Of a stretch of 43,833 bases of DNA, positions 1-43,833 are shown piece after piece (within the stretch, counting starts at the first letter, position 1; every line of letters starts with the position of its first letter). The stretch is taken from contig JAKJBU010000005.1 of the NCBI GenBank assembly GCA_022706825.1, positions 695-44,527 of the forward strand, in the 5' to 3' direction. The notes under the pieces were generated by a model. That model was not told where the DNA came from and searched no databases. It saw only the letters and a list, made by a program, of their open reading frames with translations. The DNA is from Bacillota bacterium (GTDB lineage: Bacteria > Bacillota > Clostridia > Lutisporales > Lutisporaceae). Both the position numbers and the translations under genes were made by a program.

Positions 1-647
1 ATACCGCCGAGGCATTGTGCAGGTGCGGAATTGGAAGGCTTGTGCTCGTAGACTATGATGATATCTGTCTTACCAATATTAACAGGCAAATACATGCTAC
101 AAGAAAAACGGTGGGCCTGCCCAAGGTGGAAGTAATGAAAGAAAGGCTCACGGATATTAATCCGGAAGCCGACATAGTCGTACATAAAAAGCTTTATAAT
201 GAAGAAACCTCGGAAATGCTGCTGCTTCCCGAGTATGACTATGTTGTGGATGCAATTGACATGGTCAGCTCAAAGATCAGCCTTGTTATGAAATGCATTG
301 AAATGAACATACCGGTTATCAGCTGCATGGGAGCAGGCAACAAGCTTGACCCCACAAAACTTGTGATTACCGATATATATAAGACATCTGTGTGCCCTTT
401 GGCTAAAGTAATGAGATATGAGCTGCGCAAACGGGGCGTTAAAAGCCTGAAGGTTGTATACTCGAAAGAGGAGCCCATTTCACCAAAGAAGGATGTTGCG
501 GATTGTAAAACAAACTGCATTTGCAGCAATAAAGAAACCGCAAATTGTACAAAAAGAAGGCAGATACCGGGAAGCATATCTTTTGTGCCTTCGGCAGCAG
601 GCCTTATTATAGCATCGGCTGTGGCAAGGGATATATTGGGTTTATAA
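1..647 (+). CDS. tcdA: tRNA threonylcarbamoyladenosine dehydratase (TcdA/ThiF-like), 5' truncated
   Basis: The gene enters from the left edge: the frame is open from base 3, and the first residues read TAEALCRCGIGRLVLVDYDD. This matches the ThiF/MoeB/HesA adenylating fold just after its glycine-rich nucleotide loop, so the N-terminus with that loop lies outside the window. A TTG at 15 is an internal codon, not a start. The C-terminal part has closely spaced cysteines (CKTNC, CIC) followed by RRQIPGSISFVPSAAGL, which is typical of TcdA (CsdL). TcdA cyclises N6-threonylcarbamoyladenosine at position 37 of ANN-decoding tRNAs in an ATP-dependent reaction. The family call is firm. The TcdA subtype rests on the C-terminal motif and the absence of thiamine or molybdopterin genes nearby. 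Confidence 0.85.
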   Translation, partial: TAEALCRCGIGRLVLVDYDDICLTNINRQIHATRKTVGLPKVEVMKERLTDINPEADIVVHKKLYNEETSEMLLLPEYDYVVDAIDMVSSKISLVMKCIEMNIPVISCMGAGNKLDPTKLVITDIYKTSVCPLAKVMRYELRKRGVKSLKVVYSKEEPISPKKDVADCKTNCICSNKETANCTKRRQIPGSISFVPSAAGLIIASAVARDILGL

Positions 648-727
648 GGTATTCCTATAGGGCCGGCACGGAGCACGAGGCTCGGGGTGCGGGATTAGGG
701 ATGGGCTGCGAAGCTATTAATGACGGG

Positions 728-822
728 TAACACGGAAGACACGGATTTTCCACGAAATTCACTAGAGGTGATGTTAATTTTCCCCGCCGTGTATTCGGTG
801 GCTTTCAGTGTGTTCAGTGTTA
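728..822. repeat. Interspersed imperfect inverted-repeat element (about 95 bp)
   Basis: The outer 17 bases (TAACACGGAAGACACGG) are the reverse complement of the last 17 with three mismatches. The inner sections (CCACGAAATTCAC against GTGTATTCGGTGG) are also partly complementary. The whole segment could fold into one long stem. It is non-coding and lies between tcdA and the promoter of the next gene. Its style resembles small interspersed palindromic elements of bacterial genomes; that it is repeated elsewhere is inferred, not seen. Confidence 0.5.
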
Positions 823-841
823 ACGATTCTTAAAAATAGTA

Positions 842-869
842 TTGACAAAACTTCGAAGTATATTATAAT
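842..869 (+). promoter_or_regulatory. Sigma-A promoter for the CsoR-family/rseC operon
   Basis: A perfect -35 TTGACA (842-847) and a perfect -10 TATAAT (864-869) are separated by 16 bases. The TTG start of the CsoR-family gene is 40 bases further on. Confidence 0.8.
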
Positions 870-879
870 GTAATTAAGG

Positions 880-894
880 TACCGGTACGGGGTA
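880..894. promoter_or_regulatory. Candidate CsoR/CstR operator
   Basis: TACCGGTACGGGGTA is a TACC...GGTA pseudo-palindrome of the sort bound by CsoR-family tetramers (operators with TACC/GGTA half-sites around a GC core). It lies between the -10 box and the start codon of the CsoR-family gene, where a bound repressor would block transcription. This suggests autoregulation. Assignment is by position and half-site resemblance only. Confidence 0.45.
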
Positions 895-908
895 TAGGAG
901 GCGATGAA

Positions 909-1181
909 TTGGATAATAAGGAGATAAGTAAGGAAGACATTCTTAACCGGATGAAAAAGATTGAGGGCCAGGCTAAAGGGATACAAAAGATGATTGAGGA
1001 AGACAAGTGCTGCGGAGACATTATGGTTCAGATTTCCGCCATAAGATCCGCAATAAACAAAGTCGGCGGCCTTATTATGGACAGGTATATAAAGGAGTGT
1101 CTCAAGGAATCCCTTAAAGACGAGAATAGTGACAAAAGCATTGAAGAAATAATTGAAACAATAGTAAGATATGTCAAGTAA
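909..1181 (+). CDS. CsoR-family repressor, likely thiol/persulfide-sensing (CstR-like)
   Basis: This 90-residue all-helical protein belongs to the DUF156/CsoR family (RMKKIEGQAKGIQKMIEED at the front). Copper-sensing CsoR uses a Cys-His-Cys ligand set. Here the two cysteines are present, Cys35 and Cys64, 29 residues apart as in the family. The intervening histidine is replaced by Tyr60, and there is an extra Cys34. Loss of the histidine with both cysteines kept is the pattern of CstR-type persulfide sensors, which form di- or trisulfides between subunits. The TTG start at 909 is chosen because GGAGG at 897-901 is 7 bases upstream; an ATG at 904 is in another frame. The gene lies 18 bases before the RseC-like gene, in one operon. 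The family is secure; the sensing chemistry is inferred. Confidence 0.8.
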   Translation: MDNKEISKEDILNRMKKIEGQAKGIQKMIEEDKCCGDIMVQISAIRSAINKVGGLIMDRYIKECLKESLKDENSDKSIEEIIETIVRYVK

Positions 1182-1199
1182 AAGGATTGATACAAACTT

Positions 1200-1640
1200 A
1201 TGAGAGAAATAGGGAAAGTAGTAAAGATAGAAGGAAATCAGGCAACAATTTCATTTACCAGAGGCACAGCCTGCGGCGAATGCGGAAAATGCCAGGTAGG
1301 CAAGGATAAACTTGAGATGATGATGACAGCCGAGAATGATGTGGGAGCCCAGGTTGGTGATGAAGTTGAAATAGAGCTTGAAAACATGAACTTCATGACA
1401 GCAGTAACTATTGCATACGGTTTTCCTTTGCTGGCACTGACGGCCGGAATATTTGGCGGGTATTACGGTTCTTTGGCTCTGGGTTTGGAGGATAATTCGG
1501 CGCAAGCAATCGGCGTTGCTCTGGGACTTGCTGCATTGGCTGTTTCTTATGTGATAATAAAATTTAAGGATGAGTCTATTAAAAAAATGAAAAAATTCAA
1601 GCCTGTTATTATAGGAATCAGAACAAAAGACAGTATATAA
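1200..1640 (+). CDS. RseC/MucC-like (SoxR-reducing system) membrane protein
   Basis: This 146-residue protein has an N-terminal cysteine cluster (Cys25, Cys28 and Cys31 in CGECGKC) followed by two hydrophobic segments, at roughly 63-87 and 98-118, and a short basic tail. This is the architecture of the RseC/MucC family, small inner-membrane proteins tied to SoxR reduction and electron-transport complexes. The cysteines suggest an iron-sulfur or redox role at the cytoplasmic face. It is co-transcribed with the CsoR/CstR-like repressor and followed by thioredoxin, so a thiol/redox function fits. The exact partner in clostridia is not known to me. Confidence 0.75.
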   Translation: MREIGKVVKIEGNQATISFTRGTACGECGKCQVGKDKLEMMMTAENDVGAQVGDEVEIELENMNFMTAVTIAYGFPLLALTAGIFGGYYGSLALGLEDNSAQAIGVALGLAALAVSYVIIKFKDESIKKMKKFKPVIIGIRTKDSI

Positions 1641-1747
1641 TGGAACAACTACTATTGTTTATTAATTTAATAATCGACCTATTGGATAGAATAATAAATG
1701 TGAATCTGTATAAAAATTCGCGGCAGATTTGAAAGGAGTACTAATAA

Positions 1748-2074
1748 GTGAGTAAGAATATTAAGATAGTAAATCAAGGTAATTTTGACAGTGAGGTGTT
1801 AAAATCAAACAAGCCGGTATTGGTGGATTTTTGGGCGGCATGGTGCGGTCCTTGCAGGATGGTGGCACCCGTCATAGACCAGCTGGCTGATGAATATGAA
1901 GGAAAGATTGATATAGCAAAGGTTAATGTTGATGAAAACCCCGAACTTGCAGGCAGGTACGATATAATGAGCATACCCTCAGTATTTCTGTTTGATAAAG
2001 GCAGCAAGGTAGACGGAGTTATCGGGGCAAGGCCCAAGCAGGCCTTTGATGATATGCTGAAAAAGCACATTTAA
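1748..2074 (+). CDS. trxA: Thioredoxin
   Basis: This 108-residue protein is a full-length classical thioredoxin. The active site FWAAWCGPCRM has redox cysteines at 33 and 36. The cis-proline loop is MSIPSVFLF. The buried Asp27 and the C-terminal helix are present. The cytosolic protein reduces protein disulfides and, in Stickland fermenters, can feed electrons to selenoprotein reductases. Translation starts at GTG 1748, with AAAGGAG nine bases upstream. It follows the RseC-like gene after 107 bases and ends in its own terminator, so it may be partly independent of the repressor operon. Confidence 0.95.
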   Translation: MSKNIKIVNQGNFDSEVLKSNKPVLVDFWAAWCGPCRMVAPVIDQLADEYEGKIDIAKVNVDENPELAGRYDIMSIPSVFLFDKGSKVDGVIGARPKQAFDDMLKKHI

Positions 2075-2077
2075 AAC

Positions 2078-2106
2078 GAAGCGCTTATAGCATCTATAAG
2101 CGCTTC
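2078..2106 (+). terminator. Terminator after trxA
   Basis: Perfect 13-bp arms (2078-2090 and 2094-2106) enclose a 3-base loop and are followed by a weak T-rich stretch (TAATATTTT). The site begins four bases after the thioredoxin stop codon. Confidence 0.75.
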
Positions 2107-2149
2107 TAATATTTTCATTAGAAAATGTAATGTTAAAGTAAGAGGGTAT

Positions 2150-2180
2150 TTGTCAATTAAGCACGTATCTTTGTTATGAT
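2150..2180 (+). promoter_or_regulatory. Possible sigma-A promoter of glyA
   Basis: TTGTCA (2150-2155) and TATGAT (2175-2180) are separated by 19 bases, longer than the usual 17, so this is tentative. It lies in the only gap between the trxA terminator and glyA. Confidence 0.35.
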
Positions 2181-2220
2181 ATATAGTAAATAGTATAAAA
2201 CACCACAGGAGGAAGTTTTT

Positions 2221-3462
2221 ATGAAAATTGACAGAATCAAAGCTTGTGATAGCGAAATAGCCGAAGCAATTATAAAGGAACTTGACAGAGAGAGGAATAA
2301 AATAGAGCTTATAGCTTCAGAAAATTTTGTATCGCCGGCTGTATTGGAAGCGATGGGTACAGTGCTTACGAATAAATATGCGGAGGGATACCCCGGAAAG
2401 AGATATTACGGCGGTTGTGAGTATGTAGATATTGTTGAGGATATTGCAAGGGAACGGATGAAAGCCTTGTTTGGAGCGGAACATGCAAATGTACAGCCTC
2501 ATTCAGGTTCAAGTGCGAACCAAGCGGTTTATTTTACCGTACTGGAGCCTGGCGATACGGTAATGGGAATGGATCTATCCCACGGGGGACATTTAACCCA
2601 CGGCAGTCCTGTCAACGTGTCCGGCAAGTTTTTTAAGTTCATTCATTATGGAGTGTCACAAAACACAGAGATGATCGATTATGATAATGTCAGGGCTATT
2701 GCAAAAGAATGCCGGCCTAAGTTGATTGTCGCAGGAGCAAGTGCCTATTCAAGGCGATTGGATTTTAAAGCTTTCAGAGATATAGCAGACGAGGTCGGAG
2801 CACTCTTAATGGTAGATATGGCGCATATTGCGGGAATCATTGCAGCCGGATTACATCAAAGCCCCGTGCCTTATGCCGACTTTGCCACTACAACGACTCA
2901 TAAGACACTGAGAGGCCCCAGGGGCGGTGCGATACTATGCAAACAACAGTATGCGAAGGCTATAGACAAATCGGTTTTTCCCGGAATGCAAGGAGGGCCT
3001 CTTATGCACGTAATTGCAGCCAAAGCTGTATGCTTCAGGGAGGCAATGAGTGAAGAATTCAGGGGATACATAGAGCAGGTGCTAAAGAATGCTTCGGTTT
3101 TGGCAGATTCGTTGACAGCCAAGGGTATTGACATTGTCTCAAAAGGCACTGACAATCATTTGATGCTTCTTGACCTTAGAAGAAAAAGCATAACCGGCAG
3201 GGATGCGGAGAGGTTGCTTGATGATATTGGGATTACAACGAACAAGAATACCATTCCCTTTGATCCCCAGAGCCCTTTCATCACCAGCGGATTGAGGATT
3301 GGTACACCGGCAGTGACCACAAGAGGTTTTAAGGAGGATGACATGAAGGAAATTGCCGAAATAATATCAGCCGCACTGTCAGCCCCGGAATCAAAGGCTG
3401 AATGTATCAGCAGGGTGAAGGCTTTATGCGGCAAGCATCCTCTTTATCCGGAATTTGAATAA
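2221..3462 (+). CDS. glyA: Serine hydroxymethyltransferase
   Basis: This 413-residue enzyme of PLP fold type I converts serine and tetrahydrofolate to glycine and 5,10-methylene-tetrahydrofolate in the cytosol. Family landmarks are [17 protein letters not shown] near the N-terminus, [10 protein letters not shown], the PHSGSSAN loop, and [14 protein letters not shown], where Lys228 binds PLP. Length and start are normal for the family; AGGAGGAAG precedes the ATG. The gene stands alone between terminators at 2078-2106 and 3493-3535. One-carbon supply and glycine metabolism fit an amino-acid-fermenting lifestyle. Confidence 0.97.
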
Positions 3463-3492
3463 ATCAAAATTCCTGTAAATTTATGATATAAT

Positions 3493-3537
3493 AAGGTATG
3501 ACCAATATATATTATGTGTTGGCATACCTTTTTTTAG
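3493..3537 (+). terminator. Rho-independent terminator after glyA
   Basis: AAGGTATGACCAA pairs with TTGGCATACCTT (one bulged base) across an AT-rich loop. The stem is followed by an uninterrupted run of T (3529-3535). Confidence 0.88.
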
Positions 3538-3559
3538 TATTTGCATGTGAGGTAACAAT

Positions 3560-4972
3560 ATGACAATGAGTTTAATTTATAAGTCAATTATTGATACAAT
3601 ACTAAAAAACATAGATATCGGTATTCATGTGGTTGACAGCTCAGGGAAGACAATTATTTACAATCAGGCTATGGCCGATATGGAAGGCCTGGATATAAAT
3701 GAGGTCATGGGCAAAAGCATACTGGACATTTTCCCCAGCCTGACCACTGAGACCAGTACGCTTCTGACAGTGCTGAAAATGGGAAAGCCAATATACAACA
3801 AATATCAGACATATCTGAACAATAAAGGCAAGCAGATAAGCACTTTAAACAGCACTATACCTATCAGGATATCTCAGGGCAAGATCGGAGCCCTTGAAAT
3901 TGCAAAGAACATAACAAAAGAGAAGGAACTGTCCGATAAGCTTGTATACCTGCATCAGGAGCTTGCAAGCAAAGATATTGATGGCAGCAGCCTAAAAGGG
4001 TATACCTTCAGAAATTTAATCGGGGAAGACGAAAAATTCCTTAATGCCGTGGAAATAGCCAGGAAAACAGCTATGTCATCATCCACAGTCTTAATATACG
4101 GGGAGACGGGTACCGGAAAGGAACTATTCGCCCAGAGCATACATAATGAAAGCAGCAGGAAGCATAAGCCGCTCATAGCACAAAACTGTGCTGCACTGCC
4201 GGAGTCGCTTCTGGAGGGAATACTGTTCGGAACAGTTAAAGGAAGCTTTACAGGAGCTATCAACAGGCCGGGACTGTTTGAACAGGCAAATGGAGGAACC
4301 CTCATGCTGGATGAAATAAATTCCATGGGCCATCAGCTTCAAGCGAAGCTTTTAAGGGTGCTGCAGGAGGGCAACATTAGGAGAATAGGGGGGCTTTCGG
4401 ATATTCCGGTTGATGTAAGGATACTGGCAACTACCAATGAGGACCCTTTGGTACTGCTTCAAAAAGGAATTCTCAGGAAGGATTTGTATTATCGGCTTAA
4501 TGTCATATCTGTCAGCATACCTCCCCTGAGGGAAAGAAAAACAGATATTATGCTTCTGACAGACCATTTTATCAAGAAGTATAACAATATACTTCAGAAG
4601 GATATCTGGTATGTTTCCAATGAGGTAAAGGAGGCCTTACTGAATTATAATTGGCCGGGCAATGTCAGGGAATTGGAGAATATAATTGAAAGTGCAATAA
4701 ATATGGTCAACAGAGGGCACGTAATCAAGCCGGAACATATCTCCCAGGAAATGTGTGAAGTAATGTTCAAGGCCGGCAAAAACAACCATTACCTGAATTT
4801 GAATGAAGACCAGCCCCTGGACAGGATAGTTGCAGAGGTGGAAAAGGGGTTGATTCTGGAGGCACTGCAAAAGTGTGAAAACAATATATCCAGAAGCGCC
4901 GAAATGCTTGGACTAAAGCGCCAAACCCTTCAGCACAAGCTGAGGAAATATAATATCAATATAAAGGAATAG
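3560..4972 (+). CDS. Sigma-54-dependent activator, PAS-AAA+-Fis (RocR-like)
   Basis: This 470-residue bacterial enhancer-binding protein has three parts. An N-terminal PAS sensor domain spans about residues 10-115. A central AAA+ domain has Walker A GETGTGKE (181-188), the sigma-54-contacting loop GSFTGA (228-233, a known variant of GAFTGA) and Walker B LMLDEIN (Asp251, Glu252). A C-terminal Fis-type helix-turn-helix spans about 430-466. The segment around RPGLFEQANGGTL is typical of RocR, the activator of arginine/ornithine catabolism in Bacillus. There is no receiver domain, so it probably senses a small ligand such as ornithine. A sigma-54 promoter and palindromes lie 0.9-1.2 kb downstream in front of ord, making the ornithine operon its obvious target. 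The domain call is secure; the RocR assignment rests on resemblance plus context. Confidence 0.9.
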   Translation: MTMSLIYKSIIDTILKNIDIGIHVVDSSGKTIIYNQAMADMEGLDINEVMGKSILDIFPSLTTETSTLLTVLKMGKPIYNKYQTYLNNKGKQISTLNSTIPIRISQGKIGALEIAKNITKEKELSDKLVYLHQELASKDIDGSSLKGYTFRNLIGEDEKFLNAVEIARKTAMSSSTVLIYGETGTGKELFAQSIHNESSRKHKPLIAQNCAALPESLLEGILFGTVKGSFTGAINRPGLFEQANGGTLMLDEINSMGHQLQAKLLRVLQEGNIRRIGGLSDIPVDVRILATTNEDPLVLLQKGILRKDLYYRLNVISVSIPPLRERKTDIMLLTDHFIKKYNNILQKDIWYVSNEVKEALLNYNWPGNVRELENIIESAINMVNRGHVIKPEHISQEMCEVMFKAGKNNHYLNLNEDQPLDRIVAEVEKGLILEALQKCENNISRSAEMLGLKRQTLQHKLRKYNINIKE

Positions 4973-4996
4973 GAGGCAGAAGCCTCCTATATTTTT
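4970..4996. terminator. Terminator between the convergent activator and PHP genes
   Basis: TAGGAGGC (4970-4977) and GCCTCCTA (4982-4989) form an 8-bp stem with an AGAA loop, followed on the plus strand by TATTTTTAT. It overlaps the stop codons of both convergent genes. The T-tract favours the rightward gene. Confidence 0.75.
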
Positions 4997-5784
4997 ATAA
5001 ATATGGGCTTTCTGTCCTTATATATTGCATAATATTTGAATCCAAGTTCCGAAAGGACGGATAATGCATTTTTTATTCCATAGCCCAAGTCATCAGGTTT
5101 GTGAGCATCGGAACCTACGGTCACTATTTCGCCTCCCAGCAAACGGTACAGCTTGAGAATATCCGGCAGCGGATGAAAGGAAGAGAGGCCGTAACGAAGG
5201 CCTGCAGTATTTACTTCTATTCCTTTGTTTGAATGCACAAGCTTGGACAGCACATTCCTGACGGATTCTTCATACAGGTTCAATGAGAAACTGTTATCCT
5301 TATTGTAAAGGTATCTTCTTACTGCATCCAAATGCCCCAGAATGTCAAAATTCTTGAATTCCTCAATACACTGCAGCATATCGTCAAAGTAGTTTCTTAT
5401 TCCTTCATTTTCAGTAATGCCTTCAAGAAAAGCCCTGCAGTATATGTCCTTCTTATTCACACAATGGATGGAACCTATAATAAAATCAAAGCTCCTGCCT
5501 TTAAGAAGAGCTTCATTCTCAGCACTCAGGTGAGGCTGCATCCCCAACTCCAGTCCGGTGTATATTTCAAGATTTTCAGAGGAATTTGCCTTGAGGCTGT
5601 TAATCTCATCAAAATAGTCATCATAGGAAAATTCAAAGCTGATTTCGGTGCTTTGATATTCCAAATCATAATGGTCTGTAAAGCAGATGCCCTTAAGGCC
5701 TATGCATTTTGCCTTCTCTGCCATGCTTTGCATGGATGCGGTTGAATCAGAGGAAAAGTGAGAATGTACGTGAAAATCATACAT
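4987..5784 (-). CDS. hisK: PHP-domain histidinol-phosphatase-like phosphoesterase
   Basis: This 265-residue single PHP domain protein carries the expected metal-binding motifs in order: HVHSHFSSD (N-terminus), TDHYDLEY, GSIHCV, GHLDAVRR, EVNTAGLR and GSDAHKPDDLGYG. The histidinol-phosphatase (HisJ/HisK) subgroup hydrolyses L-histidinol phosphate in histidine synthesis. Length matches that subgroup. No other his gene is near, and the gene lies between a RocR-like activator and its target operon on the opposite strand, so another phosphomonoester could be the real substrate. The fold is certain; the substrate is moderately certain. Confidence 0.8.
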   Translation of the reverse strand: MYDFHVHSHFSSDSTASMQSMAEKAKCIGLKGICFTDHYDLEYQSTEISFEFSYDDYFDEINSLKANSSENLEIYTGLELGMQPHLSAENEALLKGRSFDFIIGSIHCVNKKDIYCRAFLEGITENEGIRNYFDDMLQCIEEFKNFDILGHLDAVRRYLYNKDNSFSLNLYEESVRNVLSKLVHSNKGIEVNTAGLRYGLSSFHPLPDILKLYRLLGGEIVTVGSDAHKPDDLGYGIKNALSVLSELGFKYYAIYKDRKPIFIKI

Positions 5785-5892
5785 GGCAATATCTCCTTAT
5801 AAAGTGCGTTTATTTATCGTAGAGCATATAATCCATTTTAAGGTTTATAATAATGAAAGTCAATGCAAGCCATGAGAATACATGCAATATTA

Positions 5893-5910
5893 ATGCAAAA
5901 AAATTTGCAT
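5893..5910. promoter_or_regulatory. Candidate upstream activator site 1 (RocR-like enhancer)
   Basis: ATGCAAA (5893-5899) and TTTGCAT (5904-5910) form a perfect inverted repeat around AAAA. It lies about 225 bases upstream of the sigma-54 promoter, a usual distance for enhancer-binding proteins. Binding by the adjacent activator is inferred. Confidence 0.55.
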
Positions 5911-5977
5911 ATATCTGAATTATTGGTTTTAAAACAAGCAGATTGAAGGAATAGCCTTCCCAAAAACTCAATCGGAG

Positions 5978-6012
5978 TGCAAAGAAATTGGCAGAGATGC
6001 AAATATATTTGC
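5978..6012. promoter_or_regulatory. Candidate upstream activator sites 2 and 3
   Basis: An imperfect copy, TGCAAAGAAATTGGCA (5978-5993), is followed by a perfect palindrome, GCAAATATATTTGC (5999-6012). Their centres are 20 bases (about two helical turns) apart, so two activator dimers could sit on one DNA face. Both share the TGCAAA half-site of the site at 5893. Confidence 0.5.
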
Positions 6013-6127
6013 GCGGATATGGCATGTTTCATAATTCTGAAATATGCAATTAAGTGGTAAGGTATCAATTAGGCAGTAATATCAACACTTAAAAATATTT
6101 TTTTATCTACTGTCTTAATGGCTCATT

Positions 6128-6143
6128 TGGCATGAGGTTTGCT
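6128..6143 (+). promoter_or_regulatory. Sigma-54 (-24/-12) promoter of the ornithine operon
   Basis: TGGCATGAGGTTTGCT matches the consensus TGGCAC-N5-TTGCW. GG at 6129-6130 and GC at 6141-6142 have the invariant 10-base spacing. The predicted transcript start is near 6154, about 35 bases before ord. With a sigma-54 activator gene adjacent, the operon is very likely under inducible RpoN control. Confidence 0.88.
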
Positions 6144-6188
6144 TACAATAATTTGCAGTGCTCTAATTATTATTAGGAGGTTTGCTTA

Positions 6189-7235
6189 ATGAGAAAAGAG
6201 AATGTGAGAGTAATTATCTGGGGATTAGGTGCAATGGGCAGCGGTATAGCTGATATGCTTCTCAAGAAGAAGGGCGTGGAAATAGTGGGCGCCGTTGGAA
6301 GAGGTGCTAAAATCGGCAAAAGCATGTATGACTACATAAAGACTGAAAGAGGCAGCAGAAAGGACGTAATAATCGGATCCTATGAGGATGTAATTAAAGA
6401 AAAGGCTGCGGATATTGTGCTGATTTGTACGGATTCATTTACAAAAGGTGTTTTTGACAAAGTAAAGTATTGCCTGGAGAAAAAGATAAATGTCATATCA
6501 AGTGCAGAGCAAATGGCATATCCGAAGGCCGCAGAACCTGAGCTTACAAAACAGATGGACGAGATAGCAAAGGCTAACGGCGTTACTGTGCTTGGAACAG
6601 GCATAAATCCGGGATTGATGATGGATCTTCTTGTTATTGCTTTTACAGGTGCTTGTGAAGAAGTAGAGCATATTGTTGCAAGACGTGTAAACAGCTTGTC
6701 TCCTTTCGGGCCGGCAGTAATGGAAGAGCAGGGAATTGGTATTACAGTTGATGAATTCAAGGAAGGAGTCAGGACAGGAAAGCTGGCAGGCCATGTAGGT
6801 TTTGCAGAATCCATAGGTATGATAGCGGATGCCATTGGCTGGAAGCTCAGTGACTTCAACCAGAGCATGGAGCCGATTGTAACCGAAGTTGACAGGAAGT
6901 CACCTTATGGATTTGCCAAGGCGGGAGATGTTGCGGGCTGTGCCATGAAGGGCTATGGATACGTTGACGGAGAGCTTAAAATTGAAATGGATCATCCGCA
7001 GCAGATTGAACCTCATCTTGGAGGAGTTGAAACCGGAGATTATATTATTATCAAAGGCACACCAAATGTAAATATGGCAAACAAGCCGGAAATACCCGGA
7101 GGTATCGGTACAATCGCAATGTGTGTCAATATGATTCCTCATGTTATCAATGCAAGGCCCGGTCTTAAGACTATGATTGACCTCCCTGTGCCCAGAGCTA
7201 TTATGGGAGATATGAGAGAAATGATAGAAGAATAG
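6189..7235 (+). CDS. ord: 2,4-diaminopentanoate dehydrogenase
   Basis: This 348-residue NAD(P)-dependent dehydrogenase has an N-terminal Rossmann motif (WGLGAMGSGIADML) and a dihydrodipicolinate-reductase-like fold. It oxidatively deaminates (2R,4S)-2,4-diaminopentanoate to 2-amino-4-oxopentanoate. It is the first gene of the ornithine operon, with AGGAGG eight bases before the ATG and a sigma-54 promoter just upstream. The identity of every following gene (thiolase, aminomutase, racemase) fixes its role. A stem-loop separates it from ortA. Confidence 0.93.
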   Translation: MRKENVRVIIWGLGAMGSGIADMLLKKKGVEIVGAVGRGAKIGKSMYDYIKTERGSRKDVIIGSYEDVIKEKAADIVLICTDSFTKGVFDKVKYCLEKKINVISSAEQMAYPKAAEPELTKQMDEIAKANGVTVLGTGINPGLMMDLLVIAFTGACEEVEHIVARRVNSLSPFGPAVMEEQGIGITVDEFKEGVRTGKLAGHVGFAESIGMIADAIGWKLSDFNQSMEPIVTEVDRKSPYGFAKAGDVAGCAMKGYGYVDGELKIEMDHPQQIEPHLGGVETGDYIIIKGTPNVNMANKPEIPGGIGTIAMCVNMIPHVINARPGLKTMIDLPVPRAIMGDMREMIEE

Positions 7236-7243
7236 CAATTAAA

Positions 7244-7288
7244 ACGAGGGACATATGTTTATTATTAAAATACAAATATGTCCCTCGT
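7244..7288 (+). other. Intercistronic stem-loop between ord and ortA
   Basis: Perfect 13-bp arms ACGAGGGACATAT (7244-7256) and ATATGTCCCTCGT (7276-7288) surround a 19-base AT-rich loop. No T-tract follows, so it looks more like an mRNA processing or stability element, or a partial attenuator, than a strong terminator. Confidence 0.6.
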
Positions 7289-7368
7289 ACCTTATAACGA
7301 GACGAAAAGATATTACAAGGTGAAGAATGTAAAGATTTTTTAATAATGATAAAGAGGAGTGTTGTTTA

Positions 7369-7680
7369 ATGATCTCGGCAAAAAAAGGAGATTGGGTGCA
7401 GATACGCCAGATTGTGCTGAAACCTGAGGAGAGAGCACCGCAGGTTCCGGAGGACACCAAGAAGGTTCCTCTTGAATTATGGGTAAAGGGTATAGCACAA
7501 GAGGATGCAAAAATAGGTTCGACGGTTGAAATCGTAACTGCCACCGGCAGGAAGGTCAGAGGCGAGCTGACCGCAGTTAATCCCAGGTATATACATGACT
7601 ATGGCGATTTCGTACCTGAGCTTTTAAAGGTGGATATGCAGCTTAAGGAAATCCTCTTCGGAGGTGATTCAAATGAGTAA
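7369..7680 (+). CDS. ortA: 2-amino-4-oxopentanoate thiolase, OrtA subunit
   Basis: This 103-residue small subunit of the PLP-dependent thiolase acts with OrtB to cleave 2-amino-4-oxopentanoate with CoA, giving acetyl-CoA and D-alanine. The protein starts MISAKKGDWVQIRQIVL and has the short beta-rich form expected of OrtA. The start is ATG 7369 with a GAGGAG site about 10 bases before. Its stop overlaps the OrtB start, a sign of translational coupling and 1:1 assembly. It is recognised from family features and its fixed place before ortB. Confidence 0.9.
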   Translation: MISAKKGDWVQIRQIVLKPEERAPQVPEDTKKVPLELWVKGIAQEDAKIGSTVEIVTATGRKVRGELTAVNPRYIHDYGDFVPELLKVDMQLKEILFGGDSNE

Positions 7681-9094
7681 GGATATGTCATACGCAGCGG
7701 TGATGGCAAGAAAAAATGAAATAATGAAGAAGGCAATAGGGATTGACTACAGCGTATTTGAATCAGGAGGAATTTCCTTCGATTATGAAAGAATGATGAG
7801 GGAAGCAGGCTATACACTGGAGGAAATGCAGCAGATACAGGCTGAGACAAGCGTGGGGAATACACCGATTGTTGAGCTGAAAAATCTTACTGCATTGGCC
7901 AGAAAACTGGCTCCCAAGGGAAAAGGCGCGAGGATTTTTATAAAGGATGAGGCTGCAAACCCCTCCGGAAGCTTTAAGGCCAGAAGGGCGGCTACTGCTA
8001 TATACCATGCTAAAAAGCACGGATATAAAGGAGTGGTAACGGCAACAAGCGGCAACTATGGCGCAGCGGTGGCATCACAGGCTGCAAAGAGGGGACTTAA
8101 GTGCATTGTTGTTCAGGAATGCTACGACAGCAGAATGGTAGGACAGCCCGAAATACTTGAAAAGCAGCGTGCCTGTGAAGCCTATGGAGCGGAAGTGGTA
8201 CAGCTGACAGTCGGACCGGAGCTCTTCTACACCTTCCTGACTTTACTGGAGGAGACAGGCTACTTTAATGCATCCCTGTACACTCCTTTCGGAATAGCGG
8301 GGGTGGAAACCTTAGGCTATGAGCTTGCCATGCAGTTCAGGGAAAAGATCGGAAGGGACCCGGACAAGGTTGTAATTACTCATGCAGGGGGGGGCAATGT
8401 GACCGGTACTGCCAGAGGGCTTTTGAAAGCGGGAGCAAAGGATGTTGAGGTTGTCGGTGCAAGCGTTGACCTTTCGGGGCTTCATATGGCTTCCGACAGG
8501 GATTTTAACAGAAAATCCTTTACCACAGGGCACACAGGCTTCGGAATACCTTTTGCCACATGGCCTGACAGGGCTGATGTACCGAGAAATGCCGCAAGGC
8601 CCTTAAGATATCTTGACAGATATGTATTGGTAAAACAAGGTGAAGTGTTTTATATCACAGAAGCATTATCAGTGCTTGAAGGGCTGGAGAGGGGCCCTGC
8701 GGGAAACACGTCCCTGACGGCTGCTTTTGCCCTTGCACAGGAAATGGATGAGGACCAGATTATTGTGGTTCAGGAAACAGAATATACGGGAGCAGGAAAG
8801 CATCCGCTGCCGCAGCTTACGTTTGCCAAGAAAAACGGTATAGAAATATTGTTCGGCAATCCTGACCGTGACGAACCCGGAAAGAACATCATTCTTCCGG
8901 CACATCCGTCAGATATAAAAATAAGGGATTACGATATTGACAAGGCAAGAGCATCATATATCAAAAACTGCATCAACAATTACAAGGTAACTGAAATTAC
9001 AAAAGAGGATTTTGAATTCCTTGTCAGGGATGCAAAAACTGATGACAGTTTTGTGGAAGGCGTTCTTTCTGAACTAAACGTAAAAATAAAGTAG
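7673..9094 (+). CDS. ortB: 2-amino-4-oxopentanoate thiolase, OrtB catalytic subunit
   Basis: This 473-residue PLP enzyme of fold type II is related to threonine synthase. The cofactor lysine is Lys102 in NPSGSFKARRA. SGNYGAAVASQAA and the glycine-rich phosphate loop HAGGGNVTGTARG follow. Together with OrtA it performs the final thiolytic step of ornithine oxidation. I choose ATG 7673 because GGAGGTGA lies just before it; a GTG at 7664 falls inside that ribosome site. The start overlaps the ortA stop by eight bases. Confidence 0.93.
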   Translation: MSKDMSYAAVMARKNEIMKKAIGIDYSVFESGGISFDYERMMREAGYTLEEMQQIQAETSVGNTPIVELKNLTALARKLAPKGKGARIFIKDEAANPSGSFKARRAATAIYHAKKHGYKGVVTATSGNYGAAVASQAAKRGLKCIVVQECYDSRMVGQPEILEKQRACEAYGAEVVQLTVGPELFYTFLTLLEETGYFNASLYTPFGIAGVETLGYELAMQFREKIGRDPDKVVITHAGGGNVTGTARGLLKAGAKDVEVVGASVDLSGLHMASDRDFNRKSFTTGHTGFGIPFATWPDRADVPRNAARPLRYLDRYVLVKQGEVFYITEALSVLEGLERGPAGNTSLTAAFALAQEMDEDQIIVVQETEYTGAGKHPLPQLTFAKKNGIEILFGNPDRDEPGKNIILPAHPSDIKIRDYDIDKARASYIKNCINNYKVTEITKEDFEFLVRDAKTDDSFVEGVLSELNVKIK

Positions 9095-9108
9095 GTGGAG
9101 GGATAGAA

Positions 9109-9465
9109 ATGGCAGTTAAACGTGCAGATGACTATGAAGTAAGAAGAAAGCATCTTGCGAATCTTTCCGATGAAGAGCTGAAAAAGACATTCTGGGAGCT
9201 GGCGGAGAAAATTGTTGATCCGATGCTGGAACTTGGTTATAAGAACACAACTCCCGCAATAGAAAGAAGCATACTTCTCAGGATGGGCTTCTCAAGTCTT
9301 GAAGTAAAGCCTATAGTTGAAGGCGTAATGAGAAAAGGACTTATGGGCAAGGGTGCCGGTAATGTAGTATGGAGGCTTTCAAAGAGGCTGGGGGTCTCTG
9401 TGAGAGAAGCAGGAGTCGGACTTGCAGAAGGAAAATACTGGGACGACGTCGACGCATTGTTTTAA
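9109..9465 (+). CDS. oraS: D-ornithine 4,5-aminomutase, small subunit
   Basis: This 118-residue helical small subunit belongs to the adenosylcobalamin- and PLP-dependent mutase that moves the delta-amino group of D-ornithine to C4, giving 2,4-diaminopentanoate. Its size matches known OraS. It is preceded by GGTGGAGGG and followed 14 bases later by oraE, with which it forms the heterodimer. Recognition is by length, the sequence style of the family (KRADDYEVRRKHLANLSDEE) and its invariant position before oraE. Confidence 0.92.
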   Translation: MAVKRADDYEVRRKHLANLSDEELKKTFWELAEKIVDPMLELGYKNTTPAIERSILLRMGFSSLEVKPIVEGVMRKGLMGKGAGNVVWRLSKRLGVSVREAGVGLAEGKYWDDVDALF

Positions 9466-9479
9466 AGGAGGGGGAGCAA

Positions 9480-11684
9480 ATGAAACTGGATCCGAATAAA
9501 AAGCTGGATATAAAGGAATTATTGCAGGACCTTGAAAGCTACAGACCGAGAAGAAGAGGCTGGCACTGGAGAGAAGGCAGAAATGAAAATAGGAAGATAG
9601 GGGATTTTGAATACCATGAAACCTCTGAAGGCCTGAAGAACTACATTCCCCTGCCGGGAAGCCGCGGCTTCAATTACATTGATCCGCAGCCGGATTGTGT
9701 AATCACTACTGAAATTGCTTCAGGAAGGTTTGAAGATGATATAAGAAGAATGAGAATGGCGGCATGGCATGGGGCTGACCATATTATGGTTATCAGAACC
9801 ATGGGGCAATCTCATATTGACTCATTGATTGAGGGAACTACACAGGGAATAGGTGGTATAGCCGTTACAAGAAAGCAGTGCAGGGCAACAAGAAAAGCTC
9901 TCGATATGATAGAGGATGAAGTAGGAAGGCCGATTAATTTCCATTCATATATATCCGGTGTCGCAGGACCTGACATAGCTGTAATGTTTGCTGAGGAAGG
10001 AGTTAACGGCGCTCACCAGGATCCTCAATACAATGTATTGTACAGGAATGTAAACATGGTAAGAAGCTTTGTAGATGCCTGTGAAGCGAAAAAGGTTATG
10101 GCATGGGCGGATATTCTGCAGATAGACGGTGCCCATAATGCCAATGCTACCGCAATGAAGGCATGGAAGGTAAGGCCTGAGCTTATGGTTCAGCATGCCA
10201 TAAACAGCATATTCTCACGGAAGGTTGGTATAAAACCTGAGAACATAGCACTTTCAACAGTGCCGCCCACGGCGCCGCCGGCGCCGCGTATGAGAATAGA
10301 CCTGCCTTATGCGGTTGCACTAAGGGACTTCTTCTCAGAGTACAAAATGAGAGCTCAGCAGAACACAAAATATATGGAATCAGACATGAGAGAAGCAACG
10401 GTTACACATACTCTTGATTTATTGATTTCAAGACTTACAAGTGCCGATATACAGTCAACCATCACTCCCGATGAAGGAAGGAATGTACCGTGGCATTACA
10501 ATAACATAGCTGCGGTCAATACAGCTAAACAAGCTCTTAATGGAATGGATGGCCTTCGAGAGATGGTTAAATTGGACAGGGAAGGCCCTTTGGGAAAGGA
10601 AGTAAGGGAGCTTAAAGAAAGAGCAGTCCTCTTCATGGAAGAGATATTGGAAACAGGCGGATATTTTAAGGCTGTGGAAAATGGATTCTTCATCGACAGC
10701 GGATATTATCCGGAAAGAAATGGTGACGGTATTCCCAGACAGATTGATGGCGGAATAGGTGTGGGAATGATATTTGAAAGGGATAAGGACTACTTTGCTC
10801 CTGTATCTGTTCACTACGGATATAATAACATACCTTCGGAATTTAAGAAGGCATCAGATGCCATAGGCAATGATACCTTTGAAGATCCTTCGAAGATTAT
10901 CTATATAGATGAGCTGGATGAGTATGATAATGTGAATACAAGGCTTGCTGATCTGGAAAAATATTATAATACGAATACTGTAAAACCTGAGGTTGAATGG
11001 AGAGCTGACGGTGTTGTAGCAACTACCATATTCCTCCCACTTGATGAAAGAACTGCAGAATTTGCAGCAATAAAATGCGGAGAGAAACTGGGCCTTGAAG
11101 ATGTCACTGTAGTGCACAAGCAGGCGCTGCATCCGTCGGAAGGTACCTTAGTTGAAATTAAAGGAAAAGTTATATTTGACATTAATGTTAATGAGCTTGT
11201 AATACCTGAAAAGGTTCAAACATTATCAGAAGAGGAAATAAGGGAAGATATCTCAGCAAAACCAATGTTTGTAGTAGCTGCAACAATAGGGAATGATGAG
11301 CATTCTGTAGGGATGAAGGAGACTCTGGATATAAAGCATGGAGGGATAGAAGGTTTTGGTATCAAGTACCTGTACCTTGGAACCTCCTGCCCTGTTGAAA
11401 AACTTGTAGATGCAGCTATAGAGACAAATGCGGATGCAATACTCGCCAGCACGATAATTACCCATGACGATGTCCATACAAAGAATATGCGAAAGATTCA
11501 CGATCTTTGTGTTGAAAAGGGTATAAGAGATAAAGTGATGCTTGTTGTGGGCGGAACACAGGTCACAAATGAAATAGCTGTTGAAGCGGGAATGGATGCG
11601 GGCTTCGGCAGAGGTACCCACGGAATTGATGTAGCAAGCTACCTTGTCAAGAGAAGAAGGGAAAAGCATAGCAATGAAAATTAG
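9480..11684 (+). CDS. oraE: D-ornithine 4,5-aminomutase, large subunit (B12/PLP)
   Basis: This 734-residue catalytic subunit has an N-terminal TIM-barrel-type PLP/substrate domain and a C-terminal cobalamin-binding Rossmann domain. The base-off B12 motif is DEHSVG with His608 as the expected cobalt ligand. Lys619, 11 residues later, corresponds to the lysine that holds PLP on the Rossmann domain in the studied Clostridium sticklandii enzyme, where the His-Lys spacing is also 11. The open frame extends upstream to 9369 inside oraS, but ATG 9480 has AGGAGGGGG just before it and is the real start. The 3' end overlaps the reactivase gene by 11 bases. Confidence 0.95.
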   Translation: MKLDPNKKLDIKELLQDLESYRPRRRGWHWREGRNENRKIGDFEYHETSEGLKNYIPLPGSRGFNYIDPQPDCVITTEIASGRFEDDIRRMRMAAWHGADHIMVIRTMGQSHIDSLIEGTTQGIGGIAVTRKQCRATRKALDMIEDEVGRPINFHSYISGVAGPDIAVMFAEEGVNGAHQDPQYNVLYRNVNMVRSFVDACEAKKVMAWADILQIDGAHNANATAMKAWKVRPELMVQHAINSIFSRKVGIKPENIALSTVPPTAPPAPRMRIDLPYAVALRDFFSEYKMRAQQNTKYMESDMREATVTHTLDLLISRLTSADIQSTITPDEGRNVPWHYNNIAAVNTAKQALNGMDGLREMVKLDREGPLGKEVRELKERAVLFMEEILETGGYFKAVENGFFIDSGYYPERNGDGIPRQIDGGIGVGMIFERDKDYFAPVSVHYGYNNIPSEFKKASDAIGNDTFEDPSKIIYIDELDEYDNVNTRLADLEKYYNTNTVKPEVEWRADGVVATTIFLPLDERTAEFAAIKCGEKLGLEDVTVVHKQALHPSEGTLVEIKGKVIFDINVNELVIPEKVQTLSEEEIREDISAKPMFVVAATIGNDEHSVGMKETLDIKHGGIEGFGIKYLYLGTSCPVEKLVDAAIETNADAILASTIITHDDVHTKNMRKIHDLCVEKGIRDKVMLVVGGTQVTNEIAVEAGMDAGFGRGTHGIDVASYLVKRRREKHSNEN

Positions 11685-13029
11685 TGTGCTTGTTGCAGAG
11701 ATAGGCAGTACAACTACAGTGGTCAATGCATTTGACAATATTATGAGCCCTTGTCCTAAATTCCTCGGACAAGGGCAAGCTCCTACTTCGGTGTATAATG
11801 GTGATGTTACTATAGGACTTAAAGGTGCAGTGGATGACCTTAAGAGGAACCTTGGAGCACCTGAGCTTGAATGGAATGAATTCCTTGCAACCAGCAGTGC
11901 TGCCGGCGGCCTCAGAATGACGGTTCACGGACTTGTTTACGATATGACGGTCAGAGCTGCAAAGGAAGCCGCCCTGGGTGCAGGAGCAATAATAAAGCAT
12001 GTTACTGCCGGGAGGCTCAGGAGAACGGATTTGAAGAGGCTGGAAGATGTAAGGCCGAATATAATACTGGTTGCGGGAGGGGTGGATTACGGAGAGCGTG
12101 ATACCGCCCTGCACAATTTTGAAATAATTGCTTCCATGGGATTAGGAATTCCGGTAATATATGCCGGGAATATCGAGAATCAGGAGGAAGTAAGGCTTAT
12201 TGCGGAAGAGACAAATACAAGGCTTTATATAGTGGAGAACGTATATCCGAAGGTTGATATGCTTAATGTAGAACCAACAAGGAAAGTCATTCAGGAGGTA
12301 TTTGAAGAGCACATAATACATGCTCCCGGAATGAGCACTGTGAGAGATATGGTCAGAGGCCCCATCATTCCAACGCCGGGAGCGGTAATGGAGGCTGCAA
12401 GGCTATTGAAGGAACATTTGGGCGACCTTGTGGTTTTCGATGTGGGAGGCGCCACTACGGATGTTCATTCAGTCACAGAGGGCTCCGAAGAAATAAGCCT
12501 TATGCTTATAAGCCCTGAACCTGCGGCAAAGAGGACTGTTGAGGGAGATTTGGGAGTATATGTGAATATTCCGCATATAGTTGAAAAGATTGGATTGGAA
12601 AATCTTAAGAAGGAATTTCCGGAGGCAGAAGAGCTTGTAAATAATGCAAAACCGATTCCCGAAACCGAACGGGAAAAGGCTTTTGTAGAAAGACTGACCA
12701 AGGAAGCTGTTCTTACATCCCTTGAGAGGCATGCAGGAAAACTGCGGTTCCTTTACGGCCCGACAGGAAAGAAGACAGTTGCAGAAGGAAAGGACCTGAC
12801 AAATGTTAAATATATAATCGGAACGGGAGGGGTGCTGACCAGGCTCCCCGGGCGTATTGACATATTGAAATCCGTGGGGCTGCAGGGCAAAGGGACTGAA
12901 TTGTACCCGGGAAAGGAAGCAAAGGTGCTGATTGACAACCATTACATAATGGCATCCCTGGGAGTGCTTTCAAAGAGGTTTCCCGAAGCGGCACTGGCAC
13001 TTATGAAGGAGAGTATGGGGGTGAATTGA
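11674..13029 (+). CDS. MutL/GlmL-family ATPase, putative aminomutase reactivase
   Basis: This 451-residue actin-like ATPase of the GlmL/MutL family has phosphate-binding loops EIGSTTTVV near the N-terminus and FDVGGATTDVHS (Asp256 to Asp263). In glutamate mutase operons the equivalent protein is thought to exchange damaged cobalamin or protect the mutase. Here it sits between oraE and orr, overlapping the oraE end by 11 bases, so OraSE is the likely client. ATG 11674 is chosen over an upstream TTG at 11644 because the upstream stretch lies within oraE and the protein then begins MKISVLVAEIGSTT, as in the family. Confidence 0.88.
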   Translation: MKISVLVAEIGSTTTVVNAFDNIMSPCPKFLGQGQAPTSVYNGDVTIGLKGAVDDLKRNLGAPELEWNEFLATSSAAGGLRMTVHGLVYDMTVRAAKEAALGAGAIIKHVTAGRLRRTDLKRLEDVRPNIILVAGGVDYGERDTALHNFEIIASMGLGIPVIYAGNIENQEEVRLIAEETNTRLYIVENVYPKVDMLNVEPTRKVIQEVFEEHIIHAPGMSTVRDMVRGPIIPTPGAVMEAARLLKEHLGDLVVFDVGGATTDVHSVTEGSEEISLMLISPEPAAKRTVEGDLGVYVNIPHIVEKIGLENLKKEFPEAEELVNNAKPIPETEREKAFVERLTKEAVLTSLERHAGKLRFLYGPTGKKTVAEGKDLTNVKYIIGTGGVLTRLPGRIDILKSVGLQGKGTELYPGKEAKVLIDNHYIMASLGVLSKRFPEAALALMKESMGVN

Positions 13030-13032
13030 ATA

Positions 13033-14094
13033 ATGGGTTATCCTGCAATAAAAGTCAATAAGGAAAAGCTTAAGCACAATACCAAAGTTCTGGCGGAAAA
13101 GTGCGGAAGGCTTGGGATTAACGTAGTACCCGTAACCAAGGTATACTGCGGTATACCGGAGATTGCCGAAGCATCCGTGGCTGCAGGGGTAAAAATGCTT
13201 GCTGATTCAAGGATTGAAAACATAATTAAGCTGAAAGAGCTGAATGCGGAAAAAATGCTTCTCAGAATCCCAATGCTGTCACAGGTTGATGAAATAGTTG
13301 AATATGTTGATATCAGCCTTAACTCAGAGTATGAGGTTATAAAAGCCCTTTCCGATAAGGCACAGAAAAGGGGCAAGGTTCATAAAATCATACTTATGGC
13401 AGACCTTGGAGACCTCAGGGAAGGCGTATGGTATAAAGATGCGGTTGAATTTGCCGGCAGAATAGTGAAACTGCCGGGTATAAAGCTTGTGGGGCTGGGC
13501 ACAAACCTCACCTGCTACGGAGCAGTAATCCCAAGCGTGGAGAACCTCGGGCTGCTGGCAGCCCTGGCAGAAGAGATTGAAAAGAAATATGATATTAAGC
13601 TGGATATAATCTCCGGCGGGAATTCAAGCAGCTTGCACCTGGTGGAAAAGAATGAAGTCCCCAAAGGCATAAACCAGCTGCGCCTTGGAGAAGCAATTGT
13701 TCTTGGAAATGAGACTGCTTACGGGGAAAGAATAGAAGGCACCTACGGAGATGTGTTCACATACATGGCGGAAATAATAGAGCTAAAGGAAAAGCCTTCT
13801 GTACCTGTTGGAGAGACCGGGGTTGACGCCTTCGGCGAAAAACCTGTGTTTGTCGACAGAGGCATAAGGAAAAGAGCTATCCTGGCTTCAGGCAGGCAGG
13901 ACTTAAAGGCGGACGGCATACAGCCCAGAGACAAGGATGCCATAGTAATAGGAGCAAGCAGCGACCATTTAATAATAGATGTAAGTGACTGCGGCAGGGA
14001 ATATAAGGTAGGAGACATCATGGAGTTTGATCTGGGCTACGGCGCATTGCTTGCAGCCTTTACTTCGGAATATGTGGAAAAGATAATAGAATAG
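13033..14094 (+). CDS. orr: Ornithine racemase (alanine-racemase N-domain fold)
   Basis: This 353-residue PLP enzyme of fold type III begins MGYPAIKVNKEKLKHN and carries PLP on Lys36 in VVPVTKVYCG. It interconverts L- and D-ornithine, supplying D-ornithine to the aminomutase. Later motifs include SGGNSSSLH and LRLGEAIVLG, as in this subgroup of amino-acid racemases. It lies three bases after the reactivase gene and ends the operon. No clear T-tract terminator follows, only a long palindrome. Confidence 0.92.
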   Translation: MGYPAIKVNKEKLKHNTKVLAEKCGRLGINVVPVTKVYCGIPEIAEASVAAGVKMLADSRIENIIKLKELNAEKMLLRIPMLSQVDEIVEYVDISLNSEYEVIKALSDKAQKRGKVHKIILMADLGDLREGVWYKDAVEFAGRIVKLPGIKLVGLGTNLTCYGAVIPSVENLGLLAALAEEIEKKYDIKLDIISGGNSSSLHLVEKNEVPKGINQLRLGEAIVLGNETAYGERIEGTYGDVFTYMAEIIELKEKPSVPVGETGVDAFGEKPVFVDRGIRKRAILASGRQDLKADGIQPRDKDAIVIGASSDHLIIDVSDCGREYKVGDIMEFDLGYGALLAAFTSEYVEKIIE

Positions 14095-14107
14095 CAGAGT
14101 CGCCATA

Positions 14108-14172
14108 AAGGACACGGGGACGTTTCTCCTGTCCCGCTGAAAGCGGGACAGGAGAAACGTCCCCGTGTCCTT
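14108..14172. repeat. REP-like palindrome with perfect 31-bp arms
   Basis: The arms 14108-14138 and 14142-14172 are exact reverse complements around a GAA loop. The core GGGGACGTTTCTCCTGTCCC is shared, with one change, by the palindrome at 23534-23620, showing a family of related elements in this genome. It could also act as a transcript end after orr, though no T-tract follows. Confidence 0.85.
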
Positions 14173-14174
14173 CC

Positions 14175-14194
14175 GGTCGCCATATATGGCGACC
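14175..14194. repeat. Perfect 20-bp palindrome beside the REP-like element
   Basis: GGTCGCCATATATGGCGACC is fully self-complementary. Its left half, GTCGCCATA, also occurs directly before the large palindrome (14099-14107). The REP-like hairpin is therefore flanked by direct copies of GTCGCCATA, as an insertion into a pre-existing palindrome would leave. Confidence 0.7.
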
Positions 14195-14258
14195 CTACTT
14201 TTTTCTTTTACTTTTCCACTAATTGTTATACAATGTTGTCTAGGAGGTGAGGTCGGAT

Positions 14259-16106
14259 TTGAGAAGGAGAATTACCATATTACTCATATTTCTCATCACA
14301 TGTGCGCTTTTATCCGTGATAACTGCATATTGTGACGACAGAAGCTATTATATGAGCAGCTTCAAGATAAATGCCCAGTTGGACAGTATGGGGAATATGG
14401 ATATCATTGAAGAAATCACTTATGAGTTTGACGGAAGCTTCAGGGGCGTGTACAGAACCCTCCGGACAGCAGGCAGCGATGGTATAGAGGCTGTAGAGGT
14501 ATACAAGAAGCAGCCTGATATGCTTTCTCCGTTTGTACAGGATAACTCGGAAAGGGATAATACATTTCAACTGATTGGTGAAGACGGCGGCATCAAGCTT
14601 AAGATATTCTCTGCTGCTGTAAATGAAAGCAGGACATTTATATTAAAATACAGAGTTTTAAACGCTGCCGCAAAGTTTAATGATATTGCGGAAATTTATT
14701 GGAAATTCATGGGCGAAGATACGGAAGTTAAAATAGAGAACTTTGAGCTTGTAATTAAAATTCCGGAAGGTGCTGACAAAGAGCAGATAAAAGTATTCGG
14801 GCATGGGCCATTATCCGGTTTTTCCGAAATCGCGGATTCAAAAACCGTAGTTTTGAGAGTGGATGAATTGCCGGCTCGAAACTTTGTCGAAGCAAGAGTA
14901 CTTTTTCCGCCTGAATTAATTAATGACTCAAAAAAGGTATTTAATAGGGATGCCCTTGCGGAAATAATGTCTGAGGAACAGGGATTTGCCGATGAGGCAA
15001 ATGAGATAAGGACAAAGGCAAGGATAATTGTCGGGTTTTCCTTTGTATATGTATTGTTTGAGCTATTGATGATTGTTTATTTGTATTTCAAATTTGATAA
15101 GGAATACAAGGCAAAATTCGCGGGAGATTATTTCAGGGAGCTTCCCGGGAGCTATTCCCCTGCAGTTCTGGCAGTGCTGTGGAACTTTGGCAGTGTACGG
15201 CCAAGAGACCTGACTGCAACATTAATGGATTTGGTTAGAAGGAAGTACCTGGAGCTTATTGTTGAAAAGGAAGAGGTTAACGGACTCTTCGGCAGCAGAG
15301 CTGATAACGAGTATGTATTCAAGTTAAACAAGGAAGCTGATTTGATGGTTCTTTCCCCTCATGAGAAATATGCCATAGAATGGCTGATATTTAGAATAGG
15401 GGACGGAGAACGGGTATCTCTTGAGGATATTGAGAATTCTTCAAAGACACGGGAAAGTGCAATAGATTTCAGCAGAGATTACGATATTTGGACCGGACTT
15501 GTAAAATCCGAAGCAGACAGTTATTCCTTTTTTGACAAAAACACAGTTAAAGGCATACTCTTCGGTGTTTTAACAGCTGTTATCGGTATGATTTTCGGCG
15601 GATATACTGCGGCAAGACATGATAATATTCTTGGATTTGCAATATTGATGGCGGTATCGATTATACTGCTGATATACTCTTTGACAATAAGGAGAAGGTC
15701 GAAATCCGGCGTAGAGCAGTTCAAGATGTGGAAAGCTTTCAGAAAATTCCTCAGGCATTTCAGCAGCCTTGATAAGGCGGATTTGCCTGCAGTAATCATG
15801 TGGGAGCATTACCTTGTGTATGCCATATCCCTTGGAGTTGCCAAAGAGGTCATAAGCCAGCTCAGGCTGGTATTCAGAGAGGAAGACTTTAATAACAGCC
15901 ATTTGACATATTTGTACTACGGACGCTATGGACACATTCACAATTACTTTGATACAATAGATAATATAACTGACTCAATGGTTAAGACTACAGAATCCGT
16001 CTACAGGCAAGCAATGTCAAAGGCTTCCTCCGGCAGCGGAGGAGGCGGCGGCTTTTCCGGCGGAGGAGGCAGAGGCGGCGGCGGTGGCGGAGCCGGCGCA
16101 TTCTAA
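14259..16106 (+). CDS. DUF2207-type membrane protein with Gly-rich tail
   Basis: This protein of about 615 residues has an N-terminal signal/anchor helix (roughly 5-25), an extracytoplasmic DUF2207-like beta domain (about 30-230), a membrane helix near 254-276, a cytoplasmic segment, two further helices near 429-448 and 455-475, and a tail of Gly/Ser repeats ending in GGGGAGAF. That tail is typical of the family. Function is unknown. It is followed by a LemA gene, a common pairing. I prefer TTG 14259 because AGGAGGTGA (14242-14250) is correctly spaced; the in-frame GTG at 14247 lies inside that site. Confidence 0.8.
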   Translation: MRRRITILLIFLITCALLSVITAYCDDRSYYMSSFKINAQLDSMGNMDIIEEITYEFDGSFRGVYRTLRTAGSDGIEAVEVYKKQPDMLSPFVQDNSERDNTFQLIGEDGGIKLKIFSAAVNESRTFILKYRVLNAAAKFNDIAEIYWKFMGEDTEVKIENFELVIKIPEGADKEQIKVFGHGPLSGFSEIADSKTVVLRVDELPARNFVEARVLFPPELINDSKKVFNRDALAEIMSEEQGFADEANEIRTKARIIVGFSFVYVLFELLMIVYLYFKFDKEYKAKFAGDYFRELPGSYSPAVLAVLWNFGSVRPRDLTATLMDLVRRKYLELIVEKEEVNGLFGSRADNEYVFKLNKEADLMVLSPHEKYAIEWLIFRIGDGERVSLEDIENSSKTRESAIDFSRDYDIWTGLVKSEADSYSFFDKNTVKGILFGVLTAVIGMIFGGYTAARHDNILGFAILMAVSIILLIYSLTIRRRSKSGVEQFKMWKAFRKFLRHFSSLDKADLPAVIMWEHYLVYAISLGVAKEVISQLRLVFREEDFNNSHLTYLYYGRYGHIHNYFDTIDNITDSMVKTTESVYRQAMSKASSGSGGGGGFSGGGGRGGGGGGAGAF

Positions 16107-16152
16107 GCCGCGGTTTTTCGTTTCAGAAAGTTTAAAAGGAGGATGAAATTTT

Positions 16153-16698
16153 ATGAAAATATTAATATTTGGTGTACTGCTATTGCTTGTTTTAATCACA
16201 ATAAGCACGTACAATAGTTTGGTAGTAAAAAGGAACAGGGTAAAAAACTCATGGGCTCAGATAGATGTTCAATTGAAGAAAAGGTTTGACCTCGTACCAA
16301 ACCTTGTTGAGACGGTAAAGGGCTATGCAAAGCATGAATCAGAGACCTTGGAGGCTGTTGTAAAAGCAAGGAATCAGTACATAAGCGCAGGGACTCCGGA
16401 AGAAATGATGAAAGCAAACACGGAAATGACAGGGGCATTGGGCCGATTGTTTGCACTGGCAGAAAGCTATCCGGACCTGAAGGCCAATACAAACTTCATG
16501 GAGCTTCAGGGGGAACTGTCCGATTTGGAGGATAAGATTGCTTATGCAAGGCAGTTCTATAATGATACGGTTCTTATGTACAATAACGCTATACAGGTTG
16601 TACCGGCAAATATCATTGCCGGCTTGTGCGGCTTCAGGGAGGAACCCTATTTCAAAGCTGATGAATCAGAAAGACAGAATGTGAAAGTACAATTCTAG
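16153..16698 (+). CDS. lemA: LemA family protein
   Basis: This 181-residue protein has one N-terminal transmembrane helix (about 2-22) followed by a long helical bundle. Landmarks are YNSLVVKRNRVKNSWAQIDV, LKKRFDLVPNLVETVKGYA and AYARQFYNDTVLMYNN. LemA proteins are membrane-anchored with unresolved biochemical function. The adjacent DUF2207 gene (46 bases upstream) suggests the two act together at the envelope. The start has AAAGGAGGATG before it. Confidence 0.92.
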   Translation: MKILIFGVLLLLVLITISTYNSLVVKRNRVKNSWAQIDVQLKKRFDLVPNLVETVKGYAKHESETLEAVVKARNQYISAGTPEEMMKANTEMTGALGRLFALAESYPDLKANTNFMELQGELSDLEDKIAYARQFYNDTVLMYNNAIQVVPANIIAGLCGFREEPYFKADESERQNVKVQF

Positions 16699-16805
16699 TC
16701 GGTTCAGGGATTAACGGCAAATGTGATTCAATAGGCGATGGGAGCAGGAATAGCCCATTGCCTTTTCCATAAGAATGGCTGTGTTGAGAAAGCAGGTAAA
16801 TACTT

Positions 16806-18143
16806 ATGAAGAAAGATATGTACAGTTTTTTTGATATGAACAGGGAGCAGGAGATGAAGAAGGAGAGCCCTCTTGCTCTTAGGATGAGGCCGGGTGATCT
16901 TTCCGAATTTGTCGGTCAGGAGGATATTGTGGCTCCGGGGAAGCTGCTTTATCGTGCTATAAAGGCTGACAAGCTCACTTCTCTTATTTTTTTCGGGCCG
17001 CCGGGAACAGGAAAAACTACCTTGGCAAAGATAATAGCAAATACAAGCAAATCTTATTTTGAGCAGCTTAATGCAGTGACTTCGGGAGTGGGAGACATAC
17101 GCAGGGTAGTTGAGGAGGCAAAAAACCGCAAGGGGATGTACGGGCAAAGGACAATTCTATTTATTGATGAGATTCACCGTTTTAACAAAGCCCAACAGGA
17201 TGCAATGCTTCCGTATGTGGAGGACGGTACTGTAATATTAATAGGAGCTACAACAGAGAATCCGTATTATGAGGTGAACGATGCACTTATTTCACGATCC
17301 ACTATATTCAGACTCAATCCTCTTAAAGCGGAGGATATCAGAAAACTGGTTGAAAGATGCCTGACTGATGAAAATAAAGGGCTTGGCTCATATAATATTG
17401 TGATAACCGAGGAAGCCATGGCTCATATAGTCAATATAGCCAACGGTGATGCCAGGGCCGCATTGAATGCGGTGGAACTGGCGGCCCTTACCACTGAAAG
17501 AGGCAGTGACGGTAAGATTCATATAGACTTGAAGACAGCGGAGGACTGCATACAGAAGAGAGCTGTGAATTATGAAAAGAAGGGTGAGAACCATTACGAC
17601 ACAATATCGGCATTTATAAAAAGCATGAGAGGTTCTGATCCTGACGCCGTACTTCATTATCTTGCCAAAATGCTTTATGCAGGTGAGGATCCCAAGTTCA
17701 TTGCAAGAAGGATAATGATTTGTGCCTCCGAAGATGTGGGGAATGCTGATCCCATTGCTATTATCGTAGCAACGGCGGCAGCCAATGCGGTTCATATGAT
17801 TGGCATGCCGGAAGCACAGATTATTTTGTCCCAGGCAGCTTTGTACGTGGCTTGCGCACCGAAAAGCAATTCCGCAGTGGTCGGAATCGGAAAGGCAATG
17901 CAGGATGTGGAAAACAAAAGAACCGGGGCTGTTCCTCTGCACCTGAGAAATGATGCATTCAAGGGTGCAAGGGATTGGGGATATGGGGTTGAGTACAAGT
18001 ACCCCCACGATTATGAGGGCAATTTTGTGGAGCAGCAGTATTTGCCCGATGAAATCAAAGATGCTCAATACTATTTTCCGTCAGACAACGGATATGAAAG
18101 TAAAATAAAAGATCCCAAGCTTAAAAATAGAAGAACCAAATAA
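16806..18143 (+). CDS. rarA: Replication-associated recombination ATPase RarA/MgsA
   Basis: This 445-residue AAA+ ATPase is related to clamp loaders and RuvB. Walker A is GPPGTGKT (64-71), Walker B is FIDEIHRF (Asp121-Glu122), and a sensor region [18 protein letters not shown] follows. A C-terminal tetramerisation domain contains [15 protein letters not shown]. It acts at stalled replication forks with SSB. Length is normal. It is probably transcribed alone. Confidence 0.95.
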
Positions 18144-18474
18144 TCAGGCATGTCTGAAATGATATATAGAATACGCCAGTATACAGCTAATCAGGAATAA
18201 TGTACATCCTTTGGCGTATTCTATGAATCAAGGAAAACATTTTAGGATATCCGAAATATTATTAGCTGATGTCTATCCTAAAATGTAGAGTTGTGGCAAA
18301 AAGTGCTTCTGTTAAGATAACACTTTTGGATATTGTTTTTATGCAATCGAAGAATTAAAATGATTTTAATCATGATCTTAACAGGAAGCCGTGCATAGGT
18401 CACAATTTTTCAGTTCATGCTAATCGGGATCAAACTTTTATATGCAGCAACTTTTATAAAAGAAGGTGTTAGTA
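18144..18474 (+). other. 331-bp leader before lysA with several inverted repeats
   Basis: This non-coding region has at least three structures. Arms 18166-18178 and 18212-18224 are perfect 13-bp repeats. Arms 18238-18249 and 18274-18285 are perfect 12-bp repeats. A 7-bp hairpin (18299-18305 and 18321-18327) has a loop, CTTCTGTTAAGAT, complementary with one bulge to 18375-18388. I looked for lysine-riboswitch and T-box core sequences and did not find them. The first repeat may serve as the end of rarA transcription. Confidence 0.5.
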
Positions 18475-19728
18475 ATGAACTACTATTTTTCGGATTGTGA
18501 TACTGTAGCATTGGCAAAAGAATATGGCACTCCTCTTTATGTAATGTCTGAGGATATTATAATGGAGAGACTGAATGAAATCAGGTATTCTTTTACTGAA
18601 AAGTATCAGGACGTACAAGCGTATTATGCATCAAAGGCATTTTTGACCAGGGAAATGGCAAGGATAATCAAGAGAGAAAACATGGGACTGGACGTTGTTT
18701 CGGGAGGAGAACTGTATACGGCAAAATCAGTGGATTTTCCAATGGAGAAAATAATGTTTCACGGAAACAACAAAACTCCCGAAGAAATCAAAACGGCACT
18801 TGAATGCAAAATCGGACGTTTTGTATGTGACAGTATCTGGGAGATTCAGTTGATTGACAGGCTTGCAAAGGAAATGGGCGTAAAGGCGGATATACTTTTA
18901 CGTATTACTCCGGGAGTGGATTCCCATACTCATAAGTATATATTGACAGGCAATATTGACTCAAAGTTCGGAATTCCGATACCTCATGTAAACGAAGCCG
19001 TAAAGCTTTCACTGGAATCGGAAGGTATAACCTTAAAAGGGCTGCACTTCCATATTGGGTCACAGATTCTGGAGAATGAGTCATATATCATGGCTGTTGA
19101 TATTATGCTGAACCTCATAAAGAAGATAAAAGATGAAGTCGGGTATGTTGCACAAGAATTCAATCTGGGAGGAGGCTTTGGGATAAAGTATCTGGACGAT
19201 ACGGAAAAAAGGAAGCTGTCATATTTTGTTGATCCTATGATGAATAGTATTGAGGAGTTCTGCAGTAATAACGGTATAAAAAGGCCGAGAATTTTTATTG
19301 AGCCCGGACGCTGGATAGTCGGAGAAGCAGGTATTACTCTTTACACAATAGGCAGCATTAAAAAAATACCGGGGGTCAGAACTTATGCGGGGATAGACGG
19401 GGGATTCCCGGATAACCCGAGACCGGCACTTTATCAGGCTAAATACGATGGAATCATAGCAAATAAAGCAGATTCCCCCAAGAAAGAGCGTGTTACAATT
19501 GCAGGCAAATGCTGTGAAAGCGGAGATATACTTATATGGGATTTATATGTTCCCGAGCTTCAGCCGGGAGATATTCTTGCCGTTAAATCAACAGGTGCTT
19601 ACGGCTACTCTATGGCAAGCAACTATAACAGGAATCCCAAACCGGCCGTTGTTATGCTGAGCAAAGGAAAGCCAAGGCTTATTGTAAAGCGGCAGACCTA
19701 TGAGGACCTGTTGAGGAATGAGTGTTAA
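18475..19728 (+). CDS. lysA: Diaminopimelate decarboxylase
   Basis: This 417-residue PLP enzyme of fold type III decarboxylates meso-diaminopimelate to lysine. The PLP lysine is Lys54 in YYASKAFLT. Other landmarks are HFHIGSQI, LGGGFGIKY, the glycine-rich EPGRWIVGEAG, and AGKCCESGDI with the active-site cysteine near 347. ATG 18475 is preferred over GTG 18466, which lies in the AGAAGGTG ribosome site. dapF is two genes downstream, supporting the DAP/lysine role over a polyamine decarboxylase. Confidence 0.9.
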   Translation: MNYYFSDCDTVALAKEYGTPLYVMSEDIIMERLNEIRYSFTEKYQDVQAYYASKAFLTREMARIIKRENMGLDVVSGGELYTAKSVDFPMEKIMFHGNNKTPEEIKTALECKIGRFVCDSIWEIQLIDRLAKEMGVKADILLRITPGVDSHTHKYILTGNIDSKFGIPIPHVNEAVKLSLESEGITLKGLHFHIGSQILENESYIMAVDIMLNLIKKIKDEVGYVAQEFNLGGGFGIKYLDDTEKRKLSYFVDPMMNSIEEFCSNNGIKRPRIFIEPGRWIVGEAGITLYTIGSIKKIPGVRTYAGIDGGFPDNPRPALYQAKYDGIIANKADSPKKERVTIAGKCCESGDILIWDLYVPELQPGDILAVKSTGAYGYSMASNYNRNPKPAVVMLSKGKPRLIVKRQTYEDLLRNEC

Positions 19729-19772
19729 ATGCATAAAATTTCATAAAATATTATAAGAAAGAGGGGATTTGT

Positions 19773-21038
19773 GTGAGTACGAGGACACAAACGGTTTGGG
19801 AGGCATATCGTTTCCCGATAATTCTGTTTACCGCAATAATTATTGGCAGTATCATAGGTATTACTATGGGCGCGAATGCTGCAGTTTTCAAGCCATTAGG
19901 GGATATTTTCCTGAATCTCATGTTCACTGTTGTTGTACCCCTTGTTTTTATTACAATATCCAGTGCAGTAGCAAATATGGCAAATATGAGAAGATTGGGC
20001 AGCATTTTGAAGAATCTGCTTTTGGTATTTGTTGTTACCGGTATAATTTCAGCTATTATAATGATATTTTTCGTGACAGTTATACCACCTGCACAAGGAG
20101 TTAATCTAAACGTCAATGCTGAGGAGCCAGTAGAGAAGATCAGCCTTGCAAACCAAGCAGTAAAGGCTATCACGGTATCAGACTTTCCGGAGCTTTTATC
20201 AAGAAGGAATATGTTGCCGCTTATAGTATTTTCAGTGCTGTTCGGGTTCTGCGTAACTGCCTTGGGTGAAAAAGGCAAGAAGGTTGCGGAGGCATTGGAT
20301 ACACTTTCAAATGTCATGATGAAAATGGTAAGCTTTATAATGTACTATGCTCCTATTGGGCTGGCTGCATATTTTGCGGCTCTTGTAGGGGAGTTCGGGC
20401 CGGAGCTTCTAAAGGACTACGCCAGGGCTATGGCTATATATTATCCTGTTACAATAGCTTATTTCTTTATAGCTTTCTTCGTATACGCATATTATTCGGG
20501 AGGAATGCCGGCGGTAAAGAGATTCTTCAAAAATATTGTATCACCTGCATTTACCTCTTTAGCGACCCAATCCAGCATTGCAACCTTACCGGTTAATCTT
20601 GAATCAGCAAGAAAAATGGGTGTTCCGAAGGATATCAGGGAAATAGTCCTTCCGATGGGTGCTACAATGCATATGGACGGTTCGTGCTTATCGGCAATTT
20701 TGAAGATATCCTTTTTGTTCGGACTTTACGGAAAAGGATTCACGGGAATAGGAACCTTTGCAACTGCAATACTGATATCCGTAATGAGCGGTGTTGTAAT
20801 GTCGGGGGTACCCGGAGGCGGATTGATCGGAGAAATGCTTATAGTAAATCTTTATGGTTTTCCGCCGGAAGCTTTTCCGATTATTGCAACAATCGGATTT
20901 TTGGTTGACCCTCCCGCTACAATGGTTAATGCCTGCGGAGACAGTGTAGCGGCAATGATGGTAACGAGGCTCGTAGAGGGAAAAGAGTGGCTGGCTAAGG
21001 TAATTAAAGGAGAGGCTCAAGGGCAAGTTACAGAATAA
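19773..21038 (+). CDS. Dicarboxylate/amino-acid:cation symporter (DAACS family)
   Basis: This 421-residue polytopic membrane protein has about eight hydrophobic segments and two re-entrant regions. It belongs to the glutamate/aspartate transporter family: the serine-rich hairpin is FTSLATQSSIATLPV, and the substrate region has MGATMHMDGS and, later, DPPATMVNACGDS. It imports acidic or small neutral amino acids, or dicarboxylates, with sodium or protons. It starts at GTG 19773. Its position between lysA and dapF hints at aspartate (a DAP precursor) or a related amino acid, but the substrate cannot be read from the sequence. Confidence 0.9.
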   Translation: MSTRTQTVWEAYRFPIILFTAIIIGSIIGITMGANAAVFKPLGDIFLNLMFTVVVPLVFITISSAVANMANMRRLGSILKNLLLVFVVTGIISAIIMIFFVTVIPPAQGVNLNVNAEEPVEKISLANQAVKAITVSDFPELLSRRNMLPLIVFSVLFGFCVTALGEKGKKVAEALDTLSNVMMKMVSFIMYYAPIGLAAYFAALVGEFGPELLKDYARAMAIYYPVTIAYFFIAFFVYAYYSGGMPAVKRFFKNIVSPAFTSLATQSSIATLPVNLESARKMGVPKDIREIVLPMGATMHMDGSCLSAILKISFLFGLYGKGFTGIGTFATAILISVMSGVVMSGVPGGGLIGEMLIVNLYGFPPEAFPIIATIGFLVDPPATMVNACGDSVAAMMVTRLVEGKEWLAKVIKGEAQGQVTE

Positions 21039-21085
21039 ATGCGGCTATTTTTGAGTAATGCCGTACCGGGTTCGGAGGCAATATT

Positions 21086-21916
21086 ATGAAGTTTTACAAA
21101 TACACTGGACTGGGAAATGATTTTATATTGATTAATAATTTGAGAGGCAATATCCATATTTACGGCAGCCTTGCCAAAACAATGTGCGACAGGTATTTCG
21201 GTATAGGCGCAGACGGTGTTGTACTTGCATCCCCAAGTAAAAGCTGCGATATCAGAATGGAAATATTCAATTCTGACGGAAGCATGGCAGAAATGTGCGG
21301 AAATGCTTCACGCTGCTTTGCGAAGTTCTGTTACGAAAAGAAACTGGTTGACAAGGAGAGCTTCACTGTGGAGACATTGGCCGGTACCATATCACCCAGG
21401 CTGAATATTGAGGACGGAGCAGTGAAAGAGGTAACTGTGGACATGGGAATGCCGAAGTTTGGCAGCAAGGATATCCCGTTTAATGCTGACTTGGATAAAG
21501 TAGTTGATTATCCCATCCGGGTTGATGGAAAAGAATATCTCATTACTTCAATGTTTATGGGTGTTCCTCACACAGTTGTTTTTACGGACAGTATCGAGGA
21601 TGAAAAGGTGATTTCGGAAGGAAGAAAAATTGAAGTATCTGATTATTTCCCACGAAATACAAATGTGAATTTTGTTTCAATAATAAACAAGAATGAAATA
21701 ATCCTTCGTACATGGGAAAGAGGAGCAGGCTATACAATGGCATGCGGCACGGGTGCCTGTGCTTCGGTTGTTGCAGGAATTGCAAGCGGGAAGCTTGGGA
21801 GTATTGTCAGGGTGCATCTTCGAGGTGGGGATTTGACTGTTGAATGGAAGGCCGGGGAACACGTGCAAATGACCGGTGAAGCAAAAGAAGTATTCACCGG
21901 GGAGTACGAAATATGA
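21086..21916 (+). CDS. dapF: Diaminopimelate epimerase
   Basis: This 276-residue cofactor-independent racemase converts LL-DAP to meso-DAP for lysine and peptidoglycan synthesis. Catalytic cysteines are Cys71 in EMCGNASRC and Cys220 in ACGTGACAS. The N-terminus MKFYKYTGLGNDFILI is classic. It is the last gene of the lysA-symporter-dapF group and ends at a strong terminator. Confidence 0.96.
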   Translation: MKFYKYTGLGNDFILINNLRGNIHIYGSLAKTMCDRYFGIGADGVVLASPSKSCDIRMEIFNSDGSMAEMCGNASRCFAKFCYEKKLVDKESFTVETLAGTISPRLNIEDGAVKEVTVDMGMPKFGSKDIPFNADLDKVVDYPIRVDGKEYLITSMFMGVPHTVVFTDSIEDEKVISEGRKIEVSDYFPRNTNVNFVSIINKNEIILRTWERGAGYTMACGTGACASVVAGIASGKLGSIVRVHLRGGDLTVEWKAGEHVQMTGEAKEVFTGEYEI

Positions 21917-21921
21917 CAGTA

Positions 21922-21957
21922 AGGAGAATTCTATTTAAAGAATTCTCCTATTTTTTT
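21922..21957 (+). terminator. Rho-independent terminator after dapF
   Basis: Perfect 11-bp arms AGGAGAATTCT (21922-21932) and AGAATTCTCCT (21939-21949) are followed by seven T residues (21951-21957). The stem overlaps the stop codon of the convergent gene. Confidence 0.9.
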
Positions 21958-23454
21958 CATAAGGCTGTTATATTTATATGGGATCTCTTCCGGATCCTCC
22001 GTCCAGTTTTCTTTATTATTTGGTGCTGCCGTATTGGGGGAAGCGAAGGCTTGTTTCTCGCTGTCTTTGGAAATATCGGAAGCGGGGTTGACGGTGCCGG
22101 GCTTTCCTACGTAGGTGGTTATATTCTCCTGCTTCATCAATAAGCTTTCGTAGTTGGGAAGCCTTTCATTTTTCATGAACTTTTCCTTGAAGCCGCTTTT
22201 CTTAAGGGTCGGCTGTTCCGTTGCAGTTTTATCAACAGTACCTGACTTTGGGGGGGTGGGATCTTTTGAATTCCTGTTATCACTGCTTCCTATCCTGCTG
22301 TTCAGGTACTTCACATTATCCGAGAGGTCTCTTATTTCATCAAGAATCTGTCTTAAATAATCGTTCATATCAGGAATGGGTGCAGCCTGAGCTTTTTCCT
22401 TCGGTTTATCCTCAGGAATACTCCTTGATATATGCTCTGCAGGCCTTGAAATGTTGTAGTTTTTGTCAAGTATGAAAAAGCCCTTTGTTATTGACAGCGG
22501 GGCCAGGCTTTTCATTATTTTTACTGCATTAATAATGGTATCCGCCGTAACGGGCAAGTCAACAGCCTTTCTCCATCTGCCCGCTGAATCGTCAAAGGTG
22601 TATTGATGGAAAACATGATCCTTTATCCAGGCCATCTGTATTGCTTTATCATCGGAATAAAACAGCGGTATCATTCCGTTGGTATCGATACGGACATTTC
22701 CAAGTTCCCTGAAGTCTATTTCGCTGCTGCTTGAAGATTTACTAAGGAAATGATGTATGTTGTTTCCCTCGTTTTCATTTGAATAGCAGAGCAGGTTTAT
22801 TTTCTTATTTTGATGTATGAGCTTTATAAACGCCTGGTTTTTGTATGATATGCTGAGGCTTTTGTGAAGCCAGGATTTGGTGGAATCGTCGTAGCAGTAA
22901 TAATTGATATAATATAGGGTTCCATCGTACCATACACTGGCATAGTGAATAATACCGTTTCTTAAAGGGAGCAGAGAGTAAGAGCTTTCAATGTTTTGAG
23001 AGTATATTTCCGAAAGGCTGTTCTTCCTCCAGGAATACTCTATATAAGGGGTCTTATCGTTTATATTCTTGTGAATGTGGTAAACATTGTACATATTGGC
23101 AATAGGAAGCTTTTTTGAAAAGAATATATGTATGGAACCGTTTTGCACTATAATGTCCATAATAAATATATTGGAGCTGTTGTGCAAATTTACGACAGGT
23201 TCAAATTTCCAACCGCTGTTTGTATATATAAAAAGCAGGACTCCCTTATATCGGCTGTTGCAGGTCAGGTATATGGAATCATCCGCATCTATGACAGCAG
23301 CAAAATCTGCGTTTGCCTGGCTTATAAGCATTGTATCCTTTATATCCCCCTTAATGGGAACCTCCCTGTAATATATTGAAGAATCCCTGTAAAAAAAGAA
23401 GTACCTGTTGCCCTTTGAATCCTCAAGTATTGCTGATGGGTTTATATCTATCAT
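21931..23454 (-). CDS. Unknown protein: beta-repeat N-half, coiled coil, disordered C-half
   Basis: I do not recognise this 507-residue protein. Residues 1-330 are rich in short beta-type strands with recurring aromatic/Asp turns (for example DSSIYYREVPIKG, YDGTLYYINYY), suggesting a propeller- or sialidase-like repeat fold. A predicted coiled coil follows at about 362-395 (DYLRQILDEIRDLSDNVKYL). The rest is polar, proline- and lysine-rich and probably disordered. There is no signal peptide or membrane segment. The ATG is preceded by AGGTGGTGA. It is divergent from the Cys-rich gene across a palindrome and next to glycan genes, so a structural or surface role is possible but unproven. Confidence 0.75.
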   Translation of the reverse strand: MIDINPSAILEDSKGNRYFFFYRDSSIYYREVPIKGDIKDTMLISQANADFAAVIDADDSIYLTCNSRYKGVLLFIYTNSGWKFEPVVNLHNSSNIFIMDIIVQNGSIHIFFSKKLPIANMYNVYHIHKNINDKTPYIEYSWRKNSLSEIYSQNIESSYSLLPLRNGIIHYASVWYDGTLYYINYYCYDDSTKSWLHKSLSISYKNQAFIKLIHQNKKINLLCYSNENEGNNIHHFLSKSSSSSEIDFRELGNVRIDTNGMIPLFYSDDKAIQMAWIKDHVFHQYTFDDSAGRWRKAVDLPVTADTIINAVKIMKSLAPLSITKGFFILDKNYNISRPAEHISRSIPEDKPKEKAQAAPIPDMNDYLRQILDEIRDLSDNVKYLNSRIGSSDNRNSKDPTPPKSGTVDKTATEQPTLKKSGFKEKFMKNERLPNYESLLMKQENITTYVGKPGTVNPASDISKDSEKQAFASPNTAAPNNKENWTEDPEEIPYKYNSLMKKIGEFFK

Positions 23455-23533
23455 ATAATCACCACCTCAAATTTCCTTATCTATATTTATATGGATATTT
23501 TTATGCTTTATGACTGGACTTGCGCATCTGAAA

Positions 23534-23620
23534 AATAATGCGACGGGGACATGGGGACGTTTCCCCTGTCCCACTTCCAGTGGGACACGCGAAACGTCCC
23601 CGTGTCCCCGTCGCATTATT
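23534..23620. repeat. REP-like palindrome, second copy (42-bp arms)
   Basis: Arms 23534-23575 and 23579-23620 pair with three mismatches. The core GGGGACGTTTCCCCTGTCCC differs by one base from that of the element at 14108-14172. The outer parts (AATAATGCGACGGGGAC) are specific to this copy. It sits in the divergent intergenic region, so it is not a simple terminator. Confidence 0.85.
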
Positions 23621-23672
23621 CGTATATTGTGCATTTGTCTAAAAAATTTATTAAATTTGCTTTAACTTGTTC

Positions 23673-23700
23673 ACAAAAATGTCCTGACTTCCATATTATA
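23673..23700 (+). promoter_or_regulatory. Possible sigma-K-type sporulation promoter
   Basis: CATATTATA (23692-23700) fits the sigma-K -10 form CATANNNTA, with AC 17 bases upstream (23673-23674). It lies 46 bases before the Cys-rich gene. The motif is short and could occur by chance in AT-rich DNA. Confidence 0.35.
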
Positions 23701-23746
23701 AATTAGACAGCAATGAAAAAATGTAAATGTATAGGAAGGTGAGAAA

Positions 23747-24511
23747 ATGACAGTGCCAAATGCTTCATTACCAACTGTATTATGTGCAGGGACCACCAGG
23801 CTGGAGATAAAAACAGGCGGGTCGACTGAATGTAAAGATTTGTTTTTTGAGTGCCTTAAGGTAAAAAAGGTATTTGACGAATTTGTTTTAAGGGACTGTG
23901 TAGAAGGCATCAAGTTCAAAGTCTGCGGAAATCCACATGGCGATATTATAAAGCCTGCTTTGATACTGAAGAACTGCAAGCTGAGTAATGTAGAAATTAA
24001 GGATGTTTCAACAAATTCAGATAAGAGGCTTAAATTCTCGGCAAAATGCTGCTGCGATGTGTTTGGAAAGGATGCCAAAGGAAACATTATTCCTCTTGAA
24101 GTACTTGATGTGCCTGAGGGAACTAACCTTTCAGAAGGGCCCTGCGGAGAACTCTGCTTTAAATTCAGTGTGAGAAGAAGCTATCCCAATGTAACAGAAG
24201 AAAATTTTGAAAGACTGCTGCACTTCCTTGATCAAGGGAGATTTGAGCTTCAATGCCTGGGTGAGGCATTTATTGATGAGGAGAACAATACAACAACCGG
24301 TGAGATACTGGTTACCAACCTGGGAGCGTTTATTGCAGTAAAGTTTGACGCTGAAGTACAGCTTTGTGTTCCTGTCCTGGGGTATTGCCAGATAGAAGAG
24401 GATGTAGCACCGATAGATGTTGACTTCTGTGAAGAATTTGAGATGGAGGATATCCCTTCATTCAATCCCCCTCAGCTTGGAGTACCGATTCCCCCATATC
24501 CTATCTCGTAA
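23747..24511 (+). CDS. Cys-rich protein, unknown; candidate spore-surface protein
   Basis: This 254-residue protein has about 18 cysteines, several paired or clustered (KCCCDV, GPCGELC), spread among beta-type segments, with an acidic C-terminal part and a Pro-rich end (FNPPQLGVPIPPYP). There is no signal peptide or membrane helix, so it is cytosolic when made, as mother-cell coat and exosporium proteins are. Cysteine density, a possible sigma-K promoter and neighbouring glycan genes suggest a disulfide-cross-linked spore-coat component. I do not recognise a named family. AAGGTGAG precedes the ATG. Confidence 0.75.
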   Translation: MTVPNASLPTVLCAGTTRLEIKTGGSTECKDLFFECLKVKKVFDEFVLRDCVEGIKFKVCGNPHGDIIKPALILKNCKLSNVEIKDVSTNSDKRLKFSAKCCCDVFGKDAKGNIIPLEVLDVPEGTNLSEGPCGELCFKFSVRRSYPNVTEENFERLLHFLDQGRFELQCLGEAFIDEENNTTTGEILVTNLGAFIAVKFDAEVQLCVPVLGYCQIEEDVAPIDVDFCEEFEMEDIPSFNPPQLGVPIPPYPIS

Positions 24512-24710
24512 TGCAATATGATAAGCGAGGATATGAAAATAAAAGAGATTATAAGATACTATCCAAGAACTAAAGGTGTATTGAGATACTATAATCTGCT
24601 GTCTGCAGGCTGCGGCTGAGGGGGATCTCAGGAGAGGACCCTTCGGCAGGCTGCCGAATCGAGAGGCATTGAATTGAATAAACTTATCAATATTTTGAAT
24701 AACAGGATAA
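24512..24710 (+). other. Non-coding stretch with a GC-rich folded segment
   Basis: This region lies between the Cys-rich gene and the terminator at 24711. It has a direct repeat of AGATACTAT (24554 and 24584) and then a locally GC-rich block (24598-24670). The block contains CTGAG/CTCAG arms (24616-24631) and TTCGGCAG/CTGCCGAA arms (24642-24658). I do not recognise it as a known riboswitch; it could be a 3' UTR structure or a small RNA. Confidence 0.4.
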
Positions 24711-24746
24711 AGGGCTAGCATATGCTGGCCCTTAAATATATTTTTT
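24711..24746 (+). terminator. Rho-independent terminator before the glycan cluster
   Basis: AGGGCTAGCA (24711-24720) pairs with TGCTGGCCCT (24723-24732), with one G-T wobble. The T-run TTTTTT (24741-24746) follows after a short AT-rich spacer. Confidence 0.75.
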
Positions 24747-24823
24747 AAGTAACTTGTCATCGATAAACAGCATATCCTGAAATAAAGACGTTTTTGAATC
24801 GATTAGGAGGGGCCGTGTAATCG

Positions 24824-26677
24824 ATGATCCATTACTATTGCTCAATAGCAAGCAGTGATTATAAGTATAAGGTGCTCGCATTATATAATTCAATGGTTAA
24901 ACATGACAAGGAATTTAATTTTTTTATTATATGCATGGGAGATGAAGCATTGGCTTCATTCGCTGCCCTCAAGCTTGAAAACACTGTGCTTATTCCTGTC
25001 AGTGCAATAGAGTCTTATTACCCGGAGCTTACAAAAGCAAGAAAAGACAGGAATGACAAGGAGTATGCATGGACTGTAAAGCCGTCGGTGTTTCTATATA
25101 TTTTTAACAACTATAATTACATTGACCATATAATGTGGCTTGACGGGGATACAATGTTCCTGTCCGATCCCGGCCCGATATATTTGGAGTGGGGCAGGCA
25201 CTCAATACTTCTTACAGAGGAAAGGTACACCGGAAATCATGCTCACCTGAGCCGGATATACGGCATATACAATACAGGCTTGTTAGGCTTCAGGAGAGAT
25301 GCGAATTCCTTTGAATGCCTGAAATGGTTTCAGTCTAAAGTGAATGAGTGGTGCTATGACAGGATGGAGAACGGGCTGTGGAGCGATCAGATGTATGTGA
25401 ATGACTGGCCGGAAAGATTTAAAGGAGTAGCTGTGATAAAGAATGCCGGAATCAATATGACGCCCTTCATACTATGGAGGTTTACCGCAGAAGAGAAGAG
25501 GCATATAGATGCAAGAAGGCTGGTGCTGTTTCATTACTATGGCTTCAGGTATGCAGGCACTGACGATTATGACCTTTGTACCTACAAAGATTGGGGGTTC
25601 CCCGAAGCGGTTGTCCGAAGCATATATATGCCTTATATATCTGCCTGCGAGGCTGCCCTGCTGCAGCTTAAACGAGGGAATGCAGAGGAAACGGAACAAA
25701 TTCCTGAAACAGGAGCTGCAGAGGATAAACACAATTCTCAGTATTGCTTCTGCACATTGACAACTCTTGAATACCTGCCGAAATGCCTTGCACTGCTGGA
25801 TTCCATAGAAAGCAACACCGACAGCTTTCATATATGGATATGCTGTATGGAGGATGCGGCTTATGACATACTTACAGGTATGGGGCTCGAAAATGTGACA
25901 TTGGTCAGGGTTTCTGAGATAGAAGACAACAAGCTGAGAGCAGTTAAGAAGAACAGGAAGGATTATGAGTACTGCTGGACACTTAAAGCACCGTTTATGC
26001 TGCATATATTTGAGAAATATGAAAATGTGGCCTCACTCCTATATTTAGATGCGGATATATACTTGTTTTCAAGGCCTGACAGGTGCTTTAAAGCCCTGGA
26101 AAGGCATACGGTGCTTCTGACCCATCATAATTTTTCACAGCCTTACAAGCATTTATACCGAAAGAAGGGCCGGTTCAATGCCGGAATAATAGGTTTCAAG
26201 AGGTGCGGCACAGCGCTGTCATATCTGAAGTGGTGGCGAAAAAAGTGCATTGAATGGTGCTTTGATGTTGTTTCGGAGGGCAGATTCGCCGATCAGAAAT
26301 ATCTCGAAAATTTCTTAAAACCGTATGGGAGTGCATACCTGGAGGAAAACATCGGTATGAATGCAGCAGTGTGGAACCTGGAAGATAAAGAAGTGCATTG
26401 CAGGGGCGAGGATATATTTATCGGAGGAGACCTTCTGGTATTTTATCATTTCAGCAGCTTCATGATTCTGGGTGAGAATGAATTCGACCTGTGGAAGTGG
26501 GACAGCCTGAAGGTAAGCGGCTCTGCAAAAGAACTCATATACTTTCCTTATGCAAGGGCAGTTGCGGAGTCAATCAAGAAAATAAAGCCATATATTAATG
26601 AGATATCAAAAGTATATTCCGGTATGAACGCCTGGTACAGGGCATCAAATTCAGCAATCATAGAAAATTTGGATTGA
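24824..26677 (+). CDS. Two-domain GT-A glycosyltransferase (tandem duplication)
   Basis: This 617-residue protein is made of two homologous GT-A-type domains, roughly 1-285 and 305-600. Each has an early strand with YCSIAS or YCFCTLT, then YAWTVKPSVFL or YCWTLKAPFML, then a metal-binding DxD motif: Asp107-Gly-Asp109 (WLDGDTMF) and Asp409-Ala-Asp411 (YLDADIYLF). A later repeat is W-x-SDQMY or FADQKYL. The gene at 29962 encodes one such domain. The proteins probably transfer sugars from nucleotide donors in the cytosol; acceptor and linkage are unknown. AGGAGG lies 13 bases before the ATG, which is rather far, but an in-frame stop just upstream excludes an earlier start. Confidence 0.82.
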   Translation: MIHYYCSIASSDYKYKVLALYNSMVKHDKEFNFFIICMGDEALASFAALKLENTVLIPVSAIESYYPELTKARKDRNDKEYAWTVKPSVFLYIFNNYNYIDHIMWLDGDTMFLSDPGPIYLEWGRHSILLTEERYTGNHAHLSRIYGIYNTGLLGFRRDANSFECLKWFQSKVNEWCYDRMENGLWSDQMYVNDWPERFKGVAVIKNAGINMTPFILWRFTAEEKRHIDARRLVLFHYYGFRYAGTDDYDLCTYKDWGFPEAVVRSIYMPYISACEAALLQLKRGNAEETEQIPETGAAEDKHNSQYCFCTLTTLEYLPKCLALLDSIESNTDSFHIWICCMEDAAYDILTGMGLENVTLVRVSEIEDNKLRAVKKNRKDYEYCWTLKAPFMLHIFEKYENVASLLYLDADIYLFSRPDRCFKALERHTVLLTHHNFSQPYKHLYRKKGRFNAGIIGFKRCGTALSYLKWWRKKCIEWCFDVVSEGRFADQKYLENFLKPYGSAYLEENIGMNAAVWNLEDKEVHCRGEDIFIGGDLLVFYHFSSFMILGENEFDLWKWDSLKVSGSAKELIYFPYARAVAESIKKIKPYINEISKVYSGMNAWYRASNSAIIENLD

Positions 26678-26692
26678 TATGGTGGTGGCAGT

Positions 26693-27661
26693 ATGGAAGC
26701 CGGGTTGTTAAGGAATAAAAAGGTGTTGGTTACGGGAAGCAATGGGTTTATCGGGTCTCATACAGTCAGCAGGCTGGTTAAGTATGGCTGTGAAGTTTTT
26801 GCGGCAGTCAGGGATGCTTCTGATCTTTGGAGGCTGGACGAGGTAAAGGATTCCATAAGAATTATTGCCATTGACATAAGGGACAACGAGGCAGTAAGAC
26901 TGTGTATGGCAAGAATAAAACCCGAATATGTATTTAACATGGCTGCATATGGGGTGGATTCAAGGCAGAAGGATTATGTGGCCGCTGCAGAGACAAATAT
27001 AATGGGTACCTTGAATATTGTCATGGCAGCAGGGCTGGCAGGCTGCGAGAAATTGCTGAATACAGGAACAAGCATGCAATATGGGAATAAGAAAGGCGCA
27101 ATTAAGGAAGAGGAGTATTACAGCCCGACAAACATATACGGCAGTACAAAAGGGGCTGCCACTTTAATAGCTCACCAGGCAGCAGCCGGGTATAACCTTG
27201 ACATAGCCACTATCATACCCTTCGGGGTTTTTGGGGAAAAAGAGGGCAGTCACAAGTTTTTTCCCCACGTGATATTATCCGCGCTGGAAGATGGTGAAAT
27301 CTCCTTGTCTCCCTGTGAGCAGTACAGGGATTACTGCTACATTGAAAACATAATTGACGGCTTTATGATGGCCGCTGTCAATAAGGAAGTCAGGAATGAA
27401 ATATTCAATATCGGCAGCGGCAGTATTTTCAAGCTGAAGCATTATGTAAATCTAATTATGAAAAGGTTCGAAACGGGGAAAAGAGTATGCTATGGAGCAG
27501 TTGAGTATAGAAAAAATGATTTATGGAGCCCTCAGCCTGATTTGACAAAGATCAGAACCAGATTGGGCTGGGAGCCAGGAGTGAACCTTGAGGAAGGAAT
27601 TGACAGGACGGTAGAATGGTTCAGGAAAAACCATGACAAGTATTCTGTGAAGGGGAGATGA
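26693..27661 (+). CDS. NAD-dependent sugar epimerase/dehydratase (extended SDR)
   Basis: This 322-residue extended SDR enzyme has the Rossmann motif GSNGFIGSHTVSRL, the active-site pair Tyr149/Lys153 (YGSTK) and a C-terminal sugar-binding part (DYCYIENIIDGF). It is likely to modify a nucleotide-activated hexose by epimerisation, dehydration or keto-reduction. The nearby RfbF-like nucleotidyltransferase makes a CDP-sugar (for example of the CDP-abequose or paratose type) a plausible substrate. It is 15 bases after the glycosyltransferase and followed within 4 bases by the next SDR gene. Confidence 0.82.
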   Translation: MEAGLLRNKKVLVTGSNGFIGSHTVSRLVKYGCEVFAAVRDASDLWRLDEVKDSIRIIAIDIRDNEAVRLCMARIKPEYVFNMAAYGVDSRQKDYVAAAETNIMGTLNIVMAAGLAGCEKLLNTGTSMQYGNKKGAIKEEEYYSPTNIYGSTKGAATLIAHQAAAGYNLDIATIIPFGVFGEKEGSHKFFPHVILSALEDGEISLSPCEQYRDYCYIENIIDGFMMAAVNKEVRNEIFNIGSGSIFKLKHYVNLIMKRFETGKRVCYGAVEYRKNDLWSPQPDLTKIRTRLGWEPGVNLEEGIDRTVEWFRKNHDKYSVKGR

Positions 27662-27664
27662 AAA

Positions 27665-28729
27665 TTGAGTATAAATAAAATAATAGAGGAGGATGTAAGG
27701 GATATATATCTGGAAATCGGAGGAACGTTGAAGGTTATAGAGGGAAGCAGCTTTCTTATCAGCGGAGGGGTCGGGTTCATAGGTTCTTATTTCATGGATT
27801 TGCTGAAATTCTGCAACGATAATATTTTTATGGAATCTGTAACCGCTATTTGCGTTGATAATTTTGTAACCGGTGTGCCTGAAAGGATAGGACATATCAG
27901 GCATAACGAAAACTTTATGTTTTTAAATGCAGATATATCAAAGCCGATTGAAATAGATTACGACATTGATTATATAATAAATGCGGCAAGCATAGCTTCG
28001 CCGTCTTATTACAGGAAGTATCCCATTGAGACTCTTGAAACAAATGTACTGGGGCTGAAGAACCTCATTGAACTGGGAATGAAAAAAAACATCAAGAGCT
28101 TTCTGAACCTTTCAAGCAGTGAAATATATGGTGATCCTGATGAGTCCCACATACCTACCGTGGAGGATTACAACGGGAATGTCTCCTGTACAGGCCCAAG
28201 AGCATGCTATGATGAATCCAAAAGGCTTGGAGAAACAATGGTTGTTAACTATTATAAGGAATACAAGGTGCCGATTAAGTCGGCAAGGCCTTTTAATGTA
28301 TATGGCCCCGGCCTGATGCTGAATGACAAAAGGGTAATACCCGATTTTTTCAATGACGCCATCCATAAGCGGAAGATACAGATATTAAGCGACGGAACCC
28401 CGACCAGGAGCTTCTGCTATATAAGCGATGCAGTCAAAGGCTTCATGCTTGTATTGCTGTCGGAGTTCGACGGAGAGGCTTTCAATATTGGGAATGACAG
28501 AACCGAAATCAGCATGAAGGGACTTGCAGAGCTGATTGCAGGGATAGTCGGAAATGTCGCTATTGAGTATAAAAAAAGCAAGGAAAAGGATTATTTGACT
28601 GATAATCCCCAAAGACGCTGCCCGGATTTGAGCAAAGCCAAAAGCTATCTCAATTATTACCCCAAGGTGGAGCTGGAAGCCGGCCTTGGAAGGTTGTATC
28701 ACTGGTATAAGCAGGAAAGTAATATATAG
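27665..28729 (+). CDS. UDP-glucuronate decarboxylase-like SDR (UDP-xylose synthase type)
   Basis: This 354-residue extended SDR has a Rossmann motif (SGGVGFIGSYFMDLL) after an N-terminal extension of about 35 residues. The stretch GPRACYDESKRLGET, with Tyr182 and Lys186, closely resembles UDP-xylose synthases, and NVYGPGL and RSFCYISDAV follow as in that group. It would decarboxylate UDP-glucuronate. The UDP-glucose dehydrogenase at 30821 makes exactly that substrate, which supports the call. The start is TTG 27665, four bases after the previous stop, with AGGGGAGA upstream. Confidence 0.82.
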   Translation: MSINKIIEEDVRDIYLEIGGTLKVIEGSSFLISGGVGFIGSYFMDLLKFCNDNIFMESVTAICVDNFVTGVPERIGHIRHNENFMFLNADISKPIEIDYDIDYIINAASIASPSYYRKYPIETLETNVLGLKNLIELGMKKNIKSFLNLSSSEIYGDPDESHIPTVEDYNGNVSCTGPRACYDESKRLGETMVVNYYKEYKVPIKSARPFNVYGPGLMLNDKRVIPDFFNDAIHKRKIQILSDGTPTRSFCYISDAVKGFMLVLLSEFDGEAFNIGNDRTEISMKGLAELIAGIVGNVAIEYKKSKEKDYLTDNPQRRCPDLSKAKSYLNYYPKVELEAGLGRLYHWYKQESNI

Positions 28730-28748
28730 ATATTATGGAAGTGTTTTT

Positions 28749-29153
28749 ATGAAAAGCAGGTATGAGGTTATTACAATCAGTCCCTATAAAGATGGCAGGG
28801 GAGAACTGAAAAAGGTTTTCACAATGGATATGCTTGGTGCTGATGAGTCTGTTGAAGAAATCTACGTGCTTTACACAAAGGGAAATTCCGTCAGGGGCAA
28901 TCATTACCATAAGAAGAACGTTGAATTTTTTTCCGTGATAAAAGGGACAGCGACCATAGCCCTCAGGGATTTGGAAACCGACAGCACCGATGTATTCAGA
29001 GCATCGTCAAAGGACAATATTGTAATAAAGGTTCCCGAGAATACAGCCCACTGTTTCAGGAATGATGAGGAAGAGGAGCTTGTTATCCTGGCTGCCGCCA
29101 CAAGACAATATGAGCCCGGGGATACGGACATTTATCCGATAAGGCTGCTTTGA
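28749..29153 (+). CDS. Cupin-fold sugar-modifying protein (WxcM/FdtA-like)
   Basis: This 134-residue single cupin has a metal- or substrate-binding motif RGNHYHKKN, close to the RGxHAHK motif of FdtA/WxcM sugar 3,4-ketoisomerases. A second cupin motif, VPENTAHCFRND, follows. Such proteins isomerise 4-keto-6-deoxy nucleotide sugars. The open frame extends upstream to 28686 within the previous gene, but ATG 28749 with GGAAG ahead gives the family-like start MKSRYEVITISPYKDGRG. The exact reaction is unproven. Confidence 0.78.
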   Translation: MKSRYEVITISPYKDGRGELKKVFTMDMLGADESVEEIYVLYTKGNSVRGNHYHKKNVEFFSVIKGTATIALRDLETDSTDVFRASSKDNIVIKVPENTAHCFRNDEEEELVILAAATRQYEPGDTDIYPIRLL

Positions 29154-29195
29154 TGATTATCATACAATAATTTTTGGATTGCCGGGGTGATGTTA

Positions 29196-29960
29196 TTGAA
29201 GACGGTAATACTTTGCGGCGGGTATGGGATGAGGATGAGGGAAGTAACGGAGGATATTCCGAAGCCTCTTGCCATTATCGGAGGCCGCCCTATACTGTGG
29301 CATATTATGAAAATATACAGCAGATACGGCTTTAATGATTTTATATTGCCCTTGGGGTATAAGGGAGAAAAGATCAAGGAGTACTTCATGAATTATGATT
29401 GGATGCAGAATGATTTCATTTTGGATTTCAGCGGCAATGAAAACAAAGTGTACCTGTTGAAAAAACCTGAAAAGTGGAAGATAACCTTTATAGATACAGG
29501 TGCAGATGCTATGACGGGAGACCGCATAAAAAGGATACAGCCTTTTATTGATGAAGATACTTTCCTTATGACTTACGGAGACGGGCTTTGTGATGTAGAT
29601 ATTGCTAAGCTTCTGAAATATCATCAGGAAATGGGAGTAACAGCTACATTGACGGCTGTAGAAAAAAAGAGTCAATATGGAATTTTGAAGGCCCGGGACG
29701 GACTCGCAGCATCCTTTGGAGAAAAAACAGAAATAGAAGGGCTGATAAACGGAGGTTTTTTTGTTCTGGGGAAAGCAATCTTTGATTATCTTGACCATGA
29801 AGGCTGTTCATTTGAGAAGGACGTTCTGCCCGGGCTTGCAGCGGAATCCCGGCTGGCAGTTTTCGAGCATAGAGGCTTCTGGCAGGCGGCGGACACTTCC
29901 AAAGACCTGCAGGATATGAATGAAAACTGGGAAGCCATAAGCAATAAATTAGGTGGTTGA
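29196..29960 (+). CDS. Glucose-1-phosphate cytidylyltransferase-like nucleotidyltransferase
   Basis: This 254-residue sugar-1-phosphate nucleotidyltransferase starts MKTVILCGGYGMRMREVTED, followed by IPKPLAIIGGRPILWHIMK, the signature of RfbF (CDP-glucose synthesis). The Mg-binding aspartate lies in TYGDGLCDVD. CTP preference is inferred from similarity to RfbF. I prefer TTG 29196 because GGGGTGAT sits just before it and the family begins MKxVILxGG; ATG 29190 and GTG 29187 are possible. The 3' end is two bases before the next start. Confidence 0.85.
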   Translation: MKTVILCGGYGMRMREVTEDIPKPLAIIGGRPILWHIMKIYSRYGFNDFILPLGYKGEKIKEYFMNYDWMQNDFILDFSGNENKVYLLKKPEKWKITFIDTGADAMTGDRIKRIQPFIDEDTFLMTYGDGLCDVDIAKLLKYHQEMGVTATLTAVEKKSQYGILKARDGLAASFGEKTEIEGLINGGFFVLGKAIFDYLDHEGCSFEKDVLPGLAAESRLAVFEHRGFWQAADTSKDLQDMNENWEAISNKLGG

Positions 29961-29961
29961 A

Positions 29962-30810
29962 TTGAATATAATGTTCTGTACAATCGTAACAAAACACAGG
30001 CTCCATCAATGCATAGCCATGTATAATTCCTTAAAGGGCCGCATGCCTGAAGCATTTTTAGCAGTTCTTGCAGTTGACCGGGAGTCAGGGAGGGTCCTTG
30101 ATGCTTTAAAGCTTCCCGGTATGCTGGTCATATCTGCTGAAGAACAGGAAAATGATGAACTGAGGGAATTGAAGGGTCAGAGAAGCCCAAGCGAATACTG
30201 CTGGACTTTGAAGCCGGTGCTGCTGCTTTATTTGTATGAAAGGTTCGCAGATGTCAAGATATTTGTCTATGCGGATTCGGATATTTTTTTCTTTGATAAC
30301 CCAATGAAGCTTTTCAGGAGAAAAGACAGGTGGCATGTTCTTCTGACTACCCATAAGGTGAACAGAAAGACTAACGGAGGCTTTGCAGCCTTCAAGAGAA
30401 GCAATGACTCGTATAAGGCATTGAAATGGTGGAAGGACAGATGTATTGAATGGTGCTATTGCAAATATGATAATGGGAGATTTGCCGATCAGGGCTATTT
30501 GGATTCCATGAGCGGAATGTTTAATGGAGTTGAGTATATTGATATTCCCGGAGCAAATGCGGCTTCCTGGAATTATTTCAAATATGATTTTTCCGAAATG
30601 GACGGCAATATTCTTGTGAACGGAAGCAGGCTGATCTTTTATCATTTCAGCGGGCTGAGGCTGAAGAGATACGCAGATACTGTCGCATTATGCGGCGCCG
30701 AGATCCCATGCGTTGTTTGCGGGATATACAGCAAGGCATTAAGAGATGCCATAAAGAAGATAGAAGGTATTGACAGGAAAGTGACGGATTATTTTTATAT
30801 AGGAAAATAG
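29962..30810 (+). CDS. Single-domain GT-A glycosyltransferase, paralogue of the tandem enzyme
   Basis: This protein of about 282 residues is homologous to each half of the protein at 24824: MFCTIVTKHRL, then YCWTLKPVLLLYLYERF, the DxD motif Asp105-Ser-Asp107 (YADSDIFFF), LKWWKDRCIEWCY and FADQGYLD. It is probably soluble and nucleotide-sugar-dependent. The start codon is uncertain. TTG 29962 has AGGTGG five bases upstream and gives MNIMFCTIV; GTG 29953 and ATG 29971 are alternatives. The gene lies between the nucleotidyltransferase and UDP-glucose dehydrogenase in one operon. Confidence 0.82.
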   Translation: MNIMFCTIVTKHRLHQCIAMYNSLKGRMPEAFLAVLAVDRESGRVLDALKLPGMLVISAEEQENDELRELKGQRSPSEYCWTLKPVLLLYLYERFADVKIFVYADSDIFFFDNPMKLFRRKDRWHVLLTTHKVNRKTNGGFAAFKRSNDSYKALKWWKDRCIEWCYCKYDNGRFADQGYLDSMSGMFNGVEYIDIPGANAASWNYFKYDFSEMDGNILVNGSRLIFYHFSGLRLKRYADTVALCGAEIPCVVCGIYSKALRDAIKKIEGIDRKVTDYFYIGK

Positions 30811-30820
30811 GAGAAGGGGT

Positions 30821-32176
30821 ATGAAAATATCAATTATAGGTACCGGTTATGTAGGGCTTGTATGCGGAGCATGCCTGGCGAAGAAAGGCCATGATGTAAT
30901 ATGTGTAGACAGTCAAAGAGAAATTGCAGATAGAATTAACAACTCAGAGGCAGTTATATTCGAGCCCTATCTTTCTGAATATATTGGTGAAGCGGTTGCT
31001 GAAGGAAGGCTGCTGGCCACCACTGACATTGAGTATGGGGTGGCAAGCAGTGAAATTTCCATTGTTTGTGTAGATACCCCATACAAGAACGGGAGTATAG
31101 ACCTCAATAACGTAGAAAAGGCTGTAAGAGACATAGGCAGAATACTGAGGATAAAAAACCCCTATCATGTTATATGCATAAAAAGTACGGTAATACCATC
31201 TGCCACAGATACCCTTGTAAAGAATATCCTGGAAGAGGAATCGGGGAAGAAGGCCGGAGAATTCGGGCTTGTCATGAACCCTGAGTTCCTGCGGGAAGGT
31301 GAAGCTGTAACGGATTTTATGAACCCTAACCGAATTGTGATAGGGGCATATGATGACAGGAGCTATGAGCACTTCAAAATGGTTTATGAAGGTTATTTCG
31401 AGACGCCGCTTCTCAGGGTCAGCCTGAGAACCGCCGAGCTTATTAAGTACGCCTCCAATTCACTGCTTGCAATGCTGATTTCATATTCCAATGAAATTGC
31501 GGCGATATCAGAAGCAATCGGCGGATTGGATGCGGAAGAAGTACTGTATGGAGTGACCCTTGACAAAAGGATCAGTCCCCAAATTGACGGAAAATTTATA
31601 AGGCCTGAGATAGTCAAGTATTTAAAATCCGGACGCGGTTATGGCGGGAGCTGTTTCCCTAAGGATTTAAGAGCTTTGATAGCCTTTACGGAAAGCCTCG
31701 GCTATGCTCCAAAGCTGCTCAGGGCTACTGCGGAGATAAATGAGATGCAGGTTGGAAAAATTACGGATAGGCTGGAAAAAGAATTGAACGGCCTGGAAGG
31801 CAAAAAGATATTGGTGCTTGGCCTTGCTTTCAAGCAGAACAGCGACGATATAAGAGAATCTCCGGCTATAAGGCTTGTGAAGCTTCTTTCTGAAAAAGAG
31901 GCGGTAATATATGCAGCAGATCCCATGGCAACGGAAAAAGCAAGAAAAGCACTTGAAGGATACCGGGGGATATGTTTCCTGGAGGGATATAAAAAAACAG
32001 CCATAAGCTTTGATGCGGCAGTCCTTATGACACCATGGCAGGAGTATCTGGATTTTTTGAACGAAGGCAGTTCGGCATCCTTGAAAACGGCACTGTTGTT
32101 CGATGGCTGCAGAGCCCTTGACAAGTATAAGTTTAATGGGTCAGGCATAAAATATATGGGTGTCGGCATATCATAA
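30821..32176 (+). CDS. ugd: UDP-glucose 6-dehydrogenase family
   Basis: This 451-residue NAD-dependent nucleotide-sugar dehydrogenase has the N-terminal Rossmann motif IIGTGYVGLVCGACLA, the catalytic Cys278 in GRGYGGSCFPKDLRAL, and a C-terminal UDP-binding domain starting near LVLGLAFKQNSDDIRESP. It oxidises UDP-glucose to UDP-glucuronate in two NAD-linked steps. Together with the UDP-xylose-synthase-like gene at 27665 it would supply UDP-glucuronate and UDP-xylose. It is the last gene of the glycan operon. A UDP-hexose other than glucose cannot be excluded. Confidence 0.9.
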   Translation: MKISIIGTGYVGLVCGACLAKKGHDVICVDSQREIADRINNSEAVIFEPYLSEYIGEAVAEGRLLATTDIEYGVASSEISIVCVDTPYKNGSIDLNNVEKAVRDIGRILRIKNPYHVICIKSTVIPSATDTLVKNILEEESGKKAGEFGLVMNPEFLREGEAVTDFMNPNRIVIGAYDDRSYEHFKMVYEGYFETPLLRVSLRTAELIKYASNSLLAMLISYSNEIAAISEAIGGLDAEEVLYGVTLDKRISPQIDGKFIRPEIVKYLKSGRGYGGSCFPKDLRALIAFTESLGYAPKLLRATAEINEMQVGKITDRLEKELNGLEGKKILVLGLAFKQNSDDIRESPAIRLVKLLSEKEAVIYAADPMATEKARKALEGYRGICFLEGYKKTAISFDAAVLMTPWQEYLDFLNEGSSASLKTALLFDGCRALDKYKFNGSGIKYMGVGIS

Positions 32177-32277
32177 CAGCTTCACGGTTACCATTTTTAA
32201 AAGCCTTGCATAGTATGTATTATAGTACAGCTGTTGCTTTTCGATATAACAATATATCGGGAGGCAATTTATATAAA

Positions 32278-32306
32278 GAGGTGCGGCGCAAGCCGTACCT
32301 TTTGTT
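32278..32306 (+). terminator. Terminator after the glycan operon
   Basis: AGGTGCGGC (32279-32287) and GCCGTACCT (32292-32300) pair with one wobble around a GCAA tetraloop, followed by TTTTGTT. Confidence 0.7.
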
Positions 32307-32333
32307 ATCTTGAGGCCGGCAATGGCACGGATA

Positions 32334-32360
32334 ATTCCGACTAAAAAAGTAGAAATTAAT
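32334..32360. promoter_or_regulatory. IscR/Rrf2-like operator, copy 1
   Basis: This 27-base segment has the core CCGACT...AGTAG and matches the segment at 32399-32425 at 22 of 27 positions. It ends directly before the -35 box of the iron-sulfur operon. The GACT half-site resembles the type 1 IscR motif of enterobacteria. Confidence 0.6.
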
Positions 32361-32361
32361 A

Positions 32362-32390
32362 TTGACAATGTTTTTCTGATATGGTAACCT
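32362..32390 (+). promoter_or_regulatory. Sigma-A promoter of the iron-sulfur operon
   Basis: A perfect -35 TTGACA (32362-32367) is followed after 17 bases by a weak -10 TAACCT (32385-32390). It lies between the two operator-like repeats. Confidence 0.6.
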
Positions 32391-32398
32391 TAAATTGA

Positions 32399-32425
32399 AA
32401 TCCGACTTAATAGGTAGGAATTAAT
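32399..32425. promoter_or_regulatory. IscR/Rrf2-like operator, copy 2
   Basis: CCGACTTAATAGGTAGG lies within a 27-base repeat of the site at 32334, with centres 65 bases apart (about six helical turns). It overlaps the expected transcript start, the usual place for a repressor site. Confidence 0.65.
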
Positions 32426-32439
32426 AAGGAGCTGATAAT

Positions 32440-32880
32440 ATGATATTATCAACCAAGGGAAGATATGGACTCAAAATTATGTATGAGCTTGCTTTGAACT
32501 ACGGGGAAGGGCCGATGCCCCTGAAAGAAGTAGCTCAGAGGCAGCAGCTTTCCGAAACCTATCTGGAACAGCTTATAGCCCATCTGAAAAAGGCCGGGCT
32601 GGTTAGAAGCATCAGAGGTGCTCAAGGGGGATATGAGCTGATAAGAAAACCCGAAGAGATTTCAGTGGGGGAAATAATAAGGACTCTTGAAGGCCCCCTG
32701 GCTCCGTCGGAATGTGTAATGGATAATGAGCCGGAGTGCACAAAAGCTGAAAACTGTGTAACAAGATTGATTTGGGAAAAAATAATGGAAGGCATCAATA
32801 ATGTGGTAGATTCAATAACATTGAATGATATGGTAAATGACTATTATAAGCTTAAACGAAAGAAAGAAGGAGAGAAATAA
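32440..32880 (+). CDS. iscR: Rrf2-family regulator, IscR-like
   Basis: This 146-residue winged-helix Rrf2 protein begins [18 protein letters not shown]. Three cysteines, Cys92, Cys100 and Cys106, fall at or near the positions that bind the [2Fe-2S] cluster in IscR (92, 98 and 104 in E. coli), so it probably senses iron-sulfur status. It heads an operon with iscS, iscU and mnmA, and two operator-like repeats flank its promoter, implying autoregulation. CymR (a cysteine regulator) is a relative, but it lacks the cysteines. Confidence 0.88.
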
Positions 32881-32881
32881 T

Positions 32882-34075
32882 ATGGACGGCATAAGAGGAA
32901 TTTACATGGATCATGCAGCTACAACCTATACAAAAAGAGAAGTACTGGAAGAAATGCTTCCTTTCTTTACCGAGTACTTTGGGAATCCTTCAAGCATACA
33001 CAAGTTCGGACGAGACGTGCGCAAGCATGTGGATACTGCCAGGGAAAGGGTTGCCAAGGCATTAGGTGCGGACCCTTCAGAAATATATTTTACTGCAGGG
33101 GGCTCTGAAGCAGATAACTGGGCGGTAAAAGGCACGGCATATGCCAACAAAAGCAAAGGCAATCATATAATAACTACAAACATTGAACACCACGCCCTTT
33201 TGCATACTTGTGAATACCTGGAAAAGGAAGGCTTTGAAGTAACATACCTGCCTGTAGATGAGTATGGTTTGGTAAGCGTTGAGGATGTAAAAAACGCAAT
33301 AACTGATAAGACAATACTGATTTCCATTATGTATGCCAATAATGAAATCGGTACGATACAACCCATAGAAGAGATAGGAAAGCTGGCAAGGGAAAAGGGC
33401 ATATACTTCCATACTGATGCAGTGCAGGCGGTAGGGAGTGTTAAAATTGATGTAAAGGAACAGAACATTGACATGCTCTCGCTTTCCGCACATAAATTCT
33501 ATGGCCCTAAAGGTATAGGGGTACTTTATGTGAGAAAGGGAGTAAAGCTTATAAACTTTGTTCATGGGGGCGGTCAGGAAAGAGGAAGAAGAGCGGGTAC
33601 GGAAAATGTTCCGGGGATTATAGGGCTTGGAAAGGCTATTGAGCTTGCAAACGAAAATCTGGAAGAGAGCAGCAAAAGGATAATGGGCCTGAGGGATAAA
33701 TTGATAAAGGGCTTAATGGATAAGATACCCTATACAAGATTGAACGGACATCCGGTCAAAAGGCTTCCGGGAAACGCCAATTTCAGTTTTCAGTATATTG
33801 AAGGAGAGTCACTGCTTCTGAATCTGGATATGAAAGGTATTGCCGGTTCCAGCGGCTCGGCATGTACTTCGGGATCATTGGATCCTTCCCATGTGCTGCT
33901 GGCTATCGGTCTGTCCCATGAAATAGCCCATGGATCGCTGAGATTGTCCCTGGGTGCCGTAAATACCGAAGAGGACATAGATTATGTCCTGGAAGTATTG
34001 CCGGAGATAGTGGAAAGGCTGAGGCAGATGTCTCCGTTGTATGAGAAGGTTAAAGGGGGAAATACTAATGTATAG
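32882..34075 (+). CDS. iscS: Cysteine desulfurase (IscS/NifS)
   Basis: This 397-residue PLP enzyme takes sulfur from cysteine as an enzyme persulfide for iron-sulfur assembly and tRNA thiolation. The PLP lysine is Lys205 in [10 protein letters not shown], and the sulfur-carrying Cys328 is in [22 protein letters not shown] near the start is typical. The open frame extends to 32837 within iscR, but ATG 32882 has AAGGAGAG seven bases before it. The start is one base after the iscR stop, and the end overlaps iscU. Confidence 0.95.
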
Positions 34076-34517
34076 TGAAAAAGTTATGGATCATTTTTCA
34101 AATCCGAGAAATGTCGGTGAAATAGAGGATGCCAGCGGTGTAGGCGAAGTAGGCAATGCCAAGTGCGGCGATATAATGAAGATTTATCTGAAGATAGAAG
34201 ATAACATCATAAAGGACGTTAAGTTCAAGACCTTTGGATGCGGTGCCGCAATAGCCACAAGCAGCATTGCCACTGAAATGATAAAGGGCAGGACGGTAGA
34301 GGAAGCCCTTGAACTTACAAATAAAGCTGTAGTTGAGGCTCTTGACGGACTGCCTCCCGCAAAAATACACTGCTCTGTACTGGCTGAAGAAGCTGTTAAA
34401 GCTGCAATTGAGGATTACATGAAAAAGCAGGGTAAGGAAGTAGAATCCTCTGTATCAGCCGGGATTGAGCCTGATGAAGAAGCATGCTGCAGTAAATGTG
34501 AGCGGAAGTGTCATTAG
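34068..34517 (+). CDS. iscU: Iron-sulfur scaffold protein IscU/NifU N-domain
   Basis: This 149-residue protein has an N-terminal IscU-type scaffold domain ([18 protein letters not shown]). The three cluster cysteines are in NAKCGD, FGCGAA and [13 protein letters not shown]-terminal extension carries a second cysteine group ([13 protein letters not shown]) of unclear use, possibly metal binding. ATG 34068 overlaps the iscS stop by eight bases, with AAAGGGGGA upstream; the frame upstream to 34041 is not used. It receives sulfur from IscS. Confidence 0.93.
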
Positions 34518-34547
34518 CCCTGTATGCTCATTAGGAGTTGAATACAA

Positions 34548-35627
34548 ATGAAGAAGAGAGTTGTAATAGGTATGAGCGGCGGAGTTGACAGCTCTGTCGC
34601 TGCTTACCTTCTAAAACAGCAGGGATATGATGTAATTGGAGTTACCATGCAAATATGGCAGGATAAGAGCAAGGAAGCCCTTGAGCGTGAAGGAGGCTGC
34701 TGTTCTTTATCTGCTGTGGAGGATGCCAGAAGGGTATGCGCTAAAATTGACATACCCTTTTATGTTATGAACTTTAAAGAGGTATTTGAAAAGCTGGTTA
34801 TTGATTATTTTGTTGATGAATATCTGACAGGAAGGACTCCGAATCCGTGTATAGCCTGTAACAAATTCATAAAATTCGATGCGCTTTTGGAGCGCTCCAA
34901 GGCTTTAGAGGCAGAATACGTTGCTACGGGACATTATGCAAGAATACAGTACGATGAAAATCTGAAGAGATACGTTATCAGAAAATCAGCAGCTCCCGAT
35001 AAAGACCAGACATATGTGCTTTATAATCTGACTCAGGAACAGCTCAGGCATATACTTATGCCCTTGGGGGACTACAACAAGAGTCAGGTCAGGGAGATAG
35101 CCAGGGGATTGGACCTTAGAACGGCCAACAAGCCTGAAAGCCAGGAAATCTGTTTTGTTGAAGATAATGACTACGGAAGGTTCATAAGCGAAAGAAAAGG
35201 AAGCGAAATCAAGCCGGGATATTTTGTGGATACACAAGGAAGAAGGCTCGGTACTCATAAGGGAATAGTCCATTACACGGTTGGTCAGCGCAAGGGCTTG
35301 GGAATAGCCTTTGGAAAGCCTATGTATGTAGTCGAAATAATTCCCGATAAAAACCTTGTAGTACTTGGAGATGAGGCTGAGGTATTCAGCAGTGAGCTTG
35401 TTGCAAACCAAATGAACTATATTGCCTTCGAGAAGCTTGAAGGAGCAATAAATGTGAAGGCAAAAATAAGATACAGTGCAAAAGAAGCAGAAGCAACGGT
35501 CACACCCATAGACAATGAAAGAGTGAGAGTAGTGTTTAAGGAACCTCAGAGGGCAATCACTCCCGGACAGGCGGTTGTATTCTACCGGAAAGATATGCTG
35601 GTTGGGGGAGGAACTATAGAGAAGTAA
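34548..35627 (+). CDS. mnmA: tRNA-specific 2-thiouridylase
   Basis: This 359-residue ATP-pyrophosphatase family enzyme makes 2-thiouridine at the wobble position of Lys, Glu and Gln tRNAs. The PP-loop is [11 protein letters not shown] (8-18). The catalytic cysteines are Cys101 (TPNPCIACN) and Cys202 (QEICFVED). The C-terminal beta-barrel ends GGGTIEK. Sulfur would come from IscS in the same operon. A decayed copy of its 3' part is present near 43521. A strong terminator follows. Confidence 0.96.
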
Positions 35628-35642
35628 TAGTAAGGCGAAATG

Positions 35643-35698
35643 AAGTGCATCCCAAATGTTGGATAAAAAAAACTAACATTTGGAGGTGCACTTTTTTT
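35643..35698 (+). terminator. Rho-independent terminator after mnmA
   Basis: The arms 35643-35662 and 35673-35693 (AAGTGCATCCCAAATGTTGG against CTAACATTTGGAGGTGCACTT) pair almost fully, followed by TTTTTTT (35692-35698). Confidence 0.9.
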
Positions 35699-35893
35699 GT
35701 AATGGAGATATAAATAGAAAAGTTTTATAAATATTCTGAAATATGCAGGAATGAAATAAATTCAATAAAAGCTCATATATAATTTATTTTCCTGATATAT
35801 CCAAAAAGAGACTGAATATTTTAAAAAAATCCGAAGGGATAGGCGGCACAATATATAGAAGAATATTTTTTAACTATATTTATGACGATATAT

Positions 35894-35907
35894 GTTAAGA
35901 ACTTAAC
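35894..35907. promoter_or_regulatory. Candidate operator upstream of the transketolase operon
   Basis: GTTAAG and CTTAAC form a perfect 6-bp inverted repeat around AA, about 40 bases upstream of the -35 box. The RpiR-family regulator encoded in the same operon is a possible ligand. Confidence 0.35.
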
Positions 35908-35947
35908 AGAAGTGTGAAATAAATTACAAAAAAAATCGAATATTTAA

Positions 35948-35976
35948 TTGACTTCATAAGGATGAAATAGTATTAT
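35948..35976 (+). promoter_or_regulatory. Sigma-A promoter of the transketolase operon
   Basis: TTGACT (35948-35953), a 17-base spacer and TATTAT (35971-35976) closely match the consensus. The first gene starts 77 bases later. Confidence 0.7.
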
Positions 35977-36052
35977 TGAATTAATATTAATAAAAAGTAT
36001 AAGTTTTCAAATAAAAACGACAATTATTATAGTACAAAGGAGGAAGCAGCTA

Positions 36053-36892
36053 ATGGAGAAGGAAGCGAAGATTGCGCTTCTTAAAGAAAGAGCAAAAGAA
36101 TTGCGCAAGACAGCTTTGACCATGATATATGAAGCAAATTCGGGACACCCGGGGGGCTCATTATCAGCAGCGGACTTAATGGCTGCATTGTATTTTGACG
36201 AATTGAGGCTGAATCCAGAAAATCCTCGGTGGGAGGACAGAGACAGATTTGTGCTTTCTAAAGGCCATGTATGTCCTATTTTGTATTCAGCATTGGCACT
36301 AAGAGGTTTTTTCCCCTATGAGACAATACATACGTTGCGTAAATATGGATCTATACTACAAGGGCATCCGGACATGAAACGGTGTCCGGGTGTTGATATT
36401 TCGACAGGTTCCCTGGGGCAAGGTATATCTTGCGCTGTAGGCATGGCGATAGCTTACAAAAGGGATAAGAAGGATGCACGGGTTTTCGCAATGCTTGGTG
36501 ACGGAGAAACAAATGAAGGCCAGGTATGGGAAGCTGTAGAAGCTGCTGTCAAATATGGTTTGGACAACCTGGTTATTATAGTAGATAATAACGGATTACA
36601 GAATGACGGGGCCTGTGCAGATATTATGCCGACTCAGGATCTATGCGACAAATTCAAGTCCTTCGGATGCAGGACATTTTGTATAGATGGCCATGATATG
36701 GAACAAATAGTAGGTGTTTTTGAGAAAATCAGGATGGAGAGCGGCTGCTGCAAACCTTTCGCCATAGTGGCAAAGACGGTGAAAGGAAAAGGTGTATCTT
36801 TCATGGAGAATGTAGTAAAGTGGCACGGCGTTGCACCGAACGATGACGAATACAAAATGGCTATGGCGGAATTGGAGGTTGGATTAAAATGA
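36053..36892 (+). CDS. Transketolase, N-terminal (TPP-binding) subunit
   Basis: This 279-residue protein corresponds to the N-terminal third of transketolase: NSGHPGGSLSAADLMAAL, then the TPP/Mg motif GDGETNEGQVWEA ending in VDNN. It needs the next gene product for the pyrimidine-binding and C-terminal domains. Split transketolases are common in catabolic clusters of Firmicutes and can have specialised donors. Here the neighbours are an RpiR regulator, a dehydrogenase, a hydrolase and a TRAP transporter, so a catabolic rather than pentose-phosphate housekeeping role is likely. The stop overlaps the next start by four bases. Confidence 0.92.
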   Translation: MEKEAKIALLKERAKELRKTALTMIYEANSGHPGGSLSAADLMAALYFDELRLNPENPRWEDRDRFVLSKGHVCPILYSALALRGFFPYETIHTLRKYGSILQGHPDMKRCPGVDISTGSLGQGISCAVGMAIAYKRDKKDARVFAMLGDGETNEGQVWEAVEAAVKYGLDNLVIIVDNNGLQNDGACADIMPTQDLCDKFKSFGCRTFCIDGHDMEQIVGVFEKIRMESGCCKPFAIVAKTVKGKGVSFMENVVKWHGVAPNDDEYKMAMAELEVGLK

Positions 36893-37818
36893 AAGCTCTC
36901 AGGGACGGATTTGGAGATGAGATTATAGAGCTTGGCAGGGAAAACAGCAAAATATATGTCATTGACTGTGATATCGGGAAATCATGCAAGACACAACCTT
37001 TTGCAAAAGAGCTTCCAGAACAGTACTTAAACGTAGGTATAGCAGAGCAGAACGCGGCAGGTGTAGGCGCGGGGCTTGCAACCTGCGGCAAAATTCCTTT
37101 TGTTTGCACATATGCTGCTTTCGGAAGCATGAGGATGTGTGAACAGATAAGACAAGAGATGTGTTATCCGATGTTGAATGTAAAGATAGCATGCTCTCAT
37201 GGCGGATTGACTCCTGCTAATGACGGTGCTTCACATCAATGCATAGAGGATATTGGAATAATGCGAACCCTTCCTAATATGACTGTTATCGCTCCGGGGG
37301 ATTATTACGCTACACGCAAACTGGTAAAGGAAGCAACTAAGATATACGGGCCGGTATATCTGCGTTTTACCCGGGATGCGATTCCCTTTGTATATGATGA
37401 GAATGAGGAATTCGAAATAGGCAAGGCAAAGCAGCTTAAGTCAGGTAATGATGTTACAATAATTGCTTCCGGTTCGGTGCTGCATCTTGCAGTACAGGCC
37501 GCAGAGCAGTTGGAGGCTGAGGGTGTGTCGGTAAGGCTTATTGACATGCATACTATTAAGCCCCTCGATAAGGAAATTGTCAGGAAAGCACTGGAAGAAA
37601 CGGGAGCAGTAATAACAGTGGAAGACCATAACATAATAAACGGTCTGGGCAGTGCAGTATGTGAAGTTGCTGCGGAACTGGGAAAAGGAAGAGTTAAACG
37701 AATGGGAGTTCAGGATCAATTTGGCGAATCCGGGCCTTATTATAAGCTGCTTGAGAAGAACGGCGTTACAGCGGAACTCATAGCTGAGGCCGCGAAAGGG
37801 GCGGTAAGTAATGGTTGA
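36889..37818 (+). CDS. Transketolase, C-terminal subunit
   Basis: This 309-residue protein has the pyrimidine-binding domain (VGIAEQNAAGVGAGLA, with the TPP-contacting glutamate) and the C-terminal domain (IDMHTIKPLDKEIV). It overlaps the N-terminal subunit gene by ATGA, which implies coupled translation and a heteromeric enzyme. The combined length (588 residues) is shorter than a one-chain transketolase (about 660), as is usual for the split form. The substrate cannot be told from sequence. Confidence 0.92.
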   Translation: MKALRDGFGDEIIELGRENSKIYVIDCDIGKSCKTQPFAKELPEQYLNVGIAEQNAAGVGAGLATCGKIPFVCTYAAFGSMRMCEQIRQEMCYPMLNVKIACSHGGLTPANDGASHQCIEDIGIMRTLPNMTVIAPGDYYATRKLVKEATKIYGPVYLRFTRDAIPFVYDENEEFEIGKAKQLKSGNDVTIIASGSVLHLAVQAAEQLEAEGVSVRLIDMHTIKPLDKEIVRKALEETGAVITVEDHNIINGLGSAVCEVAAELGKGRVKRMGVQDQFGESGPYYKLLEKNGVTAELIAEAAKGAVSNG

Positions 37819-38665
37819 AGATAAAATAATGTGTCTATCAAGAATACGACAGCATTATGAACATTTGAGCAATACGGAGCAGCGTATTGCAGATCTGATA
37901 TTGAATGAATGGAAACATATAATTGATATGCCTGTTGCTCAGATTGCCGAGGAAGCTGGGGTAAGCCAGGCGACTGTTGTTCGATTCTGCAGATCTATTG
38001 GCTTTAATGGAGTGCCGGAGTTGAAGCTGTATCTTAAGCGTGAACAGCTGTCACCTCTTGGTGAACTCAGTGAAGTTGAGGAAGATGATACACCGGCAGT
38101 TGTGGTTCAGAAGATAATACGATATAACAAGAATGCAATGGATGATATGCTCTCTGTGCTGAATGGAGAACAGCTGCAATTAGCTGCAAATGAGTTGATT
38201 AATGCTGAAAGAGTGGTTATTTTATCTGAAGGAGGTTCGGCAAGTACTGCAAGGAGTGCATTTGATGTGTTCTTAAAAATTGAACTCCCTTGTTCAATGG
38301 TGGACGATCCGTTCTTTCAGATACAGGCAGCAGCACTTATGAAGCCTGGAGAGGTGGCATTTACCGTATGCCACAGCGGCAGGGCGCGAAATGCGGTGGA
38401 GAGTATGCAGAAAGCACACGAGATGGGGGCAACTACTATTTCCATAATGGGGCTGGTTGGTTCTCCTTTGTCAAAGTGTACGGATATACCTCTGTATACA
38501 GGCTTATCAGGACACACCTTCTTCAGTGATTCGATTTCGGCCAGGATATGTGAACTGAATGTAGTATCTGCATTGCATGCGTTGCTGGTGCTGCGCAACA
38601 AAGAGCAGCTTGGCGATTATCGAAGAAAAGTTAGCGAACTTCTGAATATAAAGCGGCTCAAGTAG
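37811..38665 (+). CDS. RpiR/MurR-family transcriptional regulator
   Basis: This 284-residue protein has an N-terminal RpiR-type helix-turn-helix (IAEEAGVSQATVVRFCRSIGF, about 35-57) and a C-terminal SIS sugar-phosphate-binding domain beginning near VVILSEGGSAST (about 135-265). Members sense phosphosugars and control sugar catabolism. It starts eight bases inside the end of the transketolase gene, so it is co-transcribed with its likely targets. The palindrome at 35894 may be its site. Confidence 0.9.
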   Translation: MVEDKIMCLSRIRQHYEHLSNTEQRIADLILNEWKHIIDMPVAQIAEEAGVSQATVVRFCRSIGFNGVPELKLYLKREQLSPLGELSEVEEDDTPAVVVQKIIRYNKNAMDDMLSVLNGEQLQLAANELINAERVVILSEGGSASTARSAFDVFLKIELPCSMVDDPFFQIQAAALMKPGEVAFTVCHSGRARNAVESMQKAHEMGATTISIMGLVGSPLSKCTDIPLYTGLSGHTFFSDSISARICELNVVSALHALLVLRNKEQLGDYRRKVSELLNIKRLK

Positions 38666-38723
38666 AATTTGAAATGTATGATAATATATGCGTTAATTTA
38701 TTAAATTATTAAGAGGTGAAAAT

Positions 38724-39479
38724 ATGCGTTTTACAGGTAAAGTAGCAATTGTGACCGGTTCTGGTTCTACACGGGGGATAGGGCGCGAAACAGTCATGCT
38801 TTTGGCAAAGGAAGGCGCCAAGGTGGTAGTGGCTGATATGAATTATGACGGTGCAAAAAGCGTAGCCGGAGAAATTGAGTCATTGGGCGGTATTGCATTC
38901 CCTGTCCGGGTAGATGTTACCGATGAAGCGTCCGTTATGGCGATGGTGGAGTCAACTGCAGCAAAATATGGAAGACTGGATATTCTTGTGAACAATGCAG
39001 GTATAACTCAGCCTATAACTACCAGAGACATGACTCCGGAGGATTTTATGAGGATCATAAAGGTAAATCTATATGGAACATTTTTATGCTCCAAAATGGC
39101 TGTACCTGAAATGGCAAAAAATAAATACGGCCGGATCGTCAGCCTGAGTTCAGTGTCAGGAAAGAGGGGCGGAGGAGTATACGGAGGCTCCCATTATTCT
39201 GCAGCTAAGGCAGGGATTCTGGGGTTTTCGAAAGCCCTTGCCCGTGAAGTGGTAAACGATGGAATAACAGTAAACTGTGTATGTCCCGGCCTTGTAGATA
39301 CTGATATCCGTGCTGGAATTTCAGATGAGGTTGAACGTGCAATATGGGCTACTATACCAATGCTGCGTCCTGCAAGTACGAGAGAGATTGCAAATACGAT
39401 AGCATTTCTTGCATCCGATGAGGCATCATATATCACGGGGGAAGACATTGACGTCAACGGCGGCTCCCATATGGACTGA
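38724..39479 (+). CDS. Short-chain dehydrogenase/reductase (classical SDR)
   Basis: This 251-residue classical SDR has the cofactor motif TGSGSTRGIGRE, NNAG, a catalytic Ser in SLSSVSG and Tyr158/Lys162 in HYSAAKAG, and ends near ITGEDIDVNGGSHMD. Asp38 in VADMNYDG after the second strand favours NAD over NADP. FabG-like numbering is common in sugar-alcohol and hydroxy-acid dehydrogenases; given its operon with transketolase and TRAP genes, it probably oxidises or reduces the imported substrate. Confidence 0.88.
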   Translation: MRFTGKVAIVTGSGSTRGIGRETVMLLAKEGAKVVVADMNYDGAKSVAGEIESLGGIAFPVRVDVTDEASVMAMVESTAAKYGRLDILVNNAGITQPITTRDMTPEDFMRIIKVNLYGTFLCSKMAVPEMAKNKYGRIVSLSSVSGKRGGGVYGGSHYSAAKAGILGFSKALAREVVNDGITVNCVCPGLVDTDIRAGISDEVERAIWATIPMLRPASTREIANTIAFLASDEASYITGEDIDVNGGSHMD

Positions 39480-39618
39480 TTTAATGCATGAATAGCAATC
39501 TAAAAAAATTTTATAATATGCATTACTTATATACATAGTAATATATTTGCTGTTGGTTAAACAGCTCAAATAACACGAAATCTGAAGTATATAGATATAG
39601 AAGTGAAAGGAGAAAAAA

Positions 39619-40371
39619 ATGAAGATTACAATCACTCCTCTGTATTTTGGTAAATTTGAAGATTTTGAAAAAAGCCGCTTTACTCATCAGAAGGACGTAG
39701 GCACAAAATTAGATGTTGCAATTCTTGCTTATTTAATTCGTCGCGGTGAAGAGTTGTACCTGGTCGATAGCGGTACCCCGGAGCCGGAGTTGGCAAAAAC
39801 TATGGATAACAGGGCAATTATAGATGGCCGTTCCATTATTGATATCCTTGCCGAGCATAATGTCAAACCTGAGGATATTAACACTGTAATTTTAACTCAC
39901 GTCCATTGGGATCATGCATTTAATCTTAATTATTTCAAGCATGCCACTATTTATGTTCAGAAGGCGGAGCTTCAATATGCTGTTGCACCGTTATGGCTTG
40001 ACATCGTTCCCTATGGCTACTCTAAGAAGAATGGTCAGCCATGCTGGTTTGATGGGTTTATGCAGATGAAAGTCATGGACGGAGACTATATTTTGAATGA
40101 AGATATTTCTGTTTATCATTTGCCCGGACATACTCCTGGAATGCAAGGGGTTTTAGTTAATACAGAAGAAGGTAAGTATATGATTGCAAGTGATAACTTG
40201 CCGCTGTACGACAATTGGGAATCAGTAAGACCCACTGCAGTTCATGTAAGCATTCAGGACTGGTATGAATCATATCTGAAGATTAGAGATCTTGCAGATT
40301 TTATTCTGCCAGGTCATGATATGCAGGTTATGACCAGAAGTTTATACGGGATTAAACAAGAAACTAAATAG
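39619..40371 (+). CDS. Metallo-beta-lactamase-fold hydrolase (lactonase-like)
   Basis: This 250-residue MBL-fold protein has the dinuclear metal motif His94-x-His96-x-Asp98-His99 (HVHWDHAFN), a later metal histidine in HLPGHTPGMQG, an aspartate in ASDNLPLYD and a final PGHD. The group includes N-acyl-homoserine-lactone lactonases and related sugar or small-lactone hydrolases. Next to a dehydrogenase, lactone hydrolysis in a catabolic route is a reasonable guess, not shown. It is preceded by GAAAGGAG. Confidence 0.85.
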   Translation: MKITITPLYFGKFEDFEKSRFTHQKDVGTKLDVAILAYLIRRGEELYLVDSGTPEPELAKTMDNRAIIDGRSIIDILAEHNVKPEDINTVILTHVHWDHAFNLNYFKHATIYVQKAELQYAVAPLWLDIVPYGYSKKNGQPCWFDGFMQMKVMDGDYILNEDISVYHLPGHTPGMQGVLVNTEEGKYMIASDNLPLYDNWESVRPTAVHVSIQDWYESYLKIRDLADFILPGHDMQVMTRSLYGIKQETK

Positions 40372-40392
40372 GAGTTTTGAAAGGAGAAAAAA

Positions 40393-41442
40393 ATGAAAAA
40401 GCGTATTGTTTCTATTATTTTAGTATTTGCTCTTGTTTTGAGCATGGCAGCTTGCGGAAGCAAAAATGAGGCAACCCAGAACCAAGAACCAAATAATGCA
40501 GCCAGTGAAACTGAAGTAAAGTTTGAAAAGGTTACTTTGAAAATGTCTACCATAGGTACGGAGACAAATTCTGACACTCAATCGGCAAGAAAACTGGCAA
40601 AAGAGGTTAAGGAAGAAACTAATGGACAGATTATTATTGAAGTTTATCCTCAAGATCAGCTATCAGGAGGAGATATGACCAAGAGTATAGAGCTATTGGC
40701 CCAAGGAACCACCGATATAATGATTTCAAGTGTAGGTACTCTTTCTTCAATTAATGAAAAAATGCAAATCAGTGTTATACCATTCCTGTTTTCAAACTAT
40801 GAGGAAGCAAGTGAAGTGATTGAAGCTTCAGGTGCTGATTATTGGGCGAAGTTACTTGCAGAACGCGGAATCAAGTACGTAGACTATATACATAACGGTC
40901 TGCGTCAGATTACTAACAGCAAGAGACCAATTAAAACTCCAGCGGATCTGGCCGGTTTGAAAATCCGTGTTCCAGGCGGTTCAATATATATGGATTCTTT
41001 CAGAGCTTTAGGAGCGGACCCTGTCTCAATGAACTGGAGTGAAGTATTTACTGCTTTGCAGCAAGGAACTATTGATGGTCAAGAAAATGGCTTTACAGTT
41101 ACAAATTCCAACAATTTGTTTGAGGTACAGAAATATTTGACTGTTTGGAACTATATATATGAAGCTAATTTGTGTATAGTAAATGAAAGCAAATGGTCTA
41201 AACTGAAGCCGGAAACTCAAGAATATCTTGAAAAGAAAATCCATGAAAGCTGTGCCTGGGGTCGTGATTTTGTTGTAAACGGTGAAGAAGAGCTGAAGGC
41301 AAAGTTTATAAAAGAAGGCATGGAGGTATATGAATTAAGTAGTGATGAGCAAAAGGCATTCAGAGATGCTTTGGCTGACACAGTAGCAAAATACAAAGAG
41401 AAATTTGGAGAAGAGGCATGTGCTGCATTTCAAATCAAATAG
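40393..41442 (+). CDS. dctP: TRAP transporter substrate-binding lipoprotein (DctP family)
   Basis: This 349-residue protein has a lipoprotein signal peptide whose lipobox SMAAC puts the lipidated Cys at 21. The mature DctP fold follows, with TDIMISSVGTLSS, the ligand-contact region LRQITNSKRPIKTPADLAGLKIRVPGG (residues about 170-196, including the conserved Arg that binds a carboxylate) and GTIDGQENG. It delivers an organic anion to the DctQM permease encoded next. The ligand is unknown. Confidence 0.93.
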   Translation: MKKRIVSIILVFALVLSMAACGSKNEATQNQEPNNAASETEVKFEKVTLKMSTIGTETNSDTQSARKLAKEVKEETNGQIIIEVYPQDQLSGGDMTKSIELLAQGTTDIMISSVGTLSSINEKMQISVIPFLFSNYEEASEVIEASGADYWAKLLAERGIKYVDYIHNGLRQITNSKRPIKTPADLAGLKIRVPGGSIYMDSFRALGADPVSMNWSEVFTALQQGTIDGQENGFTVTNSNNLFEVQKYLTVWNYIYEANLCIVNESKWSKLKPETQEYLEKKIHESCAWGRDFVVNGEEELKAKFIKEGMEVYELSSDEQKAFRDALADTVAKYKEKFGEEACAAFQIK

Positions 41443-41478
41443 GACTAAGCTGAATGCAGGAATATAAATAAAAATAGT

Positions 41479-41514
41479 GTTGAGTGGAATATTGAAAACA
41501 CTATTCCACTCAAC
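41479..41514 (+). other. Stem-loop between dctP and dctQ
   Basis: GTTGAGTGGAATA (41479-41491) and TATTCCACTCAAC (41502-41514) are perfect 13-bp arms around a 10-base loop. No T-tract follows. Such intercistronic hairpins commonly keep binding-protein mRNA more abundant than permease mRNA. Confidence 0.65.
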
Positions 41515-41540
41515 TCTGTTATTTATACGAAAGGAGTATT

Positions 41541-42029
41541 ATGAAAAAGTATTTGAGAAATCCGGAAGAATTTCTTGCAGCAATAGCTTTGTTGTTTATG
41601 ACGTTAATTGCTTTTATTAATGTTATTGCGAGATACTGCTTTACTTCATCCATTTCTTTTACTGAAGAATTAGTTACAAAAATGTTTGTATTGATTAGTC
41701 TTTTTGGTGCAGCAATTGCAGCTAAGAGAAGAAGTCATTTGGGCTTGACTTTGATTACCGATTCGCTTCCGGAGAGAACGCGAAAGTATGTTGTCGGCAG
41801 TGGCTACATTCTTTCAGCAATATTTTCAATTGTGCTTATGTACTTGGGTGCTAAAATGACAATATATGAGTTTTCTGTTGGCCAATTGACAGCAGGTATG
41901 CAGTGGCCGGAATGGATTTTCGGAATATATGTTCCTATTGGCGCTGCTTTTATCGCATTTCGTTTTATTATGGAAGCAATAAAGCTATTTACCAATAGAG
42001 ATACAAAGCAGGAGGGCAATGAAGTATGA
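41541..42029 (+). CDS. dctQ: TRAP transporter small permease (DctQ)
   Basis: This 162-residue membrane protein has four hydrophobic helices and the family features NVIARYCF, SISFTEELVTKMFV and KRRSHLGLTLI. It forms the membrane complex with DctM. It starts with AAGGAG before ATG 41541, and its stop overlaps the dctM start by four bases. Confidence 0.92.
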   Translation: MKKYLRNPEEFLAAIALLFMTLIAFINVIARYCFTSSISFTEELVTKMFVLISLFGAAIAAKRRSHLGLTLITDSLPERTRKYVVGSGYILSAIFSIVLMYLGAKMTIYEFSVGQLTAGMQWPEWIFGIYVPIGAAFIAFRFIMEAIKLFTNRDTKQEGNEV

Positions 42030-43303
42030 TTACATTAGTATTACTCGGTAGTTTTGCTGTTCTGCTTATTTTAGGCATACCAATTTCGGTCAGTCTAGGT
42101 GTATCAAGTATTCTAGCATTGCTGGCATCCGGTTTAGGTTTGGGAATGATAGCAACTAATGTTTTTGCTGCAATTAGCAAATTCGTTTTACTTGCAATTC
42201 CATTCTTTATTGTTGCCGGAAACATTATGGAGAAGACTGGTATCTCCCATAGACTCATCAATTTAGCACAGGCATTTGTCGGACATAAGCGAGGCGGATT
42301 GCCCATCGTCTGTGTAATTGTATCCTGCTTCTTTGCTGCAATTTCCGGTTCCGGACCCGCAACAGTTGCGGCATTGGGACCTATTATAATCCCTGCAATG
42401 GTAAAGGCAGGTTACAAAGCCTCCCACACCGCAGCTCTCATTGCAATTACAGGAGCTATAGGTGTTATTATACCGCCATCCACATCAATGGTTATATATG
42501 CATCTATCACCGGAGTATCAGTTGGAAAAATGTTTATGGCCGGAATCATTCCAGGTATTTTGATGGGCACTTTGCTTGCAATTGAATTTATAAGGGAAAC
42601 AAAAAAAGATAACATTATAATGTTACCGAAAGCAAGCAATAGCGAGAGATGGATAAGTCTGAAAGAAGCACTTGCAGGATTGATGATGCCTGTTATCATA
42701 CTTGGTGGTATATACGGGGGAATCTTTACTCCGACAGAAGCGGCTGCAGTATCTGCAGTATATGGATTGTTAGTAGGCGTTTTTATTTATAAGAATGTTA
42801 CTTTAAAAATGTTGTATAAGATTTTTGTGGACTCGGTTGCACAGTCTGGCGTTATTATGTATATTATCGCATGCGCAAGCTTATTTGCATGGGTAATAAA
42901 TGTGGCGGGAATTGGTAATCTGGTGCAGAATGCTATTGTACAGTTCGCTGATGGTAACTGGATAGTCTTCATGATTATTGTAAATGTGACACTGCTGATT
43001 GCAGGATGCTTTATCGACGTTGTTTCTTCTTTTTACATCTTTACTCCCATTTTTTATCCTATAGCATTACAGATGGGATATGATCCGATTCTGTTAGGTA
43101 TCGTTATGGTAATGAATACTGCGATAGGCCTTGCAACGCCGCCTGTTGGTGCTAATCTGTATGTGGCGTGCTCTATTGCTGATGTGTCGGTTCTGGATAT
43201 TTCAAAGAGGATTCTTGGATTAGTAATTGTTTCAGTCATAGCTCTCCTGTTAGTGACCTATATTCCGCAGATTACTCTGTTTCTGCCAGGTTTGATGAAA
43301 TAA
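42026..43303 (+). CDS. dctM: TRAP transporter large permease (DctM)
   Basis: This 425-residue protein has about 12 membrane segments and is the sodium-coupled ion-transporter subunit. Family landmarks are AIPFFIVAGNIMEKTG, AISGSGPATVAALG, GVIIPPSTSMVIYA and GLATPPVGANLYV. It overlaps dctQ by ATGA and ends the operon. No strong terminator is visible just after it. Confidence 0.94.
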   Translation: MITLVLLGSFAVLLILGIPISVSLGVSSILALLASGLGLGMIATNVFAAISKFVLLAIPFFIVAGNIMEKTGISHRLINLAQAFVGHKRGGLPIVCVIVSCFFAAISGSGPATVAALGPIIIPAMVKAGYKASHTAALIAITGAIGVIIPPSTSMVIYASITGVSVGKMFMAGIIPGILMGTLLAIEFIRETKKDNIIMLPKASNSERWISLKEALAGLMMPVIILGGIYGGIFTPTEAAAVSAVYGLLVGVFIYKNVTLKMLYKIFVDSVAQSGVIMYIIACASLFAWVINVAGIGNLVQNAIVQFADGNWIVFMIIVNVTLLIAGCFIDVVSSFYIFTPIFYPIALQMGYDPILLGIVMVMNTAIGLATPPVGANLYVACSIADVSVLDISKRILGLVIVSVIALLLVTYIPQITLFLPGLMK

Positions 43304-43833
43304 TAGAGTTGAACTAAGCTGGAGGAAATTGCTGTCTGCGATTAATAAATAAGTATTATGTAATGCTGCTTAATACAAAATGCCTGCACAGAGGCTTCTA
43401 TACCTTACATCCCCTGCTCCGCAGGGGGAGGAGAACCTACTTCCACTACAGCCGGAGTATTTTAGAAACTATACTTATATCGCATTATTCTAGTACTGTG
43501 TAAAGGCTTATCAATGAAAGAGCGGGTAGGGCTTGGGAATAGCTTTTGTGAATCTTATGAAAGAGTGAGAGTAGTGTTTAAGGAACCCATAGGGCAATCA
43601 CTCCCGGACAGGCGGTTGTGTTCTACCGGGAAGATATGCTGGTTGAGGGAGGAACTATAGAAAAGCAGCGTTTCAGCAGGTATTAGTTAAATATTATTTT
43701 GGAGAGACGACAACATTGCGCAAAAGGAATCTTTCGTGCAAAATTGTGCCGAATAAAAAACAGAATTTATCGTTCAATACTTTATGAATAATATTGGCTG
43801 TTTAAGCTAAAATAATGACATAATAAAAGCTGC
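43304..43833. other. 530-bp right-end region without an intact gene
   Basis: After dctM the sequence holds a short hairpin at 43410-43428 (CCCCTGC/GCAGGGG) and then a decayed mnmA fragment (43521-43665), followed by AT-rich sequence to the end of the window. A short frame beginning TTG at 43715 runs only about 23 codons and is not called. Confidence 0.7.
43521..43665 (+). pseudogene. mnmA: Degenerate duplicate of the mnmA 3' end, with internal deletion
   Basis: The segment 43530-43556 matches the part of mnmA coding for [10 protein letters not shown] (around 35295-35324). From 43557 to 43665 it matches mnmA 35515-35623 at roughly nine in ten bases, covering the final residues ERVRVVF to GGTIEK. 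About 190 bases between the two blocks are missing, joined at an ATG present at both edges. A further one-base loss (GAACCCATAGG against GAACCTCAGAGG) shifts the frame. The start and active-site regions of mnmA are absent, so it is non-functional. Confidence 0.85.

Follow-up and report, generated by a model that had tools for sequence, protein, structure and literature searches.

Predicted IscR-type operators on both sides of an iron-sulfur operon promoter in a clostridial genome, with a candidate third site at cysE

The fourth cluster ligand of Escherichia coli IscR is a histidine (H107), which lies three residues past the third cysteine. An IscR from a Gram-positive genus, that of Thermincola potens, was reportedly described in a paper of 2014. 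PDB entry 4CIC is the T. potens regulator, according to the available part of PMC4618611. Both paired iscR operators and a clostridial iscR element are already in print, the former for Pseudomonas aeruginosa, where two type-1 sites around the -35 box mediate repression of the operon by its own IscR (PMC6599224), the latter in a paper that describes a conserved promoter element of clostridial iscR and reports the IscR and CymR motifs to be similar (PMC3828012; accessible text of both papers). CymR itself is described as not binding a cluster (available part of PMC9338935).

Regulators of the type found at the present locus are encoded in Clostridium perfringens (cpe1786-1783), C. difficile (CD630_12780-12800) and C. 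acetobutylicum (CAC1675), and the gene order is also the same, rrf2-iscS-iscU-trmU in C. perfringens and regulator-iscS-nifU in C. difficile, as far as the accessible accounts go; these accounts give no base-by-base map of operators. The C. perfringens operon is induced 3-6-fold on cysteine limitation, and cysE of this organism is listed as T-box controlled (accessible text of PMC2940859).

The iscR operon and the repeats at its promoter

The DNA analysed (43,833 nucleotides from a member of the Lutisporaceae; the window) carries on its + strand an iscR-like gene of the Rrf2 family (32440..32880, 146 aa), the cysteine desulfurase gene nifS/iscS (32882..34075; TIGR03402, 642 bits, above cut-off), the Fe-S scaffold gene nifU/iscU of clostridial type (34071..34517; TIGR03419, 226 bits, above cut-off) and mnmA for tRNA 2-thiouridine synthase (34548..35627; NF001138, 454 bits, above cut-off), which is likely to be the final gene of an iscR-nifS-nifU-mnmA operon. 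The regulator gene thus comes first in an operon with a desulfurase and a scaffold gene, as is characteristic of iscR. A terminator-like hairpin (32276..32303, + strand) separates the upstream gene from the iscR promoter.

This promoter has a -35 box TTGACA (32362..32367, + strand), which was read from the sequence and is kept at the same offset by relatives, and, after a 17-bp spacer, an extended -10 element TGGTAACCT (TG-G-TAACCT, 32382..32390, + strand; TG at 32382-32383, TAACCT at 32385-32390). The -10 hexamer is weak (three of six consensus positions) and the iscR promoter is absent from the list of a generic promoter scanner; it was called because of the consensus -35 box, the TG extension, the 17-bp spacing and the conservation in relatives. 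Transcription is predicted to start near 32397.

An earlier note had drawn attention to two 27-base segments with 22 identities and a CCGACT core on either side of the -35 and -10 boxes, and the observation was confirmed. The 27-mers from 32334 and 32399 (offset 65) are identical at 22/27 positions and both contain CCGACT; none of 150 dinucleotide-shuffled versions of the 263-nt intergenic region contained a pair with more than 20/27 identities, so that the observed value was never equalled. No further 27-mer on either strand of the whole window matched either repeat at more than 18 positions. Each repeat contains an imperfect 25-bp palindrome, AATTCCGACTAAAAAAGTAGAAATT in the upstream predicted operator O1 (32333..32357, + strand, centre 32345) and AAATCCGACTTAATAGGTAGGAATT in the downstream predicted operator O2 (32398..32422, + strand, centre 32410). 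The end of O1 is separated from the -35 box by 4 bp; O2 lies directly downstream of the -10 element and covers the predicted transcription start. Relative to a start near 32397, this would place O2 at about +1 to +25 and O1 at about -64 to -40.

Similarity to the enterobacterial type-1 consensus ATASYYGACTRWWWYAGTCRRSTAT (17/25 for O1, 16/25 for O2) was rejected as evidence, since the scores of O1 and O2 are equalled at 80 and 258 window positions, which is chance level; a search with the consensus gave no match at up to three mismatches. Because such identity is common by chance, the link to IscR was based on conservation and gene context. The earlier note had thought a type-1-like motif notable in a clostridium, a view that was not upheld: sites at iscR promoters are the rule there, and the element has been published (accessible text of PMC3828012).

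Conservation and spacing of the sites

Upstream regions were sampled from 61 related genomes, 80 named loci and an even class sample (59 loci with scores from about 180 bits upwards, in genomes not sampled before). Eleven loci were left out as genome duplicates (L035-L042, L048, L049, L066), as were L001, L002, L032, L033 and L034 (a duplicate, a paralogue or of doubtful IscR identity); L003 and L004 had been dropped earlier. Sites were scored with a position weight matrix (PWM) for a centred, symmetrised 25-mer, and a site was counted at a score of at least 12 within 220 nt upstream of the regulator; the 99.9% level in shuffled 220-nt regions was 10.6. O1 and O2 score 23.2 and 28.0.

Sites were found upstream of the regulator in 18/18 own-family, 74/78 other and 49/59 class-sample loci (the remaining 10/59 gave none), which amounts to 141/155 sampled loci, or 140/154 after removal of one duplicate (L075 = L129). 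The 14 loci without a site include two cysteine-less paralogues, and 141/153 three-cysteine IscR-like genes across Clostridia are thus preceded by a site (one locus counted twice). A previous count of 91/96 was partly circular, because the downstream sites that it comprised had also served to train the PWM; the 59 class-sample loci are independent of this training. O1 and O2 both conform to the clostridial iscR-promoter palindrome TCCKAST-N5-ASTMGGA, which is conserved upstream of iscR orthologues. The motif search in Clostridia that the earlier note had proposed as a check turned out in favour of its reading of the repeats as binding sites for the neighbouring IscR-like protein; the conservation of the sites, together with the three cysteines and Glu43 of that protein, supports this reading at the level of sequence.

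The O1/promoter/O2 layout was found in 32 loci, including Thermincola, Desulfofundulus, Peptostreptococcaceae and families f22 and f49; 105/155 loci have a single site. Within the family of the window, O1 reaches a score of at least 12 in 9/18 loci and is lost or decayed in the other nine; it is gone in one genus. O2 appears to be the core operator, and O1 a putative auxiliary site that was gained and lost between lineages. In other lineages the second site overlaps the -35 box or stands near the downstream site. C. difficile and relatives (L076, L079, L092, L114, L165) carry an extra, weaker IscR-type site, the left half of which is the -35 sequence TTGACA/T.

The distance of 65 bp between the centres of O1 and O2 is as the earlier note had given it, whereas "near an integral number of helical turns" was generous, since 65 bp corresponds to 6.2 turns at 10.5 bp. 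Among 18 lineage representatives the O1-O2 spacing ranges from 57 to 76 bp (57-77 across all 32 loci), and the Rayleigh R of 0.41 at 10.5 bp is no better than at other periods. O1 stands 14-18 bp from the -35 box in 16/18 representatives (11 and 26 in the exceptions; about 17 bp in the window), and the distance from the -35 box to O2 is 42-57. As O1 tracks the -35 box while the O1-O2 spacing varies, we infer that the promoter, and not a loop, sets the distance. In family f22 (L119, L122-L124, L127) O1 lies 26-27 bp from the -35 box, about one helical turn beyond the usual position of about 17; this offset was not used as evidence for phasing, because it concerns one lineage and the Rayleigh value is equally high at other periods.

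These distances bear on how the two sites might act. Joint action of O1 and O2 by cooperative binding or by looping set by helical phase, as the earlier note had suggested, would suit the 32 loci in which both sites enclose the promoter, and in P. aeruginosa binding at site B aids binding at site A, although the authors do not separate stepwise from cooperative binding (accessible text of PMC6599224). The spacing, however, shows no phase preference over 57-76 bp in the 18 representatives, it is the distance from O1 to the -35 box that clusters, 105/155 loci manage with a single site, and the P. aeruginosa sites abut at 25 bp (same text); helical phasing was therefore rejected, and the joint mechanism is considered quite unlikely. 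O1 might instead serve mainly as a promoter upstream (UP) element or activator-contact site, with O2 as the sole operator. It is AT-rich and docked on the -35 box, in L008 and L009 its distal CCGACT half is lost while the proximal half is partly (L008) or largely (L009) retained, and the displacement by about one turn in f22, albeit in a single lineage, would fit such a role. In distant families, however, O1 retains both half-sites of the 25-bp palindrome with scores up to 28.9, more than an AT-tract needs, so that this explanation is also regarded as unlikely. Finally, O2 is palindromic and lies at the predicted transcript start, where it could form an RNA hairpin at the 5' end instead of a DNA operator; against this, the same element occurs as O1 before the promoter, untranscribed from that promoter, and nothing in the window matched an Rfam family at the gathering score, which makes an RNA element extremely improbable.

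The regulator, its paralogue and the site at cysE

Membership of the window protein in the Rrf2 family is clear (PF02082, 150.3 bits, cut-off 30; TIGR00738, 139.3 bits, cut-off 73.3). Its score against the IscR equivalog TIGR02010, a model that may be better suited to proteobacterial IscR, stayed below the cut-off (126.6 against 207.55 bits), as did that against the CymR model NF047409 (157.2 against 195 bits), which nevertheless exceeded the IscR score. The protein contains C92, C100 and C106 in Cys-x7-Cys-x5-Cys spacing and Glu43; all four residues are invariant in 15/15 aligned relatives (alignment A1), which agrees with the earlier note's remark on three cysteines suited to a cluster. Three cysteines are present in 153/155 sampled proteins, the remaining two being cysteine-less paralogues, and YLE in the Glu43 region is found in 153/153 three-cysteine proteins. 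At the position of the E. coli histidine ligand the 153 sampled proteins have R (96), K (42) or, once, H; with R/K in 138/153 and the E. coli-type histidine absent, the clostridial cluster is probably held in another way than in E. coli. A nifS gene lies downstream of the regulator in 49/59 class-sample loci (about 600 bases examined per locus).

The genome of the window also encodes a cysteine-less CymR-like paralogue (L002, G000:C156) beside cysK; with no cluster cysteines and this neighbour it has both hallmarks of CymR, which the window protein, with three cysteines and nifS as neighbour, has not. In close relatives the cysteine-less Rrf2 gene beside cysK is preceded, immediately before the start codon, by a conserved element of its own of the AAAACATATTGGAATAGTAGGAGAT type (L002:1466-1490, also L034 and L254-L263). 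This element resembles the IscR motif yet differs from it, and is possibly a CymR operator.

In the own assembly (1.8 Mb, 71% complete), model R1 found only O1 and O2 (150 of 523 first-look candidates scored). A pattern search at up to three mismatches gave 67 places, compared with 174 in a backwards control, and weak pattern matches were therefore taken as noise. Apart from O1 and O2 read on the reverse strand, four places had two mismatches, and their PWM scores were 10.2, 10.4, 8.4 and 21.1, the last one at cysE; the motif is thus essentially confined to the iscR promoter and cysE in this assembly. The predicted third operator (L209:1501-1525, G000:C158, - strand) lies downstream of a promoter of the form TTGACA-N17-TATTAT; its end is 3 nt ahead of a T-box leader (L209:1253-1498), which precedes cysE. 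The T-box match (71.9 bits, E 3e-14) remains below the gathering score of 93, which is exceeded in two family homologues.

The cysE site was found in 15/18 family loci examined, as a rule at a constant 30 nt from the start of the -35 box, and in the non-family genomes G056, G057, G116 and G294. Outside the family (f1), a site of at least 12 was present in 2/12 cysE loci and 2/33 further upstream stretches; at 4/45, the cysE link is limited to a few lineages. Matches of relatives inside genes or without clear cysE context were set aside (L193, L214, L216, L217, L220, L221, L222). A search of open-access papers gave none that links IscR to cysE in clostridia.

The paralogue provides a different candidate for the binding protein: if it bound the sites, the operon would be a target of a cysteine repressor and not autoregulated by IscR. 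The reported similarity of the CymR and IscR motifs (PMC3828012, accessible text), the NCBIfam CymR model as top match even for the window protein, and the position of the third site at cysE, a cysteine gene, are in line with this. The promoters of cymR-like genes in the own family, however, carry the different element and score only -8.8 to 8.2 with the IscR PWM (12 f1 loci). Of 35 genomes searched, 16 contain just one protein that matches the CymR-like profile A3, the three-cysteine IscR itself, and all 16 keep the iscR site. In a tree, the cysteine-less proteins, including L170 and L171, grouped in a separate clade that excludes the window protein; the branch of the E. coli row in this tree is very long and its placement unsure. 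Control of the operon by the paralogue is accordingly judged very unlikely. As for cysE, the site is present in genomes G001, G005, G056 and G057 (95-99% complete), in each of which the three-cysteine protein alone matches the CymR-like profile; with no CymR-like paralogue detected, IscR is the likelier binder of the cysE site there.

Proposed circuit and comparison with known systems

From the conserved sites, their positions, the gene context and the cysteines and Glu43, we infer with high confidence that the IscR-like protein encoded just downstream uses O1 and O2 as its operators and that iscR-nifS-nifU-mnmA is under negative autoregulation. When Fe-S clusters are plentiful, cluster-loaded IscR would bind and repress the operon: at O2 (about +1 to +25) one dimer would block transcription initiation or escape, and a second dimer at O1 (about -64 to -40, against the -35 box) would strengthen repression. 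With clusters, iron or cysteine in short supply, the cluster would be lost or altered and the operon derepressed. Repression and signal are modelled on IscR of E. coli and P. aeruginosa (PMC12594620, PMC6599224) and on the induction by cysteine limitation in C. perfringens (PMC2940859), each from the accessible text; repressor function is an assumption, and the position of O1 alone would be compatible with an activating role. An operator of this type at the cysE promoter, before the T-box, would link cysteine synthesis to the same signal. On balance we incline to the view that the family's IscR-type regulator controls both its own Fe-S operon (two operators) and cysE (one operator before the T-box), that an Fe-S cluster sensor gates sulfur supply when transcription starts and charged tRNA gates it during elongation, and that the cluster is held without an E. 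coli-type histidine.

What had been noticed by eye as a repeat can now be described as a defined, if predicted, IscR operator of clostridia, with a rule for its position. Paired operators around iscR promoters occur widely, vary between lineages and take their spacing from the promoter, not from the helical phase. Conservation of the cysE operator suggests that some clostridia may couple cysteine synthesis to Fe-S demand through IscR and a T-box. The O1/O2 arrangement is real, ordinary in kind and common in clostridia, while cysE seems a modest and less expected new regulon link.

Among proteins of known structure, T. potens IscR (4cic) was the top match of the window protein (159.7 bits) with the Glu43 region aligned, followed in the same comparison by Bacillus subtilis CymR (125.0 bits) and E. 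coli IscR (83). The crystallised T. potens sequence has serines at the three cysteine positions, and the aligned residue at the E. coli histidine-ligand position is lysine, as with R/K in the clostridial proteins. In Thermincola ferriacetica, a species of the same Gram-positive genus, locus L082 has the same O1/-35/-10/O2 layout with a spacing of 69. CymR of Bacillales (2y75, 3t8r) shares the Rrf2 family with the window protein and, according to the available part of PMC3828012, a similar DNA motif; the window protein differs in its three conserved cysteines and its place in an Fe-S operon.

The iscR promoters of E. coli and P. aeruginosa, like the one proposed here, belong to autoregulated isc operons with two sites per promoter. 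Their sites share the core geometry YYGACT-N5-AGT with O1 and O2, and the clostridial PWM gave scores of 14.3 for P. aeruginosa site A and 9.9 for E. coli site B. P. aeruginosa site B lies at the -35 box, carries TTGACC and can be likened to the extra site of C. difficile type. The arrangement differs in that the E. coli and P. aeruginosa sites abut (25 bp), upstream of and across the -35 box, whereas O1 and O2, at a distance of 65 bp, enclose the core promoter.
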